A DNA stretch of 64,000 nt. It comes from Exiguobacterium artemiae 255-15 (GTDB lineage: Bacteria; Bacillota; Bacilli; Exiguobacteriales; Exiguobacteriaceae). The translations under genes were made by a program, and so were the position numbers. The stretch lies in contig NC_010556.1 in NCBI RefSeq assembly GCF_000019905.1, forward strand, positions 2,630,001 to 2,694,000, in the 5' to 3' direction. Under the pieces are notes generated by a model. The model was given only the letters and a program-made list of their open reading frames with translations, had not been told where the DNA came from and searched no databases. Position 1 is the stretch's first letter, and each line of letters opens with the position of its first letter. Below are positions 1 through 64,000 of this stretch, piece by piece.

Positions 1-228
1 CCATACATCTGTTACTCCCCATGAGTTTAACAGGTCACCTTTTTTAGCAAGAGTCCGGTACATATTGCTGTCATATGGTTGGTAGAGGCTGAAGCTCTGG
101 AAGATGACATGGTTATCCAATTTCTCACCTGACGTATAAGCTGCTGCTTGTTTTGGTGCTACACCGAAGCTACTTGTTGCTACGAGGGTAGCAAGTAGTC
201 CAGCAGATACTTTTTTGGTATTCTTCAT
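1..228 (-). CDS. secreted alpha-amylase (GH13), N-terminal fragment cut by window edge
   Basis: The 76 visible codons start with a lysine-rich signal peptide (MKNTKKVSAGLLATLVATSS) ending near an Ala-Ala-Ala cleavage site at about residue 30. They continue into the N-terminal strand of a GH13 barrel: HVIFQSFSLYQPYD, then a stretch ending in SWGVTDVW, as in secreted bacterial alpha-amylases. The catalytic residues lie outside the window. The ATG at 228 is preceded by AAAGGAG at 10 bp spacing. The enzyme would cleave starch outside the cell. A perfect cre-type palindrome lies 139 bp upstream, which fits glucose repression of an amylase. The family is recognised from motifs only, so maltogenic or maltotetraose-forming subtypes cannot be separated. 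Confidence 0.8.
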   Translation of the reverse strand, partial: MKNTKKVSAGLLATLVATSSFGVAPKQAAAYTSGEKLDNHVIFQSFSLYQPYDSNMYRTLAKKGDLLNSWGVTDVW

Positions 229-366
229 CAATATAAGTCTCCTTTACTATCTGTATTTAATTGATTATTTTTTCCTTTAATTACTAAACAACATCACATA
301 ATTTAACATCTTTCTTTCAAGATAACACCTTCTATTTTTCAAAAAAAGTCAATAGATTTAACAAAA

Positions 367-380
367 TGCAATCGATTGCA
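367..380 (-). promoter_or_regulatory. cre (CcpA) site upstream of the amylase
   Basis: TGCAATCGATTGCA is a perfect 14-bp palindrome that fits the Bacillus cre consensus TGNAANCGNWNNCW. It lies between the S-layer gene terminator and the amylase start, so the amylase is the natural target. Catabolite repression of amylase genes through such sites is known in Bacillus; its use here is inferred. Confidence 0.7.
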
Positions 381-391
381 CTAATTGTCAT

Positions 392-433
392 AAAAAAGAA
401 CACCTTCCATCCATTTCCGGACGAAAGGTGTTC
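392..433 (-). terminator. intrinsic terminator of the S-layer gene
   Basis: Read on the minus strand, GAACACCTT pairs with AAGGTGTTC and is followed by six T. It lies just after the stop codon at 441. Confidence 0.9.
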
Positions 434-440
434 GAAAGGA

Positions 441-3400
441 TTAGTTTAATCCGAGAAGAACGGCTTTCTCGTAACCGCCAGTCAGGACTGAGTTGTCGTA
501 TGACTGAAGATCTTTGTTGACGACGATGACGTTCGACAACGTTTTGAGTGTACCAGCCGGGACTTTGATTTTAACGATATCAAGTCCGTTTGATACATTG
601 TCATCCGAGTCAGCAAGCGAGATGCTTGTTCCGACCGGAAGTGCTTTTCCGTTCAGGATATAGTTCGCTGTGCTTGTCGCATCGTACATACCAGAGTATT
701 GAACACCCTCTGTGAACTTGACGCGGATAACGTCTTTTTCGTTTTTCTCGTTCGCTGACACTTTAACGATTTCAAACGGTGTCAGGACCGGTTTAACAGG
801 CGTTTTCATGAGTTTGAAGTCATGTGTTGCTGTTGCAACCGTGTTACCGACATCATCAGACAATGATTTGACGACGACTTTCCACTCTTCGCCGTACCCT
901 TCCAGGTCGACGAGGCGTTGGAGACTCTCGTTTGCTTTGACTTGGAAGTTTTTGTCCGTTGTATCCGTGTACTTGACGACAGACCCGTCAATCGTAACGA
1001 TTTTTCCATCTTTGTTCTTACCGATGAATTCAACTGTCGTTTTCGGAGGCAAGACGATACCGTCCGCATTGATGAGTGGCGTGTTGTACTCATCGAGGTC
1101 ACGGATTTTCACCGGCTCGCTCATCATGACAACGAAGTCGTTTGTCATTGGTACGCGGTCGATCGTGTTGATTTCAGCACTCTTCAGGTCCGGCGTGTTG
1201 AGCGGCGATCCTTCATAGCTGAGGTCAAGGATTAACGCATCGTTCTTCTCACCGTTCGCTTCGGCCTGGATAGCACCTTTTTCGAGCGTGATGCGGAACT
1301 TATCGTTGTAGTAGTTTTCTTTCGTGTTGACTGTATCGTAGATTTCCGTCCAGTCTTTCATCAACTCGATGACAGCTTCGCCCGTCTCTTTGTTATAAGA
1401 CGTGACATTGACATACTTGCTGAAGTCTTCGTATTTCTTCGTGTTCGAGTTGTAACGCTCAAACTTCAGTTCGTTATCAAGCAATGCAAGGATATTCGCA
1501 TTTTTGAGGCCTTTGCTGAACATCACGCGGAATTGCTCAGGTGACTCAACAACGACGCCAGCTGTCGGTTTGACTGTGTCAGCCGCAACCGTGAAGTCGA
1601 GGTTTTGTGTCGTTCCAATGTTGCTTTCATCTGAAAGTGCTGCGAAGTCCATTGTATCCCAGACTTGAAGCGAGTGTTTACCTGCAGCGAAGTAACCTTC
1701 TTTGACACCTGGATAGTTGTCATCAAGCATGATACGGACTGTATCGCGGCGATCGACACCTGTTTTGTTGTCAAATCCGTAATGCGTGACTTTGAAGTAC
1801 TTCTCTCCGTATTGACCGTCGATTTTGAATTTCGCAGAATCGACCGCTTCAGAGAATTTCACTTCGAGTTGGTTCAGACCGACTGCTTTAACAGATGTTA
1901 CTTCAGCAGGACGGGCATCCGTCAACTTGAAGCTTGCTTTTGATTTCACTTCTGTATCCGTGCTGCTCGTGATTTTTGCGACGAGCTTAACGACTGCGTT
2001 GTCTTGGAGTGGTGTTTCTTTGTCCAGGATCAATTCGAATGCTTTCGGATTCGAAGGAATCGCTTTAACACCGATGACACGTTTCATGCCGTCAAACTGT
2101 TCGATCTGGATGTTGTCGTTTGCGAGGTAATCTTCTTCGTGAAGACCTTGCATGACTTTATCAAGTCCGAATGATTTGAGTAAGAGTTCACGTGAGACTG
2201 CTTTATCAAGGAAGACCGTTACGCGATCTGCCTGGTTCGATTCAGCTGCAAGGACGTTGATCATCTCGATCGGAGCCGGAGTAACAGCGATTGTGCTGAA
2301 CTTGACTTTCGTCTCTCCTGAAATCTTACCGATGAGGTTTTTGTAGTCGCCTGCTGCCGTTTCGATGATTTCGGCACGGATCATGGCTTCGAGGTCTGTG
2401 TTGCTGAACTCTGAAGTGAGGATGACCGTTGCTTTTCCGTCTTGAATTGTCACGCGGTCTTTTGCAAGCGCACCGAATGATGTTGATAATTTCAAGACGA
2501 TATCGTCTGCGTTTTTGTCGACTTCACCAGTTGCTTTGTCCTTGAGCAAGAACGTCACTTCTGTGTTGTCAGCTCCGTTTGCGACGATTGTCGAGGCTTT
2601 CGGTGAAACTTCCAGCATCCAGAGGTTTTCAACGCCTTGTGTCATGAAGCTGATTGAACCAAGGTCACGAGCGACGCCGCCGATCATGATGCCTTTCGCT
2701 TCAACTGTGTAGTCTTTATCGTACTCAAGACCTGACACGTCGAGGAGTGCTGATTTTTTGTCCGGGCTGAGGGTAACAGCTGTAACTGTTCCGCCTGCGA
2801 TTTTGAAGTTTTCGACTGATGCGCTGTCAACGGCGCGTGAGAATGAAACTTCGACTTTTTTGTTGCCGATTGCTTTTGCTGATGTCAGCATCGTGTTTGC
2901 TACTGTGAAGTCCATTGCTGCTGATTTCACATCACCGACTTTTACGACATAGCTGTGTGTGCCTTCAGGGATTCCACCTTGTGAAGCCATGAATTTCCCG
3001 TTTGAAAGTGATCCTTTGACGACGATTGGTGCTTTTGACATATCTTTACCCGGGTAGATTAAGAGTTCTGCCATTGCGCCTGCCGCTGCGTACATGACGT
3101 CCGCTTTAACAGAAAGTGTCTGATCGTCGACGCTTCCCATGACGTTCATGATGTTCGCTGCTTTGACTTCATATTTGATTGAACCTGTCATGAGAGAGTT
3201 CGCACCTTTGTATGAATAAGCAAGTTTATATTTGCCGGCTTTTGAAGTGTCCGGTGTTTTGAGGTTGAACTTGCTGATCGGACGTTTGACGATGATACCC
3301 GATTTATAACGAATGCTGATTGTGCTTGGAAGAACAACTTTCCCTCCGACTGCAACTGGTTCGAGGACTGGTTCGAGGACATCAACCGGATAGTTCTGAA

Positions 3401-3740
3401 GTTCTACTTTGAGGACTACTTTTTTAGAAGTACCGGCAACTGTGCCGTACAAGACTTGGAACTTGTTGATGTATTTCTTCTCAAACTTCACGGTACCGTT
3501 CCACTTCACTGAACGCATTTCGTACTTGCCGTTTGTGAGCTTGACTTTGACCTTTTTAGGCAACGTCAATTTCTTAACAGCGTACTTGTCACCGCCTGCA
3601 TGTTTCATCAAAATTGGAGCGATGTATTTAACAGAGACCTTCGAAGCCGCGTCAGCAGCAACCGGTGCGACGACAGATGCAGTGACTGCGAGTGCAGCTG
3701 CAGCAGCGTACAATTTGTTTGATTTTTTCGTGTAAGCCAT
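441..3740 (-). CDS. large secreted S-layer-type protein with Ig-like domains
   Basis: The 1099-residue protein begins with a signal peptide (about residues 1-32, ending VAADAAS). It then has a basic region with a Big_4-like segment (about 60-120) and a chain of beta-rich modules. One resembles SbsA/S-layer Ig-like domains (KKVEVSFSRAVDSASVENFK, near 290-310). It ends without an LPXTG signal, transmembrane helix or recognisable SLH motif. AGGAGG lies 9 bp before the ATG. A very long leader, strong RBS and strong terminator fit a highly expressed structural protein. The likely role is the S-layer or another major wall protein, held by the N-terminal basic region through charge or wall-polymer binding. 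The S-layer role is inferred from architecture; a large adhesin remains possible. Confidence 0.7.
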   Translation of the reverse strand: MAYTKKSNKLYAAAAALAVTASVVAPVAADAASKVSVKYIAPILMKHAGGDKYAVKKLTLPKKVKVKLTNGKYEMRSVKWNGTVKFEKKYINKFQVLYGTVAGTSKKVVLKVELQNYPVDVLEPVLEPVAVGGKVVLPSTISIRYKSGIIVKRPISKFNLKTPDTSKAGKYKLAYSYKGANSLMTGSIKYEVKAANIMNVMGSVDDQTLSVKADVMYAAAGAMAELLIYPGKDMSKAPIVVKGSLSNGKFMASQGGIPEGTHSYVVKVGDVKSAAMDFTVANTMLTSAKAIGNKKVEVSFSRAVDSASVENFKIAGGTVTAVTLSPDKKSALLDVSGLEYDKDYTVEAKGIMIGGVARDLGSISFMTQGVENLWMLEVSPKASTIVANGADNTEVTFLLKDKATGEVDKNADDIVLKLSTSFGALAKDRVTIQDGKATVILTSEFSNTDLEAMIRAEIIETAAGDYKNLIGKISGETKVKFSTIAVTPAPIEMINVLAAESNQADRVTVFLDKAVSRELLLKSFGLDKVMQGLHEEDYLANDNIQIEQFDGMKRVIGVKAIPSNPKAFELILDKETPLQDNAVVKLVAKITSSTDTEVKSKASFKLTDARPAEVTSVKAVGLNQLEVKFSEAVDSAKFKIDGQYGEKYFKVTHYGFDNKTGVDRRDTVRIMLDDNYPGVKEGYFAAGKHSLQVWDTMDFAALSDESNIGTTQNLDFTVAADTVKPTAGVVVESPEQFRVMFSKGLKNANILALLDNELKFERYNSNTKKYEDFSKYVNVTSYNKETGEAVIELMKDWTEIYDTVNTKENYYNDKFRITLEKGAIQAEANGEKNDALILDLSYEGSPLNTPDLKSAEINTIDRVPMTNDFVVMMSEPVKIRDLDEYNTPLINADGIVLPPKTTVEFIGKNKDGKIVTIDGSVVKYTDTTDKNFQVKANESLQRLVDLEGYGEEWKVVVKSLSDDVGNTVATATHDFKLMKTPVKPVLTPFEIVKVSANEKNEKDVIRVKFTEGVQYSGMYDATSTANYILNGKALPVGTSISLADSDDNVSNGLDIVKIKVPAGTLKTLSNVIVVNKDLQSYDNSVLTGGYEKAVLLGLN

Positions 3741-4049
3741 GTTTACAATTCCTCCTCTTGTCTTTCAAAACTAAATGCGACAATCCCAACCAGATAACCT
3801 ACACTTAAAGTAAATATTTACAAATATTTCACTTTAATCCATTCAACAAAGTCCCTGCCTTCTTCGGAGGAATACGTTCTGTTTCACACGCCGATCCATC
3901 GCCTATTCAGTAGACGATCGTCAGTGATCCATTATGTATCCAGTTTGGGATGAACAGGAAACTGTCGTCGAATGCCTTACGGGTAAGACATTCAGTATGT
4001 CGTAGGCTCGTACCAAGCCCCACTTCGAAATCCGTGAGTTACTCAGCTA
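3741..4049 (-). promoter_or_regulatory. long structured 5' leader of the S-layer gene
   Basis: About 310 nt separate the predicted start of transcription (about 4049) from the ATG at 3740, and no reading frame of note is present. On the minus strand the leader contains several hairpins. The clearest has an 11-bp stem at 3970-3993 (GAATGTCTTAC/GTAAGGCATTC). Others are CAGTTT/AAACTG at about 3932-3953 and GGCT/AGCC near 4010. The region matches no riboswitch class I can recall. Long stable leaders are known for S-layer mRNAs; the role here is inferred. Confidence 0.55.
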
Positions 4050-4056
4050 CAGCTCA

Positions 4057-4085
4057 AATATACAAAATTCAGAAACTAACGACAA
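4057..4085 (-). promoter_or_regulatory. sigma-A-type promoter of the S-layer gene
   Basis: On the minus strand, TTGTCG (4080-4085), a 17-bp spacer and TATATT (4057-4062) form a plausible promoter. It starts transcription near 4049, at the top of the structured leader. Confidence 0.55.
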
Positions 4086-4179
4086 TAGGTTTTTTGTAAA
4101 AATTAGGTGAATAGTAGTAACTAGTAAAATATATTTACAGGTCGTATATGGAAATTGAAAAACTGGTCATACCTTTTTA

Positions 4180-4193
4180 AGAAAACGCTTACA
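4180..4193 (-). promoter_or_regulatory. cre-like site upstream of the S-layer gene
   Basis: Read on the minus strand, TGTAAGCGTTTTCT matches TGNAANCGNWNNCW at every fixed position. It lies about 95 bp upstream of the proposed -35, where CcpA could act as an activator. The neighbouring minus-strand gene ends at 4275 with its own terminator, so the S-layer gene is the likely target. Confidence 0.5.
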
Positions 4194-4229
4194 TTTTACG
4201 TTATTTCAATAAAATTAATGTTTTCCTGA

Positions 4230-4268
4230 AATATAATAAAGCTGTCACGTTTCTCTGCGTGACAGCTT
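4230..4268 (-). terminator. terminator-like hairpin after the gene at 4275-4688
   Basis: An 11-bp perfect stem AAGCTGTCACG/CGTGACAGCTT (4239-4268) is followed on the minus strand by a broken T-rich run. It lies 7 bp past the stop codon. Confidence 0.7.
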
Positions 4269-4274
4269 CAACAA

Positions 4275-4688
4275 TTAAGACAGGCTTCGATTGGCTTGCT
4301 CCACGGCTTCTAAAAACGTTTCCCGCTGAAACCGGTGATCCGCGTCCGCCGTCAGTTCGATCATGTCCCCGAGCCGACGCAACTGAATCGGCAGACCCCG
4401 CCCGATCCATTCGAGCTGTTGCTGGAGATGCCGTCTCGCCCGGTCGACCGTATGTCGTTCTGCTGCTGCGAACTGCCGTAAGTATTGCAGGACATAACCG
4501 AATCCGAATTCAATCGGAATCCGTAATTCGGCTCCTTTATCCTTGATGCGGATCAGACCCGCTCCGTAATGAATCGCCCGTTCCCATTCCTCACTGATTC
4601 GTTCGTACCAGTTTCCGTTCGTCAGACAGTGTGTCTCAAGAGCTCCTTTTGGCCCGCTCGGCATGACGCTGAAATAATCGATCTCCAT
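4275..4688 (-). CDS. conserved-looking protein of unknown function
   Basis: I do not recognise this 137-residue protein. It has no signal peptide or membrane segment and is rich in charged residues. Its second half looks mostly helical (about 62-135), with HTVDRARRHLQQQLEWIGRG in the middle. The ATG at 4688 follows AAGGAG with 7 bp spacing, and a terminator follows the stop codon, so it is probably a genuine gene. It is 63 bp downstream of the UDP-glucose dehydrogenase on the same strand and may be co-transcribed with it, which hints at a link to envelope polysaccharide work. That is only positional evidence. Confidence 0.6.
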   Translation of the reverse strand: MEIDYFSVMPSGPKGALETHCLTNGNWYERISEEWERAIHYGAGLIRIKDKGAELRIPIEFGFGYVLQYLRQFAAAERHTVDRARRHLQQQLEWIGRGLPIQLRRLGDMIELTADADHRFQRETFLEAVEQANRSLS

Positions 4689-4751
4689 TCGTCTTCTCCT
4701 TTGCCATACATAATAGGATGAATCCTTGATGGACTCACCCTATATGACAGG

Positions 4752-5993
4752 TCAGGAAGTTGGATTGTTCGAAAATGTTTTACCCGGTCGACCGATTCCT
4801 TCATATTGGACATCACCCGGTTCATCAACGAATGCCCAACAGTTGCGGCCGTCGATCAAACGAGCGGTCTTCATGTTCGCTGTCAGTTGTTGTGGCGTGA
4901 CATGCTTGATGTCGTCCCACTCCGTCATGATGACAGCGACTTCCGCCCCTGCGACCGCCTCTTCGATCGTCTTTTTTTGATCGAGCAGCGTTTTCGCAGC
5001 CGGATCGTATCCGGTGACGATGACACCCATTTTCGTCAGACGCTCTGCCAGACGTAATGCCGGAGCATCACGTAAATCATCCGTTCCCGGTTTGAAGGAT
5101 AAACCTAACAAAGCAATCCGGAGACCGGGTCGTGGATCGATTTTTTGAAGAACATACTCGAGCTGCGCTTCATTCGTCCGGTCCGCTGCCTCAATGACAT
5201 GAAGGTGTTCACCTTGTCTTTGAGCTAACGTCGTCAAAGCGGCAATATCTTTCGGAAAGCATGAGCCGCCGTAACCAGCACCCGCTTTTAAGAACGCCGG
5301 ACCGATACGTGGATCTAGACCAATCCCATGGGCTACATCTTCGACATCCGCTCCGACGATATCCGCCAGCCGTGCAATCTCATTGATAAAACTGATTTTG
5401 ACGGCCAAAAAGCTGTTTGCTGCATACTTCGTCAATTCAGCTGTAGTCGGATCGACATGGACGATTGGCGCGTTCGTTTTAAATAAGTCAGCCAGACTCT
5501 CCGCCAATCCTTGATCGTGCGTCCCGATGATAACCCGGTGCGGATTACGCATATCCCGGATCGCTGTACCTTCCCGAAGAAATTCCGGTACCATTGCAAA
5601 GCGTAACGATGGATACATTTCCTGGAGGGATTCCGTCGTTCCCGGTGGAATCGTCGATTTCAAAACGACCGCAGCATCCGGTTGAATGGAATGAATCAAC
5701 TTAACCACTGCCTGCACTGCTGACAAATCACAACTTCCGTCTGCCCGTTCCGGCGTTCCGACTGCCACCAGATACAGGTCGGATAGCGGATACTCGGTCG
5801 TAAAGGTCAAACGACTTTGATTTTTTTGTAAGGCTTCTTCAATTCCTTCTTCCGTAATCGGTGCAATCCCCTGCGCTAATTGTTCCATCCGCTCTTTATT
5901 TAAATCGACACACACTACATCGTGTTTGGCATCGGCTAGTCCAATCGCGGTCACAAGACCAACATATCCCGTCCCAATTACCGTCACTTGCAT
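4752..5993 (-). CDS. ugd: UDP-glucose 6-dehydrogenase
   Basis: The enzyme makes UDP-glucuronate from UDP-glucose with two NAD+, feeding teichuronic acid or exopolysaccharide synthesis in the cytosol. The protein (413 residues from the chosen start) opens with the NAD fold MQVTVIGTGYVGLVTAIGLA. It carries the catalytic cysteine in GAGYGGSCFPKDIAAL (near residue 255) and ends with the UDP-binding domain (LSFKPGTDDLRDAPALRLAE). An upstream in-frame extension exists, but the ATG at 5993 begins directly at the Rossmann strand as in the family, with a GA-rich Shine-Dalgarno just ahead. The length is slightly below the usual 430-440. It is a TuaD-type enzyme. Confidence 0.92.
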   Translation of the reverse strand: MQVTVIGTGYVGLVTAIGLADAKHDVVCVDLNKERMEQLAQGIAPITEEGIEEALQKNQSRLTFTTEYPLSDLYLVAVGTPERADGSCDLSAVQAVVKLIHSIQPDAAVVLKSTIPPGTTESLQEMYPSLRFAMVPEFLREGTAIRDMRNPHRVIIGTHDQGLAESLADLFKTNAPIVHVDPTTAELTKYAANSFLAVKISFINEIARLADIVGADVEDVAHGIGLDPRIGPAFLKAGAGYGGSCFPKDIAALTTLAQRQGEHLHVIEAADRTNEAQLEYVLQKIDPRPGLRIALLGLSFKPGTDDLRDAPALRLAERLTKMGVIVTGYDPAAKTLLDQKKTIEEAVAGAEVAVIMTEWDDIKHVTPQQLTANMKTARLIDGRNCWAFVDEPGDVQYEGIGRPGKTFSNNPTS

Positions 5994-6055
5994 CTCATCA
6001 CATCCTTCATCAGTTTCCCTGTCTTCACTATACGGGAGCGAAAGTGATTTGTGCA

Positions 6056-6084
6056 TCGAAAAAGCTTTTCGAATACGCTATACT
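6056..6084 (+). promoter_or_regulatory. possible promoter of the small membrane protein gene
   Basis: TCGAAA (6056-6061), a 17-bp spacer and TATACT (6079-6084) precede the gene at 6110. The -10 is good and the -35 weak. Confidence 0.4.
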
Positions 6085-6109
6085 GAATACGGGAATGGGA
6101 GGAATGCTC

Positions 6110-6349
6110 GTGGCGATTATCATCTTTTGCCTCGTATGTCTCTTCGCATATCGTATCCGCAAGCTTCCCGAAGCGATTCGGACGATCTTACTCATCCTCG
6201 GTTTACTCAGTGGATGGTTCGCGCTGTTTGAGATCATCAGTTATTTAGAAGCGAATCCTTACCTGGCCGCGATCCCGATTGCACTCGGGCTCGGTTACTG
6301 GTTTTGGCGCCGCAAGAAAAAACGGACGACCGGTTCTGCCTCAAATTGA
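6110..6349 (+). CDS. small membrane protein of unknown function
   Basis: From a GTG start this 79-residue protein has two predicted membrane helices (about residues 1-18 and 25-65, the latter possibly two short spans). It ends with a basic cytoplasmic tail (WRRKKKR). The start is a judgement: ATG codons at 6095 and 6104 are in frame, but GGGAGG at 6097-6102 sits 7 bp from the GTG and would be too close to, or downstream of, those ATGs. The gene is divergent from the UDP-glucose dehydrogenase and closed by its own terminator. No family is recognised. Confidence 0.65.
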   Translation: MAIIIFCLVCLFAYRIRKLPEAIRTILLILGLLSGWFALFEIISYLEANPYLAAIPIALGLGYWFWRRKKKRTTGSASN

Positions 6350-6382
6350 GGTCGAGCGGTGTCCGCCTATCAATCACACAAG

Positions 6383-6413
6383 ACCAGTCCGATGAAACGG
6401 AACTGGTTTTTTT
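6383..6413 (+). terminator. intrinsic terminator after the small membrane protein gene
   Basis: ACCAGTCCG pairs with CGGAACTGGT (one bulge), followed by seven T. It sits between two convergent genes and is much weaker in the other direction. Confidence 0.8.
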
Positions 6414-6417
6414 GTCG

Positions 6418-7266
6418 TTACAGGACGGCCGGTGGTCCGAATTTTCCGTCATGGTAATCGCGGTATGCCTGACGAATCTCGTCTTCCGTGTTCATGACGA
6501 ACGGTCCGTAGGCAATCGTCTCTTCCCGGATCGGTTGGCCGGAGTAAATCAAAACCTTCGTCCGGCTGACTGCCGTCAGCGTAAGTCCACTGTCCCCTGC
6601 TGCCTGTTCGTCAAACGTCAATGTCGCGGCCATCGTCTTCGAAAGTCTCGTTTCGCTTGTCCCGACCTCCAGTTCCCCGGCTAAAACATACAGAAAGGCA
6701 TTATGGTTCGTCGGTAAGACGTGCTGATACGTCGCACCCGGTGCCAAGGAGATCTCACTCATCGTAATCGGGACGAGACTGTCGAGCGGTCCCGTCACGC
6801 CGGCAATCTCACCGGAATAAACGCGGACGTGTCCGCCGTCAAACGTCACGACCGGAGCTTGTTCAAGCAATACGTTTTGATACGATGTCGTCGTCTCTTT
6901 CAAACGTTTCGGCAGATTGAGCCAGAGTTGCAACGTATGAATTAAATCGTCATCGACCGCTTCTTCGGCATGTCGCGCCGCCCAGCCGGCATTCATGTAC
7001 TGGATGTCTCCGGCGTCAAGAATGGAGTGCCCACCATGATTATCGATATGTTCGAGCCGACCGTCGATGACATACGTGATTGTCTGAAAGCCGCGGTGCG
7101 GATGATCGGAAAACGTTCCGCGTTTGAACCAGTCCTCCGCCATCAGGATAAACGGATCAAACTCGTCTTTCCGGTCTGGTGACAGCACCCAGCCCTGTTG
7201 GACATGGGGATAACCGTTTTGTTGATATGTCACTTGCCAATGATTCTTGATATCACGTTCGAACAT
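6418..7266 (-). CDS. pirin family protein
   Basis: This 282-residue bicupin has the pirin metal-site motifs HPHRGFQTITYVIDG (about residues 56-70), a following HIDNHGG, and a glycine-rich stretch ending ARHAEE (about residue 100). The C-terminal cupin follows from about 170. Pirins bind a metal; some bacterial members act as quercetin 2,3-dioxygenases or modulators of metabolism, and the true role here is unknown. GGAGG precedes the ATG by 10 bp. It is a single-gene unit facing the small membrane protein. Confidence 0.88.
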   Translation of the reverse strand: MFERDIKNHWQVTYQQNGYPHVQQGWVLSPDRKDEFDPFILMAEDWFKRGTFSDHPHRGFQTITYVIDGRLEHIDNHGGHSILDAGDIQYMNAGWAARHAEEAVDDDLIHTLQLWLNLPKRLKETTTSYQNVLLEQAPVVTFDGGHVRVYSGEIAGVTGPLDSLVPITMSEISLAPGATYQHVLPTNHNAFLYVLAGELEVGTSETRLSKTMAATLTFDEQAAGDSGLTLTAVSRTKVLIYSGQPIREETIAYGPFVMNTEDEIRQAYRDYHDGKFGPPAVL

Positions 7267-7356
7267 TTTTCCAACTCCTCCACTTATGATGCTTTCATTG
7301 TCGCATAGCCTGTTGCGGAAGCCGTACTCGTTTGCTCGTCAGAGTTTCCATCCAAA

Positions 7357-7387
7357 AGAAAAACGACTCCGGTTGACGGAATCGTTT
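7357..7387 (-). terminator. intrinsic terminator of the HTH regulator gene
   Basis: On the minus strand AACGATTCCG pairs with CGGAGTCGTT (one G-T pair) and runs into TTTTC. It is 12 bp past the stop codon. Confidence 0.8.
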
Positions 7388-7398
7388 CAGCACTTCGA

Positions 7399-7830
7399 TT
7401 ACAGACGTGACGCCTTTTGTTCGAGGACGGCAATCTTCTCTTCGATTTCAAGCAGCTTCAGTTCATGTTCGAGTTCGAGGCGACGTTTTTTCCGTTTCAG
7501 TTGGCTCAGTTCTTCTGCAACCGACTCCGGTGACGCTTCCGGGCGTGGCGGTGCCGACTGATCCATTGACTGACGGAGCGGATCAAACAGGTTTGACTTG
7601 GCAAACTTCGCCGCTTCCGGACCAAACAGGTCGTTGATGATCGGCAAAACTTTATTCATCGCGTTGCCCGGGATCTGTGACTTCTCGTCGACGAGACGTT
7701 TGAGTGCCAGCTCGTCGACCAAATACCCTTTACCGTCCTGTTCCGCATGTAATTCGCCTGTGCGGATCCAGCGGCGGACCGTCTCTTCCGATACGCGTAA
7801 CAATTCACTGATCTGTTTTGTCGTTAACAT
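7399..7830 (-). CDS. small HTH (MerR/excisionase-type) DNA-binding protein with coiled coil
   Basis: The 143-residue protein starts with an excisionase-like winged helix (MLTTKQISELLRVSEETVRR, then a wing ending GYLVDE, residues 1-50). A linker rich in Pro and Ser follows, then a C-terminal coiled coil of charged heptads (about 100-140). It ends without a ligand-binding domain. A longer reading frame exists, but the ATG at 7830 has AGAGGG at good spacing and starts at the HTH. Its promoter contains a perfect palindrome in the spacer, so self-regulation is likely. The coiled coil suggests a dimer. Targets are unknown; the neighbouring LPXTG gene is co-directional but separated by a terminator. 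Confidence 0.75.
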   Translation of the reverse strand: MLTTKQISELLRVSEETVRRWIRTGELHAEQDGKGYLVDELALKRLVDEKSQIPGNAMNKVLPIINDLFGPEAAKFAKSNLFDPLRQSMDQSAPPRPEASPESVAEELSQLKRKKRRLELEHELKLLEIEEKIAVLEQKASRL

Positions 7831-7864
7831 CGTAATCCCTCTTTCCCATTCATTTGATACCCTT

Positions 7865-7894
7865 ACTATACACACGTGTGTGCGTGTGTGTCAA
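7865..7894 (-). promoter_or_regulatory. promoter with palindromic operator, probably autoregulatory
   Basis: On the minus strand TTGACA (7889-7894), an 18-bp spacer and TATAGT (7865-7870) form a near-consensus promoter. The spacer is made of CA/TG steps and contains the perfect palindrome ACACACGTGTGT at 7870-7881, touching the -10. A protein bound there would block or twist the promoter, as MerR-type regulators do in long spacers. Confidence 0.7.
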
Positions 7895-7908
7895 TCAATA
7901 CACACATC

Positions 7909-7944
7909 AAAAAAACCCTCCGAACCGGTGTGGTCCAGAGGGTT
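7909..7944 (-). terminator. intrinsic terminator of the LPXTG surface protein gene
   Basis: On the minus strand AACCCTC pairs with GAGGGTT around a 17-nt loop, followed by T7. It lies 5 bp past the stop codon and 15 bp from the next promoter. Confidence 0.85.
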
Positions 7945-7948
7945 GTCC

Positions 7949-9478
7949 TTATCCTGCGCGTCGTAACAATAACCAGAGTCCGACGACTGCCAGTCCTGCT
8001 CCTGTCGCTGCGTACGGGAACGGTTTCTCTTCCCCTGCTTGCGGGAGTCGTTCACCGGACGCATTGCTATTGCTTGTGCTTGTATCCGGATTGTCTGCTT
8101 TGACTTCCGTAACCGGTGCTTGTGCCGGTGTAGTCGATGTCTTCGTCGGTTGCGGCGTTGGTTTCGGTTCCACGACCGGTTTCGCCTTCTTGATTTCAGC
8201 AAGCAGGAAATACCCCATCGTCTCATCCGTCAACGTGACCGAATCCGTCGTTGCTTTTCGTTTGAACAGTTTGAGGAATTCATCGTATCCCGGGAATTCT
8301 TCTTCGTCTTCATCTGCCATACCGACAGCAAGGGCTTCCGCTCCGGCTTTCGTCAATTCGAACGAATCCATCATCTCATCAAGCGAGACGTGGTGCATCG
8401 CTTCGACTGTGTATCCGGCAGCGACTTCCGTCTTCACCGTGTACGTACCCGGTGTCAACTCGATCGACAAGGCATCGTCTTTTCCGACTTCTTCCGTGTA
8501 GACGTCTTTCCCCGTGATGGCATCCGTAATCGTATAGGTCGCAGGAATCGTCTGCTCCGTGTAACCCGGAATCTGATCGTTATTCGCATCGAGGAAGTTC
8601 GTGACGATCAGAAGGTTCGCCATGTCCATTTCTTCGTCTTCGAGACCGTAGAGACCGGCATCGACTTGAACGATGTCCCCTGCTTGCAGCTTCACTTTTG
8701 CCAGGTCATCTTCGTCAAGATCCGAATCGATCGTCGGATCCGTTCCTTCGTGTTGAGGAGACGTGTAGTAGTACCCGATGTCCATGCCGTACACTTCAAT
8801 GTAATACGTGCCCGGTTTGATGTCCTTGAACGTATAGAGTCCGTCTTTCGTGTAAACTTCCTCAACGACATCGTAGTTTTTATTTAAGAGGTACACCGGG
8901 ACGTCACTGATGCGTGTTTCTTTTTCCTGACGGATCCCGTCTTCATTTTCATCAAACCAGATGATTCCGTTGATGATTCCCGTCGTCGCCTTTACCGGCT
9001 CTTCCTTGACGGGTTCCGTTTCCGGCTTCGGTTCTTCCTTGACCGGTTCTTCTTTCACGGGTTCTTCTTTGATTGGTTCTTCCGTCGCCGGCTCCTCCGG
9101 TGTCGGTTGTTCTTCCGGCGTTGGTTCCGTTGTCACGGGTTCTTCCGGTGTCGGCTCCGCTTTAACTTCGCGGCCGAATTGAATCAAAATCGTTTTCGCC
9201 TGATCCGTCGATGTGACTTTCACGACAGGTGCCGTTTCCGCTGTAAACGTGACGGTCGGGTTTTTGGCGATATCAATTGCTTGTCCCGTCAATCCGCCTT
9301 CAAAGACCAATTCCGTTTCAGATTCAAGATTGACTGTTCCTTCTCCCGTGAACGTCAACGTATACGGATTCGTTCCCGTTCCGGTGACATCCCATGCAGA
9401 AATCGTTTCTGCCTGAGCTGGTGTGATGATACCAAAGACAAGCAGACACGCTGCTATGTACATTCCAATTTTTCGCAT
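7949..9478 (-). CDS. LPXTG-type cell-wall-anchored surface protein with SdrD B-like domain
   Basis: The 509-residue protein has a signal peptide (about 1-23, ending PAQA) and a small beta domain. A Pro/Glu stalk of EEPVKEEP-type repeats follows (about 105-165). Next is an SdrD B-like module (GIINGIIWFDENEDGIRQEK, about 168-280), then a second prealbumin-like stretch (280-370). It ends with a sorting signal: LPQAG at 478-482, a hydrophobic helix and RRAG. The LPQAG box departs from strict LPXTG at the fourth position. The Shine-Dalgarno is poor: GGAG lies 14 bp from the ATG. A class F-like sortase at 13012 is a candidate anchoring enzyme. Ligand unknown. Confidence 0.85.
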   Translation of the reverse strand: MRKIGMYIAACLLVFGIITPAQAETISAWDVTGTGTNPYTLTFTGEGTVNLESETELVFEGGLTGQAIDIAKNPTVTFTAETAPVVKVTSTDQAKTILIQFGREVKAEPTPEEPVTTEPTPEEQPTPEEPATEEPIKEEPVKEEPVKEEPKPETEPVKEEPVKATTGIINGIIWFDENEDGIRQEKETRISDVPVYLLNKNYDVVEEVYTKDGLYTFKDIKPGTYYIEVYGMDIGYYYTSPQHEGTDPTIDSDLDEDDLAKVKLQAGDIVQVDAGLYGLEDEEMDMANLLIVTNFLDANNDQIPGYTEQTIPATYTITDAITGKDVYTEEVGKDDALSIELTPGTYTVKTEVAAGYTVEAMHHVSLDEMMDSFELTKAGAEALAVGMADEDEEEFPGYDEFLKLFKRKATTDSVTLTDETMGYFLLAEIKKAKPVVEPKPTPQPTKTSTTPAQAPVTEVKADNPDTSTSNSNASGERLPQAGEEKPFPYAATGAGLAVVGLWLLLRRAG

Positions 9479-9571
9479 TATGTTTGTTTTCGCTCCATTC
9501 TAAAATATGTGTTACCTAGATTTTAAACAATAAAGGGAAAATAAACCACCTGATTTCCGAAATTCGTCCAA

Positions 9572-9610
9572 GAAAAAGACGACTGTCCCTCATAAAGGAT
9601 CAGTCGTCTT
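9572..9610 (-). terminator. intrinsic terminator of the Cys-rich protein gene
   Basis: On the minus strand AAGACGACTG pairs perfectly with CAGTCGTCTT and is followed by a T-rich tail. It begins 5 bp past the stop codon. Confidence 0.9.
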
Positions 9611-9614
9611 AAGA

Positions 9615-9938
9615 TTATACGAGTGAATCACAGGCTTTCGCACACGCTTCACAGGCTGCAGCACATTTTTGACAGTGGTCATGATCGTGTTTCGAGCATT
9701 CTTCGGCACAGGCTAAACAGATTTCCTTACAGGCCGTCGCAAGCACGGCGATGTTTGGACTGTTTCGGACGATGGCCTGACTGAGCAGGCTGCAAATGTC
9801 GGCGCAGTCCCGGTCAAGACGAATACAATCCGTCATATGAGTAACGTGGGATTCATTCAGACAGGCGTCAAAACAAGTGTTACAGGCGACGATACAGGCT
9901 TCGAGTGTCGCTAGAGCTTCCTGATGTGCTTCGTGCAT
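9615..9938 (-). CDS. four-helix-bundle copper-binding protein (DUF326, Csp3-like)
   Basis: The 107-residue protein contains about 17 cysteines spaced mostly as CxxxC along predicted helices, for example CIVACNTCFDAC, CKEICLACAEEC and CQKCAAACEACAKAC, plus a His-rich turn (KHDHDHCQKC). This is the pattern of DUF326 and of the copper storage protein Csp3, which packs Cu(I) inside a four-helix bundle. There is no signal peptide, so it should be cytosolic. The gene is monocistronic, with GGGGGA before the ATG and its own terminator. No copper exporter or CsoR is seen nearby. Copper storage is inferred from the family. Confidence 0.85.
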   Translation of the reverse strand: MHEAHQEALATLEACIVACNTCFDACLNESHVTHMTDCIRLDRDCADICSLLSQAIVRNSPNIAVLATACKEICLACAEECSKHDHDHCQKCAAACEACAKACDSLV

Positions 9939-10013
9939 AATATGATTCCCCCTTTGAAGTGATGACTAAGTAAACGCTAGTATCCTTCTTCCCCGGATAC
10001 ACTCTCTTAAAAA

Positions 10014-10067
10014 CAAAAAAAGAACCATACGATAACCGGGGAACAACTGGTTATCGTATGGTTCTTT
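10014..10067 (-). terminator. strong intrinsic terminator after fabZ-lipoprotein operon
   Basis: A 17-bp perfect stem (10021-10037 with 10049-10065) is flanked on the minus strand by T7. The other strand has TTTT, so weak bidirectional use is possible. Confidence 0.92.
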
Positions 10068-10071
10068 TCCA

Positions 10072-10494
10072 TTAACGGACGACTTCAAGCGGAATTTCAA
10101 TGCCACGTCCGGCGCCTGCATCGATGATCAGGACCGGCAAGCGGTTTTCATCGAAGACTTCTTTTTCAATCGTCGTATCCGACGTGTACGTTCTGATTTC
10201 CCCCATCTTTTTCGCCGTAAACGAAACAAAGGGGAACGGAATCGACTGATTGGCGACATCCAGTCGAATATCAACCTGTTGGTCATCCAGCCGGATGTCA
10301 TTGGCCGTCCGAATCGTCAGACGCATCCGGTCGTTGTCCGTTGCTGAAATCTGAGCCGAGATGTTTTCCGTTTGTCCGGCACGCGTGACAGGATCGATGA
10401 TGACCGTCGGGGAAGCGGTCTCCACCTCGTCAGCACGCTGACAACCGGGAATGACAAGCAGCGAGATTGCCAAGGGAATCAGCAAACGCTTCAT
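10072..10494 (-). CDS. small lipoprotein of unknown function
   Basis: The 140-residue protein has a lipoprotein signal peptide (MKRLLIPLAISLLVIPGCQR) with Cys18 as the lipidation site. The rest is beta-rich and acidic, with no domain I recognise. It begins 7 bp after the fabZ stop codon, with the weak Shine-Dalgarno AAGTGA inside the fabZ end, so it is probably translated by coupling to fabZ. The shared strong terminator closes the unit. It should sit on the outer face of the membrane. Function unknown. Confidence 0.75.
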   Translation of the reverse strand: MKRLLIPLAISLLVIPGCQRADEVETASPTVIIDPVTRAGQTENISAQISATDNDRMRLTIRTANDIRLDDQQVDIRLDVANQSIPFPFVSFTAKKMGEIRTYTSDTTIEKEVFDENRLPVLIIDAGAGRGIEIPLEVVR

Positions 10495-10501
10495 TACGGA
10501 T

Positions 10502-10924
10502 TCACTTGATTGCGAAAGTCAGTTCAGCAGTACAGGCGACTTCCCCATCGACTGTTGCTGTGGCACGCCCTTTACCGATCGGTCCACGCAGTTTCGTCAG
10601 TTCGACTTCCAGTCGGAGCTGGTCACCGGGAACGACCTGACGCTTGAAACGACAATTCTCGATGCCGGCAAAAAAAGCCAGTTTGCCTTGGTTTTGTTCC
10701 ATCTTGAGAACAGCAAAGGCACCCACTTGCGCCAATGCCTCGACAATCAATACACCGGGCATGACGTTGTAATCCGGAAAATGACCGTTGAAGAATTCTT
10801 CATTTGCCGTGACATTTTTGATGCCGACAGCCCGTTTTCCTTCTTCGACTTCAAGAATCCGGTCGACGAGCAAAAACGGATAACGGTGCGGAATGACTTC
10901 CTTGATTTGTTCAATCGTATACAT
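10502..10924 (-). CDS. fabZ: (3R)-hydroxyacyl-ACP dehydratase
   Basis: FabZ removes water from 3-hydroxyacyl-ACP in fatty acid elongation. The 140-residue protein starts [20 protein letters not shown] and has the catalytic His in [20 protein letters not shown] with the active-site Glu in the same helix. It ends with the hot-dog strand [22 protein letters not shown] at 10939 is in frame, but the ATG at 10924 matches family length and has GGAG 9 bp upstream. It follows the EpuA-like gene by 27 bp and is coupled to the lipoprotein gene. Confidence 0.95.
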
Positions 10925-10951
10925 ATAGCGCAGCTCCAATCACTGGTTAAT

Positions 10952-11248
10952 TTAAGATTTTGTCCAAAAATCGGTGATGCGGGTCCATGTGTCGAGCTTA
11001 AGGACATCCATCGCTTCGCCACCACCAAGTGTCGCATATCCAACCATTGCGCCGATCACTAACGCAAGGACAATAAGAAGAACAATGATCAATAAACGAG
11101 CAATAATCGGAACACGACGTGAAGAATACTGACGTAATTTTTTACGTTGCTTCGGTTCCTGCTCTTGCGGCTGTTCGTTCTTAACCTGTTGATTACGTTT
11201 CAGACGTTCACGGGTCGGTTGGTCCGTTCCGGCTTGATTTTGTACCAT
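10952..11248 (-). CDS. EpuA-like small membrane protein (PF11772 type)
   Basis: The 98-residue protein has a long basic, Gln-rich N-terminus (about 1-45), one membrane helix (about 48-72, PIIARLLIIVLLIVLALVIG) and a short external tail, GYATLGGGEAMDVLKLDTW. That tail is the hallmark of the EpuA family, often annotated as 'RNA polymerase subunit beta' because it neighbours or is confused with such genes. The actual function is unknown; association with fabZ is common in Bacilli. ATG at 11248 is chosen over GTG 11257 because AAGGTGAT sits at proper distance. Confidence 0.75.
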   Translation of the reverse strand: MVQNQAGTDQPTRERLKRNQQVKNEQPQEQEPKQRKKLRQYSSRRVPIIARLLIIVLLIVLALVIGAMVGYATLGGGEAMDVLKLDTWTRITDFWTKS

Positions 11249-11282
11249 CTTGATCACCTTTCATTGGTTCAGTCTAAAGAAC

Positions 11283-11291
11283 AGTATAGCA
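11283..11291 (-). promoter_or_regulatory. extended -10 promoter for the EpuA-fabZ operon
   Basis: On the minus strand TGCTATACT is an extended -10 (TGnTATACT) about 35 bp upstream of the start codon. Confidence 0.55.
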
Positions 11292-11554
11292 TATTAGTAC
11301 CTGGTATTAAATAGTTGCAGTTCAGCTACAAAACGGTTCTTTTTTTAAGTGTAACATGCACAAACCCTGAACTTATAAAAAAAGTTCTGCATTTTGTATA
11401 TAAGGAAGAAACAGAACCATCTGGTCTTTTTTTAAAAAACTTTTCAATTTTTTCAATCCAAACAAAATCCGGGCGCGTATGCTGTTCAGAACGATGCAGA
11501 CAACAACTACCAAATATACAAAAACAACACCCAAATTTGAGAGGATGAGACAAG
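11292..11554. other. AT-rich intergenic region
   Basis: This region lies between two divergent genes. It holds the promoter and a leader of up to about 150 nt for the anchored protein at 11555. A TATATA box near 11397 is possible but has no clear -35. GAGAGGAT precedes the ATG. No RNA gene is recognised. Confidence 0.5.
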
Positions 11555-12925
11555 ATGAAAAACACGAAAAAATTCGCAGCAACAGCCATGGCAGCAGCAC
11601 TCGTATTACCAGGAACGGCAGCATTCGCTTCCGGTGGCGGAGACGACATGAAACATGAGGAGAGCGCGAAGAACGTCACGGTCAAAACAAAAGCCGCTGA
11701 CCTCCGTGCGACACTCGATCAGTTACTCTCGGAGCACTTTGTGCTTGCCGTCATGGACATGAAAAAACAATATGACGGATCAAAAGATGCGAAGTATTAT
11801 GAAGCCGCACTGAAACAGAACGCACTCGACATGACACCGGCAATCGCTTCTGTCTACGGCGACGAAGGTGCAAAACAATTCGAAAAAATCTTCGTAGCCC
11901 ACAACAAATACACAACGGATCTCGTCAAAGCCGTCAAAGCGGACGATCAAGACGGCATCAACGCGTCGAAAGCGGAAACAGAAGAGTTCGTCCAGGACCT
12001 CTCGAGCTTCCTCGACACAGCAACAGAAGGTAAACTGCCGAAGGCAGCAGCGGAAGAAGTTCTCCGTGCCCATGAAGCGGACGTCTATAAAACATTCCAA
12101 CAATATGCAACTGGTGACTACGAAGGATCGTACAACACGTTCCGTGAAGGTTACAGCCGCATGTATGATATCTCAAAAGCACTCTCCGTCGCGATCACAA
12201 CACAGATGCCTGAGAAGTTCGACAACACGAAAGCGGACACAAAAGCCGCTGACCTCCGGTCAACACTCAACAGCCTCGCAGCTGAACACGTGGCACTTGC
12301 CAACATCAGCATGACAGCGGGCGTCGATCAAGCGAAAGACTATGATGCAGCGAACTGGGCAGAAGACATGCACACAGCTGACTTCAAAGCCGCTATGAAA
12401 TCGGTTTACGGTCAAGCAGGTGCGGATCAGTTCGAGCAAGTTTGGACGAAAAACCACATCGAAGCGCAAGCAAACCTCGTCACAGCAGCCATCAACGACG
12501 ACAAGAAATTGATGGGTGATGCGCAAGACATGCTCAAAATGTTCTCGAATGACTTCGGTGCGTTCCTTGGCGCAGCAACAGAAGAGAACCTTCCGACAAA
12601 AGCAGCACAAGAAGCGGTCTCTGGTCATGAGACATACGTCCAAGATACGTTCATGCAGTATGTCGAAGGCGACTACAAAGGATCGGTTGACACATTCCGT
12701 GAGTCGTATGCTTACATGTACGGCGTCGGTGAAAACCTCGGTGAAGCGATCGTCAAACAATCACCTGAGAAATTCATGGATGGTACACCAGGTTCAATGC
12801 CGAACACAGGTAACGGCGGCATGAGCGACAACAATACAGCAGGTACAACAGGTGCGATCGCACTCTTCGGTCTTGCACTCGGTGCAGCCGGAATCGTCCT
12901 CGCACGCAAACGTCAAAACGCATAA
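11555..12925 (+). CDS. cell-wall-anchored protein with two copies of an all-helical His-containing domain
   Basis: The 456-residue protein has a signal peptide (1-26), then two helical domains offset by exactly 184 residues (KAADLR at 46-51 and 230-235). They even share a 20-nt identical DNA stretch. The sorting signal is MPNTG at 415-419, a hydrophobic helix and ARKRQNA. Each repeat keeps EH (His61/His245), a His in AHNKY or NHIEA, and a His in HEADV or HETYV, plus Met residues in the first helix. That is the look of a metal- or heme-binding helical bundle. The sortase gene directly downstream suggests a dedicated pair. I do not recognise the family; the metal role is inference. Confidence 0.75.
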   Translation: MKNTKKFAATAMAAALVLPGTAAFASGGGDDMKHEESAKNVTVKTKAADLRATLDQLLSEHFVLAVMDMKKQYDGSKDAKYYEAALKQNALDMTPAIASVYGDEGAKQFEKIFVAHNKYTTDLVKAVKADDQDGINASKAETEEFVQDLSSFLDTATEGKLPKAAAEEVLRAHEADVYKTFQQYATGDYEGSYNTFREGYSRMYDISKALSVAITTQMPEKFDNTKADTKAADLRSTLNSLAAEHVALANISMTAGVDQAKDYDAANWAEDMHTADFKAAMKSVYGQAGADQFEQVWTKNHIEAQANLVTAAINDDKKLMGDAQDMLKMFSNDFGAFLGAATEENLPTKAAQEAVSGHETYVQDTFMQYVEGDYKGSVDTFRESYAYMYGVGENLGEAIVKQSPEKFMDGTPGSMPNTGNGGMSDNNTAGTTGAIALFGLALGAAGIVLARKRQNA

Positions 12926-12940
12926 GATTTCGGGTATACT

Positions 12941-12972
12941 AAAAAGGATAGCGCCTCGGCACTATCCTTTTT
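12941..12972 (+). terminator. intrinsic terminator after the anchored protein gene
   Basis: AAAAAGGATAG pairs perfectly with CTATCCTTTTT around a 10-nt loop. Read-through would feed the sortase 40 bp further on. Confidence 0.9.
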
Positions 12973-13011
12973 CTGTGTAAGAGGCTTTGTCTCGGAAAGG
13001 AGTGACGTGTC

Positions 13012-13944
13012 TTGAAAAAATGGTTATTACCGGTCAGCATCCTGTTGATGCTCGTTTCAATCGGTACGTTAATTTTTCTACTGATCGGAAACACGAAGGA
13101 ACCGGAAACGAATATTACGCAAGGCGATACAAAAACTGAATCTGCGGCATCTTCCGAGACAAAGGAAGATCCACTCAAACCATCTGAAATCTTTAAAAAA
13201 GAATTCAAGAGTCTGTCGACGAACCAGGTCGAATTGCCGAAAACGTTGACAATTGATTCGCTCAAGGTCAAAACGAATATTGAACAAGTCGGTCTCGATA
13301 AAAAAGGTGCCATGGGAACGCCGAAAAATGAACAACAAGTCGGGTGGTATAAGTTCGGACCCCGTCCCGGTGACGTCGGAAATGCCGTCATCGACGGACA
13401 TACTGATACGAAGACCGGTCCGGCCGTCTTTTACCAGCTGCATGAGCTCAAAAAAGGCGATAAAATCAACATCAAGGATGAATCGGGACGTAATCTTGTC
13501 TTCCGTGTCAAAAAACTGGTCGAATATGGTCACCTCGATGCACCGCTCGAAAAAATCTTTGGTGCTTCTGATCAGCGAAACCTGAACTTGATCACGTGTA
13601 TCGGGACGTATGATGAAAATGAAGGCACATACGACAACCGTCTCGTCGTCTTCACGGAACTGGATCAAAAGGCATCTGACCCGGTCAAAACGCCGCCAAA
13701 ACCAGCGACAAATGTCCGTGTCTCAAGTGGATTCGTGAACTGGTATGCCTCGACTGATGATGAGGTCGTCACGTATAACATCTATCAGGAACAAGACGGA
13801 AAACGGAAAAAACTTGGTTCGACGGAATCAATCGAACGAAAAGCCTTCCCGTTACCGCAAGATACAACCGGACGTTTCATCATCACGGCTGTCAACAAAG
13901 CCGGAATTGAATCCGAAGAAGCGTTCAGTGCCGTTCAAAAATAA
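13012..13944 (+). CDS. sortase (class F/D-like) with extra C-terminal Fn3-like domain
   Basis: The 310-residue protein has an N-terminal membrane anchor (about 5-27) and a Ser/Lys/Glu linker, then a sortase core with His130 (VIDGHTDTKTG), Cys196 (LNLITCIGTYD) and Arg210 (YDNRLVVF). That is a complete catalytic triad. Typical class F or D sortases end about 10-15 residues after the Arg. This one continues for about 90 residues (225-310), with a proline linker and a beta module resembling fibronectin III (WYASTDDEVVTYNIYQEQDG). A TTG start is used: GGAAAGGAG lies 9 bp upstream and no in-frame ATG fits. Probable substrates are the MPNTG protein upstream and the LPQAG protein at 7949. Confidence 0.85.
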   Translation: MKKWLLPVSILLMLVSIGTLIFLLIGNTKEPETNITQGDTKTESAASSETKEDPLKPSEIFKKEFKSLSTNQVELPKTLTIDSLKVKTNIEQVGLDKKGAMGTPKNEQQVGWYKFGPRPGDVGNAVIDGHTDTKTGPAVFYQLHELKKGDKINIKDESGRNLVFRVKKLVEYGHLDAPLEKIFGASDQRNLNLITCIGTYDENEGTYDNRLVVFTELDQKASDPVKTPPKPATNVRVSSGFVNWYASTDDEVVTYNIYQEQDGKRKKLGSTESIERKAFPLPQDTTGRFIITAVNKAGIESEEAFSAVQK

Positions 13945-13949
13945 TCCGA

Positions 13950-13988
13950 CTGACCGACTCCAATACATAGGAGCCGGTCAGTTTTTTT
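13950..13988. terminator. intrinsic terminator of the sortase gene, overlapping the end of the convergent gene
   Basis: CTGACCGACTCC pairs with GGAGCCGGTCAG (one mismatch), followed by T7 on the plus strand. The stop codon of the minus-strand gene (13978-13980) lies inside the right arm. Confidence 0.9.
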
Positions 13989-14574
13989 GTTGATTCAACG
14001 AAACACGCAGTTGTTTTTCACCTGATTGTGTTTGGTACAGTAAATCAAGATGTCCTGCCGTCAGTTCTTTCTGCTCTGTTTTGATGAATAAAACGCCTGT
14101 CCGTTCTTCTCCTGCCCGGTACGTGCCGACAAGCGGATGTTTCTCATGTAAAACGGCAGTTCTTTTACCATTCGTTTCATACTCTCCGAGTTTGTTCGAT
14201 ATTTCAATCGGATCGTCCGATTGATTTTGAATCGTGACGGTCAAAGCCAGTAACCGATTTGTTCCGGTTCCCACCTGAACCAGTTTTTCTTTTGAGACCA
14301 GCACCCGCAACAATGGTGTCGTCCGGACTGTCTCCCGCCGTTGCATCGCTAACGTCTCGACTTCCAGTCCACCGAGTGTATACTGGGTCCCCACCCGGTT
14401 TTCCCGATCAAATTGTTTCAATTGACCTTCATCCCATTTTTGCATGATGGGAATCGGATTCGCTTTGACCGGTTCAGAGTCTGCTCCCCACCCGACGATG
14501 GGAATAATCCACTTGACGATGACAAAAATGATGCATACCGGTATCAGGACATACAATAGGATTGTTTTTTTCAC
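13978..14574 (-). CDS. membrane-anchored protein of unknown function
   Basis: The 198-residue protein has one N-terminal membrane helix (about 3-27) and an extracellular beta-rich domain. Segments such as LLALTVTIQNQSDDPIEIS and TGVLFIKTEQKELTAGHLDL recall the DUF4352/telomeric-repeat-like immunoglobulin fold of secreted Bacillus proteins, but the match is loose. Its 3' end runs into the terminator shared with the convergent sortase gene. No operon partners. Confidence 0.6.
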   Translation of the reverse strand: MKKTILLYVLIPVCIIFVIVKWIIPIVGWGADSEPVKANPIPIMQKWDEGQLKQFDRENRVGTQYTLGGLEVETLAMQRRETVRTTPLLRVLVSKEKLVQVGTGTNRLLALTVTIQNQSDDPIEISNKLGEYETNGKRTAVLHEKHPLVGTYRAGEERTGVLFIKTEQKELTAGHLDLLYQTQSGEKQLRVSLNQQKN

Positions 14575-14671
14575 TCCGATTCCTTCTCTCCCACTCTGAC
14601 GTCATTACTCTTGCTTTCATTATGTCGTTTTCGATTCAATAATTATACATTTTTTCACAATTATAATAACG

Positions 14672-14698
14672 AAAAACCCCCGAGCAACTGCTCGAGGG
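14672..14698 (-). terminator. intrinsic terminator of the winged-helix gene
   Basis: On the minus strand CCCTCGAGCA pairs with TGCTCGGGGG around a 2-nt centre, followed by T5. Confidence 0.9.
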
Positions 14699-14707
14699 CG
14701 GACTTCC

Positions 14708-15031
14708 TTAATACGTAATATGTTGTTTACTCCAGGCAATCGATTCCTTGAACTGACGAACGAGTTCTTCTGCCGGACCGGTCAAGGAATACGCAAGTCC
14801 ATGAACCTTTTCCGACATCTGTTGCAAGACGAGTCCGTCTTCAATCAATTCCTGCAATTGTTCGAGAATCTGACCGTGCGACTGATCAAGACGTTGTTCA
14901 ATTTCCCCGATTGTCAGCGCCCCATCCCGCAGGATAAAGATGACACTCGACTTGAGACTATTTTCGAAATTGTGCTGAAACTTTTGGAGGGCCAATAAAT
15001 CAGCCTGTTCTTCTACGTGACGTTGATCCAT
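14708..15031 (-). CDS. winged-helix DNA-binding protein
   Basis: The 107-residue protein resembles small one-domain HxlR/ArsR-like regulators. It has a helical lead, a helix-turn-helix near residues 30-65 (SSVIFILRDGALTIGEIEQR and QILEQLQELIEDGLV), a short beta wing (LVLQQMSEKVHGLAYSLT) and a terminal helix. There are no cysteine or metal residues suggestive of a sensor. The ATG at 15031 is preferred over upstream ATGs because AAGGGG lies 10-12 bp ahead. Its target is unknown; the transporter gene at 15105 lies 74 bp upstream on the same strand. Confidence 0.65.
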   Translation of the reverse strand: MDQRHVEEQADLLALQKFQHNFENSLKSSVIFILRDGALTIGEIEQRLDQSHGQILEQLQELIEDGLVLQQMSEKVHGLAYSLTGPAEELVRQFKESIAWSKQHITY

Positions 15032-15104
15032 CTGACACATACCCCTTTCGTGACACAATCGACTACGTTCTCAGTATGACGGAATTGCCGGCAAAATTCA
15101 AAAG

Positions 15105-16262
15105 TCAGTCTTTTGTCGTCACGATCGTATTAAACGTCTTCTCGTCTTCTGCGATGACCATCTTCTTTTGCGACCGCAGATGATAGAGACGACGGATGTT
15201 CAGGATGACGACCTTCATGACGGCGTAGAACGGAACACCGAGCAGGACACCAAAGAATCCGGCAATGTTTCCGGCGACGAGCAGGACGATGATGATCGTC
15301 AACGGGTGGACATCCAGCGTCTTCCCTTGAACGAGCGGCGACATGATGTGCGAATCAATCTGTTGTGCGACCGTCATGACGATGACGGCGTAGACGGCAA
15401 GAATCGGATCCTGGATGAATCCGACGATCAGTGCCGGAACAACGCCGATGACCGGTCCGAGGAACGGGATGATGTTCGTCAACGTCGCAAACAGTGCGAG
15501 CAACAGCGCGTAATCAATTCCGATGATCAAGTAACCGATATAGGCGATGATCCCGACCCCGATACTGACGATGACCTGGCCGCGGATGTAACTCATGATC
15601 GTCAAATGGACGTCATGCAAAATCTTTTTTGTTTCTTTATGGTACTCAAACGGCATCATCTTAACGAGATTGCCTTTCAGCTTATCCCCGTCAAGCAACA
15701 TGTAGATCAACATGATCGGAATGATGACGATCGTCACGACCGTCGTCGTGATGACACTGACAAACCCGCCGACACCGGTTCCGATGTTTTTCAGGAAGGT
15801 CGAGGCATACTCCGAAACATTCCCGGAAAACTTATTAAACAGATCATCCTGTCCGCTGAGGAACCGGGAGAAGAAGGCACTGTTTTCAAGTTGATCCCGG
15901 ACATCAATCAGCTGACGCTGGAACTGGGAAGCGAGTGTCGGAATCGAATTGACGAATTCCGTAATCTGATCCGACAGCATCGGACCGAAGATGAACCCGA
16001 GCGCCGTCAAAATACTGACGAGTCCGAGCAAAACGAGAATGACTGCCGGACGCCGTTTCATCTTCTTCTCGAGCAGCTCGACAATCGGTAGCAGGACATA
16101 ATACAGAATACCGGCAATTGCGAGCGGCGGAACGACCATCTGCAGTAAAATCGCAATCGGCCGGAACAAGAACGTCACATGATTACCAATCCAGACGATA
16201 ATCAGCAGCGTCATGATCCACCAGGCACCGCGGTACCATTTGTTTTCGAACATCTTTTGCAT
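15105..16262 (-). CDS. AI-2E family transporter (PerM/YdbI type)
   Basis: The 385-residue membrane protein has about eight predicted helices and the AI-2E family pattern: paired N-terminal helices, an amphipathic middle region (about 90-160), then the cluster FATLTNIIPFLGPVIGVVPA (about 265-285). A late conserved QQIDSHIMSPLVQGK and a PLTIIIVLL helix follow. Family members export autoinducer-2 in a few cases or exchange Na+/H+; the substrate cannot be told from sequence. A basic tail ends the protein. The gene is single, with GGAAGTGAC before the ATG. Confidence 0.85.
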   Translation of the reverse strand: MQKMFENKWYRGAWWIMTLLIIVWIGNHVTFLFRPIAILLQMVVPPLAIAGILYYVLLPIVELLEKKMKRRPAVILVLLGLVSILTALGFIFGPMLSDQITEFVNSIPTLASQFQRQLIDVRDQLENSAFFSRFLSGQDDLFNKFSGNVSEYASTFLKNIGTGVGGFVSVITTTVVTIVIIPIMLIYMLLDGDKLKGNLVKMMPFEYHKETKKILHDVHLTIMSYIRGQVIVSIGVGIIAYIGYLIIGIDYALLLALFATLTNIIPFLGPVIGVVPALIVGFIQDPILAVYAVIVMTVAQQIDSHIMSPLVQGKTLDVHPLTIIIVLLVAGNIAGFFGVLLGVPFYAVMKVVILNIRRLYHLRSQKKMVIAEDEKTFNTIVTTKD

Positions 16263-16457
16263 CTTGTCACTTCCTTATGATTAAAATGAGGACTTCTCCT
16301 TCATTAGATTCCCTTTATCCCGACGCTTCTAATCCTTATTTTCAAAAAATAGTTGAAGAAGCATTCATTCAAAAGTGTTTGTGAAGTTGCTTCCCATTCG
16401 TTCCGGTGATAAATCTAATAATTAAAATATCTTTTTTGCATCTTTGCGTGTTAAAGT

Positions 16458-16487
16458 TTGATGGATACCTATTTGATTAAGTAATAT
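16458..16487 (+). promoter_or_regulatory. probable promoter of the orphan sensor kinase gene
   Basis: TTGATG (16458-16463), an 18-bp spacer and TAATAT (16482-16487) lie 55 bp before the GTG start. Confidence 0.45.
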
Positions 16488-16542
16488 AAAAATATTGGAT
16501 TAATTTTTTGAACCTACAAAACAGAATACGGAGGATAAACAA

Positions 16543-19086
16543 GTGAAATGGATTAATCAAAAAATTGGTCGCCAATTGATGTTTGCCTTTTATATGGTTT
16601 TCATCGCGCTCAGTCTGACGTCAGCGATCGTCTATACTTATACGGAACGAAAGATCGACCAGACGAATGCCACGTTCGATGATTTACGGGAACGCCGAAC
16701 GAATGCCAATACATTAGCCAACGAATGGACACTTGTGCAGAGCAATGTGAAATCGTATGTGCTGTTCGGTACACCAGAAATACTCGATACGATCAAAGCG
16801 AATCAGCGGGAAATCAATCGTTTGACGACCTGGTTCGAAAAAAATGCCATTTACGAACAAGGAAAGGAATATGCGGTCGCCACCCGGACACTTTATGATG
16901 ATTACTTCGGGACCGCCCTTCCATTGTTGACAGAATACGTCGCCGGTAAGACAGACGGATCGATCGACGAAACATTCCTTGATCCGAAAACCCTTGCTTC
17001 CTTGTCGAACGGTGAAAATTTATTTAATGAAAACGGCACGTTAAAAGGCTCAAACAGTCAATTGACGACAGATACGGATGCAGCCGGCATCGATACGTTA
17101 CTCACGGACTACTTGACGTTGATTCAAAACAAAGAGACGGAAGCGAAAACGAACCTGCTCGGTGAGATGCGGGTCGCTCAGTTCATCTGGCTGTCGAATC
17201 TCGTCGTCCTGATCATCATCCTGTTACTGCTCGTGCGACCGTTCATCAGCCGGGTGACGAAGCAGGTCAACACGTTATCCCGTGACAGTGCCCTGCTCGC
17301 AAGCGGAGAGGACATCAACACGATTCCATTACCAAAACGTCAGGATGAGCTGTATATCTTAACGACATCCTTTAACCGGATGGCGACGTCGATCGCCGAC
17401 AATAAAGTCCATATGCTGGCGAAAAACGAAGAGTTACAAGCGCAACAGGAAGAGCTTGTCGCCCAGCAGGAAGAGTTGCAGGCACAACAGGAAGAGCTCG
17501 AAGAAGCACTCGAAATCACGTTACGCAGCGAACAGCATCTGAAATACCGCAATGAACTGACGGAGACCCTCGCGTCACGCGAGACGTTGACGGCGTATCC
17601 GGAAATCATCGAAAAACTTGTCGCCATCACCCACTCAGAAATCGGTGCCCTGCTGTTCCTCGATCAGCATGACGTCCGCTCGACGATTGAGTACGGGATG
17701 ACGGAAGAGATGGTCGGTCAGCTCGTCAAGGACGATCAATCGTTGTTCCACCGGGCCCGCGTCTTAAAACGACCGGTCCATTCGTCAAAACAAGTTGCTC
17801 ATGACAGTCCGTTGCCATATCCGTACTATATGTATGAGGTTGCCGTGCCGATCCTTGATCCGAACGAAGAACAGATCATCGCCTGCGTCTACCTCGTCCG
17901 GTACCGGGATGCCTTCACACCGGAACAGATGGGTGACATCCTGTCGTTCTCGCACCAGTTGTCCCTTTCACTGATGCGGATGGGAATTTATGAAAAAATG
18001 ATGCACGAGAAAAATAAGACCGGCCAACTCCTGAACTCGATCCGGGAAGCCGTCGTCTACATCGAACACGAATCCGACGAACTGCTTGTCAACGAACCGT
18101 TGATGAAACTATTCCCGGAAGTCCAGACGGAATACCAGGACGACAGTAATCTGTCCTCGTTCCGCCAGGCGATGTCGGCACTCTCCGCCATCATCGATGA
18201 ACCGGAACCGTTTGAACAGTATATCGAACAAATCGTCGAACAGAACCTGCCGAAAGACAGTCTTCTCGTCTCGATCCGTTCACACAGTGCCTACATCCAG
18301 ATTTACGCGGAAAAAATCCAGATCAATCAGGTCTGGGTCGGTACAATGCTCGTCTTGCGCGACGTCACGAAAGAGACGGAAGCGGACCGGATGAAAGAAG
18401 AGTTCGTCTCGACGGTCTCGCATGAACTGCGGACACCCTTATCCTCGATTTACGGTTTTACGGAACTGATGCTGAACCGGGAAATCGATCCGCCGAAACA
18501 ACGCAAGTACTTGACGACGATCCACTCGGAAACGGGACGCCTGACGACACTCGTCAATGATTTCCTCGATGTCCAGCGGATGGAATCAAGCGAACAACGT
18601 TATCAGATGGCGACGTTTGACCTCGTTCAGCTGGCAGCAGAATTGATCGACTTCCATGATGCTTCCCATACGACACACGAATTGTCGTTTGAAGCTGTCG
18701 GACCGATCATGATTGATGCCGATGCGGAAAAAATCAAACAGTTGCTGAACAACCTGCTCAGCAATGCAATCAAATATTCACCGGACGGCGGCAACGTCGC
18801 GATTCGTATCGAAAACCACGACGGCTTTGCGGAAATCACGATTCGTGACCAAGGAATCGGTATTCCCCAAGAAGCGATGTCGAAGTTGTTCGATAAGTTT
18901 TACCGGGTCGACAATTCGGAAACCCGGAAAATCGGTGGAACCGGACTTGGCCTGTCGATTTGTAAGGAAATCGTCAAGCACCATAACGGGACGATTGATG
19001 TCGAGTCGACGATCGGCGCCGGATCGACGTTTACGATCCGCTTCCCGATTGCGGTCATCTCGACCATCCTCACGTATGAAGAATAA
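16543..19086 (+). CDS. orphan membrane sensor histidine kinase (CHASE3-like, HAMP, GAF, PAS-like)
   Basis: The 847-residue kinase has membrane helices at about 8-30 and 208-230 around a CHASE3-like helical sensor. A HAMP segment follows, then a strict coiled coil of QAQQEEL repeats (about 297-325) and a GAF-like domain (about 330-480). After that come a PAS-like region, the HisKA box with His627 (TVSHELRTPLSSIYGFTELM) and a full HATPase domain (NNLLSNAIKYSPDGG, RDQGIGIP, GGTGLGLSICKE). No response regulator lies next to it. GTG start with GGAGG at 8 bp. It should autophosphorylate and signal to a regulator encoded elsewhere. Confidence 0.9.
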   Translation: MKWINQKIGRQLMFAFYMVFIALSLTSAIVYTYTERKIDQTNATFDDLRERRTNANTLANEWTLVQSNVKSYVLFGTPEILDTIKANQREINRLTTWFEKNAIYEQGKEYAVATRTLYDDYFGTALPLLTEYVAGKTDGSIDETFLDPKTLASLSNGENLFNENGTLKGSNSQLTTDTDAAGIDTLLTDYLTLIQNKETEAKTNLLGEMRVAQFIWLSNLVVLIIILLLLVRPFISRVTKQVNTLSRDSALLASGEDINTIPLPKRQDELYILTTSFNRMATSIADNKVHMLAKNEELQAQQEELVAQQEELQAQQEELEEALEITLRSEQHLKYRNELTETLASRETLTAYPEIIEKLVAITHSEIGALLFLDQHDVRSTIEYGMTEEMVGQLVKDDQSLFHRARVLKRPVHSSKQVAHDSPLPYPYYMYEVAVPILDPNEEQIIACVYLVRYRDAFTPEQMGDILSFSHQLSLSLMRMGIYEKMMHEKNKTGQLLNSIREAVVYIEHESDELLVNEPLMKLFPEVQTEYQDDSNLSSFRQAMSALSAIIDEPEPFEQYIEQIVEQNLPKDSLLVSIRSHSAYIQIYAEKIQINQVWVGTMLVLRDVTKETEADRMKEEFVSTVSHELRTPLSSIYGFTELMLNREIDPPKQRKYLTTIHSETGRLTTLVNDFLDVQRMESSEQRYQMATFDLVQLAAELIDFHDASHTTHELSFEAVGPIMIDADAEKIKQLLNNLLSNAIKYSPDGGNVAIRIENHDGFAEITIRDQGIGIPQEAMSKLFDKFYRVDNSETRKIGGTGLGLSICKEIVKHHNGTIDVESTIGAGSTFTIRFPIAVISTILTYEE

Positions 19087-19090
19087 ACTG

Positions 19091-19127
19091 ACGTGCCTTT
19101 GTCATTCGACAAGGGCACGTTTTTTTG
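19091..19127 (+). terminator. intrinsic terminator of the orphan kinase gene
   Basis: ACGTGCCTTTGTC pairs with GACAAGGGCACGT (one G-T pair), loop ATTC, then T7. Confidence 0.93.
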
Positions 19128-19193
19128 TCAGGTTACGGACTACGGCAGGACGGGTATTAGGAGAAGAGCTGAAAAACGAAGGGAGTTTTAGAC

Positions 19194-20057
19194 ATGGCAT
19201 TAGGTTGGATTGGATTAGGTCATATGGGAGTGCCGATGGCGTTACGTCTAAGACGAGCCGGGCATCCGGTCAACGTGTATAACCGGACGGTCGAGAAGAC
19301 GGAGTCTCTCGTCAAAGAAGGGGCTGTCGCGCTCGAATCGCCCCGCGCCGTCGTCGAACAATCGGACATCATCTTTCTGATGCTCGCGGATGGTCCCGCC
19401 ATCACGGCGGTCTTCGAACAGGAAAACGGGCTGCTGGCAAGTAAGCTGTCGGGGAAAACCCTCGTCAACTTGAGTACGATTTCACCGGAACAATCGGTGT
19501 CCTTTGCGGAACGGATCGAACAGGCCGGCGCAACGTATCTCGAAGCACCTGTCTCCGGATCCGTCGGGGTCGCGGAAGCCGGTCAACTCGTCCTGCTGCT
19601 CGGCGGAGACGAACAGGCGATTGCCGCCTGTCGTCCCTACTTCGAAATTCTCGGTAAGGAAAGCATTCATTTCGGTGCCCACGGAACAGGGAGTTCGGCC
19701 AAACTTGCCATCAACCTCCTGCTCGCACTTGTCGGGGAAGGTGTTGCCGAGACGCTGTTGCTCGGCGAACGGGCCGGACTCGACAAAGAGAAGCTGATTC
19801 AGCTGATCGGAGCATCCGGAATGAACACGCCGCTCTTCCAAGGGAAACAGACGATGTACCGGGACGAACAGTTCCCGCCTGCGTTTCCGCTCCGCTTGAT
19901 GGCAAAGGATCTCGGTTTGATCACGGAAGAAGCGAAACGATTGACGCTCGACCTGCCACTGGCAGCGACGGCACAGACGCAGTATCAACATGCCTTGGAA
20001 AGTGGCCACGGCGACGAAGACATGGCCGCTGTGTATCTGTCATTAAAGCAGCGGTAA
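19194..20057 (+). CDS. NAD(P)-dependent oxidoreductase of the 3-hydroxyisobutyrate dehydrogenase family
   Basis: The 287-residue protein has the N-terminal cofactor fold GWIGLGHMGVPMALRLRRAG, the substrate motif EAPVSGSVGVAEAGQLVLLL (near 117-136) and the catalytic Lys region GTGSSAKLAINLLLALVGEG (near 165-185). It ends with the helical domain MAKDLGLITEEAKR. This is the beta-hydroxyacid dehydrogenase superfamily: 3-hydroxyisobutyrate, tartronate semialdehyde or glyoxylate/succinic-semialdehyde reductases. Which acid is used cannot be decided. Single gene with GAAGGGAG before the ATG. Confidence 0.85.
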   Translation: MALGWIGLGHMGVPMALRLRRAGHPVNVYNRTVEKTESLVKEGAVALESPRAVVEQSDIIFLMLADGPAITAVFEQENGLLASKLSGKTLVNLSTISPEQSVSFAERIEQAGATYLEAPVSGSVGVAEAGQLVLLLGGDEQAIAACRPYFEILGKESIHFGAHGTGSSAKLAINLLLALVGEGVAETLLLGERAGLDKEKLIQLIGASGMNTPLFQGKQTMYRDEQFPPAFPLRLMAKDLGLITEEAKRLTLDLPLAATAQTQYQHALESGHGDEDMAAVYLSLKQR

Positions 20058-20076
20058 CCCTGGAGCAATCAAAATC

Positions 20077-20120
20077 AGGCGAGACTATTCCCGGTTCTTA
20101 TAACGGAAGTAGTCTCGCCT
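20077..20120 (+). terminator. hairpin downstream of the dehydrogenase gene, possible terminator
   Basis: AGGCGAGACTA pairs perfectly with TAGTCTCGCCT around a 22-nt loop. The T-run after it is poor, so termination is uncertain. Confidence 0.5.
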
Positions 20121-20279
20121 ATTCCTGGTGGGGTAAGCCATCACTTTTATCCATTAAATCAACTGACGAAGCAATGTTTGACCCGTCCCACGCATCTAAG
20201 AAAGCATGGAATCATCATCAACACATTCATCAAACGATTAACAGACAATAGCGCGTCATGGATGAAAATGGAGCTTTCG

Positions 20280-20514
20280 TCATATATATATGCGTATACG
20301 ACTCATCGAAGGTCGATGAAAGATGCGAACGAATGTCTCGGCAGGAATGACTTCGGCGCCGGGGCGTAAATAATTCTTCTCTTCTTGAATCGAAATCCAA
20401 TAATAACTGTAATGGTTGTTCCGTAAAGATGGTCACTTGACAGTCGATTTCAAGCCGCTGGTAATAATCGAAGACACACTGACGAACGAATAAGGCTCTC
20501 TCATGAGTAATCAT
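20280..20514 (-). pseudogene. small gene of unknown function, apparently frameshifted
   Basis: A start codon at 20514 has GGAAGG 9 bp upstream and begins MITHERALFVRQCVFDYYQR, IDCQVTIFTEQ. In that frame the protein then turns into Arg/Ser-rich nonsense. In the +1 frame, open from 20432 to the TGA at 20280, the text looks protein-like: YYWISIQEEKNYLRPGAEVI, then AETFVRIFHRPSMSRIRIYI. A single indel between about 20390 and 20432 would join them into a protein of roughly 77 residues. It could be decay, an assembly error or programmed slippage. No family recognised. Confidence 0.5.
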
Positions 20515-20672
20515 ATGTGCCGCCCTTCCATTCACTTATCCAACTCGAATAGTGAATATTCAAAAAAACTAGTACATGACATATTCCTATTTAATAACTA
20601 TTACCCTGTTTGATCTTCTAATATCGAAGATCAAACAACTCGTCCCTTCTTTTGACTCCTGCAGCATACGCC

Positions 20673-20719
20673 AAAAAGAGCGGACAGCATCCGATTTTCA
20701 TCGCTTCTGTCCGCTCTTT
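20673..20719 (-). terminator. intrinsic terminator of flhO-flhP
   Basis: On the minus strand AAAGAGCGGACAG pairs perfectly with CTGTCCGCTCTTT, ending in T5. Confidence 0.9.
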
Positions 20720-20752
20720 CTAGAAATCCTCTTCATAGATCACCATTCAACA

Positions 20753-21535
20753 TTATTTCAGTGACGTCACGATACCCATCATCTGGTCCGATGTCGTCAG
20801 GGCTTTTGAATTAAACTGGTACGCCCGCTGAATCTGCGTCAGGTTCGTCATCTCCGTCGCCATATCGACATTCGAGGTCTCAAGCGTTCCGACCGTCAAC
20901 GGATTTCCCGTCGCATTTTGGTATTGTCCTGCCGTCGTATAGAGACCGCCTCCGACATCGGTCAATTCCCCGTGGTTCGGAATATCGGCGACACCAATCC
21001 GGGCGAGGACACGTCGTTCCCCGTTCAAGACGCCGGTGATGTTGCCATCTTTGTTCAGTTCGATCGACGTCGCATCGTCCGGGAATGTAATCGGTTCGTT
21101 CGCCTGATTGATGACCGATCGTCCGGCATCATCTGTCAACAGGACTTGTCCGTTTGCCTGCGGAGACAATTCAAAATTACCGTCACGTGTAAACTTCGTC
21201 ACGCCGTCCGCATCAATCACACCAAAGAAATGGTGCGGATTGCTGAGCGCCGCGTCGAGCTTACGTCCGGTATTTTGGAACGTCCCGGTTGCGAAACGCG
21301 TTGCTTCATTAGCGACGTATCCGCCGACACCAAGGCGCAGACCAGCAGGTGTCGTCAGCGATCCCGGCGTCAGTCCCGCCGGTTGATTGTTCAGATTCCG
21401 GACGAGCAGTTCATTGAACTGGGAATCCCGCCGTTTGTAGCCGTTCGTATTGGCATTCGCCAAGTTATGTCCGGTCGTATCGAGCTGCTTTTGAAGCTGA
21501 GCCATCGTACTGGCCGATGTATAAAGTGATTGCAT
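20753..21535 (-). CDS. flhP: flagellar rod/hook-basal body protein FlhP
   Basis: The 260-residue protein is a FlgG/FlgF-type axial protein. Its N-terminal motif is MQSLYTSASTMAQLQKQLDT, with TTGHNLANANTNGYKRRDSQ just after, and the C-terminal helix motif is TLETSNVDMATEMTNLTQIQ, ending near QMMGIVTSLK. Such proteins polymerise as the distal rod outside the membrane. It follows flhO by 15 bp, as in B. subtilis where flhO-flhP sit after mbl and are needed for assembly. No signal peptide: export is through the flagellar type III system. Confidence 0.9.
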   Translation of the reverse strand: MQSLYTSASTMAQLQKQLDTTGHNLANANTNGYKRRDSQFNELLVRNLNNQPAGLTPGSLTTPAGLRLGVGGYVANEATRFATGTFQNTGRKLDAALSNPHHFFGVIDADGVTKFTRDGNFELSPQANGQVLLTDDAGRSVINQANEPITFPDDATSIELNKDGNITGVLNGERRVLARIGVADIPNHGELTDVGGGLYTTAGQYQNATGNPLTVGTLETSNVDMATEMTNLTQIQRAYQFNSKALTTSDQMMGIVTSLK

Positions 21536-21550
21536 GAACTTCCTCCTTGA

Positions 21551-22339
21551 TTAACGGACGCGTCCGATTTCCGAGACTGCTTTTTCCGCCGTCCGGTCAT
21601 AGGCCTGGATGACTTTCTGATTGGCTTCGAACTGGCGGAGACCGGCGTTCATCTCTGTCATCGTCTGTTCAACTTCGACATTTCCGAGTTCGAGTACCCC
21701 TTGATCGACCTTGATGGCACCGCCATTTAACGCATCCGGTGACCGGAATAGACCGTTCCCGGTCCGCTCAAGCGTTTCCGGCTGATTCGTGACGACCAGA
21801 CCGAGGTTGCCGATGGCTTGACCGTTTCCATCCGTGACGGCACCGTCTGCACTGACGGTGAAATCTTCATTCACGACGTTCAGCGGCTGACCGGCGTCAC
21901 CGAGGACGAGATCATTTTCCGTCGTCCGCAAGAGACCGTCCTGTCCGACGGCGAATTGACCGTTCGTCGTATAGAGTGTCTCTTCTTCGCCGGTCGCGGG
22001 ATCGGCATGCCGGATCGTAAACAGAGCCGCTCCTTCAAGCGAACTGATTTGAAGATCCGTTGCGTTACCCGTCTCTGTAATCGAGCCGAGAGCGAAGTTC
22101 GGTGTCGCCGCCTGCATGAAAACACCGGTCGCGAGTTTCCCGACTGTCCCGCGGGAACGGACACCGGATTGTTCATTGACGCCCGACTGCTGGATCATCA
22201 TCTCAGGAAAGGTCCGGAGGGACGCCTGATCGGCCCGGAAGCCCGGCGTCCGGGCGTTGGCCAGGTTATTGCTTAACATCTCTTGCTGCCGTTGTAACGC
22301 CTGCATCGCACCAGACGCCGTATACATTCCTCGTAACAT
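21551..22339 (-). CDS. flhO: flagellar rod/hook-basal body protein FlhO
   Basis: The 262-residue protein is a paralogue of FlhP. It has the N-terminal rod motif MLRGMYTASGAMQALQRQQE with LSNNLANARTPGFRADQ, a central D1-like beta region, and the C-terminal motif LELGNVEVEQTMTEMNAGLR, ending near the helix EANQKVIQAYDRTAEKAV. GAGGAG precedes the ATG. It is first in a two-gene operon, divergent from the GGDEF-EAL gene. A CCGATAT box about 50 bp upstream recalls the flagellar sigma-D -10. Confidence 0.9.
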   Translation of the reverse strand: MLRGMYTASGAMQALQRQQEMLSNNLANARTPGFRADQASLRTFPEMMIQQSGVNEQSGVRSRGTVGKLATGVFMQAATPNFALGSITETGNATDLQISSLEGAALFTIRHADPATGEEETLYTTNGQFAVGQDGLLRTTENDLVLGDAGQPLNVVNEDFTVSADGAVTDGNGQAIGNLGLVVTNQPETLERTGNGLFRSPDALNGGAIKVDQGVLELGNVEVEQTMTEMNAGLRQFEANQKVIQAYDRTAEKAVSEIGRVR

Positions 22340-22386
22340 ATGTGTTGGCTCCTCATTGACTTATTGTTCAATTCTGTTCCTTAAGT

Positions 22387-22395
22387 ATATCGGTC
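22387..22395 (-). promoter_or_regulatory. possible sigma-D-like -10 element for flhO-flhP
   Basis: On the minus strand GACCGATAT contains CCGATAT of the sigma-D -10 (GCCGATAT). A TAAA at the usual 13-15 bp is lacking, so this is tentative. Confidence 0.3.
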
Positions 22396-22528
22396 AATTT
22401 TTTAGAAATTCGATGTTTTTTTCAAAATAAGGGAATGAATCGCGTAGATGAATCGAAAGGCCTACCCCATTCGTTCAAAAACATTTGCTTATTTTTCAAC
22501 AGACATGATATGTCTAAATCCCATAAAT

Positions 22529-22537
22529 TGTTATAAT
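22529..22537 (+). promoter_or_regulatory. extended -10 promoter of the degenerate GGDEF-EAL gene
   Basis: TGTTATAAT is a perfect extended -10 (TGnTATAAT), 33 bp before the ATG. The paralogous gene at 56414 has a related TGTTATATT. Confidence 0.6.
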
Positions 22538-22569
22538 CAAGTTATAACGACACTAAATGAGGTGAGATC

Positions 22570-25074
22570 ATGCCCTTCTTCAAAAAGAAGAACACAGAAT
22601 CCTTCATCAACGGCTCCCTGGATTTTAAACAACTGGTCGACGCAACACACTTTCTCGAAAACCATCCCGATGCGGTCTATACCTTGAATTTAGAAGGACA
22701 GATTGTTTCCTACAATCAAAAACTGTCCCTGCTGCTCGGCTACGGTGGAAAAAAACTTCAGCACCAGCATTTCAGTGAGTTCATCACACCGGCTGAAGCG
22801 AAGCGGATTGCTCCGATTAAACAACGGGCTTTAAGCGGCGAGACCGTCCACTTTACGGCAGAAGTCGCCCATCACGACGGGCATCGCCTGACGATGAATG
22901 TCACGAACATTCCGATTTATCAAAATCACGTCATCATCGGTGTCTACGGCATCGCCCGGGACATCACCCAGCATATTCAGCTGCGGCTTCAGCACACCCG
23001 GTTGTCAGCAAAAGAACAGCTGACGGCGTCGCTCCCGGGTCTGGCTTTTTTTGAATACGAAACGACACGGGACCGGCTGACTTTATCGGCTCATTTCGCC
23101 TCGTTACTGGATATCTCACAGCATCGGCTCGCTTCCCTCGAGTACGATGAGTTTTTACTTGAAATCCATCCCGATGACCGGTCACGCTTTAAACAACAAC
23201 TGACGCTCCTTCAGCCAGGAGAACCAACTGCCTCCTGTACCTTGCGGATGAATCAAACACGCGACTATACACAAGAGGTGATCTGTCAGGGACTCCGCTC
23301 CGAAGACGGTTCCGAGGAGCTGTTCAGTTTTCTCTTTCAGGCCGTTACAAAAGCGACGGATGAAACGGATACCAAACGCGTATCAGATCGAACCATCCTT
23401 GACCAGGAGGAAGATATCCGGAAACTGTCCTTGTATGATCAAGTGACGGGACTGCCGAACCGAACGTTATTCCTCGAAGAAGTCGAGCACTTGATCCGGA
23501 CCGACCATCCGTTTACGATTCTATCGCTTGATTTCAATCAGTTGCATCGGATCAATGAACAGATCGGCTACGATATTGGTGATCAATGGTTACGCCAGAC
23601 GAGCCGCTACTTAACGGAAACATTACCGGACCTCTATTGCGCCCGTCTGACCGGTGATCATTATGCCGTCTTGTCGACACAACCGTTTGATGAAGTCGCC
23701 CTCAAAGCGATGTGTCTCGATTTGCTGGCGTTGAACACGACCCGGATTCAAATCGAAGGCTATGAACTGGTGGCCGAGCTCGCGATCGGTCTCAGTCCAT
23801 TCCAACATGACGAAATGGCGGCTACCGAGCTGTTACATACTGCCAGCCGGGCCTTGTCCCGTGCCAAACTGAAAGCACAGCCCGCTTACGAATTTTATAC
23901 GTCACAGCTTGATCTTGAAATTTACCGCCGTCATCAACTGGAACAGAGTCTGCGGAATGCGATCCAGCAGGATGAGCTGTTTCTCGAATATCAACCAAAA
24001 GTCGACATTTGGAGCGGGCAGATTCTGGCATGCGAGGCTTTGATTCGTTGGGATCATCCCGAATGGGGACGGATTCCGCCGCAAGACTTCATTCCGTTGT
24101 CAGAGGAAGGTCATTGTTATCTGCCGATCGGTGAATGGGTTCTCGAGACGGTCTGCCGGACGATTCAGTCCCTTTTGCAACAACAAAGTCCAGTCGTCCC
24201 GATTTCAATCAATCTGTCTTCGAAGCAGCTGCTGCACCGGGATTTCGTCGACACGGTCCGGACGTGTCTGCACCGCCATCAAGTTCCGGCCCGGTACTTG
24301 CAACTCGAGCTTCAGGAAAGTGTGTTGTTGCATGAGAGTGAGTTCGTCAAAGAGACGTTGCAACAGCTTCACCAGTTGGGGATCCAGCTGATTCTCGACG
24401 GCTACGGAAGCGGTGTTTCTTCGTTGAGCAGTCTTCAAACATATCCGATCAGCAGTCTGAAACTCGACCGGTCGTTCGTCGCCCGACTTGAAGAAGACGA
24501 GCAGCCGGTTCCGCTCATCAAAAGCATCGTCTACCTGGCAAAAGAATTTCAGTTGTCGGTCGTCGCTGAAGGAATCGAGACGCTGCACCAGCTCGATCAA
24601 TTCCGGGACTTTGAATGCCACGCCGTTCAAGGCTATCTGTTCAGCCGTCCGGTCGGCATCGACACCTTACGTCTGCTGTTGAAACAAGGTGTCCTGCACC
24701 CCGTCGAATCAATGAAGAAGTCACCGAAAAAACCGTTGCCGTCTCTGCACGGACTCATCTCGATCACGCGGTTAAACGGAAAAGATGTCAACGTTGGGGC
24801 TTCACCGATCCTCATCACCCGCAGTACGAACCGTTCCGTTCATTTTTATGCGTCGATCCGCTTACCGGTCGATCATCAAATCGAACTGTCGCTTCAATTG
24901 ACGGACATCGTCCATCCGAAAACACTGATCGAACCGCTCGCCGTGACCGAACTCGATAACGGGCTGTTCCATTATTCGGCCGACTATAAAGTCCGGGCTC
25001 AATCGGGACAAATCATGAAGGCGCTCGAGACATCCGAGCAACTTAGGCTCGATGAATTCTTTATGTTATCCTGA
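22570..25074 (+). CDS. PAS-GGDEF-EAL protein with degenerate catalytic motifs (likely c-di-GMP effector)
   Basis: The 834-residue soluble protein has two PAS domains (about 20-140 and 150-270), a GGDEF domain (about 275-440), an EAL domain (about 460-710) and a 100-residue C-terminal beta domain shared with the paralogue at 56414. The GGDEF signature is TGDHY (361-365), so no cyclase activity is expected. The EAL Glu489 is kept, but the metal-binding DD pair is Asp610-Gly611 (ILDGYGSG instead of LDDFGTG). Loss of that Asp normally abolishes hydrolysis. It is likely a c-di-GMP or partner-binding protein, next to flagellar rod genes. Confidence 0.85.
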   Translation: MPFFKKKNTESFINGSLDFKQLVDATHFLENHPDAVYTLNLEGQIVSYNQKLSLLLGYGGKKLQHQHFSEFITPAEAKRIAPIKQRALSGETVHFTAEVAHHDGHRLTMNVTNIPIYQNHVIIGVYGIARDITQHIQLRLQHTRLSAKEQLTASLPGLAFFEYETTRDRLTLSAHFASLLDISQHRLASLEYDEFLLEIHPDDRSRFKQQLTLLQPGEPTASCTLRMNQTRDYTQEVICQGLRSEDGSEELFSFLFQAVTKATDETDTKRVSDRTILDQEEDIRKLSLYDQVTGLPNRTLFLEEVEHLIRTDHPFTILSLDFNQLHRINEQIGYDIGDQWLRQTSRYLTETLPDLYCARLTGDHYAVLSTQPFDEVALKAMCLDLLALNTTRIQIEGYELVAELAIGLSPFQHDEMAATELLHTASRALSRAKLKAQPAYEFYTSQLDLEIYRRHQLEQSLRNAIQQDELFLEYQPKVDIWSGQILACEALIRWDHPEWGRIPPQDFIPLSEEGHCYLPIGEWVLETVCRTIQSLLQQQSPVVPISINLSSKQLLHRDFVDTVRTCLHRHQVPARYLQLELQESVLLHESEFVKETLQQLHQLGIQLILDGYGSGVSSLSSLQTYPISSLKLDRSFVARLEEDEQPVPLIKSIVYLAKEFQLSVVAEGIETLHQLDQFRDFECHAVQGYLFSRPVGIDTLRLLLKQGVLHPVESMKKSPKKPLPSLHGLISITRLNGKDVNVGASPILITRSTNRSVHFYASIRLPVDHQIELSLQLTDIVHPKTLIEPLAVTELDNGLFHYSADYKVRAQSGQIMKALETSEQLRLDEFFMLS

Positions 25075-25080
25075 CACATC

Positions 25081-25119
25081 AAAAAGGCGATACCGATGCA
25101 GAATCGGAATCGCCTTTTT
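25081..25119. terminator. bidirectional intrinsic terminator between GGDEF-EAL and MFS genes
   Basis: AAAAAGGCGAT pairs perfectly with ATCGCCTTTTT, giving a T-run on both strands between convergent genes. Confidence 0.9.
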
Positions 25120-25127
25120 CGTATGCA

Positions 25128-26324
25128 TCAAGAGTGTTTTTTACTGAGGACTGCCGTTTGCGTCCGTTCGAGCACCGCGTTTGTGATGACAATCAAACCG
25201 GTGAACAGGAACAACGCTTCAAAACCGAAGTGACCGGCAATCTGACCACCCGCAAGTGGTCCGAGGAAATTCCCCATGAACTGCGCCGACTGGTTATAAC
25301 CGAAGATCCGGCCCGATGCATTCGCGGGCGTATGTTTCCGGAGAAGCGCCTGGACTGACGGCATCAGTGCGGCGGTCGCAAAACCGATTCCCATCCGTAA
25401 GATGATCAATTGGCTTGTATCCGTCACGAACGCCTGCGGAATCAGGAAGGCGGCGAAAATCAGCAAGGCGAAGAACAAAACGCGTTCCGCCCCGATTTTA
25501 TCCGATAACCGGCCGAGCCGCTGCGCGGCAATCAAGGCCGCAATCCCTGGAGCTGACGCGACGATACCAGACAGCAAGGCCAATCGTTCCGTACCGGGAC
25601 TGAGTTCCCGGACGTACAGGGATAAAATCGGACTGATCGATTGTGCCGCAAACTGAATCAGGAACGTCGTCAGGAAGAGACTTAAAATCAGTTCCGGATG
25701 ACGTAACGATTGGATGATTTCTTTAGCTGACGCCATTTTCTTCGTTTGTAACGGAACAAAGTCCTCTTTGACGAAGAAATACGTGACAAGGAACGTCAGG
25801 AAGAGCGGAATGCTCGTAAAGAGAAAAACGGGTCGAAGCCCAATCATATCGGCAAGGAATCCTCCAATCAGAGGTCCAAGTAATCCACCGGCAATCCCAC
25901 CGGTTGATAATGTACCGAGCGCCCAGCCACTTTTCTCTTTTGGGGTTTGTGAGGCAACCATGGTGATTCCGGCAGAGATAAATCCGGAGACGGCACCCAT
26001 GACAAGTCGTAAGAAGACGAGCTGATAGACATCCTGTACGAAGCTGATCAGGAACATGACAATCGACATCCCGAGGCTTGCCCGCAGTAACATCAACTTC
26101 CGGCCTTTTTTGTCGGCCAGTCGTCCCCAAATCGGTGATACGATGGCTGCGACGAGGAAGGTCGCACCAAAAGCAACACCCGACCAGGTCGTGATTTCCT
26201 GGCGTCCGTTTACACCAAGTTCTTCAATGAATAAGGGCAAAAACGGTAAGACTAAACTTAAAGCAGCAGCAGTCAAAAAACTACCGATCCAAACAACGAC
26301 TAAATTTCGTTTCCACAATGGCAT
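25128..26324 (-). CDS. MFS multidrug-type transporter
   Basis: The 398-residue protein has twelve predicted helices. It carries the MFS A-motif-like loop between helices 2 and 3 (GRLADKKGRKLMLLRASLG) and a motif C-like proline/glycine region in helix 5 (GTLSTGGIAGGLLGPLIGGF). Motif C marks proton-coupled antiporters, so drug or metabolite export is most likely. The substrate is unknown. Single gene, start with AAAGGAAGTG before the ATG. Confidence 0.85.
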   Translation of the reverse strand: MPLWKRNLVVVWIGSFLTAAALSLVLPFLPLFIEELGVNGRQEITTWSGVAFGATFLVAAIVSPIWGRLADKKGRKLMLLRASLGMSIVMFLISFVQDVYQLVFLRLVMGAVSGFISAGITMVASQTPKEKSGWALGTLSTGGIAGGLLGPLIGGFLADMIGLRPVFLFTSIPLFLTFLVTYFFVKEDFVPLQTKKMASAKEIIQSLRHPELILSLFLTTFLIQFAAQSISPILSLYVRELSPGTERLALLSGIVASAPGIAALIAAQRLGRLSDKIGAERVLFFALLIFAAFLIPQAFVTDTSQLIILRMGIGFATAALMPSVQALLRKHTPANASGRIFGYNQSAQFMGNFLGPLAGGQIAGHFGFEALFLFTGLIVITNAVLERTQTAVLSKKHS

Positions 26325-26504
26325 TGTGGCATCACTTCCTTTTTAATGGTAATTCCGTTTCAATTCAACAACTTCTAATATACCCTTCACAAAGTAAAAT
26401 GTCTAGGATTTGAACTGATTCAAAGGACTCCCTGACCATTGGCTTATATCCAAGTCACTCCGGACGACCGATAATAAGATAACTTAATCTAGGGAGTGAA
26501 CGAT

Positions 26505-27374
26505 ATGAAACGCTTCATCCTCAGTTTGCTTTGTCTTACGATGGCTGCGACGCTTCTGCCTGTCAGAACCGAAGCGGCTGTCACCGTCACGCGTCATACC
26601 GTGATGTGGTCCATCCCTGAAGCGAAACAAATTCCAACGAAAGTCACACAGCTGGCAAACAGACAGATGAAACGTGTCTACCTGCATGTCGCTGTCGAGG
26701 GTGACCGAACCCTCTACCGCACATTCGTTGAAAAAGCCCACCTTGCCGGAATCGAAGTCTATTTTTTGTTCGGTCAGCCGAGCTGGATTACGAATGAAGG
26801 CACGACGAACCGGCCGAACGTCGAAGATCCGTTAGCCTGGATCAGTGTCTATCTGCAAGAAACGATGGAACGTCCGGATGGCATCAGCGTCGATCTCGAA
26901 CCTTACGCCTTACCGGCCTGGGAAACGGATCAAGCGTCTGTCATCGCCTCTTATCAACGCCTGCTGACAGCTTTTCACGATGTTAGCACAGCGCAAAATC
27001 TCCCGTTGCAACTGTTCCTGCCGTTTTGGTTCCATACCGTGCCGGATGCTTCCGGACAACCGCTCAGCGAATGGGCGATGGAACTGGCTGATGAAGTCAC
27101 CTTGATGAGTTACCGGACCGTCTACAGTGGTGGTAATGGTCTTGCTGCGATTACGATGACTGATGCGCTCTACGCCGCCAGTCATCAACATCTTTTGTCG
27201 TACGCCCTGGAATTCACGGAACTTCCGGAAACACCAAGCATCACCTTTTACGGAAAGACACGGACTGCGCTCAATCAGCTCGTCAATCAAACGATGAACA
27301 GCTCCCTGCCGCCAAGCGCCATCGTCTATCATGATTTTGATGCCTACCAGGATTTCATGCGCAGTACGCAGTGA
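26505..27374 (+). CDS. secreted glycosidase-like protein with DLEP motif
   Basis: The protein (289 residues from ATG 26505, after GGGAG at 8 bp) has a signal peptide (about 1-24, ending TEAA) and alternating strands and helices like a TIM barrel. YLHVAVEGD, VYFLFGQPSW, GISVDLEPYAL (about 125-135), LFLPFW and VTLMSYRTVYSG look like successive barrel strands. Acidic residues at strand 4 and a Met-Ser-Tyr strand 6 resemble GH18-like and other glycosidase folds. I cannot assign a family or substrate. A GTG at 26496 is in frame but badly placed. It is monocistronic and ends beside the structured repeat. Confidence 0.6.
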   Translation: MKRFILSLLCLTMAATLLPVRTEAAVTVTRHTVMWSIPEAKQIPTKVTQLANRQMKRVYLHVAVEGDRTLYRTFVEKAHLAGIEVYFLFGQPSWITNEGTTNRPNVEDPLAWISVYLQETMERPDGISVDLEPYALPAWETDQASVIASYQRLLTAFHDVSTAQNLPLQLFLPFWFHTVPDASGQPLSEWAMELADEVTLMSYRTVYSGGNGLAAITMTDALYAASHQHLLSYALEFTELPETPSITFYGKTRTALNQLVNQTMNSSLPPSAIVYHDFDAYQDFMRSTQ

Positions 27375-27412
27375 TTTTACTTTCCGTTTAATTTTAAAAA
27401 AGTGGCTGACTC

Positions 27413-27569
27413 AAAAAAGAATCACTCGTCTTCTCACGCCCTTTCCTCAGGCGAGACACAAGCCAGTTTCCCTGCCTCATTCAGGCAGGGAATCGGGTCT
27501 TGTTTGTCTCTGACAGCGCAAAATGCGCTTTTTCCTGTAGGAGTGGCGTGAAGCGAGTGATTCTTTTTT
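27413..27569 (+). repeat. dispersed structured repeat, copy 1
   Basis: This noncoding element of about 157 bp folds into one long hairpin with nested stems. The outer arms AAAAAAGAATCACTCG and CGAGTGATTCTTTTTT are perfect; next are TCACGCC/GGCGTGA (27434-27440/27545-27551), TCCTCAGG/CCTGTAGGA and GAGACA/TGTCTC. The top stem is TTCCCTGCCT/AGGCAGGGAA, and a side hairpin AGCGC/GCGCT is followed by TTTT. The core from GGCGAGACACAAGCCAGTTT on matches copy 2 at 39606-39746, in the same orientation. It sits between convergent genes. See findings. Confidence 0.75.
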
Positions 27570-27573
27570 TACG

Positions 27574-27612
27574 AGATCAGGGTGGCAGATTATCATTCTG
27601 CCACCCTGATCT
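27574..27612. terminator. bidirectional hairpin terminator between the glycosidase-like gene and mbl
   Basis: A 16-bp perfect stem AGATCAGGGTGGCAGA/TCTGCCACCCTGATCT with a 7-nt loop. T-runs are short on both sides. Confidence 0.75.
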
Positions 27613-27653
27613 TTGGAGAGACTGACATTTGAGTCAGCACCTTTTGATTTGTC

Positions 27654-28637
27654 TTATTTCCCTAAATGATCAAGCATGATGCCTGTTCCACGTGCGACAC
27701 ATAACATCGGATCTTCCGCGATCAATACCGGAAGTCCCAGTTCTTTTGCCAGCAACTGATCGATGCCGTCAAGTAGTGCTCCGCCGCCTGTCAGGATGAT
27801 GCCGCGGTCGATGATATCCGCCGCCAGTTCCGGCGGTGTTTTTTCGAGGACCCGTTTTGTCGCTTCAACGATTTCCATTGCCGCTTCCGCCAACGCTTCA
27901 TGCATTTCCAGTGATGAAATCGTGATGTTGTCCGGGAGTCCTGTCACGAGATTCCGCCCCCGAATGTCCATTTCTTCCTGACGCCCCTCATCGGAGACAG
28001 TTGCGACCGTCATCTTGACGTTTTGAGCCGTCCGTTCCCCGATGATGAGTTTATGATTATCCTTGATTGCACGGATGATGTCGTGGTCAAACCGATCCCC
28101 TGCTACTTTGATCGTTTCGCCGCAGACGATATCGCCCATCGACAGGACGGCTACATCCGTTGTTCCGCCACCGATGTCAATGACCATGTGACCAGCCGGC
28201 ATCCAGATGTCCATCCCTGCTCCGACGGCTGCGACTTTTGGTTCGACTTCCAGGAAAACAGTTTTTGCACCTGATTTTTCACCAGCTTGACGAATCGCTT
28301 TCGCTTCGACCGTCGTGATGCTGGCCGGTGTACAAATCAACATCCGGACGCCGCCGAACATACTTCTCACTTCGATTTTATCGATGAAGTGACGTAACAT
28401 CGCTTCCGTCATTTCAAAATCAGCGATTACACCATCGCGTAACGGACGGATCGCGACGATGTTTCCCGGTGTCCGGCCAACCATCTGGTGAGCTTCCGTT
28501 CCGACTGCATGGATTTTTCCTGTTGCTTTATCAATCGCGACGACCGATGGCTCGTCGAGTACAATTCCCTTACCTTTTACGTGAATGACGACATTTGCCG
28601 TCCCCAGGTCAATTCCGATATCCTTTGTCAAAAACAT
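27654..28637 (-). CDS. mbl: MreB/Mbl-type rod-shape actin homologue
   Basis: The 327-residue actin-like ATPase has phosphate-1 (IGIDLGTANVVIHVKGKGIV), phosphate-2 (MVIDIGGGTTDVAVLSMGDI) and the adenosine motif (RGIILTGGGALLDGIDQLL). It forms membrane-bound filaments that steer cell-wall synthesis. Its place between murA and flhO-flhP matches mbl of B. subtilis, hence the name; paralogy with mreB cannot be excluded by sequence alone. AAGGAG precedes the ATG. No spoIIID lies upstream. Confidence 0.92.
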   Translation of the reverse strand: MFLTKDIGIDLGTANVVIHVKGKGIVLDEPSVVAIDKATGKIHAVGTEAHQMVGRTPGNIVAIRPLRDGVIADFEMTEAMLRHFIDKIEVRSMFGGVRMLICTPASITTVEAKAIRQAGEKSGAKTVFLEVEPKVAAVGAGMDIWMPAGHMVIDIGGGTTDVAVLSMGDIVCGETIKVAGDRFDHDIIRAIKDNHKLIIGERTAQNVKMTVATVSDEGRQEEMDIRGRNLVTGLPDNITISSLEMHEALAEAAMEIVEATKRVLEKTPPELAADIIDRGIILTGGGALLDGIDQLLAKELGLPVLIAEDPMLCVARGTGIMLDHLGK

Positions 28638-28745
28638 CTCGCGTGATCTCCTTTATCCACTGGCTATTCTTCCAAAATATAGTACGTCGTTTGGACGTCT
28701 AACCCATTTATGTATACATACCTTTCAATTCTAGCACAGGGAAAC

Positions 28746-28779
28746 AAAAAGAGACGACTTTCTTTTGAAGAAAGTCGTC
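28746..28779 (-). terminator. intrinsic terminator of murA
   Basis: On the minus strand GACGACTTTCTT pairs with AAGAAAGTCGTC (3-nt loop), followed by a T-rich run. Confidence 0.92.
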
Positions 28780-28806
28780 AAGAATATGATGGAATGAAAT
28801 GATAGC

Positions 28807-30111
28807 TTAAAGCTTCGCCGCTGCCGTCTCTTCGATGGCAACTGTTTCTTCCGTGACACGCTCGACATCTGCGCCGAGTGCTTGTAATTTAAGGTGGAAA
28901 TCAACATATCCGCGATCGATGTGATGCAGTGCACCGACACGTGTTTCGCCTTCTGCAATCAATCCAGCCGTGACAAGTGCTGCTCCAGAACGAAGGTCTG
29001 TTGAAAGAACTTCTGCTCCTTGAAGTTGAACACCGCCCGTGATGATTGATGAACGTCCTTCGATCTTGATGTCAGCGTTCATGCGACGGAATTCTTCGAC
29101 GTGCATGAAGCGGTTTTCAAAGACTGTTTCCGTGATGACTGATGTGCCTTCTGCTTTTAAGACCAATGCCATCATTTGTGCTTGAACGTCTGTCGGGAAA
29201 CCAGGGTGTGGCATCGTCTTGACGTCGATTGCAACAAGTTTCTTCGGTCCGACGACACGAAGGCCTTCTTCTGTATCCGAGATCTTAACACCCATCTCTT
29301 CCATTTTTGAGATCAATGGACGGAGATGTTCACGCTCAGCACCGATGACTTCCACGTCACCTTCCGTGATTGCAGCTGCAATCATGAATGTACCGGCTTC
29401 GATACGGTCCGGAATGACATAGTGGTTGCCGCCGTGAAGTTTTTCAACACCTTCAACACGAATCGTCTCTGTTCCGGCACCGCGGACTTTAGCGCCCATT
29501 GCGTTGAGGAAGTTAGCGAGATCGACGATTTCAGGTTCTTTCGCAACGTTTTCGATAACTGTCGTACCTTCAGCAAGCGTAGCTGCCATCATGATGTTTT
29601 CTGTCGCACCGACTGACGGGAAGTCGAGGTAGATTTTCGCACCTTGCAGACGACCGTCGACGTGCGCTTCAACGAATCCGTTACCGATGATTGTTTTCGC
29701 ACCCATCGCTTCGAATCCTTTTAAGTGAAGATCGATTGGACGTGAACCGATTGCACAGCCGCCCGGCATGGCGACACGTGCACGACCGAGACGTGCAAGA
29801 AGTGGTCCCATGACAAGAATCGACGCACGCATCTTGCGGACGTATTCAAGCGGTGCTTCGTCTTTCAATTCTGCTTCGGCATTGACCGAGACCGTGTTTG
29901 CTTCTGCATCAAATGTCACTTCTGCGTTCAGGTTCCGTAAGACGTTGTTGATTGTGTATACGTCTGCCAAACGGGGAACGTTTTGAAGGACCGATGTACC
30001 TTCTGAAGCAAGCAATGTTGCGACCAATGTTTTCAAGACTGCGTTTTTTGCACCTTCTACTTTTACCGTTCCAGCTAATTTACGTCCGCCACGGACAACG
30101 ATTTTTTCCAT
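28807..30111 (-). CDS. murA: UDP-N-acetylglucosamine 1-carboxyvinyltransferase
   Basis: MurA transfers enolpyruvate from PEP to UDP-GlcNAc, the first committed step of peptidoglycan synthesis. The 434-residue protein starts [20 protein letters not shown]. It keeps the phosphonate-sensitive cysteine in [20 protein letters not shown] (near 115), the loop arginine context, and the late motif [20 protein letters not shown]. Position after the atp operon matches murAA of Bacillus. The YwzB-like gene lies 235 bp upstream. ATG 30111 follows a GAGTATG stretch with weak Shine-Dalgarno. Confidence 0.95.
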
Positions 30112-30346
30112 TACTCATACTCCTCTGCTTTCGTTTCTGTTCTATTATGTTCAATTCGCGATTGGTGTGCATCATAGTTGAAAACCAACGCATGATAGAA
30201 GAGAAACACCCTATAGTTGATCTCTCATTCCAAATCCAACACGACTTTTCAGATTCACAATGGTTACGTTTCTTCATTATAAGAATACTATCCTGTTCCA
30301 TACTAAATCAGATTGATGATTTAGGGTTTACAACGAAGTTACAAGT

Positions 30347-30580
30347 TCACCCGACTAAGAACTGGAGACGCTGTGCGAATCCCGAATAGTCGAGCAAAAA
30401 GCGGGCGATCAGCGAACCGAGCGCCACGGCAAGCAACACACGCAAGACAACAGCCTGCGGTCCTTTCGGATGTTGCAGGAACTTCTCCCATTTGACCGGA
30501 AGGAGTGCCCACCAGGCGAAGACAATCGCCGTTAAATAAACAAGCATACTGATTAGTGCACTTAAACCGATTGACGTCAC
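30347..30580 (-). CDS. YwzB-like small membrane protein (DUF1146)
   Basis: The 77-residue protein has two membrane helices (about 7-28 and 42-62) joined by a loop with WWALLPVKWEKFLQ, as in DUF1146 proteins found between atpC and murA in Bacillus. The function is not known. It uses a GTG start with GAGGTG 8 bp ahead. The gap to murA (about 235 bp) and to atpC (about 320 bp) suggests its own promoter. Confidence 0.75.
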   Translation of the reverse strand: MTSIGLSALISMLVYLTAIVFAWWALLPVKWEKFLQHPKGPQAVVLRVLLAVALGSLIARFLLDYSGFAQRLQFLVG

Positions 30581-30853
30581 TGCTACTGCACCTCTTCTGT
30601 TAAGGTTTTTCCAACCTTACCATGATTTCATACAATGAATGATTGCGCAAACAAAAAGGCACAAGATAATTTATTTTATCGTATAAAATATATTATGAAA
30701 AGATGATTATGGAAAATTCCACATAATAAGATTGAAAAATGTGTGAAGAGGACACATATATTGTACTTTTACTTTTTTTAGGGTTGTTAAACCTGAATCC
30801 CCAAATGGATTTGGGAAAACGGTTGTCCTGCAGGAAATCATTGACCTGTCCTC
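30581..30853. other. AT-rich intergenic region between atpC and the YwzB-like gene
   Basis: It holds no gene of note. Possible minus-strand promoters are TTTTCA-17-TAAAAT near 30670-30700 and TTGTTT-16-TATGAA near 30630. A small hairpin, CCCAAAT/ATTTGGG, lies near 30802. Confidence 0.4.
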
Positions 30854-30893
30854 AAAAAAAGACCCGGCTTCCATGACGGAAACCGGGTCTTTA
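30854..30893 (-). terminator. intrinsic terminator of the atp operon
   Basis: On the minus strand AAAGACCCGG pairs with CCGGGTCTTT, with further pairing inside, followed by T7. It lies 8 bp past the atpC stop. Confidence 0.93.
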
Positions 30894-30900
30894 ACTTGAA

Positions 30901-31314
30901 TCAATCGCGACCGTATTCTTTTAGGTTGAGACGGTTGATTGCGCGTTTCAATGAAAGCTCAGCGCGTTTGAACTCAAGATCTGATAATTTCGTGTCCTGG
31001 AGGCGACGTTCTGCCCGGACTTTCGCAGCAGAAGCCCGGTCGTAATCGACCTTGTCTGCAGCTTCAGCCGTTTCAGCAAGAACTGTCACTGTATCCTGGC
31101 GCACTTCCATAAAGCCACCGCTGATAGCGATCAACGTGCGTCCGCCATCTTCGTGGCGCAACTTCAAGATGCTGATGTCGAGTGGTGTTACGAGCGGTAC
31201 GTGGTGCGGGAGAACCCCGATCTCACCAGATATCGTTTTCGCAACGACCATACGGACATCGCCATCATACACTTCGCCATCCGGGGTGACGATATTGACA
31301 TGAAGTGTGTTCAT
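30901..31314 (-). CDS. atpC: ATP synthase epsilon subunit
   Basis: The 137-residue subunit has the N-terminal beta sandwich ([26 protein letters not shown]) and C-terminal helical hairpin with basic/acidic residues (about 90-135). It couples the c ring to gamma and can inhibit ATP hydrolysis. It is last in the atp operon, 26 bp after atpD, and followed by the operon terminator. GGGGGACTTGAG precedes the ATG. Confidence 0.95.
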
Positions 31315-31340
31315 CTCAAGTCCCCCTTATGCTTTGTCAC

Positions 31341-32774
<1,434 letters not shown>

Positions 32775-32794
32775 CTATCATTACGCCGAGTGGA

Positions 32795-33652
<858 letters not shown>

Positions 33653-33703
33653 TCACCACCTTGTTAGTATCAAGAGTGTTCCACCGAGCCTAAGAGCAAG
33701 CTC

Positions 33704-36325
<2,622 letters not shown>

Positions 36326-36435
36326 CTACTTCTAGTATCTACATAAGGGAGCCGTAGCCCCCATGACGGTTCACTCTAATGGAACGAATAACGCCCTATG
36401 TAGCTCAGTTCTTCGTGCGTAAAATTAAATACGGA

Positions 36436-36723
<288 letters not shown>

Positions 36724-37467
36724 TTAATGGTCGTGCGCTGCCTTATGCCCGATGTAAACCATCGTTAAGATAAGGAAGATATACGCTTGGATTGCTCCGA
36801 TGAAGAGTGAGAATCCTTGCCAGATCAACATTGGGATCGCTGACAGAATAGCACCGACTGGTCCGAGGAATTGGAAATCGTTCGTTCCAGAGACGATACC
36901 GATCGAAAGAATGATACCAATCATGATTTCACCCGCGAAGATGTTACCGTAAAGACGAAGACCGAGAGTCAACGTGTTTGCGAATTCCTCGATGATGGTA
37001 ATAATAAACATCGGCGTCATAAACGTTTTCGCATACGAGCCGAAGCCGCGCATTTTCACACCGTAATAATGGCTCATGACCACTACCATAGATGAAAGTG
37101 CAAGTGTCACATACGGATCTGCAGTTGGTGAGTTGAACCAAATGTAGTGACCCGTCACAACGTTAAAGGGAAGACCCATTAAGTTGGACACGATGATGAA
37201 CAGGAACAGTGTCATTCCGAAAGTTAGGAAGCGACCCCCTGTTTTCCAGTCCATCGTGCTGCTGATGATTCCGCGAACGAACTCGAGGAACATCTCCATC
37301 ACGTTTTGAGCACCGGTCGGCTTCATCACAAGACGTCGCGTACCGGCCACGGCAATCAGGAAAACGAGAGCAGCTGCAATCAGCACTGTGATCAAGTTTG
37401 TCCAGCTACCGTACAGAACGAAGTCGCCCCAGAGTGGGATTTCGTAAAGTGGCATTTCGTGGTTCAT
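36724..37467 (-). CDS. atpB: ATP synthase a subunit
   Basis: The 247-residue membrane protein carries the essential Arg in TLGLRLYGNIFAGEIMIGII and the late helix IQAYIFLILTMVYIGHKAAH. It forms the ion half-channels next to the c ring. ATG 37467 has GAGGTG 9 bp upstream; a GTG four codons earlier overlaps that Shine-Dalgarno and is rejected. Confidence 0.95.
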   Translation of the reverse strand: MNHEMPLYEIPLWGDFVLYGSWTNLITVLIAAALVFLIAVAGTRRLVMKPTGAQNVMEMFLEFVRGIISSTMDWKTGGRFLTFGMTLFLFIIVSNLMGLPFNVVTGHYIWFNSPTADPYVTLALSSMVVVMSHYYGVKMRGFGSYAKTFMTPMFIITIIEEFANTLTLGLRLYGNIFAGEIMIGIILSIGIVSGTNDFQFLGPVGAILSAIPMLIWQGFSLFIGAIQAYIFLILTMVYIGHKAAHDH

Positions 37468-37475
37468 TTGATTAT

Positions 37476-37862
37476 TCACCTCTTTTCCCGCTTAAGTTCG
37501 TGAGTAAAATACTCACAAAATTGTATGACGTGGCCGGCGAGAAGGCCTATTACCACCGCAGTTAATGACAATTCGGCTTCATACTTCAAGCCGATCATCA
37601 CACAGAGTACCGCGACCGCCATGCGTGATACGGTCCCTCGAGACATCGGCTTGCGCCCACGCTCGATTACACGATACATTCGATCGACGCTTAATCGTTG
37701 CAGCGTCAAGATCATGAAGCTACCTGCCCCACCCAGTGCCAGTCCATAAATCACCGGATCACTCGGATAACCGACAAGTAACAGGACAGCAAGGATTCCA
37801 TAATAGAGTCCGAACCATCGTAAGTACGCACGATACAACGCATCTTGAAGGATGATATTCAT
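37476..37862 (-). CDS. atpI: ATP synthase subunit I
   Basis: The 128-residue protein has four predicted membrane helices, starts MNIILQDALYRAYLRWF and ends with a charged tail HELKREKR. AtpI helps assemble the c ring or carries Mg2+ in other species. A much longer reading frame runs upstream, but AGGAG 7 bp before ATG 37862 and the 4-bp ATGA overlap with the gene ahead fix this start. Confidence 0.88.
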   Translation of the reverse strand: MNIILQDALYRAYLRWFGLYYGILAVLLLVGYPSDPVIYGLALGGAGSFMILTLQRLSVDRMYRVIERGRKPMSRGTVSRMAVAVLCVMIGLKYEAELSLTAVVIGLLAGHVIQFCEYFTHELKREKR

Positions 37863-38077
37863 GTCTTGTCTCCTAACAAGTGCCTGATCATTGCGATCAT
37901 GCAAAGAATTCCGATGAAAATCCCGATGAACACTGCAAACGTCGCACCCATCTTTTGCCACCAATCCTGCTGTTCCCCATAGTTCCCAACAAGAAAGCCG
38001 ATGACGATCGGTGCGGCTAGTGCCGTCGAAATTTGCGAGGCCATGACCATACTCGTCGCGAGCCCTTTTTGGCGCAC
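37859..38077 (-). CDS. atpZ: AtpZ/AtpI family small membrane protein
   Basis: The 72-residue protein has two membrane helices (about 15-32 and 43-65) linked by GNYGEQQDWWQK, the AtpZ/AtpQ pattern (F0F1-associated Ca2+/Mg2+ channel-like). It is first gene of the atp operon and overlaps atpI by 4 bp. A GTG start with AAGGGGG ahead is used. AtpZ with AtpI can form a magnesium/calcium pathway in alkaliphilic Bacillus; whether it does so here is inference. Confidence 0.78.
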   Translation of the reverse strand: MRQKGLATSMVMASQISTALAAPIVIGFLVGNYGEQQDWWQKMGATFAVFIGIFIGILCMIAMIRHLLGDKT

Positions 38078-38149
38078 TAGAGACGACCCCCTTTTCCCAG
38101 TTGTGAGTTCTTTTTCTTTCCCACAATTTTCGGATTTTCATACTAGTCA

Positions 38150-38179
38150 AGAATACAATGAGAACCATTTCATAGTCAA
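38150..38179 (-). promoter_or_regulatory. probable promoter of the atp operon
   Basis: On the minus strand TTGACT (38174-38179), an 18-bp spacer and TATTCT (38150-38155) lie about 75 bp upstream of the GTG of atpZ. Other AT-rich boxes in this long region may also start transcripts. Confidence 0.45.
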
Positions 38180-38434
38180 ATGAATTCACAATTAAAATGG
38201 AGCCGTAAAACCATTGTATATCAACAATTGATAAGGTTTTCACAGAGGTGTCCCGTGCCACTCTTTTCACGAAGATGTGAAGAAAATATGTAGTATTATC
38301 AACGTTTATCGAGATGGTTCACTAGGTGAACAAAATCCTTGAACAGTAACGTTATATCGTGTTCTGAAATGAGAAACAAGTCACCTAAATCTGATTTGTG
38401 TCGATTTTGTGAAAAAACATTTTTCGTTCACATT

Positions 38435-38448
38435 TGTAAACGCTTTCT
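38435..38448. promoter_or_regulatory. cre-like site in the atp upstream region
   Basis: TGTAAACGCTTTCT fits TGNAANCGNWNNCW at every fixed position. It lies about 255 bp upstream of the proposed atp -35 and 280 bp before the plus-strand gene at 38728, so its target is unclear. Confidence 0.45.
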
Positions 38449-38622
38449 TTATGGGACGGTTTACCCCCTCTGACATCTGTTTGTAACAAAGCGGATGCAT
38501 GATTTCCAATTCGTTCCGTGTGTCCCTTGTCACAGCTTAAAAATTCACGGATGACTTTCTATTTTCAAGTTCATGATGCGGCTCTTTTTTTAATAAAAAT
38601 CATACATTTAGTCCTTCCGCTT

Positions 38623-38645
38623 CAGTAGTGGGCTACTGTTTTTTT
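38623..38645 (+). terminator. short terminator-like hairpin without an obvious gene in front
   Basis: CAGTAG pairs with CTACTG (loop TGGG) and is followed by T7. No plus-strand gene ends here. The roughly 180 nt ahead (38460-38622) hold no reading frame I can support; a small RNA is possible. Confidence 0.4.
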
Positions 38646-38727
38646 ACTCATCTACCTTGATTTGAAAACGATTGGCTACATATGGTAAAAAGAAGTGACA
38701 TGAACCAATCAAAAGGAAGTGAACCTC

Positions 38728-39519
38728 ATGGAAACCGAACGCTTTCGTGTTCAGTGCGGGGATTGCTTCGGACTTTGTTGTACGGCCCTCGCGTTTTCCG
38801 CTTCAAGCGATTTTGGTCACGACAAACCGGAAGCGACACCTTGCCGGAATTTAGACAACGAGTACCGCTGTCGGATTCACGACCGGCTTCGCCCAAGCGG
38901 CTATAAAGGATGCACCGTCTATGACTGCTTCGGTGCCGGGCAACAGATTTCGCAGGTGACATTCCAAGGGGTCTACGATGAAACGACGAAACCTGTCATG
39001 TACGCCCTCTATCCGAAGATGGTCCATCTGCAGGAAATGATGTGGTACCTGACGGACGGCATCCGACCGGTCACCCGGACGATTCATCCGTTGCTCGAGG
39101 ACAAGCTGGCCGAACTCGATGCCCTGACCCACTCTTCTCCGGAAGAACTGGCGGCACTTGATCTCGATCATGTAAGGGCAACCTTGCTACCGCTCCTCGC
39201 TCAAATCGAAGAACTGGTTCAAACGCCATTTGCCGGAAAAGCCAGACGTACGCTTCCCCGCGACTGGATCGGGAAAAATCTTGCCGGACAGGACTTCTCC
39301 GGCGTTAGTGTCCGTGGCCAGTTTTTGCTTGCGACGAACTTATCGAACAGCCGATTACGCGGCGTCAACTTCCTCGGTGCCGACCTGCGGGACTGTCAGT
39401 TGGCGGGAGCTGATTTGACCGACGCGTTGTTTTTGACACAGGCGCAGGTCAATGCGGCACAAGGTGACGCGAAGACACGTTTGCCGGAACGGTTGCTCCG
39501 CCCGTCGCACTGGGCATAA
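38728..39519 (+). CDS. pentapeptide-repeat protein with N-terminal cysteine cluster
   Basis: The 263-residue protein starts with a Cys-rich module (about 5-80): CGDCFGLCC, an internal CRNLDNEYRCRIHDRL, and GCTVYDCFGAG. This recalls metal-binding YkgJ-like sites. A helical middle part follows, then a C-terminal run of pentapeptide repeats (about 200-245) with A(N/D)LxxxxL rhythm. The ATG at 38728 follows AAGGAAGTG at 6-7 bp. A weak promoter TTGATT-18-TATGGT lies upstream. Such proteins are widespread, function unknown; a metal-linked fold is inferred. Confidence 0.75.
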   Translation: METERFRVQCGDCFGLCCTALAFSASSDFGHDKPEATPCRNLDNEYRCRIHDRLRPSGYKGCTVYDCFGAGQQISQVTFQGVYDETTKPVMYALYPKMVHLQEMMWYLTDGIRPVTRTIHPLLEDKLAELDALTHSSPEELAALDLDHVRATLLPLLAQIEELVQTPFAGKARRTLPRDWIGKNLAGQDFSGVSVRGQFLLATNLSNSRLRGVNFLGADLRDCQLAGADLTDALFLTQAQVNAAQGDAKTRLPERLLRPSHWA

Positions 39520-39605
39520 GGGAACAATGGCGTATTAATTATTGTCCAAAAGAAGTGCCGTCTCTTTCCCAAAGATAATGCGTCATTCTATCGTGACAGG
39601 TGTTC

Positions 39606-39746
39606 CGTCCTCTTCCTCATGCGCTTTCCGCAGGCGAGACACAAGCCAGTTTTCCTGCCCCTGTGGTCAGGAAACCGGGTCTCGTTTGTCTCTGACAGCG
39701 CAAAAAAACGCGCTTTTTCCTGCAGGAGTCGCATGAAACGAGGACG
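39606..39746 (+). repeat. dispersed structured repeat, copy 2
   Basis: This second copy of the element at 27413 has the same orientation and nested stems. Outer arms are CGTCCTC/GAGGACG, next TCATGCG/CGCATGA (39617-39623/39730-39736). The core starts at GGCGAGACACAAGCCAGTTT, the top stem is TTTCCTG/CAGGAAA, and the side hairpin AGCGC/GCGCT is followed by TTTT. Pairing may extend to CGTGA/TCACG (39592-39752). It sits between the convergent pentapeptide gene and mnaA. Confidence 0.75.
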
Positions 39747-39782
39747 TTCACGGTATTTAAAAAGGTATCTGCTGTAGTCCAT

Positions 39783-39827
39783 AAAAGGACCGGTGCCGCC
39801 GTTTTTAACGGTAGGACCGGTCCTTTT
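39783..39827. terminator. bidirectional intrinsic terminator before mnaA
   Basis: AAAAGGACCGGT pairs perfectly with ACCGGTCCTTTT, with T-runs both ways. Confidence 0.9.
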
Positions 39828-39847
39828 ACTGTATGTCTACACTTTCG

Positions 39848-40984
39848 TCAGTTCTCGACTTTAAACGGCTCAAACGCCGCATCCTGATTAAAGTGTTCCA
39901 GAATCGCCGCCGCAATCCGTTCGGAAGCATGACCGTCTCCGTATGGATTCGAAGCTTGCGCCATTTCCTTATACGCCGCTTCATCTTCGAGCAATTCGCT
40001 CGCGAGACGGTAAATCGTTTCTTCATCCGTTCCGGCCAGCTTCAACGTTCCCGCTTTAACGCCTTCCGGACGTTCGGTCGTATCGCGTAAGACGAGAACC
40101 GGCACACCGAGTGACGGAGCTTCTTCCTGAACGCCGCCGGAATCCGTCAAGATAAGGTGCGCCCGGCTCGCAAAGTTATGGAAGTCAAAGACATCGAGCG
40201 GCGGAATCAAGGTGATTCGATCGTGTCCTCCAAAAACCTCGTTCGCAGCTTCCTGAACGACAGGATTCAAGTGGACGGGATAGACGACATGAATATCCGG
40301 ATGATCGTCGACGAGACGCCGGATCGCCCGGAACATCTGATGCATCTTTGCACCTAAATTTTCCCGCCGGTGCGCCGTCATCAGAACAAGTCGTTTCGAA
40401 CCGATCTGTTCAAGAACAGGATGGACGTAATCCGGTTGGACCGTCGTTTGCAGGGCATCGATCGCCGTGTTCCCCGTTACGAAGACGCCTGTATGTCGGT
40501 TTTCCGATGCCAGATTCGCAGCCGCCTGATCGGTCGGTGCAAAATGCAGATCGGCCAGCGTCGAGGTCAGTTGCCGGTTCACCTCTTCCGGAAATGGTGA
40601 GTACTTATTGTATGTCCGGAGTCCCGCTTCGACATGTCCCACGGCGATTTGATTATAGTAGGCGGCGAGACTGCCGACGAATGTCGTCGTCGTGTCACCG
40701 TGGACTAGGACGAGATCCGGTTTAACTTCCTTCATGACGGCATCGAGTCCCTCGAGACCGCGTGTCGTGATATCGACCAGCGTCTGTCGTGCTTTCATGA
40801 TGTTCAAGTCATGATCGGGCGTAATCTCGAACAGCGCCAAGACTTGATCAAGCATCTCCCGGTGCTGGGCCGTGATCGTGACATGGACCTCAAACGCAGG
40901 ATTGTTTTTTAAGACGTTGACGAGCGGTGCCATTTTGACAGCTTCCGGTCGTGTGCCGAAAATCGGCATGACTTTGATGGGCAT
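39848..40984 (-). CDS. mnaA: UDP-N-acetylglucosamine 2-epimerase (non-hydrolysing)
   Basis: The 378-residue enzyme interconverts UDP-GlcNAc and UDP-ManNAc for teichoic acid linkage units and other wall polymers. It starts MPIKVMPIFGTRPEAVKMAP and has VHGDTTTTFVGSLAAYY, VGHVEAGLRTYNKYSPFPEE and the uridine site LTDSGGVQEEAPSLGVPVLV. Upstream upp and downstream atp match Bacillus order. GGAGGAAGTCCGT precedes the ATG. Confidence 0.95.
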   Translation of the reverse strand: MPIKVMPIFGTRPEAVKMAPLVNVLKNNPAFEVHVTITAQHREMLDQVLALFEITPDHDLNIMKARQTLVDITTRGLEGLDAVMKEVKPDLVLVHGDTTTTFVGSLAAYYNQIAVGHVEAGLRTYNKYSPFPEEVNRQLTSTLADLHFAPTDQAAANLASENRHTGVFVTGNTAIDALQTTVQPDYVHPVLEQIGSKRLVLMTAHRRENLGAKMHQMFRAIRRLVDDHPDIHVVYPVHLNPVVQEAANEVFGGHDRITLIPPLDVFDFHNFASRAHLILTDSGGVQEEAPSLGVPVLVLRDTTERPEGVKAGTLKLAGTDEETIYRLASELLEDEAAYKEMAQASNPYGDGHASERIAAAILEHFNQDAAFEPFKVEN

Positions 40985-41066
40985 ACGGACTTCCTCCTTC
41001 TTGCTTCTGTTTTCATTAAAACATATTCCATGTCACGTGCGCAGGGCACACCCGTGACGAGTTTAC

Positions 41067-41100
41067 AAAAAAAAGACGCTCCCTTCGCAGGAAGCGCCTT
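41067..41100 (-). terminator. intrinsic terminator of upp
   Basis: On the minus strand GGCGCTTCC pairs with GGGAGCGTC (two G-T pairs) and is followed by T8. Confidence 0.85.
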
Positions 41101-41112
41101 TCATTCTGCCGG

Positions 41113-41742
41113 TTACTTTGTACCAAACAGACGGTCACCCGCATCCCCGAGTCCGGGAACGATATAACCATGGTCGTTTAATTTCTCATCAAGTGCCGCA
41201 AGATAGATATCGACATCCGGATGTTCTTCCTGAATGCGTTTGACGCCTTCAGGTGCTGCACAGAGGCAAGCCAGCTTAATGCTTTGCGCACCCTGTTTTT
41301 TCAAAGAGGAGATTGCGTCAGCAGCTGAACCGCCTGTCGCAAGCATTGGATCAACGACGACGAAATCACGTTCTGCGACGTCTGTCGGTAATTTGAGATA
41401 GTATTCTGTCGGCTCAAGTGTTTCCGGATCACGGTAAAGACCGATGTGTCCTACTTTGACGTTCGGCATCATACGAAGCATACCGTCCACCATCCCAAGA
41501 CCGGCACGAAGAATCGGAACGATTCCCAGTTTCTTACCCTCGATCATCTTTTGCGTCGTTTTCGTGACCGGTGTCTCGATTTCAACGTCAGTAAGCGGAA
41601 GATCGCGCGTGAGTTCATATGCCATCAATGAAGCCACTTCGTCGACAAGCTCCCGGAATTGTTTCGTTCCTGTTTCGACTTTACGCATGATCGTCATCTT
41701 GTGCTGAATCAATGGGTGATCAAATACATGTACTTTACTCAT
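41113..41742 (-). CDS. upp: uracil phosphoribosyltransferase
   Basis: The 209-residue salvage enzyme joins uracil and PRPP to UMP. It has [20 protein letters not shown], the GTP/PRPP region [38 protein letters not shown], and the uracil site [23 protein letters not shown] 41742 has GAGGAG about 10 bp ahead; a longer N-terminus is rejected. In Bacillus it lies between glyA and atpI; here an ABC/two-component block sits between glyA and upp. Confidence 0.96.
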
Positions 41743-41812
41743 TGTTTTGCATCTCCTCTCCATTCTCTTTTCGCATTGTACTCTAAAAAGCGACTGCTTG
41801 GGAACTGTTTTC

Positions 41813-42757
41813 TCAGAAGTCCTGATCGTTTAACGTCCGTTTTCCGGACAAGACATCTTGCGCCGCAGTCGCTGCCGGATCTTTTTTCAAGCTCGCCAGT
41901 TTTTTCAGCGTCTCTTTGTACGCCACCTGACCGAGTGCCTGTTCACGGAAGGCTTTCATCCAGAGGACCGCGGGAACATGCGAGGATTTCGGATAGGCTT
42001 CGATATAGGCGGTATAATTTTTCGGAATCGACTTGTAGCTCCGGTGTTTCGCCTTGAGTTGATAAAACGCTGCGGTCGATGCCGTCTCCGGATTACGCAG
42101 GACTTCCTTCGACAACAGTTGATCCACGTCGCTGTAGCGTTTGGCATCGAGGGCCGCTTTCGCTTCCTTCAATTCCAGTTTCAACGGTGCGGATTGTTTT
42201 GCTTTGACGACCTCGGCTTTTTGTTTTTTCACTTCCCCCGTCAACTGCCCGTTATCCTGCTTTAACATTTTGACTTCTTTTGAGAGTGCCGTGATTTTTT
42301 GTTCATTCTTTTTTTGTTTCACTGCTTCTGCCTGCGTATCACCCGAAAAATCAATTTGTGTCAGCCCGATGACCAACGCAACGACAGCGGCTGCTCCCGC
42401 CATCATCCATGGACTGAACTGGAGTTGCTTTTTCCACGGCTTCATATAGTTATGATTTTTTGCCATATCCGGCAACATCATGAATCGTTTTTTGGCGAGC
42501 ATCTTCCCGCCGGCACGCGCGGCAATCGCCATCCGGTACCGGTACATCTCAATCGGGACGGGATTATTTTTCCACTGGGCAAACCGCTCATCCGCTTGTT
42601 CGTAAAATCCTGCCTGTTGCATGACGACAATCGCCTGAAAGTCTTCGAGTAGTTTTTTATAATTTCGTTTGGACAGACTTTGTTTTTCTAACCACATTGT
42701 CAGTTGGTTAATATCTACCCGCTCAATTTCTTCTTGAGCAAATTCTTCAAGTTTCAT
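41813..42757 (-). CDS. membrane protein with coiled coil and helical repeats, function unknown
   Basis: The 314-residue protein has a cytosolic N-terminus (about 1-115) and one membrane helix (about 118-136, [19 protein letters not shown]). Outside are a coiled coil of lysine-rich heptads (about 150-190) and TPR-like helices ([38 protein letters not shown]). No enzyme motif. It begins with AAGGTGG before the ATG and is a single gene between upp and the ABC operon. A structural or envelope-sensing role is possible. Confidence 0.6.
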
Positions 42758-42871
42758 GAAATCGTTCCACCTTCATTTAATAATTTAGTTCAGTATAACA
42801 AAAAAAGTAAAAATGAATACAAAATATTGAACAAGAAACTTATATTGTCAGATTAATTAAATGAAAAGCAG

Positions 42872-42908
42872 AAAAAGCAGCCATCTTCCTTTACAGAAAG
42901 ACGACTGC
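42872..42908 (-). terminator. intrinsic terminator of the ABC exporter operon
   Basis: On the minus strand GCAGTCGTCTTTC pairs with GGAAGATGGCTGC (three G-T pairs), followed by T5. Confidence 0.85.
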
Positions 42909-42915
42909 ATCTTGT

Positions 42916-43560
42916 TCACGACTGTTCTGTTAACATCCCATCTTCCATCCGCAAGACACGGTCACAGTAGGATAACATCCGTTCATCATGTGTGATGACG
43001 ATGACAGTCTTCCCGTGCTCATGGGCCTGTTGCCGTAACAGGTCCATCACCTGCCGGGCATTCGTGTAGTCGAGGCTCGCGGTCGGTTCGTCCGCTAAGA
43101 CGAGACGCGGATCATTGACGAGAGCCCGGGCAATCGCGACCCGTTGCCGCTCCCCGCCGGATAAGGCTTGCGGAAGATGGTCGGCCCGGTCACGTAAGCC
43201 AAACGTTTCAAGATGCGCCGCCGCATCGATGGTCTGACCGGCTTCTTCCGCGACGAGCTCCAACTGTTCCGCCGCCGTTAAGAAAGGCACGAGATGCGAT
43301 TCCTGAAAGATGAATCCAATCTCAAGTAACCGCATCCGTCGTCTTTGTTCGTCCGACGTGTCCTGCAAAAGCCGGTCATCAAACTGAATCCGCCCTCCGG
43401 ACGGTGTCTGCAACAGACCAAGCAACTGGAGTAACGTACTTTTCCCGCTGCCGCTTGGTCCGACGAGAGCAATCAACTCTCCTTCTTTTGCTTCGAACGA
43501 AACGTGTTCCAGCACTTTCATCGCGCCATACGTTTGTTCGACATCTGTCAGCTTAATCAT
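42916..43560 (-). CDS. ABC transporter ATP-binding protein (MacB/LolD type)
   Basis: The 214-residue ATPase starts MIKLTDVEQTYGAMKVLEHV and has Walker A GPSGSGKST, the Q-loop FQESHL, signature LSGGERQRVAIARALVNDPR and Walker B LVLADEPTASLD, with the switch His in VIVITHDERML. Upstream in-frame text is not conserved; ATG 43560 overlaps the permease stop by 4 bp. It powers the FtsX-like permease for export or mechanotransmission rather than transport through a pore. Confidence 0.92.
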   Translation of the reverse strand: MIKLTDVEQTYGAMKVLEHVSFEAKEGELIALVGPSGSGKSTLLQLLGLLQTPSGGRIQFDDRLLQDTSDEQRRRMRLLEIGFIFQESHLVPFLTAAEQLELVAEEAGQTIDAAAHLETFGLRDRADHLPQALSGGERQRVAIARALVNDPRLVLADEPTASLDYTNARQVMDLLRQQAHEHGKTVIVITHDERMLSYCDRVLRMEDGMLTEQS

Positions 43561-44588
43561 CCCGTCATTCCTCCCATCGCATCCGCCGGTTCCAGTTTTT
43601 TCAAGGCACGTAACGGAATCAGTCCGCCGAGCAACGCCGTCACGATGATCAATCCGCCGTACAGCAGACTGGTCGTCCATTCAAAACGAAATGGTAAGTC
43701 GTCCGGTAACAATTGTCCGACTGTCCATGTCAACAACAGACTGACTGAAAACGAAACAACCGTCAGCAGAAAGACTTGCAGGACGAGTCCTTGTCCAATC
43801 GTCCGCGTCCGAATCCCGATTGCTTTCAGGATACCGAGCTGTTTCATCTTTTGCATCGTCAGGATGTAGAAAAAAGCAGTCAGAATCAACGAACCAATGA
43901 CGATGAGCGCGACCCGCATCATCTGGAATGAATTTTGTTCCGCGGCGTAACCCGGCACTTGTTCGACGATTTGCTGTTTCGTATATGTCGCAAGCGTAGT
44001 TTTGATCGGTTTCCCGCTGATGAATGCCGAGACATAATCCGTCCCCATCTTCTGTTGCCAGTCGTCCCATGTCGAAAGCGTCATCCAGACGACCGGTGCA
44101 TGACTGTAACGCCCATCGGTGACCGTGCCGACGATTTCGAACGTCTGTTTCGTCCGGAAGTCCGTGAATGAATCACCGACTTTCGTCCCGTTCTGTTTTG
44201 CGTACTGTGTGTCGACCAAGACTTGTCCATCTTTCAACTTTGCCAGTTGACGCGGTCCGTAACGCGTGTCGCCCGGAGAAGCGAACACCGTCACATCTTC
44301 TTTTGTTCCATTCTGCTTTTCGAGTACCATGTTTTGTACACCTAGTGCTTCCGTCGCCGCCGGTTGATCTGTCCGCTCTAAAAACGATCGTGTCAGTTGT
44401 CCTTCCGCATCTTTGCTCAAGGCGACCTGCTCAATCGGCAAGTTACGGACGACTGCTCCATTGTCATAGGCCAGTCCGTCCGCGAGTCCGGAAATCATCA
44501 AAATCAACAAGACGATCAATGTCGTCACGATTGCCATCAAGAAGAAGCGTTGTCGCATCCGAATCAATTCACGCCATCCCATCTTCAT
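43557..44588 (-). CDS. FtsX-like ABC permease (MacB type)
   Basis: The 343-residue permease has an N-terminal membrane helix (about 16-34), a large external domain (about 40-220) and three C-terminal helices (about 228-250, 275-297, 310-330) typical of MacB/FtsX type VII ABC proteins. The substrate could be a peptide or lipid. It is first gene of the two-gene operon, AGGAGGGATG before the ATG. A promoter with direct repeats lies just upstream. Confidence 0.88.
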   Translation of the reverse strand: MKMGWRELIRMRQRFFLMAIVTTLIVLLILMISGLADGLAYDNGAVVRNLPIEQVALSKDAEGQLTRSFLERTDQPAATEALGVQNMVLEKQNGTKEDVTVFASPGDTRYGPRQLAKLKDGQVLVDTQYAKQNGTKVGDSFTDFRTKQTFEIVGTVTDGRYSHAPVVWMTLSTWDDWQQKMGTDYVSAFISGKPIKTTLATYTKQQIVEQVPGYAAEQNSFQMMRVALIVIGSLILTAFFYILTMQKMKQLGILKAIGIRTRTIGQGLVLQVFLLTVVSFSVSLLLTWTVGQLLPDDLPFRFEWTTSLLYGGLIIVTALLGGLIPLRALKKLEPADAMGGMTG

Positions 44589-44622
44589 CTTTCATCCCTC
44601 CTGTTTGTACGTTACAGGTTTG

Positions 44623-44655
44623 ATTGTAGCGGGCGAAGATGAACGGAATATGAAC
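44623..44655 (-). promoter_or_regulatory. promoter of the ABC operon with two GTTCAT direct repeats
   Basis: On the minus strand a -10 TACAAT (44623-44628) has no -35. Instead GTTCAT occurs at 44639-44644 and 44650-44655, 11 bp apart, covering the -35 zone. Direct repeats at 11-bp phase are the usual target of OmpR/PhoB-type regulators; the adjacent regulator is the obvious candidate. Confidence 0.6.
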
Positions 44656-44664
44656 GACTCCGTC

Positions 44665-46029
44665 TTACTTTAAAAAAGTCAGGACCATCGTCGTCCCCGT
44701 ACCGGGAACCGACTCGATCCGAATCTGTCCTTCCAACTGGTTCATCGTCTCTTTGACGATTGCCAGTCCAAGGCCGGTCCCGCTTGTTCCGCGTGAGGCA
44801 TCCCCTTGATAAAAGCGTTCGAAGGCATGGGCGATGACTTCCTCCGTCATGCCCGGTCCCTGATCCTTGATCCGAACGATGACGGAATCGGCTTCTGTGT
44901 CGACTTGAATCGTAATCAGATCACCTTCCGCCGAGACATGTAAGGCATTTCGAATCAGGTTTTGAAAAATCTGTTCCAGTGCCAACTCGTCCGCCAAAAT
45001 CACCGGATCGTCCGAGGCTTCCAGCGCGACGGCGACTCCGCGTTCATCCAACTGATAACTCAGTGTCTCAAGAGTCGTCTGAATCGACTGGACGAGCGGA
45101 ATCGGCTGGCGCCGAAGCGGTCGCCCTTCGTCGAGCCGGGCCAAGGTCAGCAATTGACGTGTCAACTCGGCCATCCGTGTCGCTTCCTGTCCGATCGTCT
45201 GTAACTTCAGACGCTCTTTCGTTTCGGCAGACCGTTCGAGCTGCTCCGCGTATCCCCGGATCGTCGTCAGCGGTGACTGGAATTCATGTGAAACATTCGC
45301 AACAAATGCTTTTCGTTCCGCGTCCGACTTCGCGACGGCTTGCGCCATCTCGTCGAACCGGCGTGACAGTTCTCCGATTTCGTCCTGCCCGGCCATCGCG
45401 ACCGAGACGGAATAATCGCCTGCCGTCATCCGTTCCGTCGCCGTCGTCAAGCGTTTGATCGGACGAACGAGATAACGGATCGAAAAGACGAGCAACAGAA
45501 AACTCAGCAGGACGAGTAACGCCAGGAATGCACCGACGAACAGATGCAGTTCCCGAATCTGCCGGCTTAAGTCCGGACGAATGAAGACAGCGTCCGTTCC
45601 GGTGTCCGTTTGCAGGGATGTCCCGTACGTATTGATGACTTCGTTATCGAACAATCCGAGCAGAAACAGGTGAAACGGGTAGTCCCGCATGCCCTGATAG
45701 ACCTGTCCGTCCTGCACCGCTTGAACGACCTCAGGTGTGATTGTCTCATTACGGAACGGATTCCCGTACCGCTTGACCTGGCCGGATTCCGAAACGACAT
45801 ACAGCTGAAAGCCGGTCGCACTAAGCATCTCGTAAAACGAATCGACCCGCCGGTCCCCGTGCCGCTCATAATACGCAAAAGACGTCTCGACCGCCTCTTC
45901 GACCTTTTGACTGTAGGATGCTTGCCAGACCGTGTAATACAGAACGTTACTGATTAACAGGGCGATCAATGCGGACACGAGCAGGACCAGGCAGACAAGA
46001 CCGACGATTTTGACATATAACGACTTCAT
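44665..46029 (-). CDS. sensor histidine kinase of the ABC-linked two-component system
   Basis: The 454-residue kinase has membrane helices (about 8-30 and 165-188) around an external domain of about 130 residues, then HAMP, the HisKA box NVSHEFQSPLTTIRGYAEQL (His near 246) and HATPase motifs (QNLIRNALHVSAEG, DQGPGM, SGTGLGLAIVKETM). The histidine box reads HEFQSPL rather than HELRTPL, a common variant. It overlaps the response regulator gene by 4 bp. The large sensor separates it from BceS-type kinases. Confidence 0.92.
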   Translation of the reverse strand: MKSLYVKIVGLVCLVLLVSALIALLISNVLYYTVWQASYSQKVEEAVETSFAYYERHGDRRVDSFYEMLSATGFQLYVVSESGQVKRYGNPFRNETITPEVVQAVQDGQVYQGMRDYPFHLFLLGLFDNEVINTYGTSLQTDTGTDAVFIRPDLSRQIRELHLFVGAFLALLVLLSFLLLVFSIRYLVRPIKRLTTATERMTAGDYSVSVAMAGQDEIGELSRRFDEMAQAVAKSDAERKAFVANVSHEFQSPLTTIRGYAEQLERSAETKERLKLQTIGQEATRMAELTRQLLTLARLDEGRPLRRQPIPLVQSIQTTLETLSYQLDERGVAVALEASDDPVILADELALEQIFQNLIRNALHVSAEGDLITIQVDTEADSVIVRIKDQGPGMTEEVIAHAFERFYQGDASRGTSGTGLGLAIVKETMNQLEGQIRIESVPGTGTTMVLTFLK

Positions 46030-46694
46030 GATTTTACCTCCAACCGGTATCCGAGACCACGGACGGTCTCGATCGTGATCGCCTCCGTCTGGTGTAACCG
46101 GGTTCGCAACCGTTTGATATGGACATCGACCGTACGATCGTCGCCCATGAAGTCGAGTCCCCAGACATGTTCGATCAGTTCTTCACGGCTGAAGACCCGT
46201 CCCGGGAAGCTCGCCAGTTGATGTAACAATTCAAATTCACGGCGGGGAATCGTCAAACGTGTCGTTCCAATCGTCAGCTGCTGGCTCCGTTTATCAATCG
46301 TAACTTCACCGAACTGCATCGTCGGTACGGCAGCTTTTTGATACCGCCGGGCGACCGCATGCAGCCGGAAAACCAGTTCTTCCGGATCAAACGGTTTCGT
46401 GATGTAATCGTCGGCGCCTGCTGAAAAACCGTCGCGCTTATCAGTCAGTTCCCCAAGTGCCGTCAGCATCAGAATCGGAATTTCCTGATTCGAACGCAAC
46501 AAGGCACATAACTCGAAACCGGTTCGTCCCGGCACCATCACATCAAGCACGGCCGCCTCAAACAGGTGCCCGTCTATCCAAGCGGCCGCTTCGTTCCCGT
46601 CAGCCGTCGCTGTCACCCGGTGCCCGTCCGCCTCGAGTGTCTCGCGGATCAGCCGCTGAATATGCAAATCATCTTCGACGACTAAAATCTTCAT
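46026..46694 (-). CDS. OmpR-family response regulator
   Basis: The 222-residue protein has a receiver domain (MKILVVEDDLHIQRLIRETL, phospho-Asp in AAVLDVMVPGRTGFE near 51, Lys in DDYITKPFDPEEL) and a winged helix (IPRREFELLHQLASFPGRVF, DDRTVDVHIKRLRTRLHQ). It is co-transcribed with the kinase. Likely target: the repeats at the ABC promoter. Confidence 0.93.
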   Translation of the reverse strand: MKILVVEDDLHIQRLIRETLEADGHRVTATADGNEAAAWIDGHLFEAAVLDVMVPGRTGFELCALLRSNQEIPILMLTALGELTDKRDGFSAGADDYITKPFDPEELVFRLHAVARRYQKAAVPTMQFGEVTIDKRSQQLTIGTTRLTIPRREFELLHQLASFPGRVFSREELIEHVWGLDFMGDDRTVDVHIKRLRTRLHQTEAITIETVRGLGYRLEVKS

Positions 46695-46732
46695 TTCCTC
46701 TCACATCCTTTTTGTTCTGCCTACAGGTCATC

Positions 46733-46778
46733 AAAAAACCACCCCGCACTTCTCATCAATCGAAAAGGTCGAGGTGGT
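46733..46778 (-). terminator. terminator-like hairpin after glyA
   Basis: On the minus strand a six-bp stem ACCACC/GGTGGT with weak inner pairs is followed by TTTTTT. The loop is long, so this is less certain. Confidence 0.65.
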
Positions 46779-46795
46779 GCTCGTACGGGTAACTC

Positions 46796-48055
46796 TTAAC
46801 CGCGTTCCGGGTAAAGCGGGAAACGGCCTGTCAAAGCGAGAACTTGCTTATGGGCACTTGTCAGTGTTTCTTGATCTTCCGGATTTTTCAGAACGAGTTC
46901 GATCAGTTCCGCGATTTGTTTCATTTCTGCTTCTTTGAAACCGCGTGATGTCATCGCCGCTGTTCCGATCCGGATTCCACTCGTGACGAACGGACTTGCC
47001 GGATCAAATGGAATCGTGTTTTTGTTGACCGTGATACCGGCTTCGTCCAGTGCATGCTCTGCCAGTTTTCCTGTGATGCCGAGCGGCTGCAGGTCGACGA
47101 GCAGCAAGTGGTTGTCGGTACCGCCGGAGACAATCCGCAGTCCGCGTGCCGTCAATTCTTCACCGAGGACTTTCGCATTCGCTACGACTTGCTCGATGTA
47201 ATCCTTGAATTCAGGTGCTAATGCTTCCGCAAAGGCAACGGCTTTCGCTGCGATGACGTGCATAAGCGGTCCGCCTTGAATACCCGGGAAGATCGATTTA
47301 TCGATCGCTTTGGCATGCTCTTCTTTACAAAGAATCATTCCACCGCGCGGTCCACGAAGCGTCTTGTGCGTCGTCGTCGTGACGAAGTGGGCATGTTCGA
47401 CCGGGTTCGGATGCAGACCTGCTGCAACGAGTCCCGCGATGTGGGCCATGTCGACCATCAAGTAGGCACCGACACTGTCCGCGATTTCACGGAATCGTTT
47501 GAAGTCAATCACGCGCGGATAAGCCGATGCTCCCGCAACGATCAGTTTTGGTTTGTGTTCTTCCGCAAGCTTCGCGACGACATCGTAATCGATCATCTCT
47601 GTTTCTGGATCGACGCCGTACTCGACGAAGTTGTATTGAACACCGGAGAAATTCACAGGACTGCCGTGTGTCAGGTGACCACCATGGGAGAGGTTCATCC
47701 CGAGGACCGTGTCGCCTTGATTGAGAATTGTGAAGTAGACGGCCATGTTGGCCTGGGCACCTGAGTGCGGCTGAACATTAACGTGTTCTGCTCCAAAGAT
47801 GGCCTTCGCACGATCACGTGCCAAGTTTTCCGCTAAATCGACGAACTCACAACCGCCGTAATAACGACGACCCGGGTAACCTTCAGCGTATTTGTTCGTC
47901 AGCACGCTGCCTTGAGCTTCCATGACCGCTTGTGAGACAAAGTTTTCTGACGCAATCAACTCGATGTTATCGCGTTGACGTTTTAGTTCCTTGCGCATAG
48001 CCGAAAAGAGTTCCTCATCTTGCTGTTTCAGATACGTTAGTGGTGTTTGTTCCAT
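46796..48055 (-). CDS. glyA: serine hydroxymethyltransferase
   Basis: The 419-residue PLP enzyme interconverts serine and glycine with tetrahydrofolate. It has [38 protein letters not shown] and the PLP lysine in [15 protein letters not shown] (near 228). ATG 48055 has GGGGGA 6 bp ahead. A terminator after ywlG lies upstream, so glyA has its own promoter, possibly TGTTAAGAT near 48095. Confidence 0.96.
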
Positions 48056-48131
48056 CTGAATTCCCCCATTCATTTCGATAAACCTATCTTAACACGAATA
48101 ATCTCTTGCGGGCACCCTCTAAAAATCCATT

Positions 48132-48160
48132 AAAAAAGCAAGGGGAGTGCAACCCCTTGC
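48132..48160 (-). terminator. intrinsic terminator of the ywlC-ywlG unit
   Basis: On the minus strand GCAAGGGG pairs with CCCCTTGC (7-nt loop), followed by T6. Confidence 0.93.
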
Positions 48161-48165
48161 GCAAA

Positions 48166-48705
48166 TCATTCGTATTTAGCGCGCGCGCCACCAATCAGTT
48201 TCGGTCGCGTCACGGCAGCCGTCACATGTGCCTCACCGATTTCGCGGTGCGGCAGACGGACGGGAATCGCAACATGTTTCAAGTGCATCCCGATGAACGT
48301 ATCGCCGATATCGATTCCGGCATCGGCCTGGATCGCTTCGACGACGACCGGTGCCGAAAAACGCTGATACGCGACGCTCGCCATCGAACCGCCGGCTTCC
48401 GGAACCGGAACGACCGTCACGGCTTCGAGACCGAGCCGTTCGACGATCTGCCGCTCCAAAGTCAAAGCACGGTTGATGTGCTCACAGCCTTGAAACGCCA
48501 GATCGACCTGATGCGAACGGCGGAACGTATCAAAGACATCGAACAACGCTTCTGCGACTTCGGGTGAACCCGCTTTTCCGATTTGTTTCCCGATGACTTC
48601 ACTTGTCGAACAGCCGATGACAAGTAACTTCCCTTTCAACGGGAAACGTTCGTTCAGTTCCGTCAACGAGGCTTCGAGATCCTGTTTGATTTGTTCCAAA
48701 TCCAT
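48166..48705 (-). CDS. ywlG: YwlG/UPF0340 family protein
   Basis: The 179-residue protein belongs to the TIGR01440/UPF0340 family (LLVIGCSTSEVIGKQIGKAG, QGCEHINRALTLERQIVERL, DTFIGMHLKHVAIPVR). Function is unknown. It begins directly after the rpiB stop codon, with GAGGTGA inside the rpiB end, so translation is coupled. This order (rpiB-ywlG-glyA) is the Bacillus one. Confidence 0.9.
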   Translation of the reverse strand: MDLEQIKQDLEASLTELNERFPLKGKLLVIGCSTSEVIGKQIGKAGSPEVAEALFDVFDTFRRSHQVDLAFQGCEHINRALTLERQIVERLGLEAVTVVPVPEAGGSMASVAYQRFSAPVVVEAIQADAGIDIGDTFIGMHLKHVAIPVRLPHREIGEAHVTAAVTRPKLIGGARAKYE

Positions 48706-49146
48706 TTACTTCACCTCATAATCTGAGATTTTGCAGACACGGTTTTCATGACGTCCGCCTTCGAATTCCGTCTCGAGCCAGATTTTCGCGATGTCACGCG
48801 CAAGGCCCGGTCCGATGACACGTTCGCCCATCGTCAGGATATTCGAGTTGTTATGCTGACGTGTCGCTTTTGCGCTGAACGTGTCATGGACAAGCGCCGC
48901 GCGGATACCTTTGACTTTGTTCGCCGCGATTCCGATTCCGATTCCGGTTCCGCAAATTAAAATCCCGCGGTCGAATTCACCGTTCGCAACTGCTTCTGCG
49001 ACCGGAATCGCGACGTCCGGATAATCAATTGATTCGGATGAATACGTGCCGAAGTCCGTATAATCAATTCCGAGCTCCTGTAAGAGTTCATTCAGTTCTG
49101 CTTTTAACTTAAAACCACCATGGTCTGCTCCAATTGCTACTTTCAT
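48706..49146 (-). CDS. rpiB: ribose 5-phosphate isomerase B
   Basis: The 146-residue enzyme converts ribose 5-phosphate and ribulose 5-phosphate (some act on allose or galactose 6-phosphate). It starts MKVAIGADHGGFKLKAELNE and has the active-site Cys in ILICGTGIGIGIAANKVKGI and the His/Asn in ATRQHNNSNILTMGERVIG. It sits 5 bp after ywlE. Confidence 0.93.
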   Translation of the reverse strand: MKVAIGADHGGFKLKAELNELLQELGIDYTDFGTYSSESIDYPDVAIPVAEAVANGEFDRGILICGTGIGIGIAANKVKGIRAALVHDTFSAKATRQHNNSNILTMGERVIGPGLARDIAKIWLETEFEGGRHENRVCKISDYEVK

Positions 49147-49151
49147 CGTTA

Positions 49152-49667
49152 CTATTCCCCCGTTTGTTTAGGTTGTTTTTTCGGAAGTTTCCGGTTGTCC
49201 GGTGCTTTTCTTCCGTTTCCGTTCTGCGTCAATTTTAACACAAGACGGTTGACGAGGGGTTCGAGTTCATTTCGGACCTGCCGGTAGACGTTCATCGATC
49301 CGCCGTACGGATCATTAATATCCCGTTCAAGGCCGGTCACATACTCGTACAGCGTAAACGTCCGGTCTTTCAGTTCCGGGTACCGTTCGCCGACTTCCTG
49401 TTTATGACTGCGTGTCATCGTCAATATGATATCCGACCAACGCCCGAGGACGTCGTCAAAGACTTGCGTATAGTGCTCGAGTTCGATTCCGCGCTCCCGT
49501 AAGACCTGTAAGGCGTTTTCGGAAGCATCAAACCCTTGCATCGAACGCAGACCGGCAGAGCGGACATCGAATTCTTGATCGGCCACTTTTGAGCGTAATA
49601 ATGCCATTGCCATCGGGCTGCGGCATGTGTTTCCTGTACAGATAAACAATACACGACGTGTGCTCAT
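49152..49667 (-). CDS. ywlE: low-molecular-weight protein phosphatase, YwlE-like (protein-arginine phosphatase)
   Basis: The 171-residue protein has the P-loop FICTGNTCRSPMAMALLRSK (CX5R, residues about 10-17) and the acid DINDPYGGSMNVY near 128. The Thr within CTGNTCR is the residue that gives B. subtilis YwlE its arginine-phosphate preference. The C-terminus has an extra basic tail of about 20 residues. It follows ywlC by 17 bp. Confidence 0.88.
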   Translation of the reverse strand: MSTRRVLFICTGNTCRSPMAMALLRSKVADQEFDVRSAGLRSMQGFDASENALQVLRERGIELEHYTQVFDDVLGRWSDIILTMTRSHKQEVGERYPELKDRTFTLYEYVTGLERDINDPYGGSMNVYRQVRNELEPLVNRLVLKLTQNGNGRKAPDNRKLPKKQPKQTGE

Positions 49668-49684
49668 CTCAGTATCCTCCTTCT

Positions 49685-50683
49685 TTACGGGCGAATGATC
49701 CGACCACCTGCTGCCTTGTGGAGCCGATTCCGGACTGCTAGCCCAACCCCTTCTTCTGATAGGTCCCGTACAAAAATCTGATCTACTGTTGTCTGATCAA
49801 ATCGCCGTAAACAATCGTAAAGACGTTGCGCAGCTGTTTCCATCGTTGTTCCGAGGAAACAACGGACATCGGCTTCGATGTCTTCTCCGTCAAAGAGAAT
49901 GACGCCTGTCTTTTGTCCATTTTGGCGTGCTTCATCGATGAGTTGCTGCAGGAATGAGAGGTCACCCGCGACAACGGATAAAGTGGCTTCCGGTGCATAA
50001 TGCGTGTACTTCATCCCTGGTGCCTTCGGTGTCTGATCCTTCATCGATAAGGCAGGATCAAGTGCCGTGTTCCCGATGACAGATTCAATCTGTTCCCGCG
50101 TCACACCGCCCGGTCGTAAAATCACCGGTGGATTCGTGGTACAGTCGATGACCGTCGATTCCACACCAATTCCGGTCTCCCCGCCATCGACGATTGCGGC
50201 GATGCGGCCCGAGAGGTCATGTGCGACGTGCGCAGATGACGTCGGTGAGGGTTTTCCGGAACGGTTGGCACTTGGTGCTGCTAGACCCAGTCCGGTCGCT
50301 TCAATCAACTGAAGCGCCAGCGGATGGTCCGGCATCCGTAATCCGATCGTATCCAGTCCTGCGGTGACGAGTGAGGATGCACGCCCGTTTGATTCTAAAA
50401 TGATCGTCAAGGCACCCGGCCAAAACGTATCCATCAATTGCGCCGCGACATCCGGAATATGAGTGACGAACTGCTTTGCCTGTTCGACGGATGCGACATG
50501 GACAATCAACGGATTGTCGGAAGGTCGACCCTTCGCGGCGAAAATTCGCCGAACGGCCGTTTCGCTCGTCGCATCTCCCGCAAGACCATAGACGGTCTCC
50601 GTCGGAATCGCGACGACCTCACCTTCCTGTAATAGTCGTACCGCTTCCTTTAATGTCTCCTGCTGAATCATTTCCGTCTTCAC
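49685..50683 (-). CDS. ywlC: threonylcarbamoyl-AMP synthase (Sua5/YwlC type)
   Basis: The 332-residue protein makes threonylcarbamoyl-AMP for the t6A tRNA base. It has the YrdC domain (VVAIPTETVYGLAGDATSET, KGRPSDNPLIVHV, LGLAAPSANRSGKPSPTSS, GIGVESTVIDCT) and a C-terminal Sua5 domain from about 215. GTG 50683 overlaps the prmC stop as GTGA and has AAAGGA 9 bp ahead; it is preferred over TTG 50692. In B. subtilis spoIIR lies between prmC and ywlC; here they overlap. Confidence 0.93.
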   Translation of the reverse strand: MKTEMIQQETLKEAVRLLQEGEVVAIPTETVYGLAGDATSETAVRRIFAAKGRPSDNPLIVHVASVEQAKQFVTHIPDVAAQLMDTFWPGALTIILESNGRASSLVTAGLDTIGLRMPDHPLALQLIEATGLGLAAPSANRSGKPSPTSSAHVAHDLSGRIAAIVDGGETGIGVESTVIDCTTNPPVILRPGGVTREQIESVIGNTALDPALSMKDQTPKAPGMKYTHYAPEATLSVVAGDLSFLQQLIDEARQNGQKTGVILFDGEDIEADVRCFLGTTMETAAQRLYDCLRRFDQTTVDQIFVRDLSEEGVGLAVRNRLHKAAGGRIIRP

Positions 50684-51528
50684 TCTGGACAATCCTTTCG
50701 TTCCGCATACACGATACGGTCTTTACCGTTTATATCTTTTAAAATACCCGTTTCTACAGTTGGATAACGTTTTTTTAACATCATTTGCACTTCTTGTCCC
50801 TGATTGTGTCCGATTTCGAACGCAATCAGACGAAAATCATCGCGTAAGACACGTGCGCTATCTTCAAGCAGGCGGCGGTAGAATACAAGTCCGTCTTTCC
50901 CGCCAAATAAAGCAAGGTGCGGTTCATGATCAAACACGACGTCACTGAGCAATTCATCTTCTTCAATATAAGGGGGATTCGAGACAAGCACCCGGACCGA
51001 ATGGTCAGCAAGCGGTGCCAGTAAGTCACCTTCCAAAAAGGTGACCTCTCCTCCAAGCGTCTGTTGATTTTCCTTTGCCACCGCAATGGCTTCCGGTGAA
51101 ATATCGACCGTCGTGACCGGTTGTCCGAGTTCAAGCGCAAGCGTCAGACAAATTGCGCCGCTGCCGGTGCCGATATCGACGATTTCCCCCGGTTGGAACG
51201 TTTCGCCCTGCAGGCGTCCCGTCACGAATTCAATCAATTCCTCCGTCTCCGGGCGCGGAATGAGAACGGCCGGTGACACACGGAAATTTCGTCCGTAAAA
51301 CGGTTGATATCCGATCAAATGCTGAACCGGGACACCATTTAAATGCGCCAATAAATATTCACTGAACAACAGGTCCTGTTCCGGCTCGAGTTCGTCCGAC
51401 AGGCGGATCAATAATCCGGTCCGGTCGATCTGTAAAACGTGCATAAGTAACCATTCGGCACTCGAGGCCTCGCGTCCTGCCGTCACGAGCATCGTTTGTG
51501 CTTGATTGAGACGTTTTGCAATCCGCAT
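50680..51528 (-). CDS. prmC: release factor glutamine methyltransferase
   Basis: The 282-residue enzyme methylates the GGQ glutamine of release factors. It has an N-terminal helical domain, the SAM motif IVDIGTGSGAICLTLALELG and the catalytic VLVSNPPYIEEDELL. Its ATG overlaps the prfA stop by one base (TGATG). Confidence 0.95.
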   Translation of the reverse strand: MRIAKRLNQAQTMLVTAGREASSAEWLLMHVLQIDRTGLLIRLSDELEPEQDLLFSEYLLAHLNGVPVQHLIGYQPFYGRNFRVSPAVLIPRPETEELIEFVTGRLQGETFQPGEIVDIGTGSGAICLTLALELGQPVTTVDISPEAIAVAKENQQTLGGEVTFLEGDLLAPLADHSVRVLVSNPPYIEEDELLSDVVFDHEPHLALFGGKDGLVFYRRLLEDSARVLRDDFRLIAFEIGHNQGQEVQMMLKKRYPTVETGILKDINGKDRIVYAERKDCPE

Positions 51529-52586
51529 CAGTTCGCCGCCTCCGATGCTCGGGCCTGATACTCCATCACAAGGGTATCGATGACTTCATCCATCTCGCCC
51601 TGGAGAATCCGGTCGAGTTTTTGAATCGTCAGACCGATCCGGTGATCGGTGACACGGTTTTGGGCGAAGTTATACGTCCGGATTCGCTCGGAACGGTCGC
51701 CTGTTCCGACCGCTGATTTCCGTTTTTCATCGTACTCGGCCTGTTGCTCGCGCTGAATCTTGTCGTAAACACGGGCCCGCAAGACCTTCATTGCTTTTTC
51801 TTTATTTTTAATCTGTGACTTTTCATCCTGACAGCTGGCGACGATTCCCGTCGGCACGTGTGTGACCCGGACTGCCGACTGAGTCGTGTTGACCGACTGT
51901 CCGCCCGGTCCGCTTGAAGTGAACGTATCGACGCGGACGTCCTTATCGTGAATCTCGACTTCGACATCTTCTGCTTCCGGCAGAACGGCAACAGTCGCGG
52001 TCGACGTATGAATCCGTCCGCCCGACTCGGTTGACGGAACACGTTGCACCCGGTGCGCCCCATTTTCGTATTTCAATTTCGAATAGGCCCCGCTGCCTTT
52101 GACGATGAAGATGATTTCCTTGTATCCGCCAAGCTCGGTATAACTGGCATCGATGATCTCAATCTTCCAGTTTTGTTTCTCGGCGAACTTGGAGTACATC
52201 TTAAAGAGATCACCAGCAAATAAAGCCGCTTCGTCGCCGCCTGCTGCGCCGCGGATTTCGACGATGACGTTTTTATCATCGTTCGGATCTTTTGGTAAGA
52301 GAAGAGCTTTCAGCTTCGTCTCGAGGTCCTTGATTTCCGGCTCGAGGACGGCCACTTCTTCTTTTGCGAGATCGCGCATCTCCGGGTCTGTCAACATGTG
52401 ACGCGCCTCTTGGTACGCCTCCATCTTGTCACGGTAAACACGGTAGACCTCAACGGTCGGTGCGAGTTGTGACTGCTCCTTCGACACCTCACGCAATTGA
52501 TTTGTATCTTTAATGATGGCTGGGTCTGCCAACAGGTCGTTCAACTTTTCATATCGGTCCTCTAACGCACTCAATCGATCTAACAT
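51528..52586 (-). CDS. prfA: peptide chain release factor 1
   Basis: The 352-residue factor ends translation at UAA and UAG. It carries the GGQ loop [20 protein letters not shown] and an anticodon-like region near 180-190 ([18 protein letters not shown]). It is the first gene of the prfA-prmC-ywlC unit. A usual upstream tdk gene is absent; the P-loop gene at 52703 is there instead. Confidence 0.96.
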
Positions 52587-52702
52587 TCTCGGTCATCCTT
52601 CCTGATGATTCTTCTGTCGTCAGTATAGCAAATATTCCAGCCTTTACGAAACGACCGATGATGTGTAACAGAAGCAGAGAACACTTCAACGTTCGAGAAA
52701 GG

Positions 52703-53197
52703 TCACATGCCTTTCCATTCGACGATCCTGATGCCTTCAGAAGCAATCGGAACTTCAAAGTAATCTGTGACTTGAAGAAATATCGCTTCCGTATCAAAAG
52801 CGGCTCGTTCCGGTTGTTCCTGACGCCGCTGAGCAATTTGACGCAAACACTGCTCATTCGTCCGATTCAAGAATATCAATTGATGGTGGGCATCGATTTC
52901 TGATACCAGGTCCAAAAACCATTTCCGCTGTTTTTTCGTATTCGCTGGAAAATCCATCACGACATCAACGCCAACAGCCAGAAGGTGTTGGACATGTTGT
53001 TTCACAAGTAGTCTCATCTGCGTTGCATGTTCGAGATAGTCGTCAAACGTTTTAATTTGATCCGGATACAGTGCGTTTAGCCATTCATCTTCTGATAGAA
53101 GAACGGCCCGTTGTTCTTCGGCAATCTGTTTGGCGGCAGTCGATTTTCCTGCACCCATTTTTCCGCAGAAAAAATAAAGTGTTCCCGTTGATTTCAT
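52703..53197 (-). CDS. P-loop kinase-like ATP-binding protein (AAA_33 type)
   Basis: The 164-residue protein has Walker A GKMGAGKSTAAKQIAEE (near 12-20), a Walker B-like VVMDFPANTKKQRKWF, and basic lid residues. Relatives include zeta-toxin-like and chloramphenicol-phosphotransferase-like kinases, but no specific substrate motif is seen. ATG 53197 has GGAGG 7 bp upstream. Single gene. No antitoxin is visible next to it. Confidence 0.75.
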   Translation of the reverse strand: MKSTGTLYFFCGKMGAGKSTAAKQIAEEQRAVLLSEDEWLNALYPDQIKTFDDYLEHATQMRLLVKQHVQHLLAVGVDVVMDFPANTKKQRKWFLDLVSEIDAHHQLIFLNRTNEQCLRQIAQRRQEQPERAAFDTEAIFLQVTDYFEVPIASEGIRIVEWKGM

Positions 53198-53270
53198 CTT
53201 TTTTCCTCCGATCACGTTTCCTTCATTTTACCGGAATGAAACGAGTACGTACTGACGAATATGCCCTGTA

Positions 53271-53325
53271 TTGACTTTCTGACAGGTTTTTCCTATAATT
53301 AGTGTACTAATTGAATTAATACACT
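53271..53325 (+). promoter_or_regulatory. promoter and palindromic operator of the YtrA-type operon
   Basis: TTGACT (53271-53276), a 17-bp spacer and TATAAT (53294-53299) are near consensus. Directly after lies a palindrome of two 12-nt arms AGTGTACTAATT and AATTAATACACT around one G (53301-53325, one mismatch). It covers the start site, so its binding by the GntR regulator should repress. Confidence 0.8.
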
Positions 53326-53340
53326 TAAGGAGGTAAGCGA

Positions 53341-53709
53341 ATGTTTACGGTTGATCCCAAAAGTTCACTGCCGATTTATGAGCAGCTGGTCGCCCAAATC
53401 ATCCGTGCAATTGCCCGCGGCTTGCTTCGGTCCGGTGAACAGATGCCGTCTGTTCGGGAACTGGCGAGCACGTTGCTCGTCAATCCGAATACGGTGTCCC
53501 GTGCCTATCAGGAACTCGAAAGCCGGAACTTCATCGTCACGATGCGCGGCAAAGGCTCGTTCATTTCCGACCTGCCCATTGAACACGTCAAACAGGCTGC
53601 AATCCTGCCGCATGTGCAGACACTTTGTACCGTAGCGAACGAACTATCGATCTCGAATGCAGATCTCTATCAACTACTTATCCAAACAAGGGAGGATTCC
53701 TCATGTTGA
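53341..53709 (+). CDS. GntR-family regulator, YtrA type
   Basis: The 122-residue repressor has an N-terminal winged helix (LPIYEQLVAQIIRAIARGLL, QMPSVRELASTLLVNPNTVS, and RAYQELESRNFIVTMRGKGS) and a short C-terminal tail, the YtrA subfamily layout with no ligand domain. It precedes and overlaps the ABC ATPase gene by 7 bp, and probably binds the palindrome at its own promoter. GGAGG precedes the ATG. The YtrA group responds to cell-wall antibiotics in Bacillus; signal here unknown. Confidence 0.9.
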   Translation: MFTVDPKSSLPIYEQLVAQIIRAIARGLLRSGEQMPSVRELASTLLVNPNTVSRAYQELESRNFIVTMRGKGSFISDLPIEHVKQAAILPHVQTLCTVANELSISNADLYQLLIQTREDSSC

Positions 53710-54569
53710 CCGTGTCTCACCTGACCAAACAGATTGATTCCAAAATGATTTATGAAAATGCATCGTTCACACTACCCGCCGGAACGATTACAGCATTGAT
53801 CGGACGAAACGGCGCCGGGAAGACAACCTTACTGAAGACACTCGTCGGAGCACTGGAGCCGTCGCGCGGAAAAGTCGAATGGAACCAACAGTCGATCCAT
53901 CACGTTCCGGCAGCCCGGCAGCATCTGTTTTTAGTCCCGGATTCGCTCGGGGTCTACCGTCAGATGACACTCGGCGAGCTGATCGGTTTTTACCATGCCT
54001 TTTATCCGAATTTCGAACGAACCTTCATCGAAAACTATTGCCGGTCCTTGAACCTCGATCGCGGACGACGTGTCACTTCGCTCTCGAAAGGTCAGGCCCA
54101 ACTGTTTTTACTGCAGCTGGCGTTTGCGACGAATGCCCCGGTCCTGTTGCTCGACGAACCGACGGATGGACTGGACCGGATCAATAAACGGAATTACTTA
54201 AAACAGCTCGTGACCCTGCTTGCCGAACGTCAAACCGCCGTCCTGATCGCGTCACATCAGTTAGAGGAACTCGATTCACTGGCCGACCGGATCATGACGA
54301 TCGAACAGCATCTCGTCAAAGAACCGCAAACACTCGAAGATGCGAAATCCAGCATGCAGAAATGGCAGCTCGCCTATGAGACCGTTCCGGAGTTCCAACA
54401 CCACGACGTCCACGTCCTGTCCCAAACCGGACGGGTCGTCACGCTGATCGTCCGTTCGGAAGCCGGTGCCGCTTACGTTGACAAGACGAATCCGTTATTG
54501 AAAGATGCCTTACCTGTCCAACTCGAAGATTACTTTTTAGGAACGTTCGGAGGCGATCAACATGTATAA
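53703..54569 (+). CDS. ABC transporter ATP-binding protein
   Basis: The 288-residue ATPase starts MLTVSHLTKQIDSKMIYENA with Walker A IGRNGAGKTTLLKTLVGALE, a signature variant SLSKGQAQLFLLQLAFA and Walker B VLLLDEPTDGLDRINKR. The signature reads LSKGQ rather than LSGGQ, common in ABC-2 exporters. A C-terminal domain of about 60 residues follows the ATPase. It overlaps both neighbours (7 and 8 bp). Confidence 0.9.
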   Translation: MLTVSHLTKQIDSKMIYENASFTLPAGTITALIGRNGAGKTTLLKTLVGALEPSRGKVEWNQQSIHHVPAARQHLFLVPDSLGVYRQMTLGELIGFYHAFYPNFERTFIENYCRSLNLDRGRRVTSLSKGQAQLFLLQLAFATNAPVLLLDEPTDGLDRINKRNYLKQLVTLLAERQTAVLIASHQLEELDSLADRIMTIEQHLVKEPQTLEDAKSSMQKWQLAYETVPEFQHHDVHVLSQTGRVVTLIVRSEAGAAYVDKTNPLLKDALPVQLEDYFLGTFGGDQHV

Positions 54570-55524
54570 ACAACTGATCCGTTATCATATCAAGCAAGGC
54601 ATCTGGCCGCTCGCTTCACTGTTCCTGCTCGCCGTTTTCAGTTACGGCTTCGGCAGTTACACAGTCATCGACAACTTCGGTACATACGGCGGCGCAGAGT
54701 CCGAAATCATCCAATCCGTTCTCATCAGTCCAAGTTTTGCCGGGTTCGGTGCGATTTTAATCGCTGTTTTCGCAATCCTGCTCCTCGGTAAAGAACGGGG
54801 CAGCGGCCGGAGTCTAATGCTCCATGCACTGCCGGTCAATAAAAAAACGCTCTACTGGATCAAGTGGAGTCTCGGTGTCGCCGTCCTGCTGATTCTGCCG
54901 ATCATCGGTTTCTTCGTCAGCTGGCTGATTTTGCAAGGACTCGGCGGAATCAATCCTTTCGACTATGTCAGTTTGTCCGACCTGGCACTCGACTTCGTGT
55001 CCTATTTCCTGTTCGACCTCGTCGTCTTCAGCATCTTTTTGCTCGCGGGAACGATTGCCGGTGACGTCATCGGGCAGTTACTGCTCGGTCTGTTCTTCCT
55101 GTTTTTAAACTATTTGACCTTTTTGGCGGTCGTTGCCATCACGACGCTCGGATTCGGTCTCGCAGAAGAGGGAAATTCGTCGTTTGATTTCCTGACAACG
55201 ACGGCTTCCCCGTTCACCTTGTTGTTCCAGGACGAACAGTTGATCAGCGCCTTGATATTCAACCTGGTCTTACTGGTCATCTTAATCAGTTGCGGCAGTC
55301 TGCTGTATGTCAAAAGCGAAAACGAACGTCTTGGTCGTTTCACGGTTTTCCCGAAGATTCATCCGTTGTTGATCATCGTGTTTTCTGTCTATACGACTGT
55401 TTTACTCGCTGCCGTCATCGGCATCATCTCGTCTGAAAATCAATTTCTCTACTGGCTTGCCGTCGCGATTCTCGCCTGGCCCGCTTTCAGTTCCTATCGC
55501 CGGATGATTGGGTGGAAACGTTAA
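54562..55524 (+). CDS. ABC-2-type permease
   Basis: The 320-residue membrane protein has about eight predicted helices, with an N-terminal cytosolic helix (MYKQLIRYHIKQGIWPLASL) and the GKERGSGRSLMLHALPVNKK loop typical of ABC-2 permeases. It works with the ATPase before it. Substrate unknown: lipid, peptide or antibiotic. The gene overlaps the ATPase by 8 bp; the operon is regulator-ATPase-permease. Confidence 0.85.
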   Translation: MYKQLIRYHIKQGIWPLASLFLLAVFSYGFGSYTVIDNFGTYGGAESEIIQSVLISPSFAGFGAILIAVFAILLLGKERGSGRSLMLHALPVNKKTLYWIKWSLGVAVLLILPIIGFFVSWLILQGLGGINPFDYVSLSDLALDFVSYFLFDLVVFSIFLLAGTIAGDVIGQLLLGLFFLFLNYLTFLAVVAITTLGFGLAEEGNSSFDFLTTTASPFTLLFQDEQLISALIFNLVLLVILISCGSLLYVKSENERLGRFTVFPKIHPLLIIVFSVYTTVLLAAVIGIISSENQFLYWLAVAILAWPAFSSYRRMIGWKR

Positions 55525-55573
55525 TTCCGTGCTACACTATCCCCAATACTTCAGATAAAGGACGGAATCGATC

Positions 55574-56281
55574 ATGCCCAAATATCTTCAGATCTATCAA
55601 CAATTGGTCGACCGGATCCAGAACGGAACGTTACCGGCCGAAACAAAACTCCCTTCCGAAACGGAACTGATGCAGGAATTCGGCGCCAGCCGCGGAACAG
55701 TCCGAAAAGCCATCGATGCCCTGCAGGACAAGGGCTTCGTCCGCAAACACCAGGGAAAAGGAGTCTTCGTACTCAGTCAGGATGCGATTGCCTTTCAGTT
55801 CAACGGCATCGTCAGCTTTTCGGAAGCAAACCGGCAAATCGGCGAACATGACGTCAAGACCGATGTCATTTCCTGTGAGCTGCTCGAAGCGACCGAGGAA
55901 CTTGCCCAGTTGTTCCATGTCACGCCCGGTACGTCGCTCACGCAGGTCAAACGGGTCCGGTCGATTGACGGGGAGCGGGTCATCTTTGATATCAACCTGT
56001 TCATGACGTCCCTCGTCCCCGGTTTGACGAAAGAAATTGCCGGTGCGTCGATTTATGCGTATATCGAACAGACACTCGGACGGCAGATCAGTTATGCCAA
56101 ACGAAAAATCGAGGCCCAACCCGCGACGGCGGAAGATCAGCAGTATCTGGATCTCGAGGGCACCTCCCATGTCATCGTCATTACGAATGATACGTATTAT
56201 TACGAGGGTCAGCATTTTGAACGGACACAGTCGCGTCACCGGCTCGATAAGTTTCAATTCACGGATATTGCCCGCCGCTAA
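55574..56281 (+). CDS. treR: trehalose operon repressor TreR
   Basis: The 235-residue GntR/HutC-type regulator has the winged helix (KLPSETELMQEFGASRGTVR, KAIDALQDKGFVRKHQGKGV) and the UTRA effector domain (from about 80, LIQ-like LTQVKRVRSIDGERVIFDI). Trehalose 6-phosphate is the effector in the Bacillus relative. It lies 3.1 kb upstream of treP-treA, separated by an EAL gene. The two identical inverted operators at 59303-59346 are the likely target. Confidence 0.88.
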   Translation: MPKYLQIYQQLVDRIQNGTLPAETKLPSETELMQEFGASRGTVRKAIDALQDKGFVRKHQGKGVFVLSQDAIAFQFNGIVSFSEANRQIGEHDVKTDVISCELLEATEELAQLFHVTPGTSLTQVKRVRSIDGERVIFDINLFMTSLVPGLTKEIAGASIYAYIEQTLGRQISYAKRKIEAQPATAEDQQYLDLEGTSHVIVITNDTYYYEGQHFERTQSRHRLDKFQFTDIARR

Positions 56282-56309
56282 GGACTCTAAACTCAGAGTC
56301 CTTTTTTTG
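56281..56309 (+). terminator. intrinsic terminator of treR
   Basis: AGGACTCT pairs with AGAGTCCT (6-nt loop), followed by T8. It overlaps the stop codon region. Confidence 0.9.
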
Positions 56310-56413
56310 TTTTTTTGAACGAAACGTTCATTCTTCCATTTGAATGTTATATTATAAAAATGTGAACCAAATTTTAGGTTTCTTTTTATATTTTTTAACT
56401 GGAGGTTTTGCCA

Positions 56414-59200
56414 TTGCCATTTATGAAAGGACTACATACTTTACTAAAACGCGGTCAGGACGTATCCACCATTGATGAACACTTCATGGAAAACCATCCA
56501 GATGCGATTTATACGCTCGACATATTAGGACGTGTTACGCGTCTAAACGATAAAACATCCCTATTACTGGGCTATACGAGAGACGCTTTAATGAACCACT
56601 TCAAACATTTTGTTCATCCGGACGATCAAGACAGCACAGTGTTCCATTTTCAACAGGTCATGCAGGGAAAAAGCGAGACGTATACGGTACGCATCCGGCA
56701 TTCGAAAGGTCATTATCTGGAAATGATGATTGTCAATATTCCGATCTTCGCCAATGGTCTGATTGTTGGAGCTTATGGAATTGCTCGCGATTTAACAACA
56801 AACCGACTGATGAGACAGCAGATGGACTCGATTCAGTTTGATCAGCAATTGGTCGAAACACTTCCGGGAATCGCCCTGGCCGCATTCAATGAGCACGGTA
56901 ACTTGTTGCGCTCCTCCGACTCGTTCGCGGAATTATTCGGAGTTCGGCCCGAACAGCTCAAACATTTGTCTAAACAAGAGTTTTTACAACGGATTCATCC
57001 TGCTGACCAACAGGAGTTTCGTGAATATCTCGATCTGTTGAAAACAAACCGTTGTTTGCCTTCACTCGACATCGAAACACGTGTCCTTCATCCACAGCAT
57101 GGTTATCAGGATATCTTCTGCCGATGTGCGTTCCGGCAAGATGACCGGCAACAACAGGCAGAGCTCGCTTGTGTTATCTACAATCTTTCGGAACACAAAT
57201 CATTAGATAAACAACTTCATGATGAAAAAGAAAAGTTTTTAACGTTCCAACAAGTGTCGACGAGTGCGATTTACCGATACGATATTGATCAAAAAAAGAT
57301 TGATTTTCACACACGGGGATTTGAAAATATCTTTGAAGGATTGTTGCACCGGCACCAACAGGTCGATGGGCTCTGGATCGAGGATTTGATTCTTCCCGAA
57401 GATCGATCAAAAGTCGAAGCGAGTTATCACCGGGTTCTCGCCAATCATGAGTCCGAAGTCTCCTATCGGATCCGTCACGATGAGATGATTCATTGGATTT
57501 TAGAAAACCGGACACCGATCCGTGGCGCAGACGGTGTCGTCTCCGCTTTCCAAAGTGTCATTCAGGACATCACACAGTTAAAACAACAGGAAGAGAAAAT
57601 TTTTCAACTGGCGATGCATGACCGGGTGACGGGACTGCCGAACCGGACACTGGTTCTTGAACAAATGAACCAATGGATTGCTACTTATCCCACGTTCAGC
57701 GTCTTGACGGTCAGTTACAATGCCTTACAGGACATCAATCATGATTTCGGTTATCCGATTGGGGATAAGTGGTTGTCAAAAACAGCAACACAATTGTTAC
57801 ACCACCTGCCGACTGCTTCTTACTTTGGTCACCTCTACGGAGACGAATACATCGTCCTGTTCCCGAACGTCGTCGAAGAATGTTCGATCAACAAGATTTG
57901 TGAACAATTGATTGAACTGTCCAAACAAAAGATCGTCATCGATTCCTATGAATGGTACCCGTCAATCGGCATCGGTGTGAGCCGTTTTCCGGAAGATGCG
58001 GATTCGGCGGAAGACCTTGTCAAAACAGCGAGCATCGCTCTCGGTCGGGCCCGTGTGAATGAATACAGCGTCTATTCCTCGACGTTCAATATCGAGACTT
58101 ACCGGCGTCATCAGCTTCAAAAAAGTATCCGGACAGCTATCCGCCGGAATGAACTGTTCCTCGAGTACCAGCCGAAGGTTAACGCCTGGTCCGGAACGAT
58201 CGTCGGAGCCGAGGCATTGATCCGCTGGCAACATCCGGACTGGGGCCGGATTCCGCCAAACGATTTCATCCCGTTGTCCGAGGAAAGCGAGATGCATATC
58301 CTGATCGCCGACTGGGTGCTCGAAGAAACATGCCGGAACATCAACCAATGGATTCTTGCCGACTTACCGATCGTTCCGGTCTCGATCAATGTTTCTCCCA
58401 AACGTCTGATTCACGGAAACTTTGCCGAGACCTGCCAGGAGACACTCCAACGCTTCGGTGTTTCCCCAAGCATGCTTGAAATCGAGATTCTCGAGACCGA
58501 TGTCCTGTTTGATAACAGTAAAATTCAACAGTCGCTTCAGATGCTCAGCCAAATGGGGATCAAGATCGCCCTCGATGACTTCGGAAAAGGATACTCGTCG
58601 ATTTCTTACCTGCAACAGTATCCAATCGACACGATTAAGATTGACCGGCAGTTCGCGACGACGTTGGTCCAAGATAAAAAAACGCAATCCGTCGTCCGGA
58701 GTGTCCTCTTCATGGCCAAGGAATTCGGAATGGATGTCGTCGCAGAAGGCGTCGAGACGATGGGACAACTTCACTTCCTACGGGGACTCGAATGTACAAC
58801 TATTCAAGGCTACCTGTTCAGTAAACCCCTGCCAAAAGCAGATTTCGAACAGGCGATGCGTAGGCGGCAAATTGCAGCGACGGAAGCGATGACTTCTCCG
58901 ATCAGCACCCGGACAATCGATGCTTCGATTACGATTCAACGGTTGAACGGACAGGATATCCACGTCGGTCGAACAAATATCGCAGTCTCCAAAGGGACCA
59001 TGCATAGTGTCTCCTTCTATTCCCCGCTACATCTGCCTGTTCATGAAGGGATTGAACTCGTTTTGATTTTGAAGCAACAGCCGATTCCGGTCCGACCGCT
59101 TCAGGCGATCGAACTGGATAACGGTCAGATCGAATATGAATGTCAGTACTTGGATGTGAAGCAGTCCCACTTCGTCTTTGAGGCGCTGCAATCTTCCTAA
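56414..59200 (+). CDS. PAS-GGDEF-EAL protein with intact EAL (probable c-di-GMP phosphodiesterase)
   Basis: The 928-residue protein is a paralogue of the one at 22570: three PAS-like regions (about 20-140, 140-265, 270-385), GGDEF (about 390-555), EAL (about 570-820) and the shared C-terminal beta domain (about 830-928). GGDEF reads YGDEY (475-479), probably inactive. EAL keeps Glu600, VSINVSPKRL, LEIEILETD, the DD pair Asp721-Asp722 (ALDDFGKGYSS) and VVAEGVET, so hydrolysis of c-di-GMP is expected. TTG 56414 gives GGAGG 8 bp spacing and MPFMKG, matching the paralogue's MPFFKK. Confidence 0.88.
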   Translation: MPFMKGLHTLLKRGQDVSTIDEHFMENHPDAIYTLDILGRVTRLNDKTSLLLGYTRDALMNHFKHFVHPDDQDSTVFHFQQVMQGKSETYTVRIRHSKGHYLEMMIVNIPIFANGLIVGAYGIARDLTTNRLMRQQMDSIQFDQQLVETLPGIALAAFNEHGNLLRSSDSFAELFGVRPEQLKHLSKQEFLQRIHPADQQEFREYLDLLKTNRCLPSLDIETRVLHPQHGYQDIFCRCAFRQDDRQQQAELACVIYNLSEHKSLDKQLHDEKEKFLTFQQVSTSAIYRYDIDQKKIDFHTRGFENIFEGLLHRHQQVDGLWIEDLILPEDRSKVEASYHRVLANHESEVSYRIRHDEMIHWILENRTPIRGADGVVSAFQSVIQDITQLKQQEEKIFQLAMHDRVTGLPNRTLVLEQMNQWIATYPTFSVLTVSYNALQDINHDFGYPIGDKWLSKTATQLLHHLPTASYFGHLYGDEYIVLFPNVVEECSINKICEQLIELSKQKIVIDSYEWYPSIGIGVSRFPEDADSAEDLVKTASIALGRARVNEYSVYSSTFNIETYRRHQLQKSIRTAIRRNELFLEYQPKVNAWSGTIVGAEALIRWQHPDWGRIPPNDFIPLSEESEMHILIADWVLEETCRNINQWILADLPIVPVSINVSPKRLIHGNFAETCQETLQRFGVSPSMLEIEILETDVLFDNSKIQQSLQMLSQMGIKIALDDFGKGYSSISYLQQYPIDTIKIDRQFATTLVQDKKTQSVVRSVLFMAKEFGMDVVAEGVETMGQLHFLRGLECTTIQGYLFSKPLPKADFEQAMRRRQIAATEAMTSPISTRTIDASITIQRLNGQDIHVGRTNIAVSKGTMHSVSFYSPLHLPVHEGIELVLILKQQPIPVRPLQAIELDNGQIEYECQYLDVKQSHFVFEALQSS

Positions 59201-59255
59201 AGACACTGTTACCGACGATCTTACTGTTAAGCTGCAAAATCATATGATTAAAAAG

Positions 59256-59283
59256 GACCGGCTTTCGAGTCGGTCTTTTTTAA
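59256..59283 (+). terminator. intrinsic terminator of the EAL gene
   Basis: GACCGGCT pairs with AGTCGGTC (one G-T pair, 4-nt loop), followed by T8. Confidence 0.88.
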
Positions 59284-59302
59284 TGGAATTAAACCGCTCT
59301 CC

Positions 59303-59351
59303 AACTTATCTATATAAGTTGTTGACTTAACTTATATAGATAAGTTAAGAT
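59303..59351 (+). promoter_or_regulatory. tre promoter with two TreR-type operators
   Basis: AACTTATCTATATAAGTT (59303-59320) and AACTTATATAGATAAGTT (59329-59346) are exact reverse complements, centres 26 bp apart. Promoter TTGACT (59322-59327), 18 bp, TAAGAT (59346-59351) lies between and over them, so a repressor pair would lock the promoter. TreR binding is inferred from position. Confidence 0.75.
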
Positions 59352-59366
59352 GAGTGTGCGCATATA

Positions 59367-59380
59367 AGAAAACGTTTTCA
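59367..59380 (+). promoter_or_regulatory. cre site of the trehalose operon
   Basis: The minus strand reads TGAAAACGTTTTCT, a full fit to the cre consensus. It lies just after the expected start of transcription, fitting a CcpA roadblock. Confidence 0.7.
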
Positions 59381-59423
59381 TTTCAAAAGAAGTCTTCAGT
59401 TCAATCCAAAAGGAGAATGTGAG

Positions 59424-60863
59424 ATGAAACCCAACTATCGGCAAATTGCAGAACAGATTATCGAACGAATCGGTGGCAAAGATAACGTCGAGCAGGCAGC
59501 CCACTGTGTCACCCGCCTTCGTTTAACACTGAAAGATCAAAGTCTCGTCGAGCAGGAAGCATTGCTTGAAGTCCCGCTCGTCAAAGGCGCTTTCCTGAAT
59601 GCGGGTGTCTATCAAATCGTCATCGGCGCAGGTGACGTCGACCGTGTGTACGCTGAATTCATTCAATTGACCGGCTTACAGGCAACGACGATCGCCGACG
59701 TTAAATCGTCCGGTGCTTCGAAAATGAATCCGTTCCAAAAATTGATCAAAGTCTTTTCTGATGTCTTCATGCCGATCATCCCGGCCATCATCGTCGCCGG
59801 ACTGTTAATGGGAATTAACAATCTTTTCGGCATCGAGTTTGGCGGCAAGACGATGATCGAACGGTATCCGAACCTGCAGGGCTTATGGGATCTCATCAAC
59901 ATGATGGCGAACACAGCCTTCGTCTTCCTGCCGGCCCTGGTCGGCTGGTCCGCTACGAAACGCTTTGGTGGCAGTGAAATCCTCGGGATTGTCATGGGAC
60001 TGATGCTCGTCCATCCGGATCTTCTCAATGCCTGGAATTATGGACAAAGTGCCCTCAAAGGCGACATTCCGACATTCAATATCCTCGGCTTATTCGAAAT
60101 CGAAAAAGTCGGCTATCAAGGACAGATTTTACCTGTCCTCGCTGCCGCTTACGTCTTAAGTACAATCGAACGTTGGTTGAAAAATCGTGTTCCAAATGCG
60201 ATTCAACTCCTTGTCGTTCCGATTACGACGATTACGTTAACAGGTTTTCTTGCCCTTGCCGTCATCGGTCCGGTCACGCGCCAAATCGGGGACTGGATTA
60301 CGATCGGCGTCGTTAATACATTTGAAGCTGTTCCATTGCTCGGCGCTCTATTGTTTGGTGCGCTTTACGCCCCACTCGTCATTACGGGGATGCACCATAT
60401 GTTCATCGCGGTCGATCTGCAATTGATCGGTCAAAGCGGGACAACATTCATCTGGCCGATGATTGCGATTTCGAATATCGCCCAAGGATCAGCGACACTT
60501 GCGATGTTGTTCCTTGCGAAAAACGTCAACGATAAAAACATGGCATCAACTTCTGCCATCTCGGCTTACTTCGGGATTACAGAACCTGCCATGTTCGGGG
60601 TCAATCTCCGGTTCAAGTATCCGTTTTATGCGGCACTTGTCGGATCCGCGATTGCTTCCTCGTTCATCGCAGTCAGCGGTGTACTCGCACCGGCGATCGG
60701 TGTCGGTGGTCTTCCGGCGTTCATCTCGATTGTTCCGGGATCGATTCTGTCGTTCATCATCGGAATGGTTATCGCGATCATCGTTCCGATCGTCTGTACG
60801 TTCCTGTTCCATTATGTCTCGACCAAACGTGCCCGCAAAGCGGCACTCAAAGAGGCAGCTTAA
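59424..60863 (+). CDS. treP: trehalose-specific PTS enzyme IIBC
   Basis: The 479-residue transporter has the EIIB domain with the phospho-cysteine in EQAAHCVTRLRLTLKDQS (Cys28) and an EIIC domain of about ten helices (from about 105), with GITEPAMFGVNLRFKYPFYA near the sugar site. There is no fused EIIA, so EIIA-Glc is supplied elsewhere. It imports trehalose as trehalose 6-phosphate. AAAAGGAGAATGTG precedes the ATG; treA follows by 23 bp. Confidence 0.93.
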   Translation: MKPNYRQIAEQIIERIGGKDNVEQAAHCVTRLRLTLKDQSLVEQEALLEVPLVKGAFLNAGVYQIVIGAGDVDRVYAEFIQLTGLQATTIADVKSSGASKMNPFQKLIKVFSDVFMPIIPAIIVAGLLMGINNLFGIEFGGKTMIERYPNLQGLWDLINMMANTAFVFLPALVGWSATKRFGGSEILGIVMGLMLVHPDLLNAWNYGQSALKGDIPTFNILGLFEIEKVGYQGQILPVLAAAYVLSTIERWLKNRVPNAIQLLVVPITTITLTGFLALAVIGPVTRQIGDWITIGVVNTFEAVPLLGALLFGALYAPLVITGMHHMFIAVDLQLIGQSGTTFIWPMIAISNIAQGSATLAMLFLAKNVNDKNMASTSAISAYFGITEPAMFGVNLRFKYPFYAALVGSAIASSFIAVSGVLAPAIGVGGLPAFISIVPGSILSFIIGMVIAIIVPIVCTFLFHYVSTKRARKAALKEAA

Positions 60864-60886
60864 GTTTTAGAAAGGTGTGACCTGAT

Positions 60887-62530
60887 ATGACCCTTATGAC
60901 AACCGACTGGCGTAAATCCGCCGTCTATCAAATCTATCCAAAAAGTTTTTACAGTCCGGAAGGCAAACCGACCGGCACTTTACGCGGCGTGACCGCAAAA
61001 CTCGATTACTTGGCGGAGCTCGGCGTCGATTATCTTTGGCTGACGCCGGTCTACGCGTCACCACAGCGCGACAACGGCTATGACGTCAGTGACTATTATG
61101 CGATTGATCCGTCTTACGGCACGATGACAGACTTCGATCAATTGATTGCGGAAGCCGGTAAACGCCAGTTATCCGTCATGATGGATATCGTCGTCAATCA
61201 CTGTTCGACCGATCACGAGTGGTTCCGGCAAGGACGACATCCGGACAGCCCCTACCACGACTACTTCATCTGGCGGGACGAACCGACGGATTGGGTATCG
61301 AAATTCGGCGGACCTGCCTGGTCGTTTGACGAGGTGGCCGGCAAGTATTACCTGCATCTGTTTGACGAAACTCAGGCCGATCTCAACTGGGAAAACCCGG
61401 CACTCCGGGAAGCTGTCTATCAGATGATGTGCTTCTGGCGTGATAAAGGTGTCCGCGGTTTCCGGCTCGATGTCATCAACTTGATTTCAAAAGACGACAG
61501 TTTCGCCAATGACCCGACCGGTGACGGACGGAAACACTACACGGACGGTCCACGTGTCCATGACTATCTGCAGGAGATGAATCAACGCGTCTTTGCCGGT
61601 CATGATTTAATGACCGTCGGCGAGATGTCGTCGACGACACTCGATCATTGCCTCCGTTATTCGAATCTGAATGAGCAGGAGCTGAAGATGACGTTCAACT
61701 TCCATCATCTGAAAGTCGATTATCCGAACGGGGAGAAATGGACGGCGGCGCCGTTCGATTTCCTGGAACTGAAACGGATTATCTCCGACTGGCAGGTCGG
61801 AATGCAGGGAAATGCCTGGAATGCGATTTTCTGGTGTAATCATGATCAGCCCCGTGTCGTCAGCCGGTTTGGGGACGATACGGTTTACCGGGTCGAAAGT
61901 GCGAAGATGCTCGCGACGACGTTGCACGGTTTGCAAGGAACACCGTACATCTATCAGGGCGAGGAAATCGGTACACCGAATCCGGACTTCACGGATCTGA
62001 CCGATTACCGGGATGTCGAGACACTGAACGCGTATACCGAAAAAGCGGCGCTTAGGGAGACGGAAGCAGACATTTTGGCAGCCATCCGTCAGAAATCCCG
62101 CGATAATGCCCGGACACCGATGCAGTGGGACGCTTCACCGCACGCCGGTTTCTCGACAGCGACACCGTGGATTCCGGTTCCTGAAAACCATACCTCGATC
62201 AATGTCGAAGCGGCTCTCGCCGACCCGGACTCGGTCTTCTATCATTACAAGCAGCTGATTCACCTGCGCAAACAGTATGACGTCTTGACGAACGGAAGTT
62301 ACCGGCTTCTGACACCGGACGATCTCTCGCTTTGGGCGTACGAACGGGCGACCGACGACGAACAACTTCTCGTCCTGTCGAACTTTTACGGCACGGACCG
62401 TCCGTTCACGTTACCGGACGAGTGGCTCGACTATCAGGTATTGATTCAGAACTATCCGGAGGTTTCAGAGAAATCCGGACAGCTTATCTTACGGCCATAC
62501 GAATCCGTCATGCTGTACCGGACGGTCTGA
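60887..62530 (+). CDS. treA: alpha,alpha-phosphotrehalase
   Basis: The 547-residue GH13 enzyme cleaves trehalose 6-phosphate to glucose and glucose 6-phosphate. It has MMDIVVNHCSTDHEWFRQ, the nucleophile in GVRGFRLDVINLIS (Asp near 197), the acid Glu in LMTVGEMSST and the DH pair in FWCNHDQPRVVSRFGDD. These fit TreA/oligo-1,6-glucosidase subfamily; the pairing with treP gives the name. AAAGGTG precedes the ATG. Confidence 0.93.
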   Translation: MTLMTTDWRKSAVYQIYPKSFYSPEGKPTGTLRGVTAKLDYLAELGVDYLWLTPVYASPQRDNGYDVSDYYAIDPSYGTMTDFDQLIAEAGKRQLSVMMDIVVNHCSTDHEWFRQGRHPDSPYHDYFIWRDEPTDWVSKFGGPAWSFDEVAGKYYLHLFDETQADLNWENPALREAVYQMMCFWRDKGVRGFRLDVINLISKDDSFANDPTGDGRKHYTDGPRVHDYLQEMNQRVFAGHDLMTVGEMSSTTLDHCLRYSNLNEQELKMTFNFHHLKVDYPNGEKWTAAPFDFLELKRIISDWQVGMQGNAWNAIFWCNHDQPRVVSRFGDDTVYRVESAKMLATTLHGLQGTPYIYQGEEIGTPNPDFTDLTDYRDVETLNAYTEKAALRETEADILAAIRQKSRDNARTPMQWDASPHAGFSTATPWIPVPENHTSINVEAALADPDSVFYHYKQLIHLRKQYDVLTNGSYRLLTPDDLSLWAYERATDDEQLLVLSNFYGTDRPFTLPDEWLDYQVLIQNYPEVSEKSGQLILRPYESVMLYRTV

Positions 62531-62536
62531 CTACAC

Positions 62537-62573
62537 AAAACCCCGCACTCTCAATGAGAATGCGGGGTTTTTC
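62537..62573. terminator. bidirectional terminator between treA and the symporter gene
   Basis: AAACCCCGCA pairs perfectly with TGCGGGGTTT, with an inner TCTC/GAGA pair and T5 on the plus strand. Confidence 0.92.
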
Positions 62574-62589
62574 TTACATGCAGTGATCT

Positions 62590-63948
62590 TTAGGATACGC
62601 GCCGGTTAGCTTCCTCCCGTTTCAGCTGTTCGCGGAACAGCCTTGTTTCCGCAATGACGACACCGGACAGACCAATCAAACCGATCAAGTTCGGAATGGC
62701 CATCAGTCCGTTGAAAACATCGGAAATCGCCCAGACCATATTCAAGTTCGTCGTCATCGCCCCAAGTCCCGCGACGAGAACAAACAGAACCCGGTACGGT
62801 AAAATCGACTTTTGACCAAACAGGTAATAGATCGATTTTTCTCCGTAGTAGGACCATCCGAGGACGGTCGAGAAGGCGAACATGACAAGACCAATTGTCA
62901 CGATATACTTCCCGGCCGGTCCAAGGAACACTTCAAAGCTGGCGGTCGTCAATTCGACCCCTTCGAGCTTTTTATCAAGTTGACCACCCATGACGAGCGT
63001 CAATCCGGTCATCGAACAGACGACAAGTGTATCAAGGAAAACCTGTGTCATCGAGACGAGTGCCTGCCGTCCCGGAAAATCCGTTTTCGCAGCAGCGGCG
63101 GCAATAGGTGCAGAACCGAGACCCGCTTCATTCGAGAAGACTCCGCGGGCGACCCCGTAACGAATTGCGGCACCAATGGCACCACCCGTAATCGCTTCGT
63201 TCGAGAACGTACTGCTGAAGATCGTCGCGAGTGCTCCAGGAATCAGATCAAAGTTCATGACCATGATGAGGAGTCCGCTTCCGACATAAAAGAAAATCAT
63301 GAACGGTACAAAGTAACTGACGACTCTCCCGATTGATTTGACCCCACCGAGAATGACGACCCCCGTCGCCACCATCAGGACAATCCCCGTTACATACAAC
63401 GGCACGTCGAACGTTGATTTCATCGCCAGCGCAACCGAGTTGGTCTGAACACCGTTTCCGATTCCGAAGGCGGCGAGCGACGCGAACGCGGCAAACAACA
63501 CGCCGAGCCATTTTTGTTTTAATCCCCGCTCGAGATAGTACATCGGCCCCCCGGCCATCTGTCCTTTCTCATCAACGACCCGGTACTTGACGGCAAGAAT
63601 CGCCTCGGCATATTTCGTCGCCATCCCGAACAATCCGGATAACCACATCCAGACGATCGCGCCCGGTCCCCCGAGGACGACGGCTGTCGCAACTCCGACG
63701 ATATTCCCCGTACCGACCGTCGCTGCGAGTGCCGTCATTAAAGCTTGAAAATGGCTGATGTCCCCTTCCGACGTATCGTCCTGATGTTTCGAGAATGCCA
63801 GTTTCAAGGCATACGGAAGTTTGGTGATCTGAATGAATCCGAGTCGTATCGTCAAGTAAATCCCCGTACCGACCAAAAAGATGAGCAACGGCGGACCCCA
63901 GACGAAATCCGATACCGCACCAATCCAATCACTGAACGATGTTCCCAT
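62590..63948 (-). CDS. alanine/glycine:cation symporter (AGCS family)
   Basis: The 452-residue protein has about eleven predicted helices and AGCS motifs: GVATAVVLGGPGAIVWMWLS with LFGMATKYAEAILAVKYR (about 95-130), and ARGVFSNEAGLGSAPIAAAA (about 270-290). It takes up small amino acids with Na+ or H+ (AlsT/YrbD-like). ATG 63948 has GGAGGGG 6 bp upstream; seven residues of upstream in-frame text are rejected. Single gene. Confidence 0.93.
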   Translation of the reverse strand: MGTSFSDWIGAVSDFVWGPPLLIFLVGTGIYLTIRLGFIQITKLPYALKLAFSKHQDDTSEGDISHFQALMTALAATVGTGNIVGVATAVVLGGPGAIVWMWLSGLFGMATKYAEAILAVKYRVVDEKGQMAGGPMYYLERGLKQKWLGVLFAAFASLAAFGIGNGVQTNSVALAMKSTFDVPLYVTGIVLMVATGVVILGGVKSIGRVVSYFVPFMIFFYVGSGLLIMVMNFDLIPGALATIFSSTFSNEAITGGAIGAAIRYGVARGVFSNEAGLGSAPIAAAAAKTDFPGRQALVSMTQVFLDTLVVCSMTGLTLVMGGQLDKKLEGVELTTASFEVFLGPAGKYIVTIGLVMFAFSTVLGWSYYGEKSIYYLFGQKSILPYRVLFVLVAGLGAMTTNLNMVWAISDVFNGLMAIPNLIGLIGLSGVVIAETRLFREQLKREEANRRVS

Positions 63949-64000
63949 TCTAATCCCCTCCTTCAATCTATTATGTACTTTTCTATTTTTTCAGAATTTA

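Follow-up and report, generated by a model that had tools for sequence, protein, structure and literature searches.

The stretch of DNA analysed here, 64,000 nucleotides of the Exiguobacterium artemiae 255-15 genome (the window), carries two copies of a structured element, at 27413-27569 and 39606-39746. Both copies are present in the sequence as the initial annotation described them, and the list of open reading frames and the gene context confirm that each is flanked by convergent genes. Copy 1 forms the core of a larger 240-bp unit (27402-27641), while copy 2 lacks the outer ends of this unit and represents an older, core-only branch of the same family. The annotation covered the core; it overlooked the unit's outer half and the terminator replacement described below. 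The features of the two loci are as follows.

26496-27374, plus strand: 292-aa ORF that ends 27 bp before the copy 1 unit (ORF list, gene context)
27402-27641, plus strand: copy 1, complete 240-bp unit from one arm of the outer stem to the other (filled/empty comparison with genomes G014, G018, G004 and G012)
27402-27412, plus strand: left outer arm GTGGCTGACTC (sequence; boundary from the filled/empty junction alignment)
27413-27569, plus strand: core, in the limits first given, conserved across the family (match to covariance model R1 at 27412-27574, 190 bits)
27420-27428, plus strand: P1 outer arm AATCACTCG, partner 27554-27562 (fold)
27434-27440, plus strand: P1 inner arm TCACGCC, partner 27545-27551 (each pair changed on both sides 12 to 36 times among 160 copies)
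27453-27462, plus strand: P3a GAGAC (partner 27506-27510) and P3b ACAAG (partner 27499-27503) (variant pairs elsewhere)
27515-27529, plus strand: P4 hairpin AGCGC...GCGCT (variants GGAAG/CTTCC and AGTGC/GCACT in other copies)
27574-27612, unstranded: second hairpin AGATCAGGGTGGCAGA/TCTGCCACCCTGATCT with a T-rich tail, terminator-like, within the unit (fold)
27631-27641, plus strand: right outer arm GAGTCAGCACC, pairing imperfectly with the left arm (sequence; folds with the left arm)
27654-28637, minus strand: convergent 327-aa ORF that ends just past the copy 1 unit (ORF list, gene context)
38719-39519, plus strand: 266-aa ORF left of copy 2 (ORF list)
39594-39761, plus strand: copy 2, older core-only member (R1 match, 131 bits; orthologues in relatives)
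39783-39827, unstranded: native bidirectional terminator AAAAGGACCGGT...ACCGGTCCTTTT beside copy 2 (alignment; kept in 5/5 species compared)
39848-40984, minus strand: convergent 378-aa ORF right of copy 2 (ORF list)

From left to right, the copy 1 unit consists of arm GTGGCTGACTC, an A-run, the core, a T-run, the hairpin AGATCAGGGTGGCAGA/TCTGCCACCCTGATCT and arm GAGTCAGCACC; the core itself is made up of P1, P2, P3a/b with an apical hairpin, and P4. The outermost stem of the full-length unit in the family is GGGGCTGACTC/GAGTCAGCCCC. A near relative of the second hairpin serves as the lone terminator at an empty site (locus L005 in G014). RNA folding of copy 1 is far more stable than that of dinucleotide shuffles (z = -9.5 on the plus and -10.8 on the minus strand), as is that of copy 2 (z = -4.6 and -6.7), and the full unit folds at -135.6 (plus) and -134.5 (minus) kcal/mol, with z about -13 on either strand. 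An intrinsic terminator consists of a hairpin and a downstream U-run, and a single one, working in both directions, often serves two convergent genes. The A-run, unit and T-run at copy 1, the stable folds on both strands and the convergent genes are the features of such a bidirectional terminator, and the unit probably does terminate transcription. Elsewhere in the window, a 30-base direct repeat (11687-11716 and 12239-12268) is 90% identical over copies 552 bases apart.

The compensatory changes reported between the two window copies are exactly as claimed (TCACGCC/GGCGTGA versus TCATGCG/CGCATGA, and AATCACTCG/CGAGTGATT versus CGTCCTC/GAGGACG), and paired variants in many further copies bear out a dispersed structured family. 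We parsed 160 distinct copies by script (96 in an earlier round) and tested 26 pairs: 18 had both-side changes, and the majority of the variable pairs exceeded 300 of 300 shuffles, although the counts are not independent events because the copies are mutually related. P1 and P3 each display several different standard pairs. Two clades of genomes differ in complementary P1 ends, the outer pair reading GAATGACGCGTC/GACGCGTCATTC in the other clade; P3a occurs as GGAAC/GTTCC, GAGGC/GCCTC, GGGAC/GTCCC or GAGTC/GACTC, and P3b as GCAAG/CTTGC, ATAAG/CTTAT, GTAAG/CTTAC or GGAAG/CTTCC. The broken pair noted in the CAAG arm of copy 2 (ACAAG/CTCGT) is also real, and the A.C at this position recurs in 22 of the 160 copies. 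Among non-Watson-Crick combinations on the plus strand, A.C outnumbers G.T by 98 to 45, with one pair supplying much of the excess. This provides no support for a folded plus-strand RNA and weakly favors, or at most hints at, the minus strand. At orthologous sites the core diverges by 5.6% on average compared to 14.5% in adjacent sequence, about 2.6 times more slowly, and is below its flanks in 24 of 26 orthologue comparisons. This slow rate would fit constraint and homogenisation between copies equally well.

The family is abundant in the window genome, and exact matches to its core are confined to Exiguobacterium. BLAST identified 25 matches to the element in the window genome, 15 of them near full length, and R1, a covariance model built from an alignment (A1) of 34 copies, identified 41 at E up to 1 (about 25 full length; 30 at E below 1e-7), a number far beyond chance. 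All 19 genomes of the Exiguobacterium genus-level group carry it, with 10-41 BLAST matches each, and the stems of the many copies found in relatives keep pairing, the opposite of two outcomes that the annotation had named as refuting it; apart from one weak match, it is absent from 19 genomes of the sister genus group. Searching with an exact 26-base string from the core gave 51 stretches, every one from Exiguobacterium, including E. undae, E. antarcticum, E. indicum and strains KRL4, RIT594, Leaf196 and s193. In line with the annotation, which knew of no named family, Rfam gave zero matches at gathering score in the window and, at E up to 1, nothing on the element in L041, L011, L007, L090, L092 or L095. 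We did not find it in plasmid and phage collections; the sole match in a viral collection is a core-only copy adjoining a terminator on a 19-kb IMG/VR contig (L306:1226-1391). Nor did we find it described for Exiguobacterium in open papers, a weak absence since subscription journals lay outside the search.

Within the genus, copies fall into subfamilies. In one, GGAAC/GTTCC and GGAAGC/GCTTCC replace GAGAC/GTCTC and GCGC. Another, GAGGC/GCCTC, is present in about 100-120 copies in G007 and G015 (L309-L334), often clustered, with some copies 250-430 bp apart and several immediately 3' of a terminator. We also observed a T-box leader (RF00230) at L095:687-922 on the minus strand, close to a GGAAC-type copy, and a short tandem repeat with unit AAAAAGAC downstream of a GGAAC-type copy (L098, L249 and L250), the length of which differs among species.

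The core appears to have more distant relatives. A repeat of Bacillaceae genomes with the blocks GACTCCTGCGGGA..GAGACCCCG..CCCGCGGAAAGCG has the block order of the core's minus strand and occurs in 41 of 300 sampled Bacilli genomes. Its copy number per genome is high, with as many as 137 candidates at first look. R1 gives its copies 32 bits in Exiguobacterium (E 6e-7) and 20 bits in a further Bacilli genome (E 0.003). It has neither the P4 hairpin nor the unit's outer ends. Copies outside Exiguobacterium frequently have GTTGATT..AATCAAC ends, and within the genus the repeat often adjoins the core (L103-L122; G000:C1:300070-300178 and 2821572-2821668). These resemblances suggest that the core and this repeat share common descent, and the Bacillus halodurans families Bhal-1 and Bhal-2 (PMC2267715) might be the same repeat.

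The history of the family is best seen by comparing filled and empty alleles. We used the flanks of 22 unit copies as queries against 7-9 genomes per set and retrieved the orthologous sites. The insertion at L002 is private to the window genome, missing in 9 of 9 relatives searched. Insertions are thus polymorphic between species and the family is mobile; the changed ends, to which the annotation had pointed, do not count as support for immobility. Unfilled relatives carry an intrinsic-terminator-like hairpin at the site in 20 of 20 young loci that have a clear unfilled relative, a set drawn from related genomes in which some insertions are common to several species. In the filled alleles the native hairpin is gone, the unit stands in its place and the outside flanks are kept; we looked for target duplication in these comparisons and saw none. 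At 12 loci whose flanks align (L001, L002, L004, L030, L031, L033, L035, L036, L039, L046, L049 and L053), a script placed the boundaries to the base. At the remaining eight (L003, L027, L034, L037, L045, L047, L050 and L051) the flanks are less alike and the position of the hairpin came from a hairpin finder, which overlooked the right hairpin in relative L146 that is visible in the fold. Two further loci, L005 and L026, were set aside since relatives there hold a hybrid or partly deleted unit. Copy 1, compared with G014, G018, G004 and G012, likewise stands where a native terminator hairpin was. Representative junctions are as follows.

Copy 1 site: G014 AAAAAA-AGGTTCATT..AATGAACCT-TTTTGATTCG; window AAAAAA-GTGGCTGACTC..GAGTCAGCACC-TTTTGATTTG
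L004: relatives CAGTAAAAA-ACTCCTTCGC..GCAAAGGAGT-TTTTGTCGAAC; window genome CAGCAAAAA-GGGGCTGACTC..GAGTCAGCCCC-TTTTGTCGAAC
L046: relative AAAAATAA-AGTTCGTCTTCC..GGAAGACGAACT-CATTTCAG; filled AAAAATAA-GGGGCTGACTC..GAGTCAGCCCC-CATTTCAG
L036: relative AAAAAAC-AGACGACGG..CCGTCGTCT-GTTGCTG; filled AAAAAAC-GAGGCTGACTC..GAGTCAGCTCC-GTTGCTG

Insertion into the loop of the hairpin was rejected, as the native arms are absent from the filled alleles. The right flanks of L002, L035, L036 and L046 are not T-runs, indicating that the boundary follows the hairpin and not the A/T tracts alone. Where just one side has a run (L002, L003, L035, L036 and L046), the A-run lies on the element's left, 5 to 0 by eye, a small-sample hint of polarity. 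Collectively, these comparisons leave us almost certain that the unit has replaced terminator hairpins. At the L001 and L012 loci in G008, G013, G014, G016 and G004, where the unit is absent, plain terminator hairpins are wholly different between close relatives, as if terminators in general turned over by whole-hairpin replacement.

Older members of the family have a different relation to terminators. Core-only copies are common to several species, have P1 sequences that differ from those of the full unit and adjoin terminators rather than replacing them. Copy 2 is an example: it is intact in G014 (L215) and G013 (L216) and internally deleted in G008 (L217) and G018 (L218). The unit's outer hairpin GGGACTGACTTTTGAGTCAGTCCC can also stand on its own as a terminator, and in one case it is accompanied by the second hairpin while the core is absent (L202, 278064; L210, 2809798; L203, 2221389). 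Short palindromic derivatives of 70 bp retain intact P1 ends with the core interior deleted (L017/L022/L099/L100; 203243 and 2735064).

Among 55 copies with both neighbours called by a simple ORF and codon-usage script, 37 lie between convergent and 18 between tandem genes, with none between divergent genes (two further copies have one neighbour uncalled). By comparison, of the window gaps at least 60 bp long, 10% separate convergent and 20% divergent genes, and the convergent background ranges from 10 to 15%. The nominal p below 1e-17 is inflated because orthologous copies in different genomes were counted separately, although the direction is clear. Both orientations occur, tandem gene pairs are balanced (8 sense, 10 antisense) and there is no replication-strand bias (41 of 96, with the origin assumed at the contig start). 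Orthologous copies are in opposite orientation at three loci (L031/L048, L008/L228 and L013/L245), and at L013 the copies clearly belong to one lineage that has flipped in place. Such flips would follow from recombination between the inverted arms.

REP palindromes lie between convergent genes and are avoided upstream of divergent promoters. The Exiguobacterium unit resembles REP/BIME (with RAYT) and ERIC in being a non-coding palindrome located between convergent genes, mostly at gene 3' ends, and avoiding divergent promoters, so this aspect of the annotation's REP-like proposal stands. The unit differs in being much longer, multi-branched and without a Y1 transposase that tracks it, as PF01797 was undetected in about half of the 19 carrier genomes and present in several repeat-free genomes of the second genus. 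To our knowledge, terminator replacement has not been described for REP, BIME or ERIC. Group IIC introns are ribozymes that carry a reverse transcriptase gene and insert at or after a terminator. They target intrinsic terminator motifs (PMC4424553). By contrast, the 240-bp unit has neither a gene nor room for a reverse transcriptase ORF, and its target hairpin is lost. DNA uptake sequences of Haemophilus and Neisseria form terminators, a repeated sequence doubling as a hairpin (PMC2267715), but these are short oligonucleotides, and the Exiguobacterium unit is 240 bp long and has a conserved core with several branches. The bcr1/B. cereus repeats are structured, intergenic, 100-400 bp long, restricted to one group of Bacilli, present in tens of copies and have mobile features, with mobility linked to TTTAT motifs (PMC6542083); Bcr1 is also listed as a stem-loop family (PMC2267715). 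The Exiguobacterium unit shares its structured and intergenic nature, group restriction, tens of copies and mobility with these repeats and differs in replacing a terminator hairpin; we saw no TTTAT pattern at its aligned junctions. We could not match its mode of movement to any described mobile element.

We think it probable that the family is a mobile repeat, non-autonomous and dependent on structure, whose units take the place of terminator hairpins and afterwards work as the terminators themselves. The currently active form would be the unit of about 240 bp. In the proposed sequence of events, the host stem-loop between two gene ends would be lost and a unit closed by GGGGCTGACTC/GAGTCAGCCCC joined there, which would then act as a new, mostly bidirectional terminator with its outer stem as the new hairpin. 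As for mechanism, we tentatively put forward a structure-guided exchange rather than a sequence-specific transposase, a suggestion we hold with well under even confidence. Cutting and joining would take place at the base of the hairpin, perhaps assisted by pairing along the left-hand A-run, which would account for exact boundaries, either orientation and the lack of duplication. One could also speculate about an RNA intermediate that ends in the terminator U-run, which would agree with the hint of polarity and the minus-strand wobble count. More broadly, and somewhat doubtfully, there may be a class of hairpin-exchange elements in which a cellular activity recognises terminator stem-loops by structure, cuts at their base and installs a stem-closed repeat, making terminators the shared currency of transposition and genome-wide turnover.

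Gene conversion or illegitimate recombination through short A-run and T-run homology would produce similar alleles if host recombination copied terminators and the unit were a frequent donor. Nearly every target hairpin is bordered by an A-run and most also by a T-run, and most sites share both runs with the donor; L005/L032 resembles recombination inside a shared hairpin and, like L026, is a partial or hybrid allele that we count against the replacement reading; and the L001 and L012 terminators differ wholly even without the unit. Microhomology-driven conversion could explain many sites in this way, but not all junctions: those of L002, L035, L036 and L046 are exact at the hairpin despite the missing right T-run, and tracts of 4-6 bases are so common that a strict restriction to hairpins would be unexpected. 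We regard this account as somewhat unlikely. Far less probable is a MITE or IS200/IS605-type element that is mobilised by a transposase and targets terminators. Terminal inverted repeats (GGGGCTGACTC/GAGTCAGCCCC at the unit ends), non-coding sequence, high copy number and polymorphic insertions are all traits of such elements. However, the absence of target duplication together with the deletion of the target hairpin means that the unit does not move like a simple MITE, a conclusion that the annotation had drawn from the changed ends. No matching transposase came to light: no copy with an internal transposase was found, and the Y1 genes do not track the family. The lack of a replication-strand bias, with the origin assumed at the contig start, also counts against this account. 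In the window genome we found 13 right-end matches, and the roughly 430 bp read by eye around the five that lie outside known full copies revealed no larger element.

Two further accounts concern the paired changes. The family could be a functional structured RNA (a 3'UTR or small RNA) kept by the host and dispersed by duplication, one of the possibilities first raised. Conservation of the core at orthologous sites with paired changes is consistent with this, as are the excess of minus-strand wobble pairs and the one-sided sites, which place the U-run of a minus-strand transcript on the element's left (5 to 0, by eye). Yet the wobble excess owes much to one pair in copies that are not independent, orientation is balanced between tandem genes, copies invert in place and lineage-specific gains and losses are many; we judge a functional RNA unlikely. 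Alternatively, the compensatory changes may reflect palindrome correction, in which one arm is copied from the other during replication, rather than selection for folding. This would act on DNA and need no function, in line with the weak strand signal, and host terminators at the same sites pair just as near-perfectly. Arm correction leaves the conserved unpaired or invariant positions and the slow core unexplained, and we consider it rather unlikely.

A mobile repeat that replaces terminators would bear on how gene ends evolve. Intrinsic terminators are usually treated as drifting; here a repeat substitutes for them time and again with the precision of a single hairpin. Whether selfish or co-opted, such a repeat offers terminator turnover a direct path that can be tested, and its choice of target is unusual for mobile DNA. 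Because filled and empty alleles are numerous in E. undae, E. antarcticum, E. indicum, KRL4, RIT594 and Leaf196, its mechanism is open to genetics. Beyond Exiguobacterium, the analysis brings to light what may be a broad and apparently unnamed superfamily of repeats in Bacilli.
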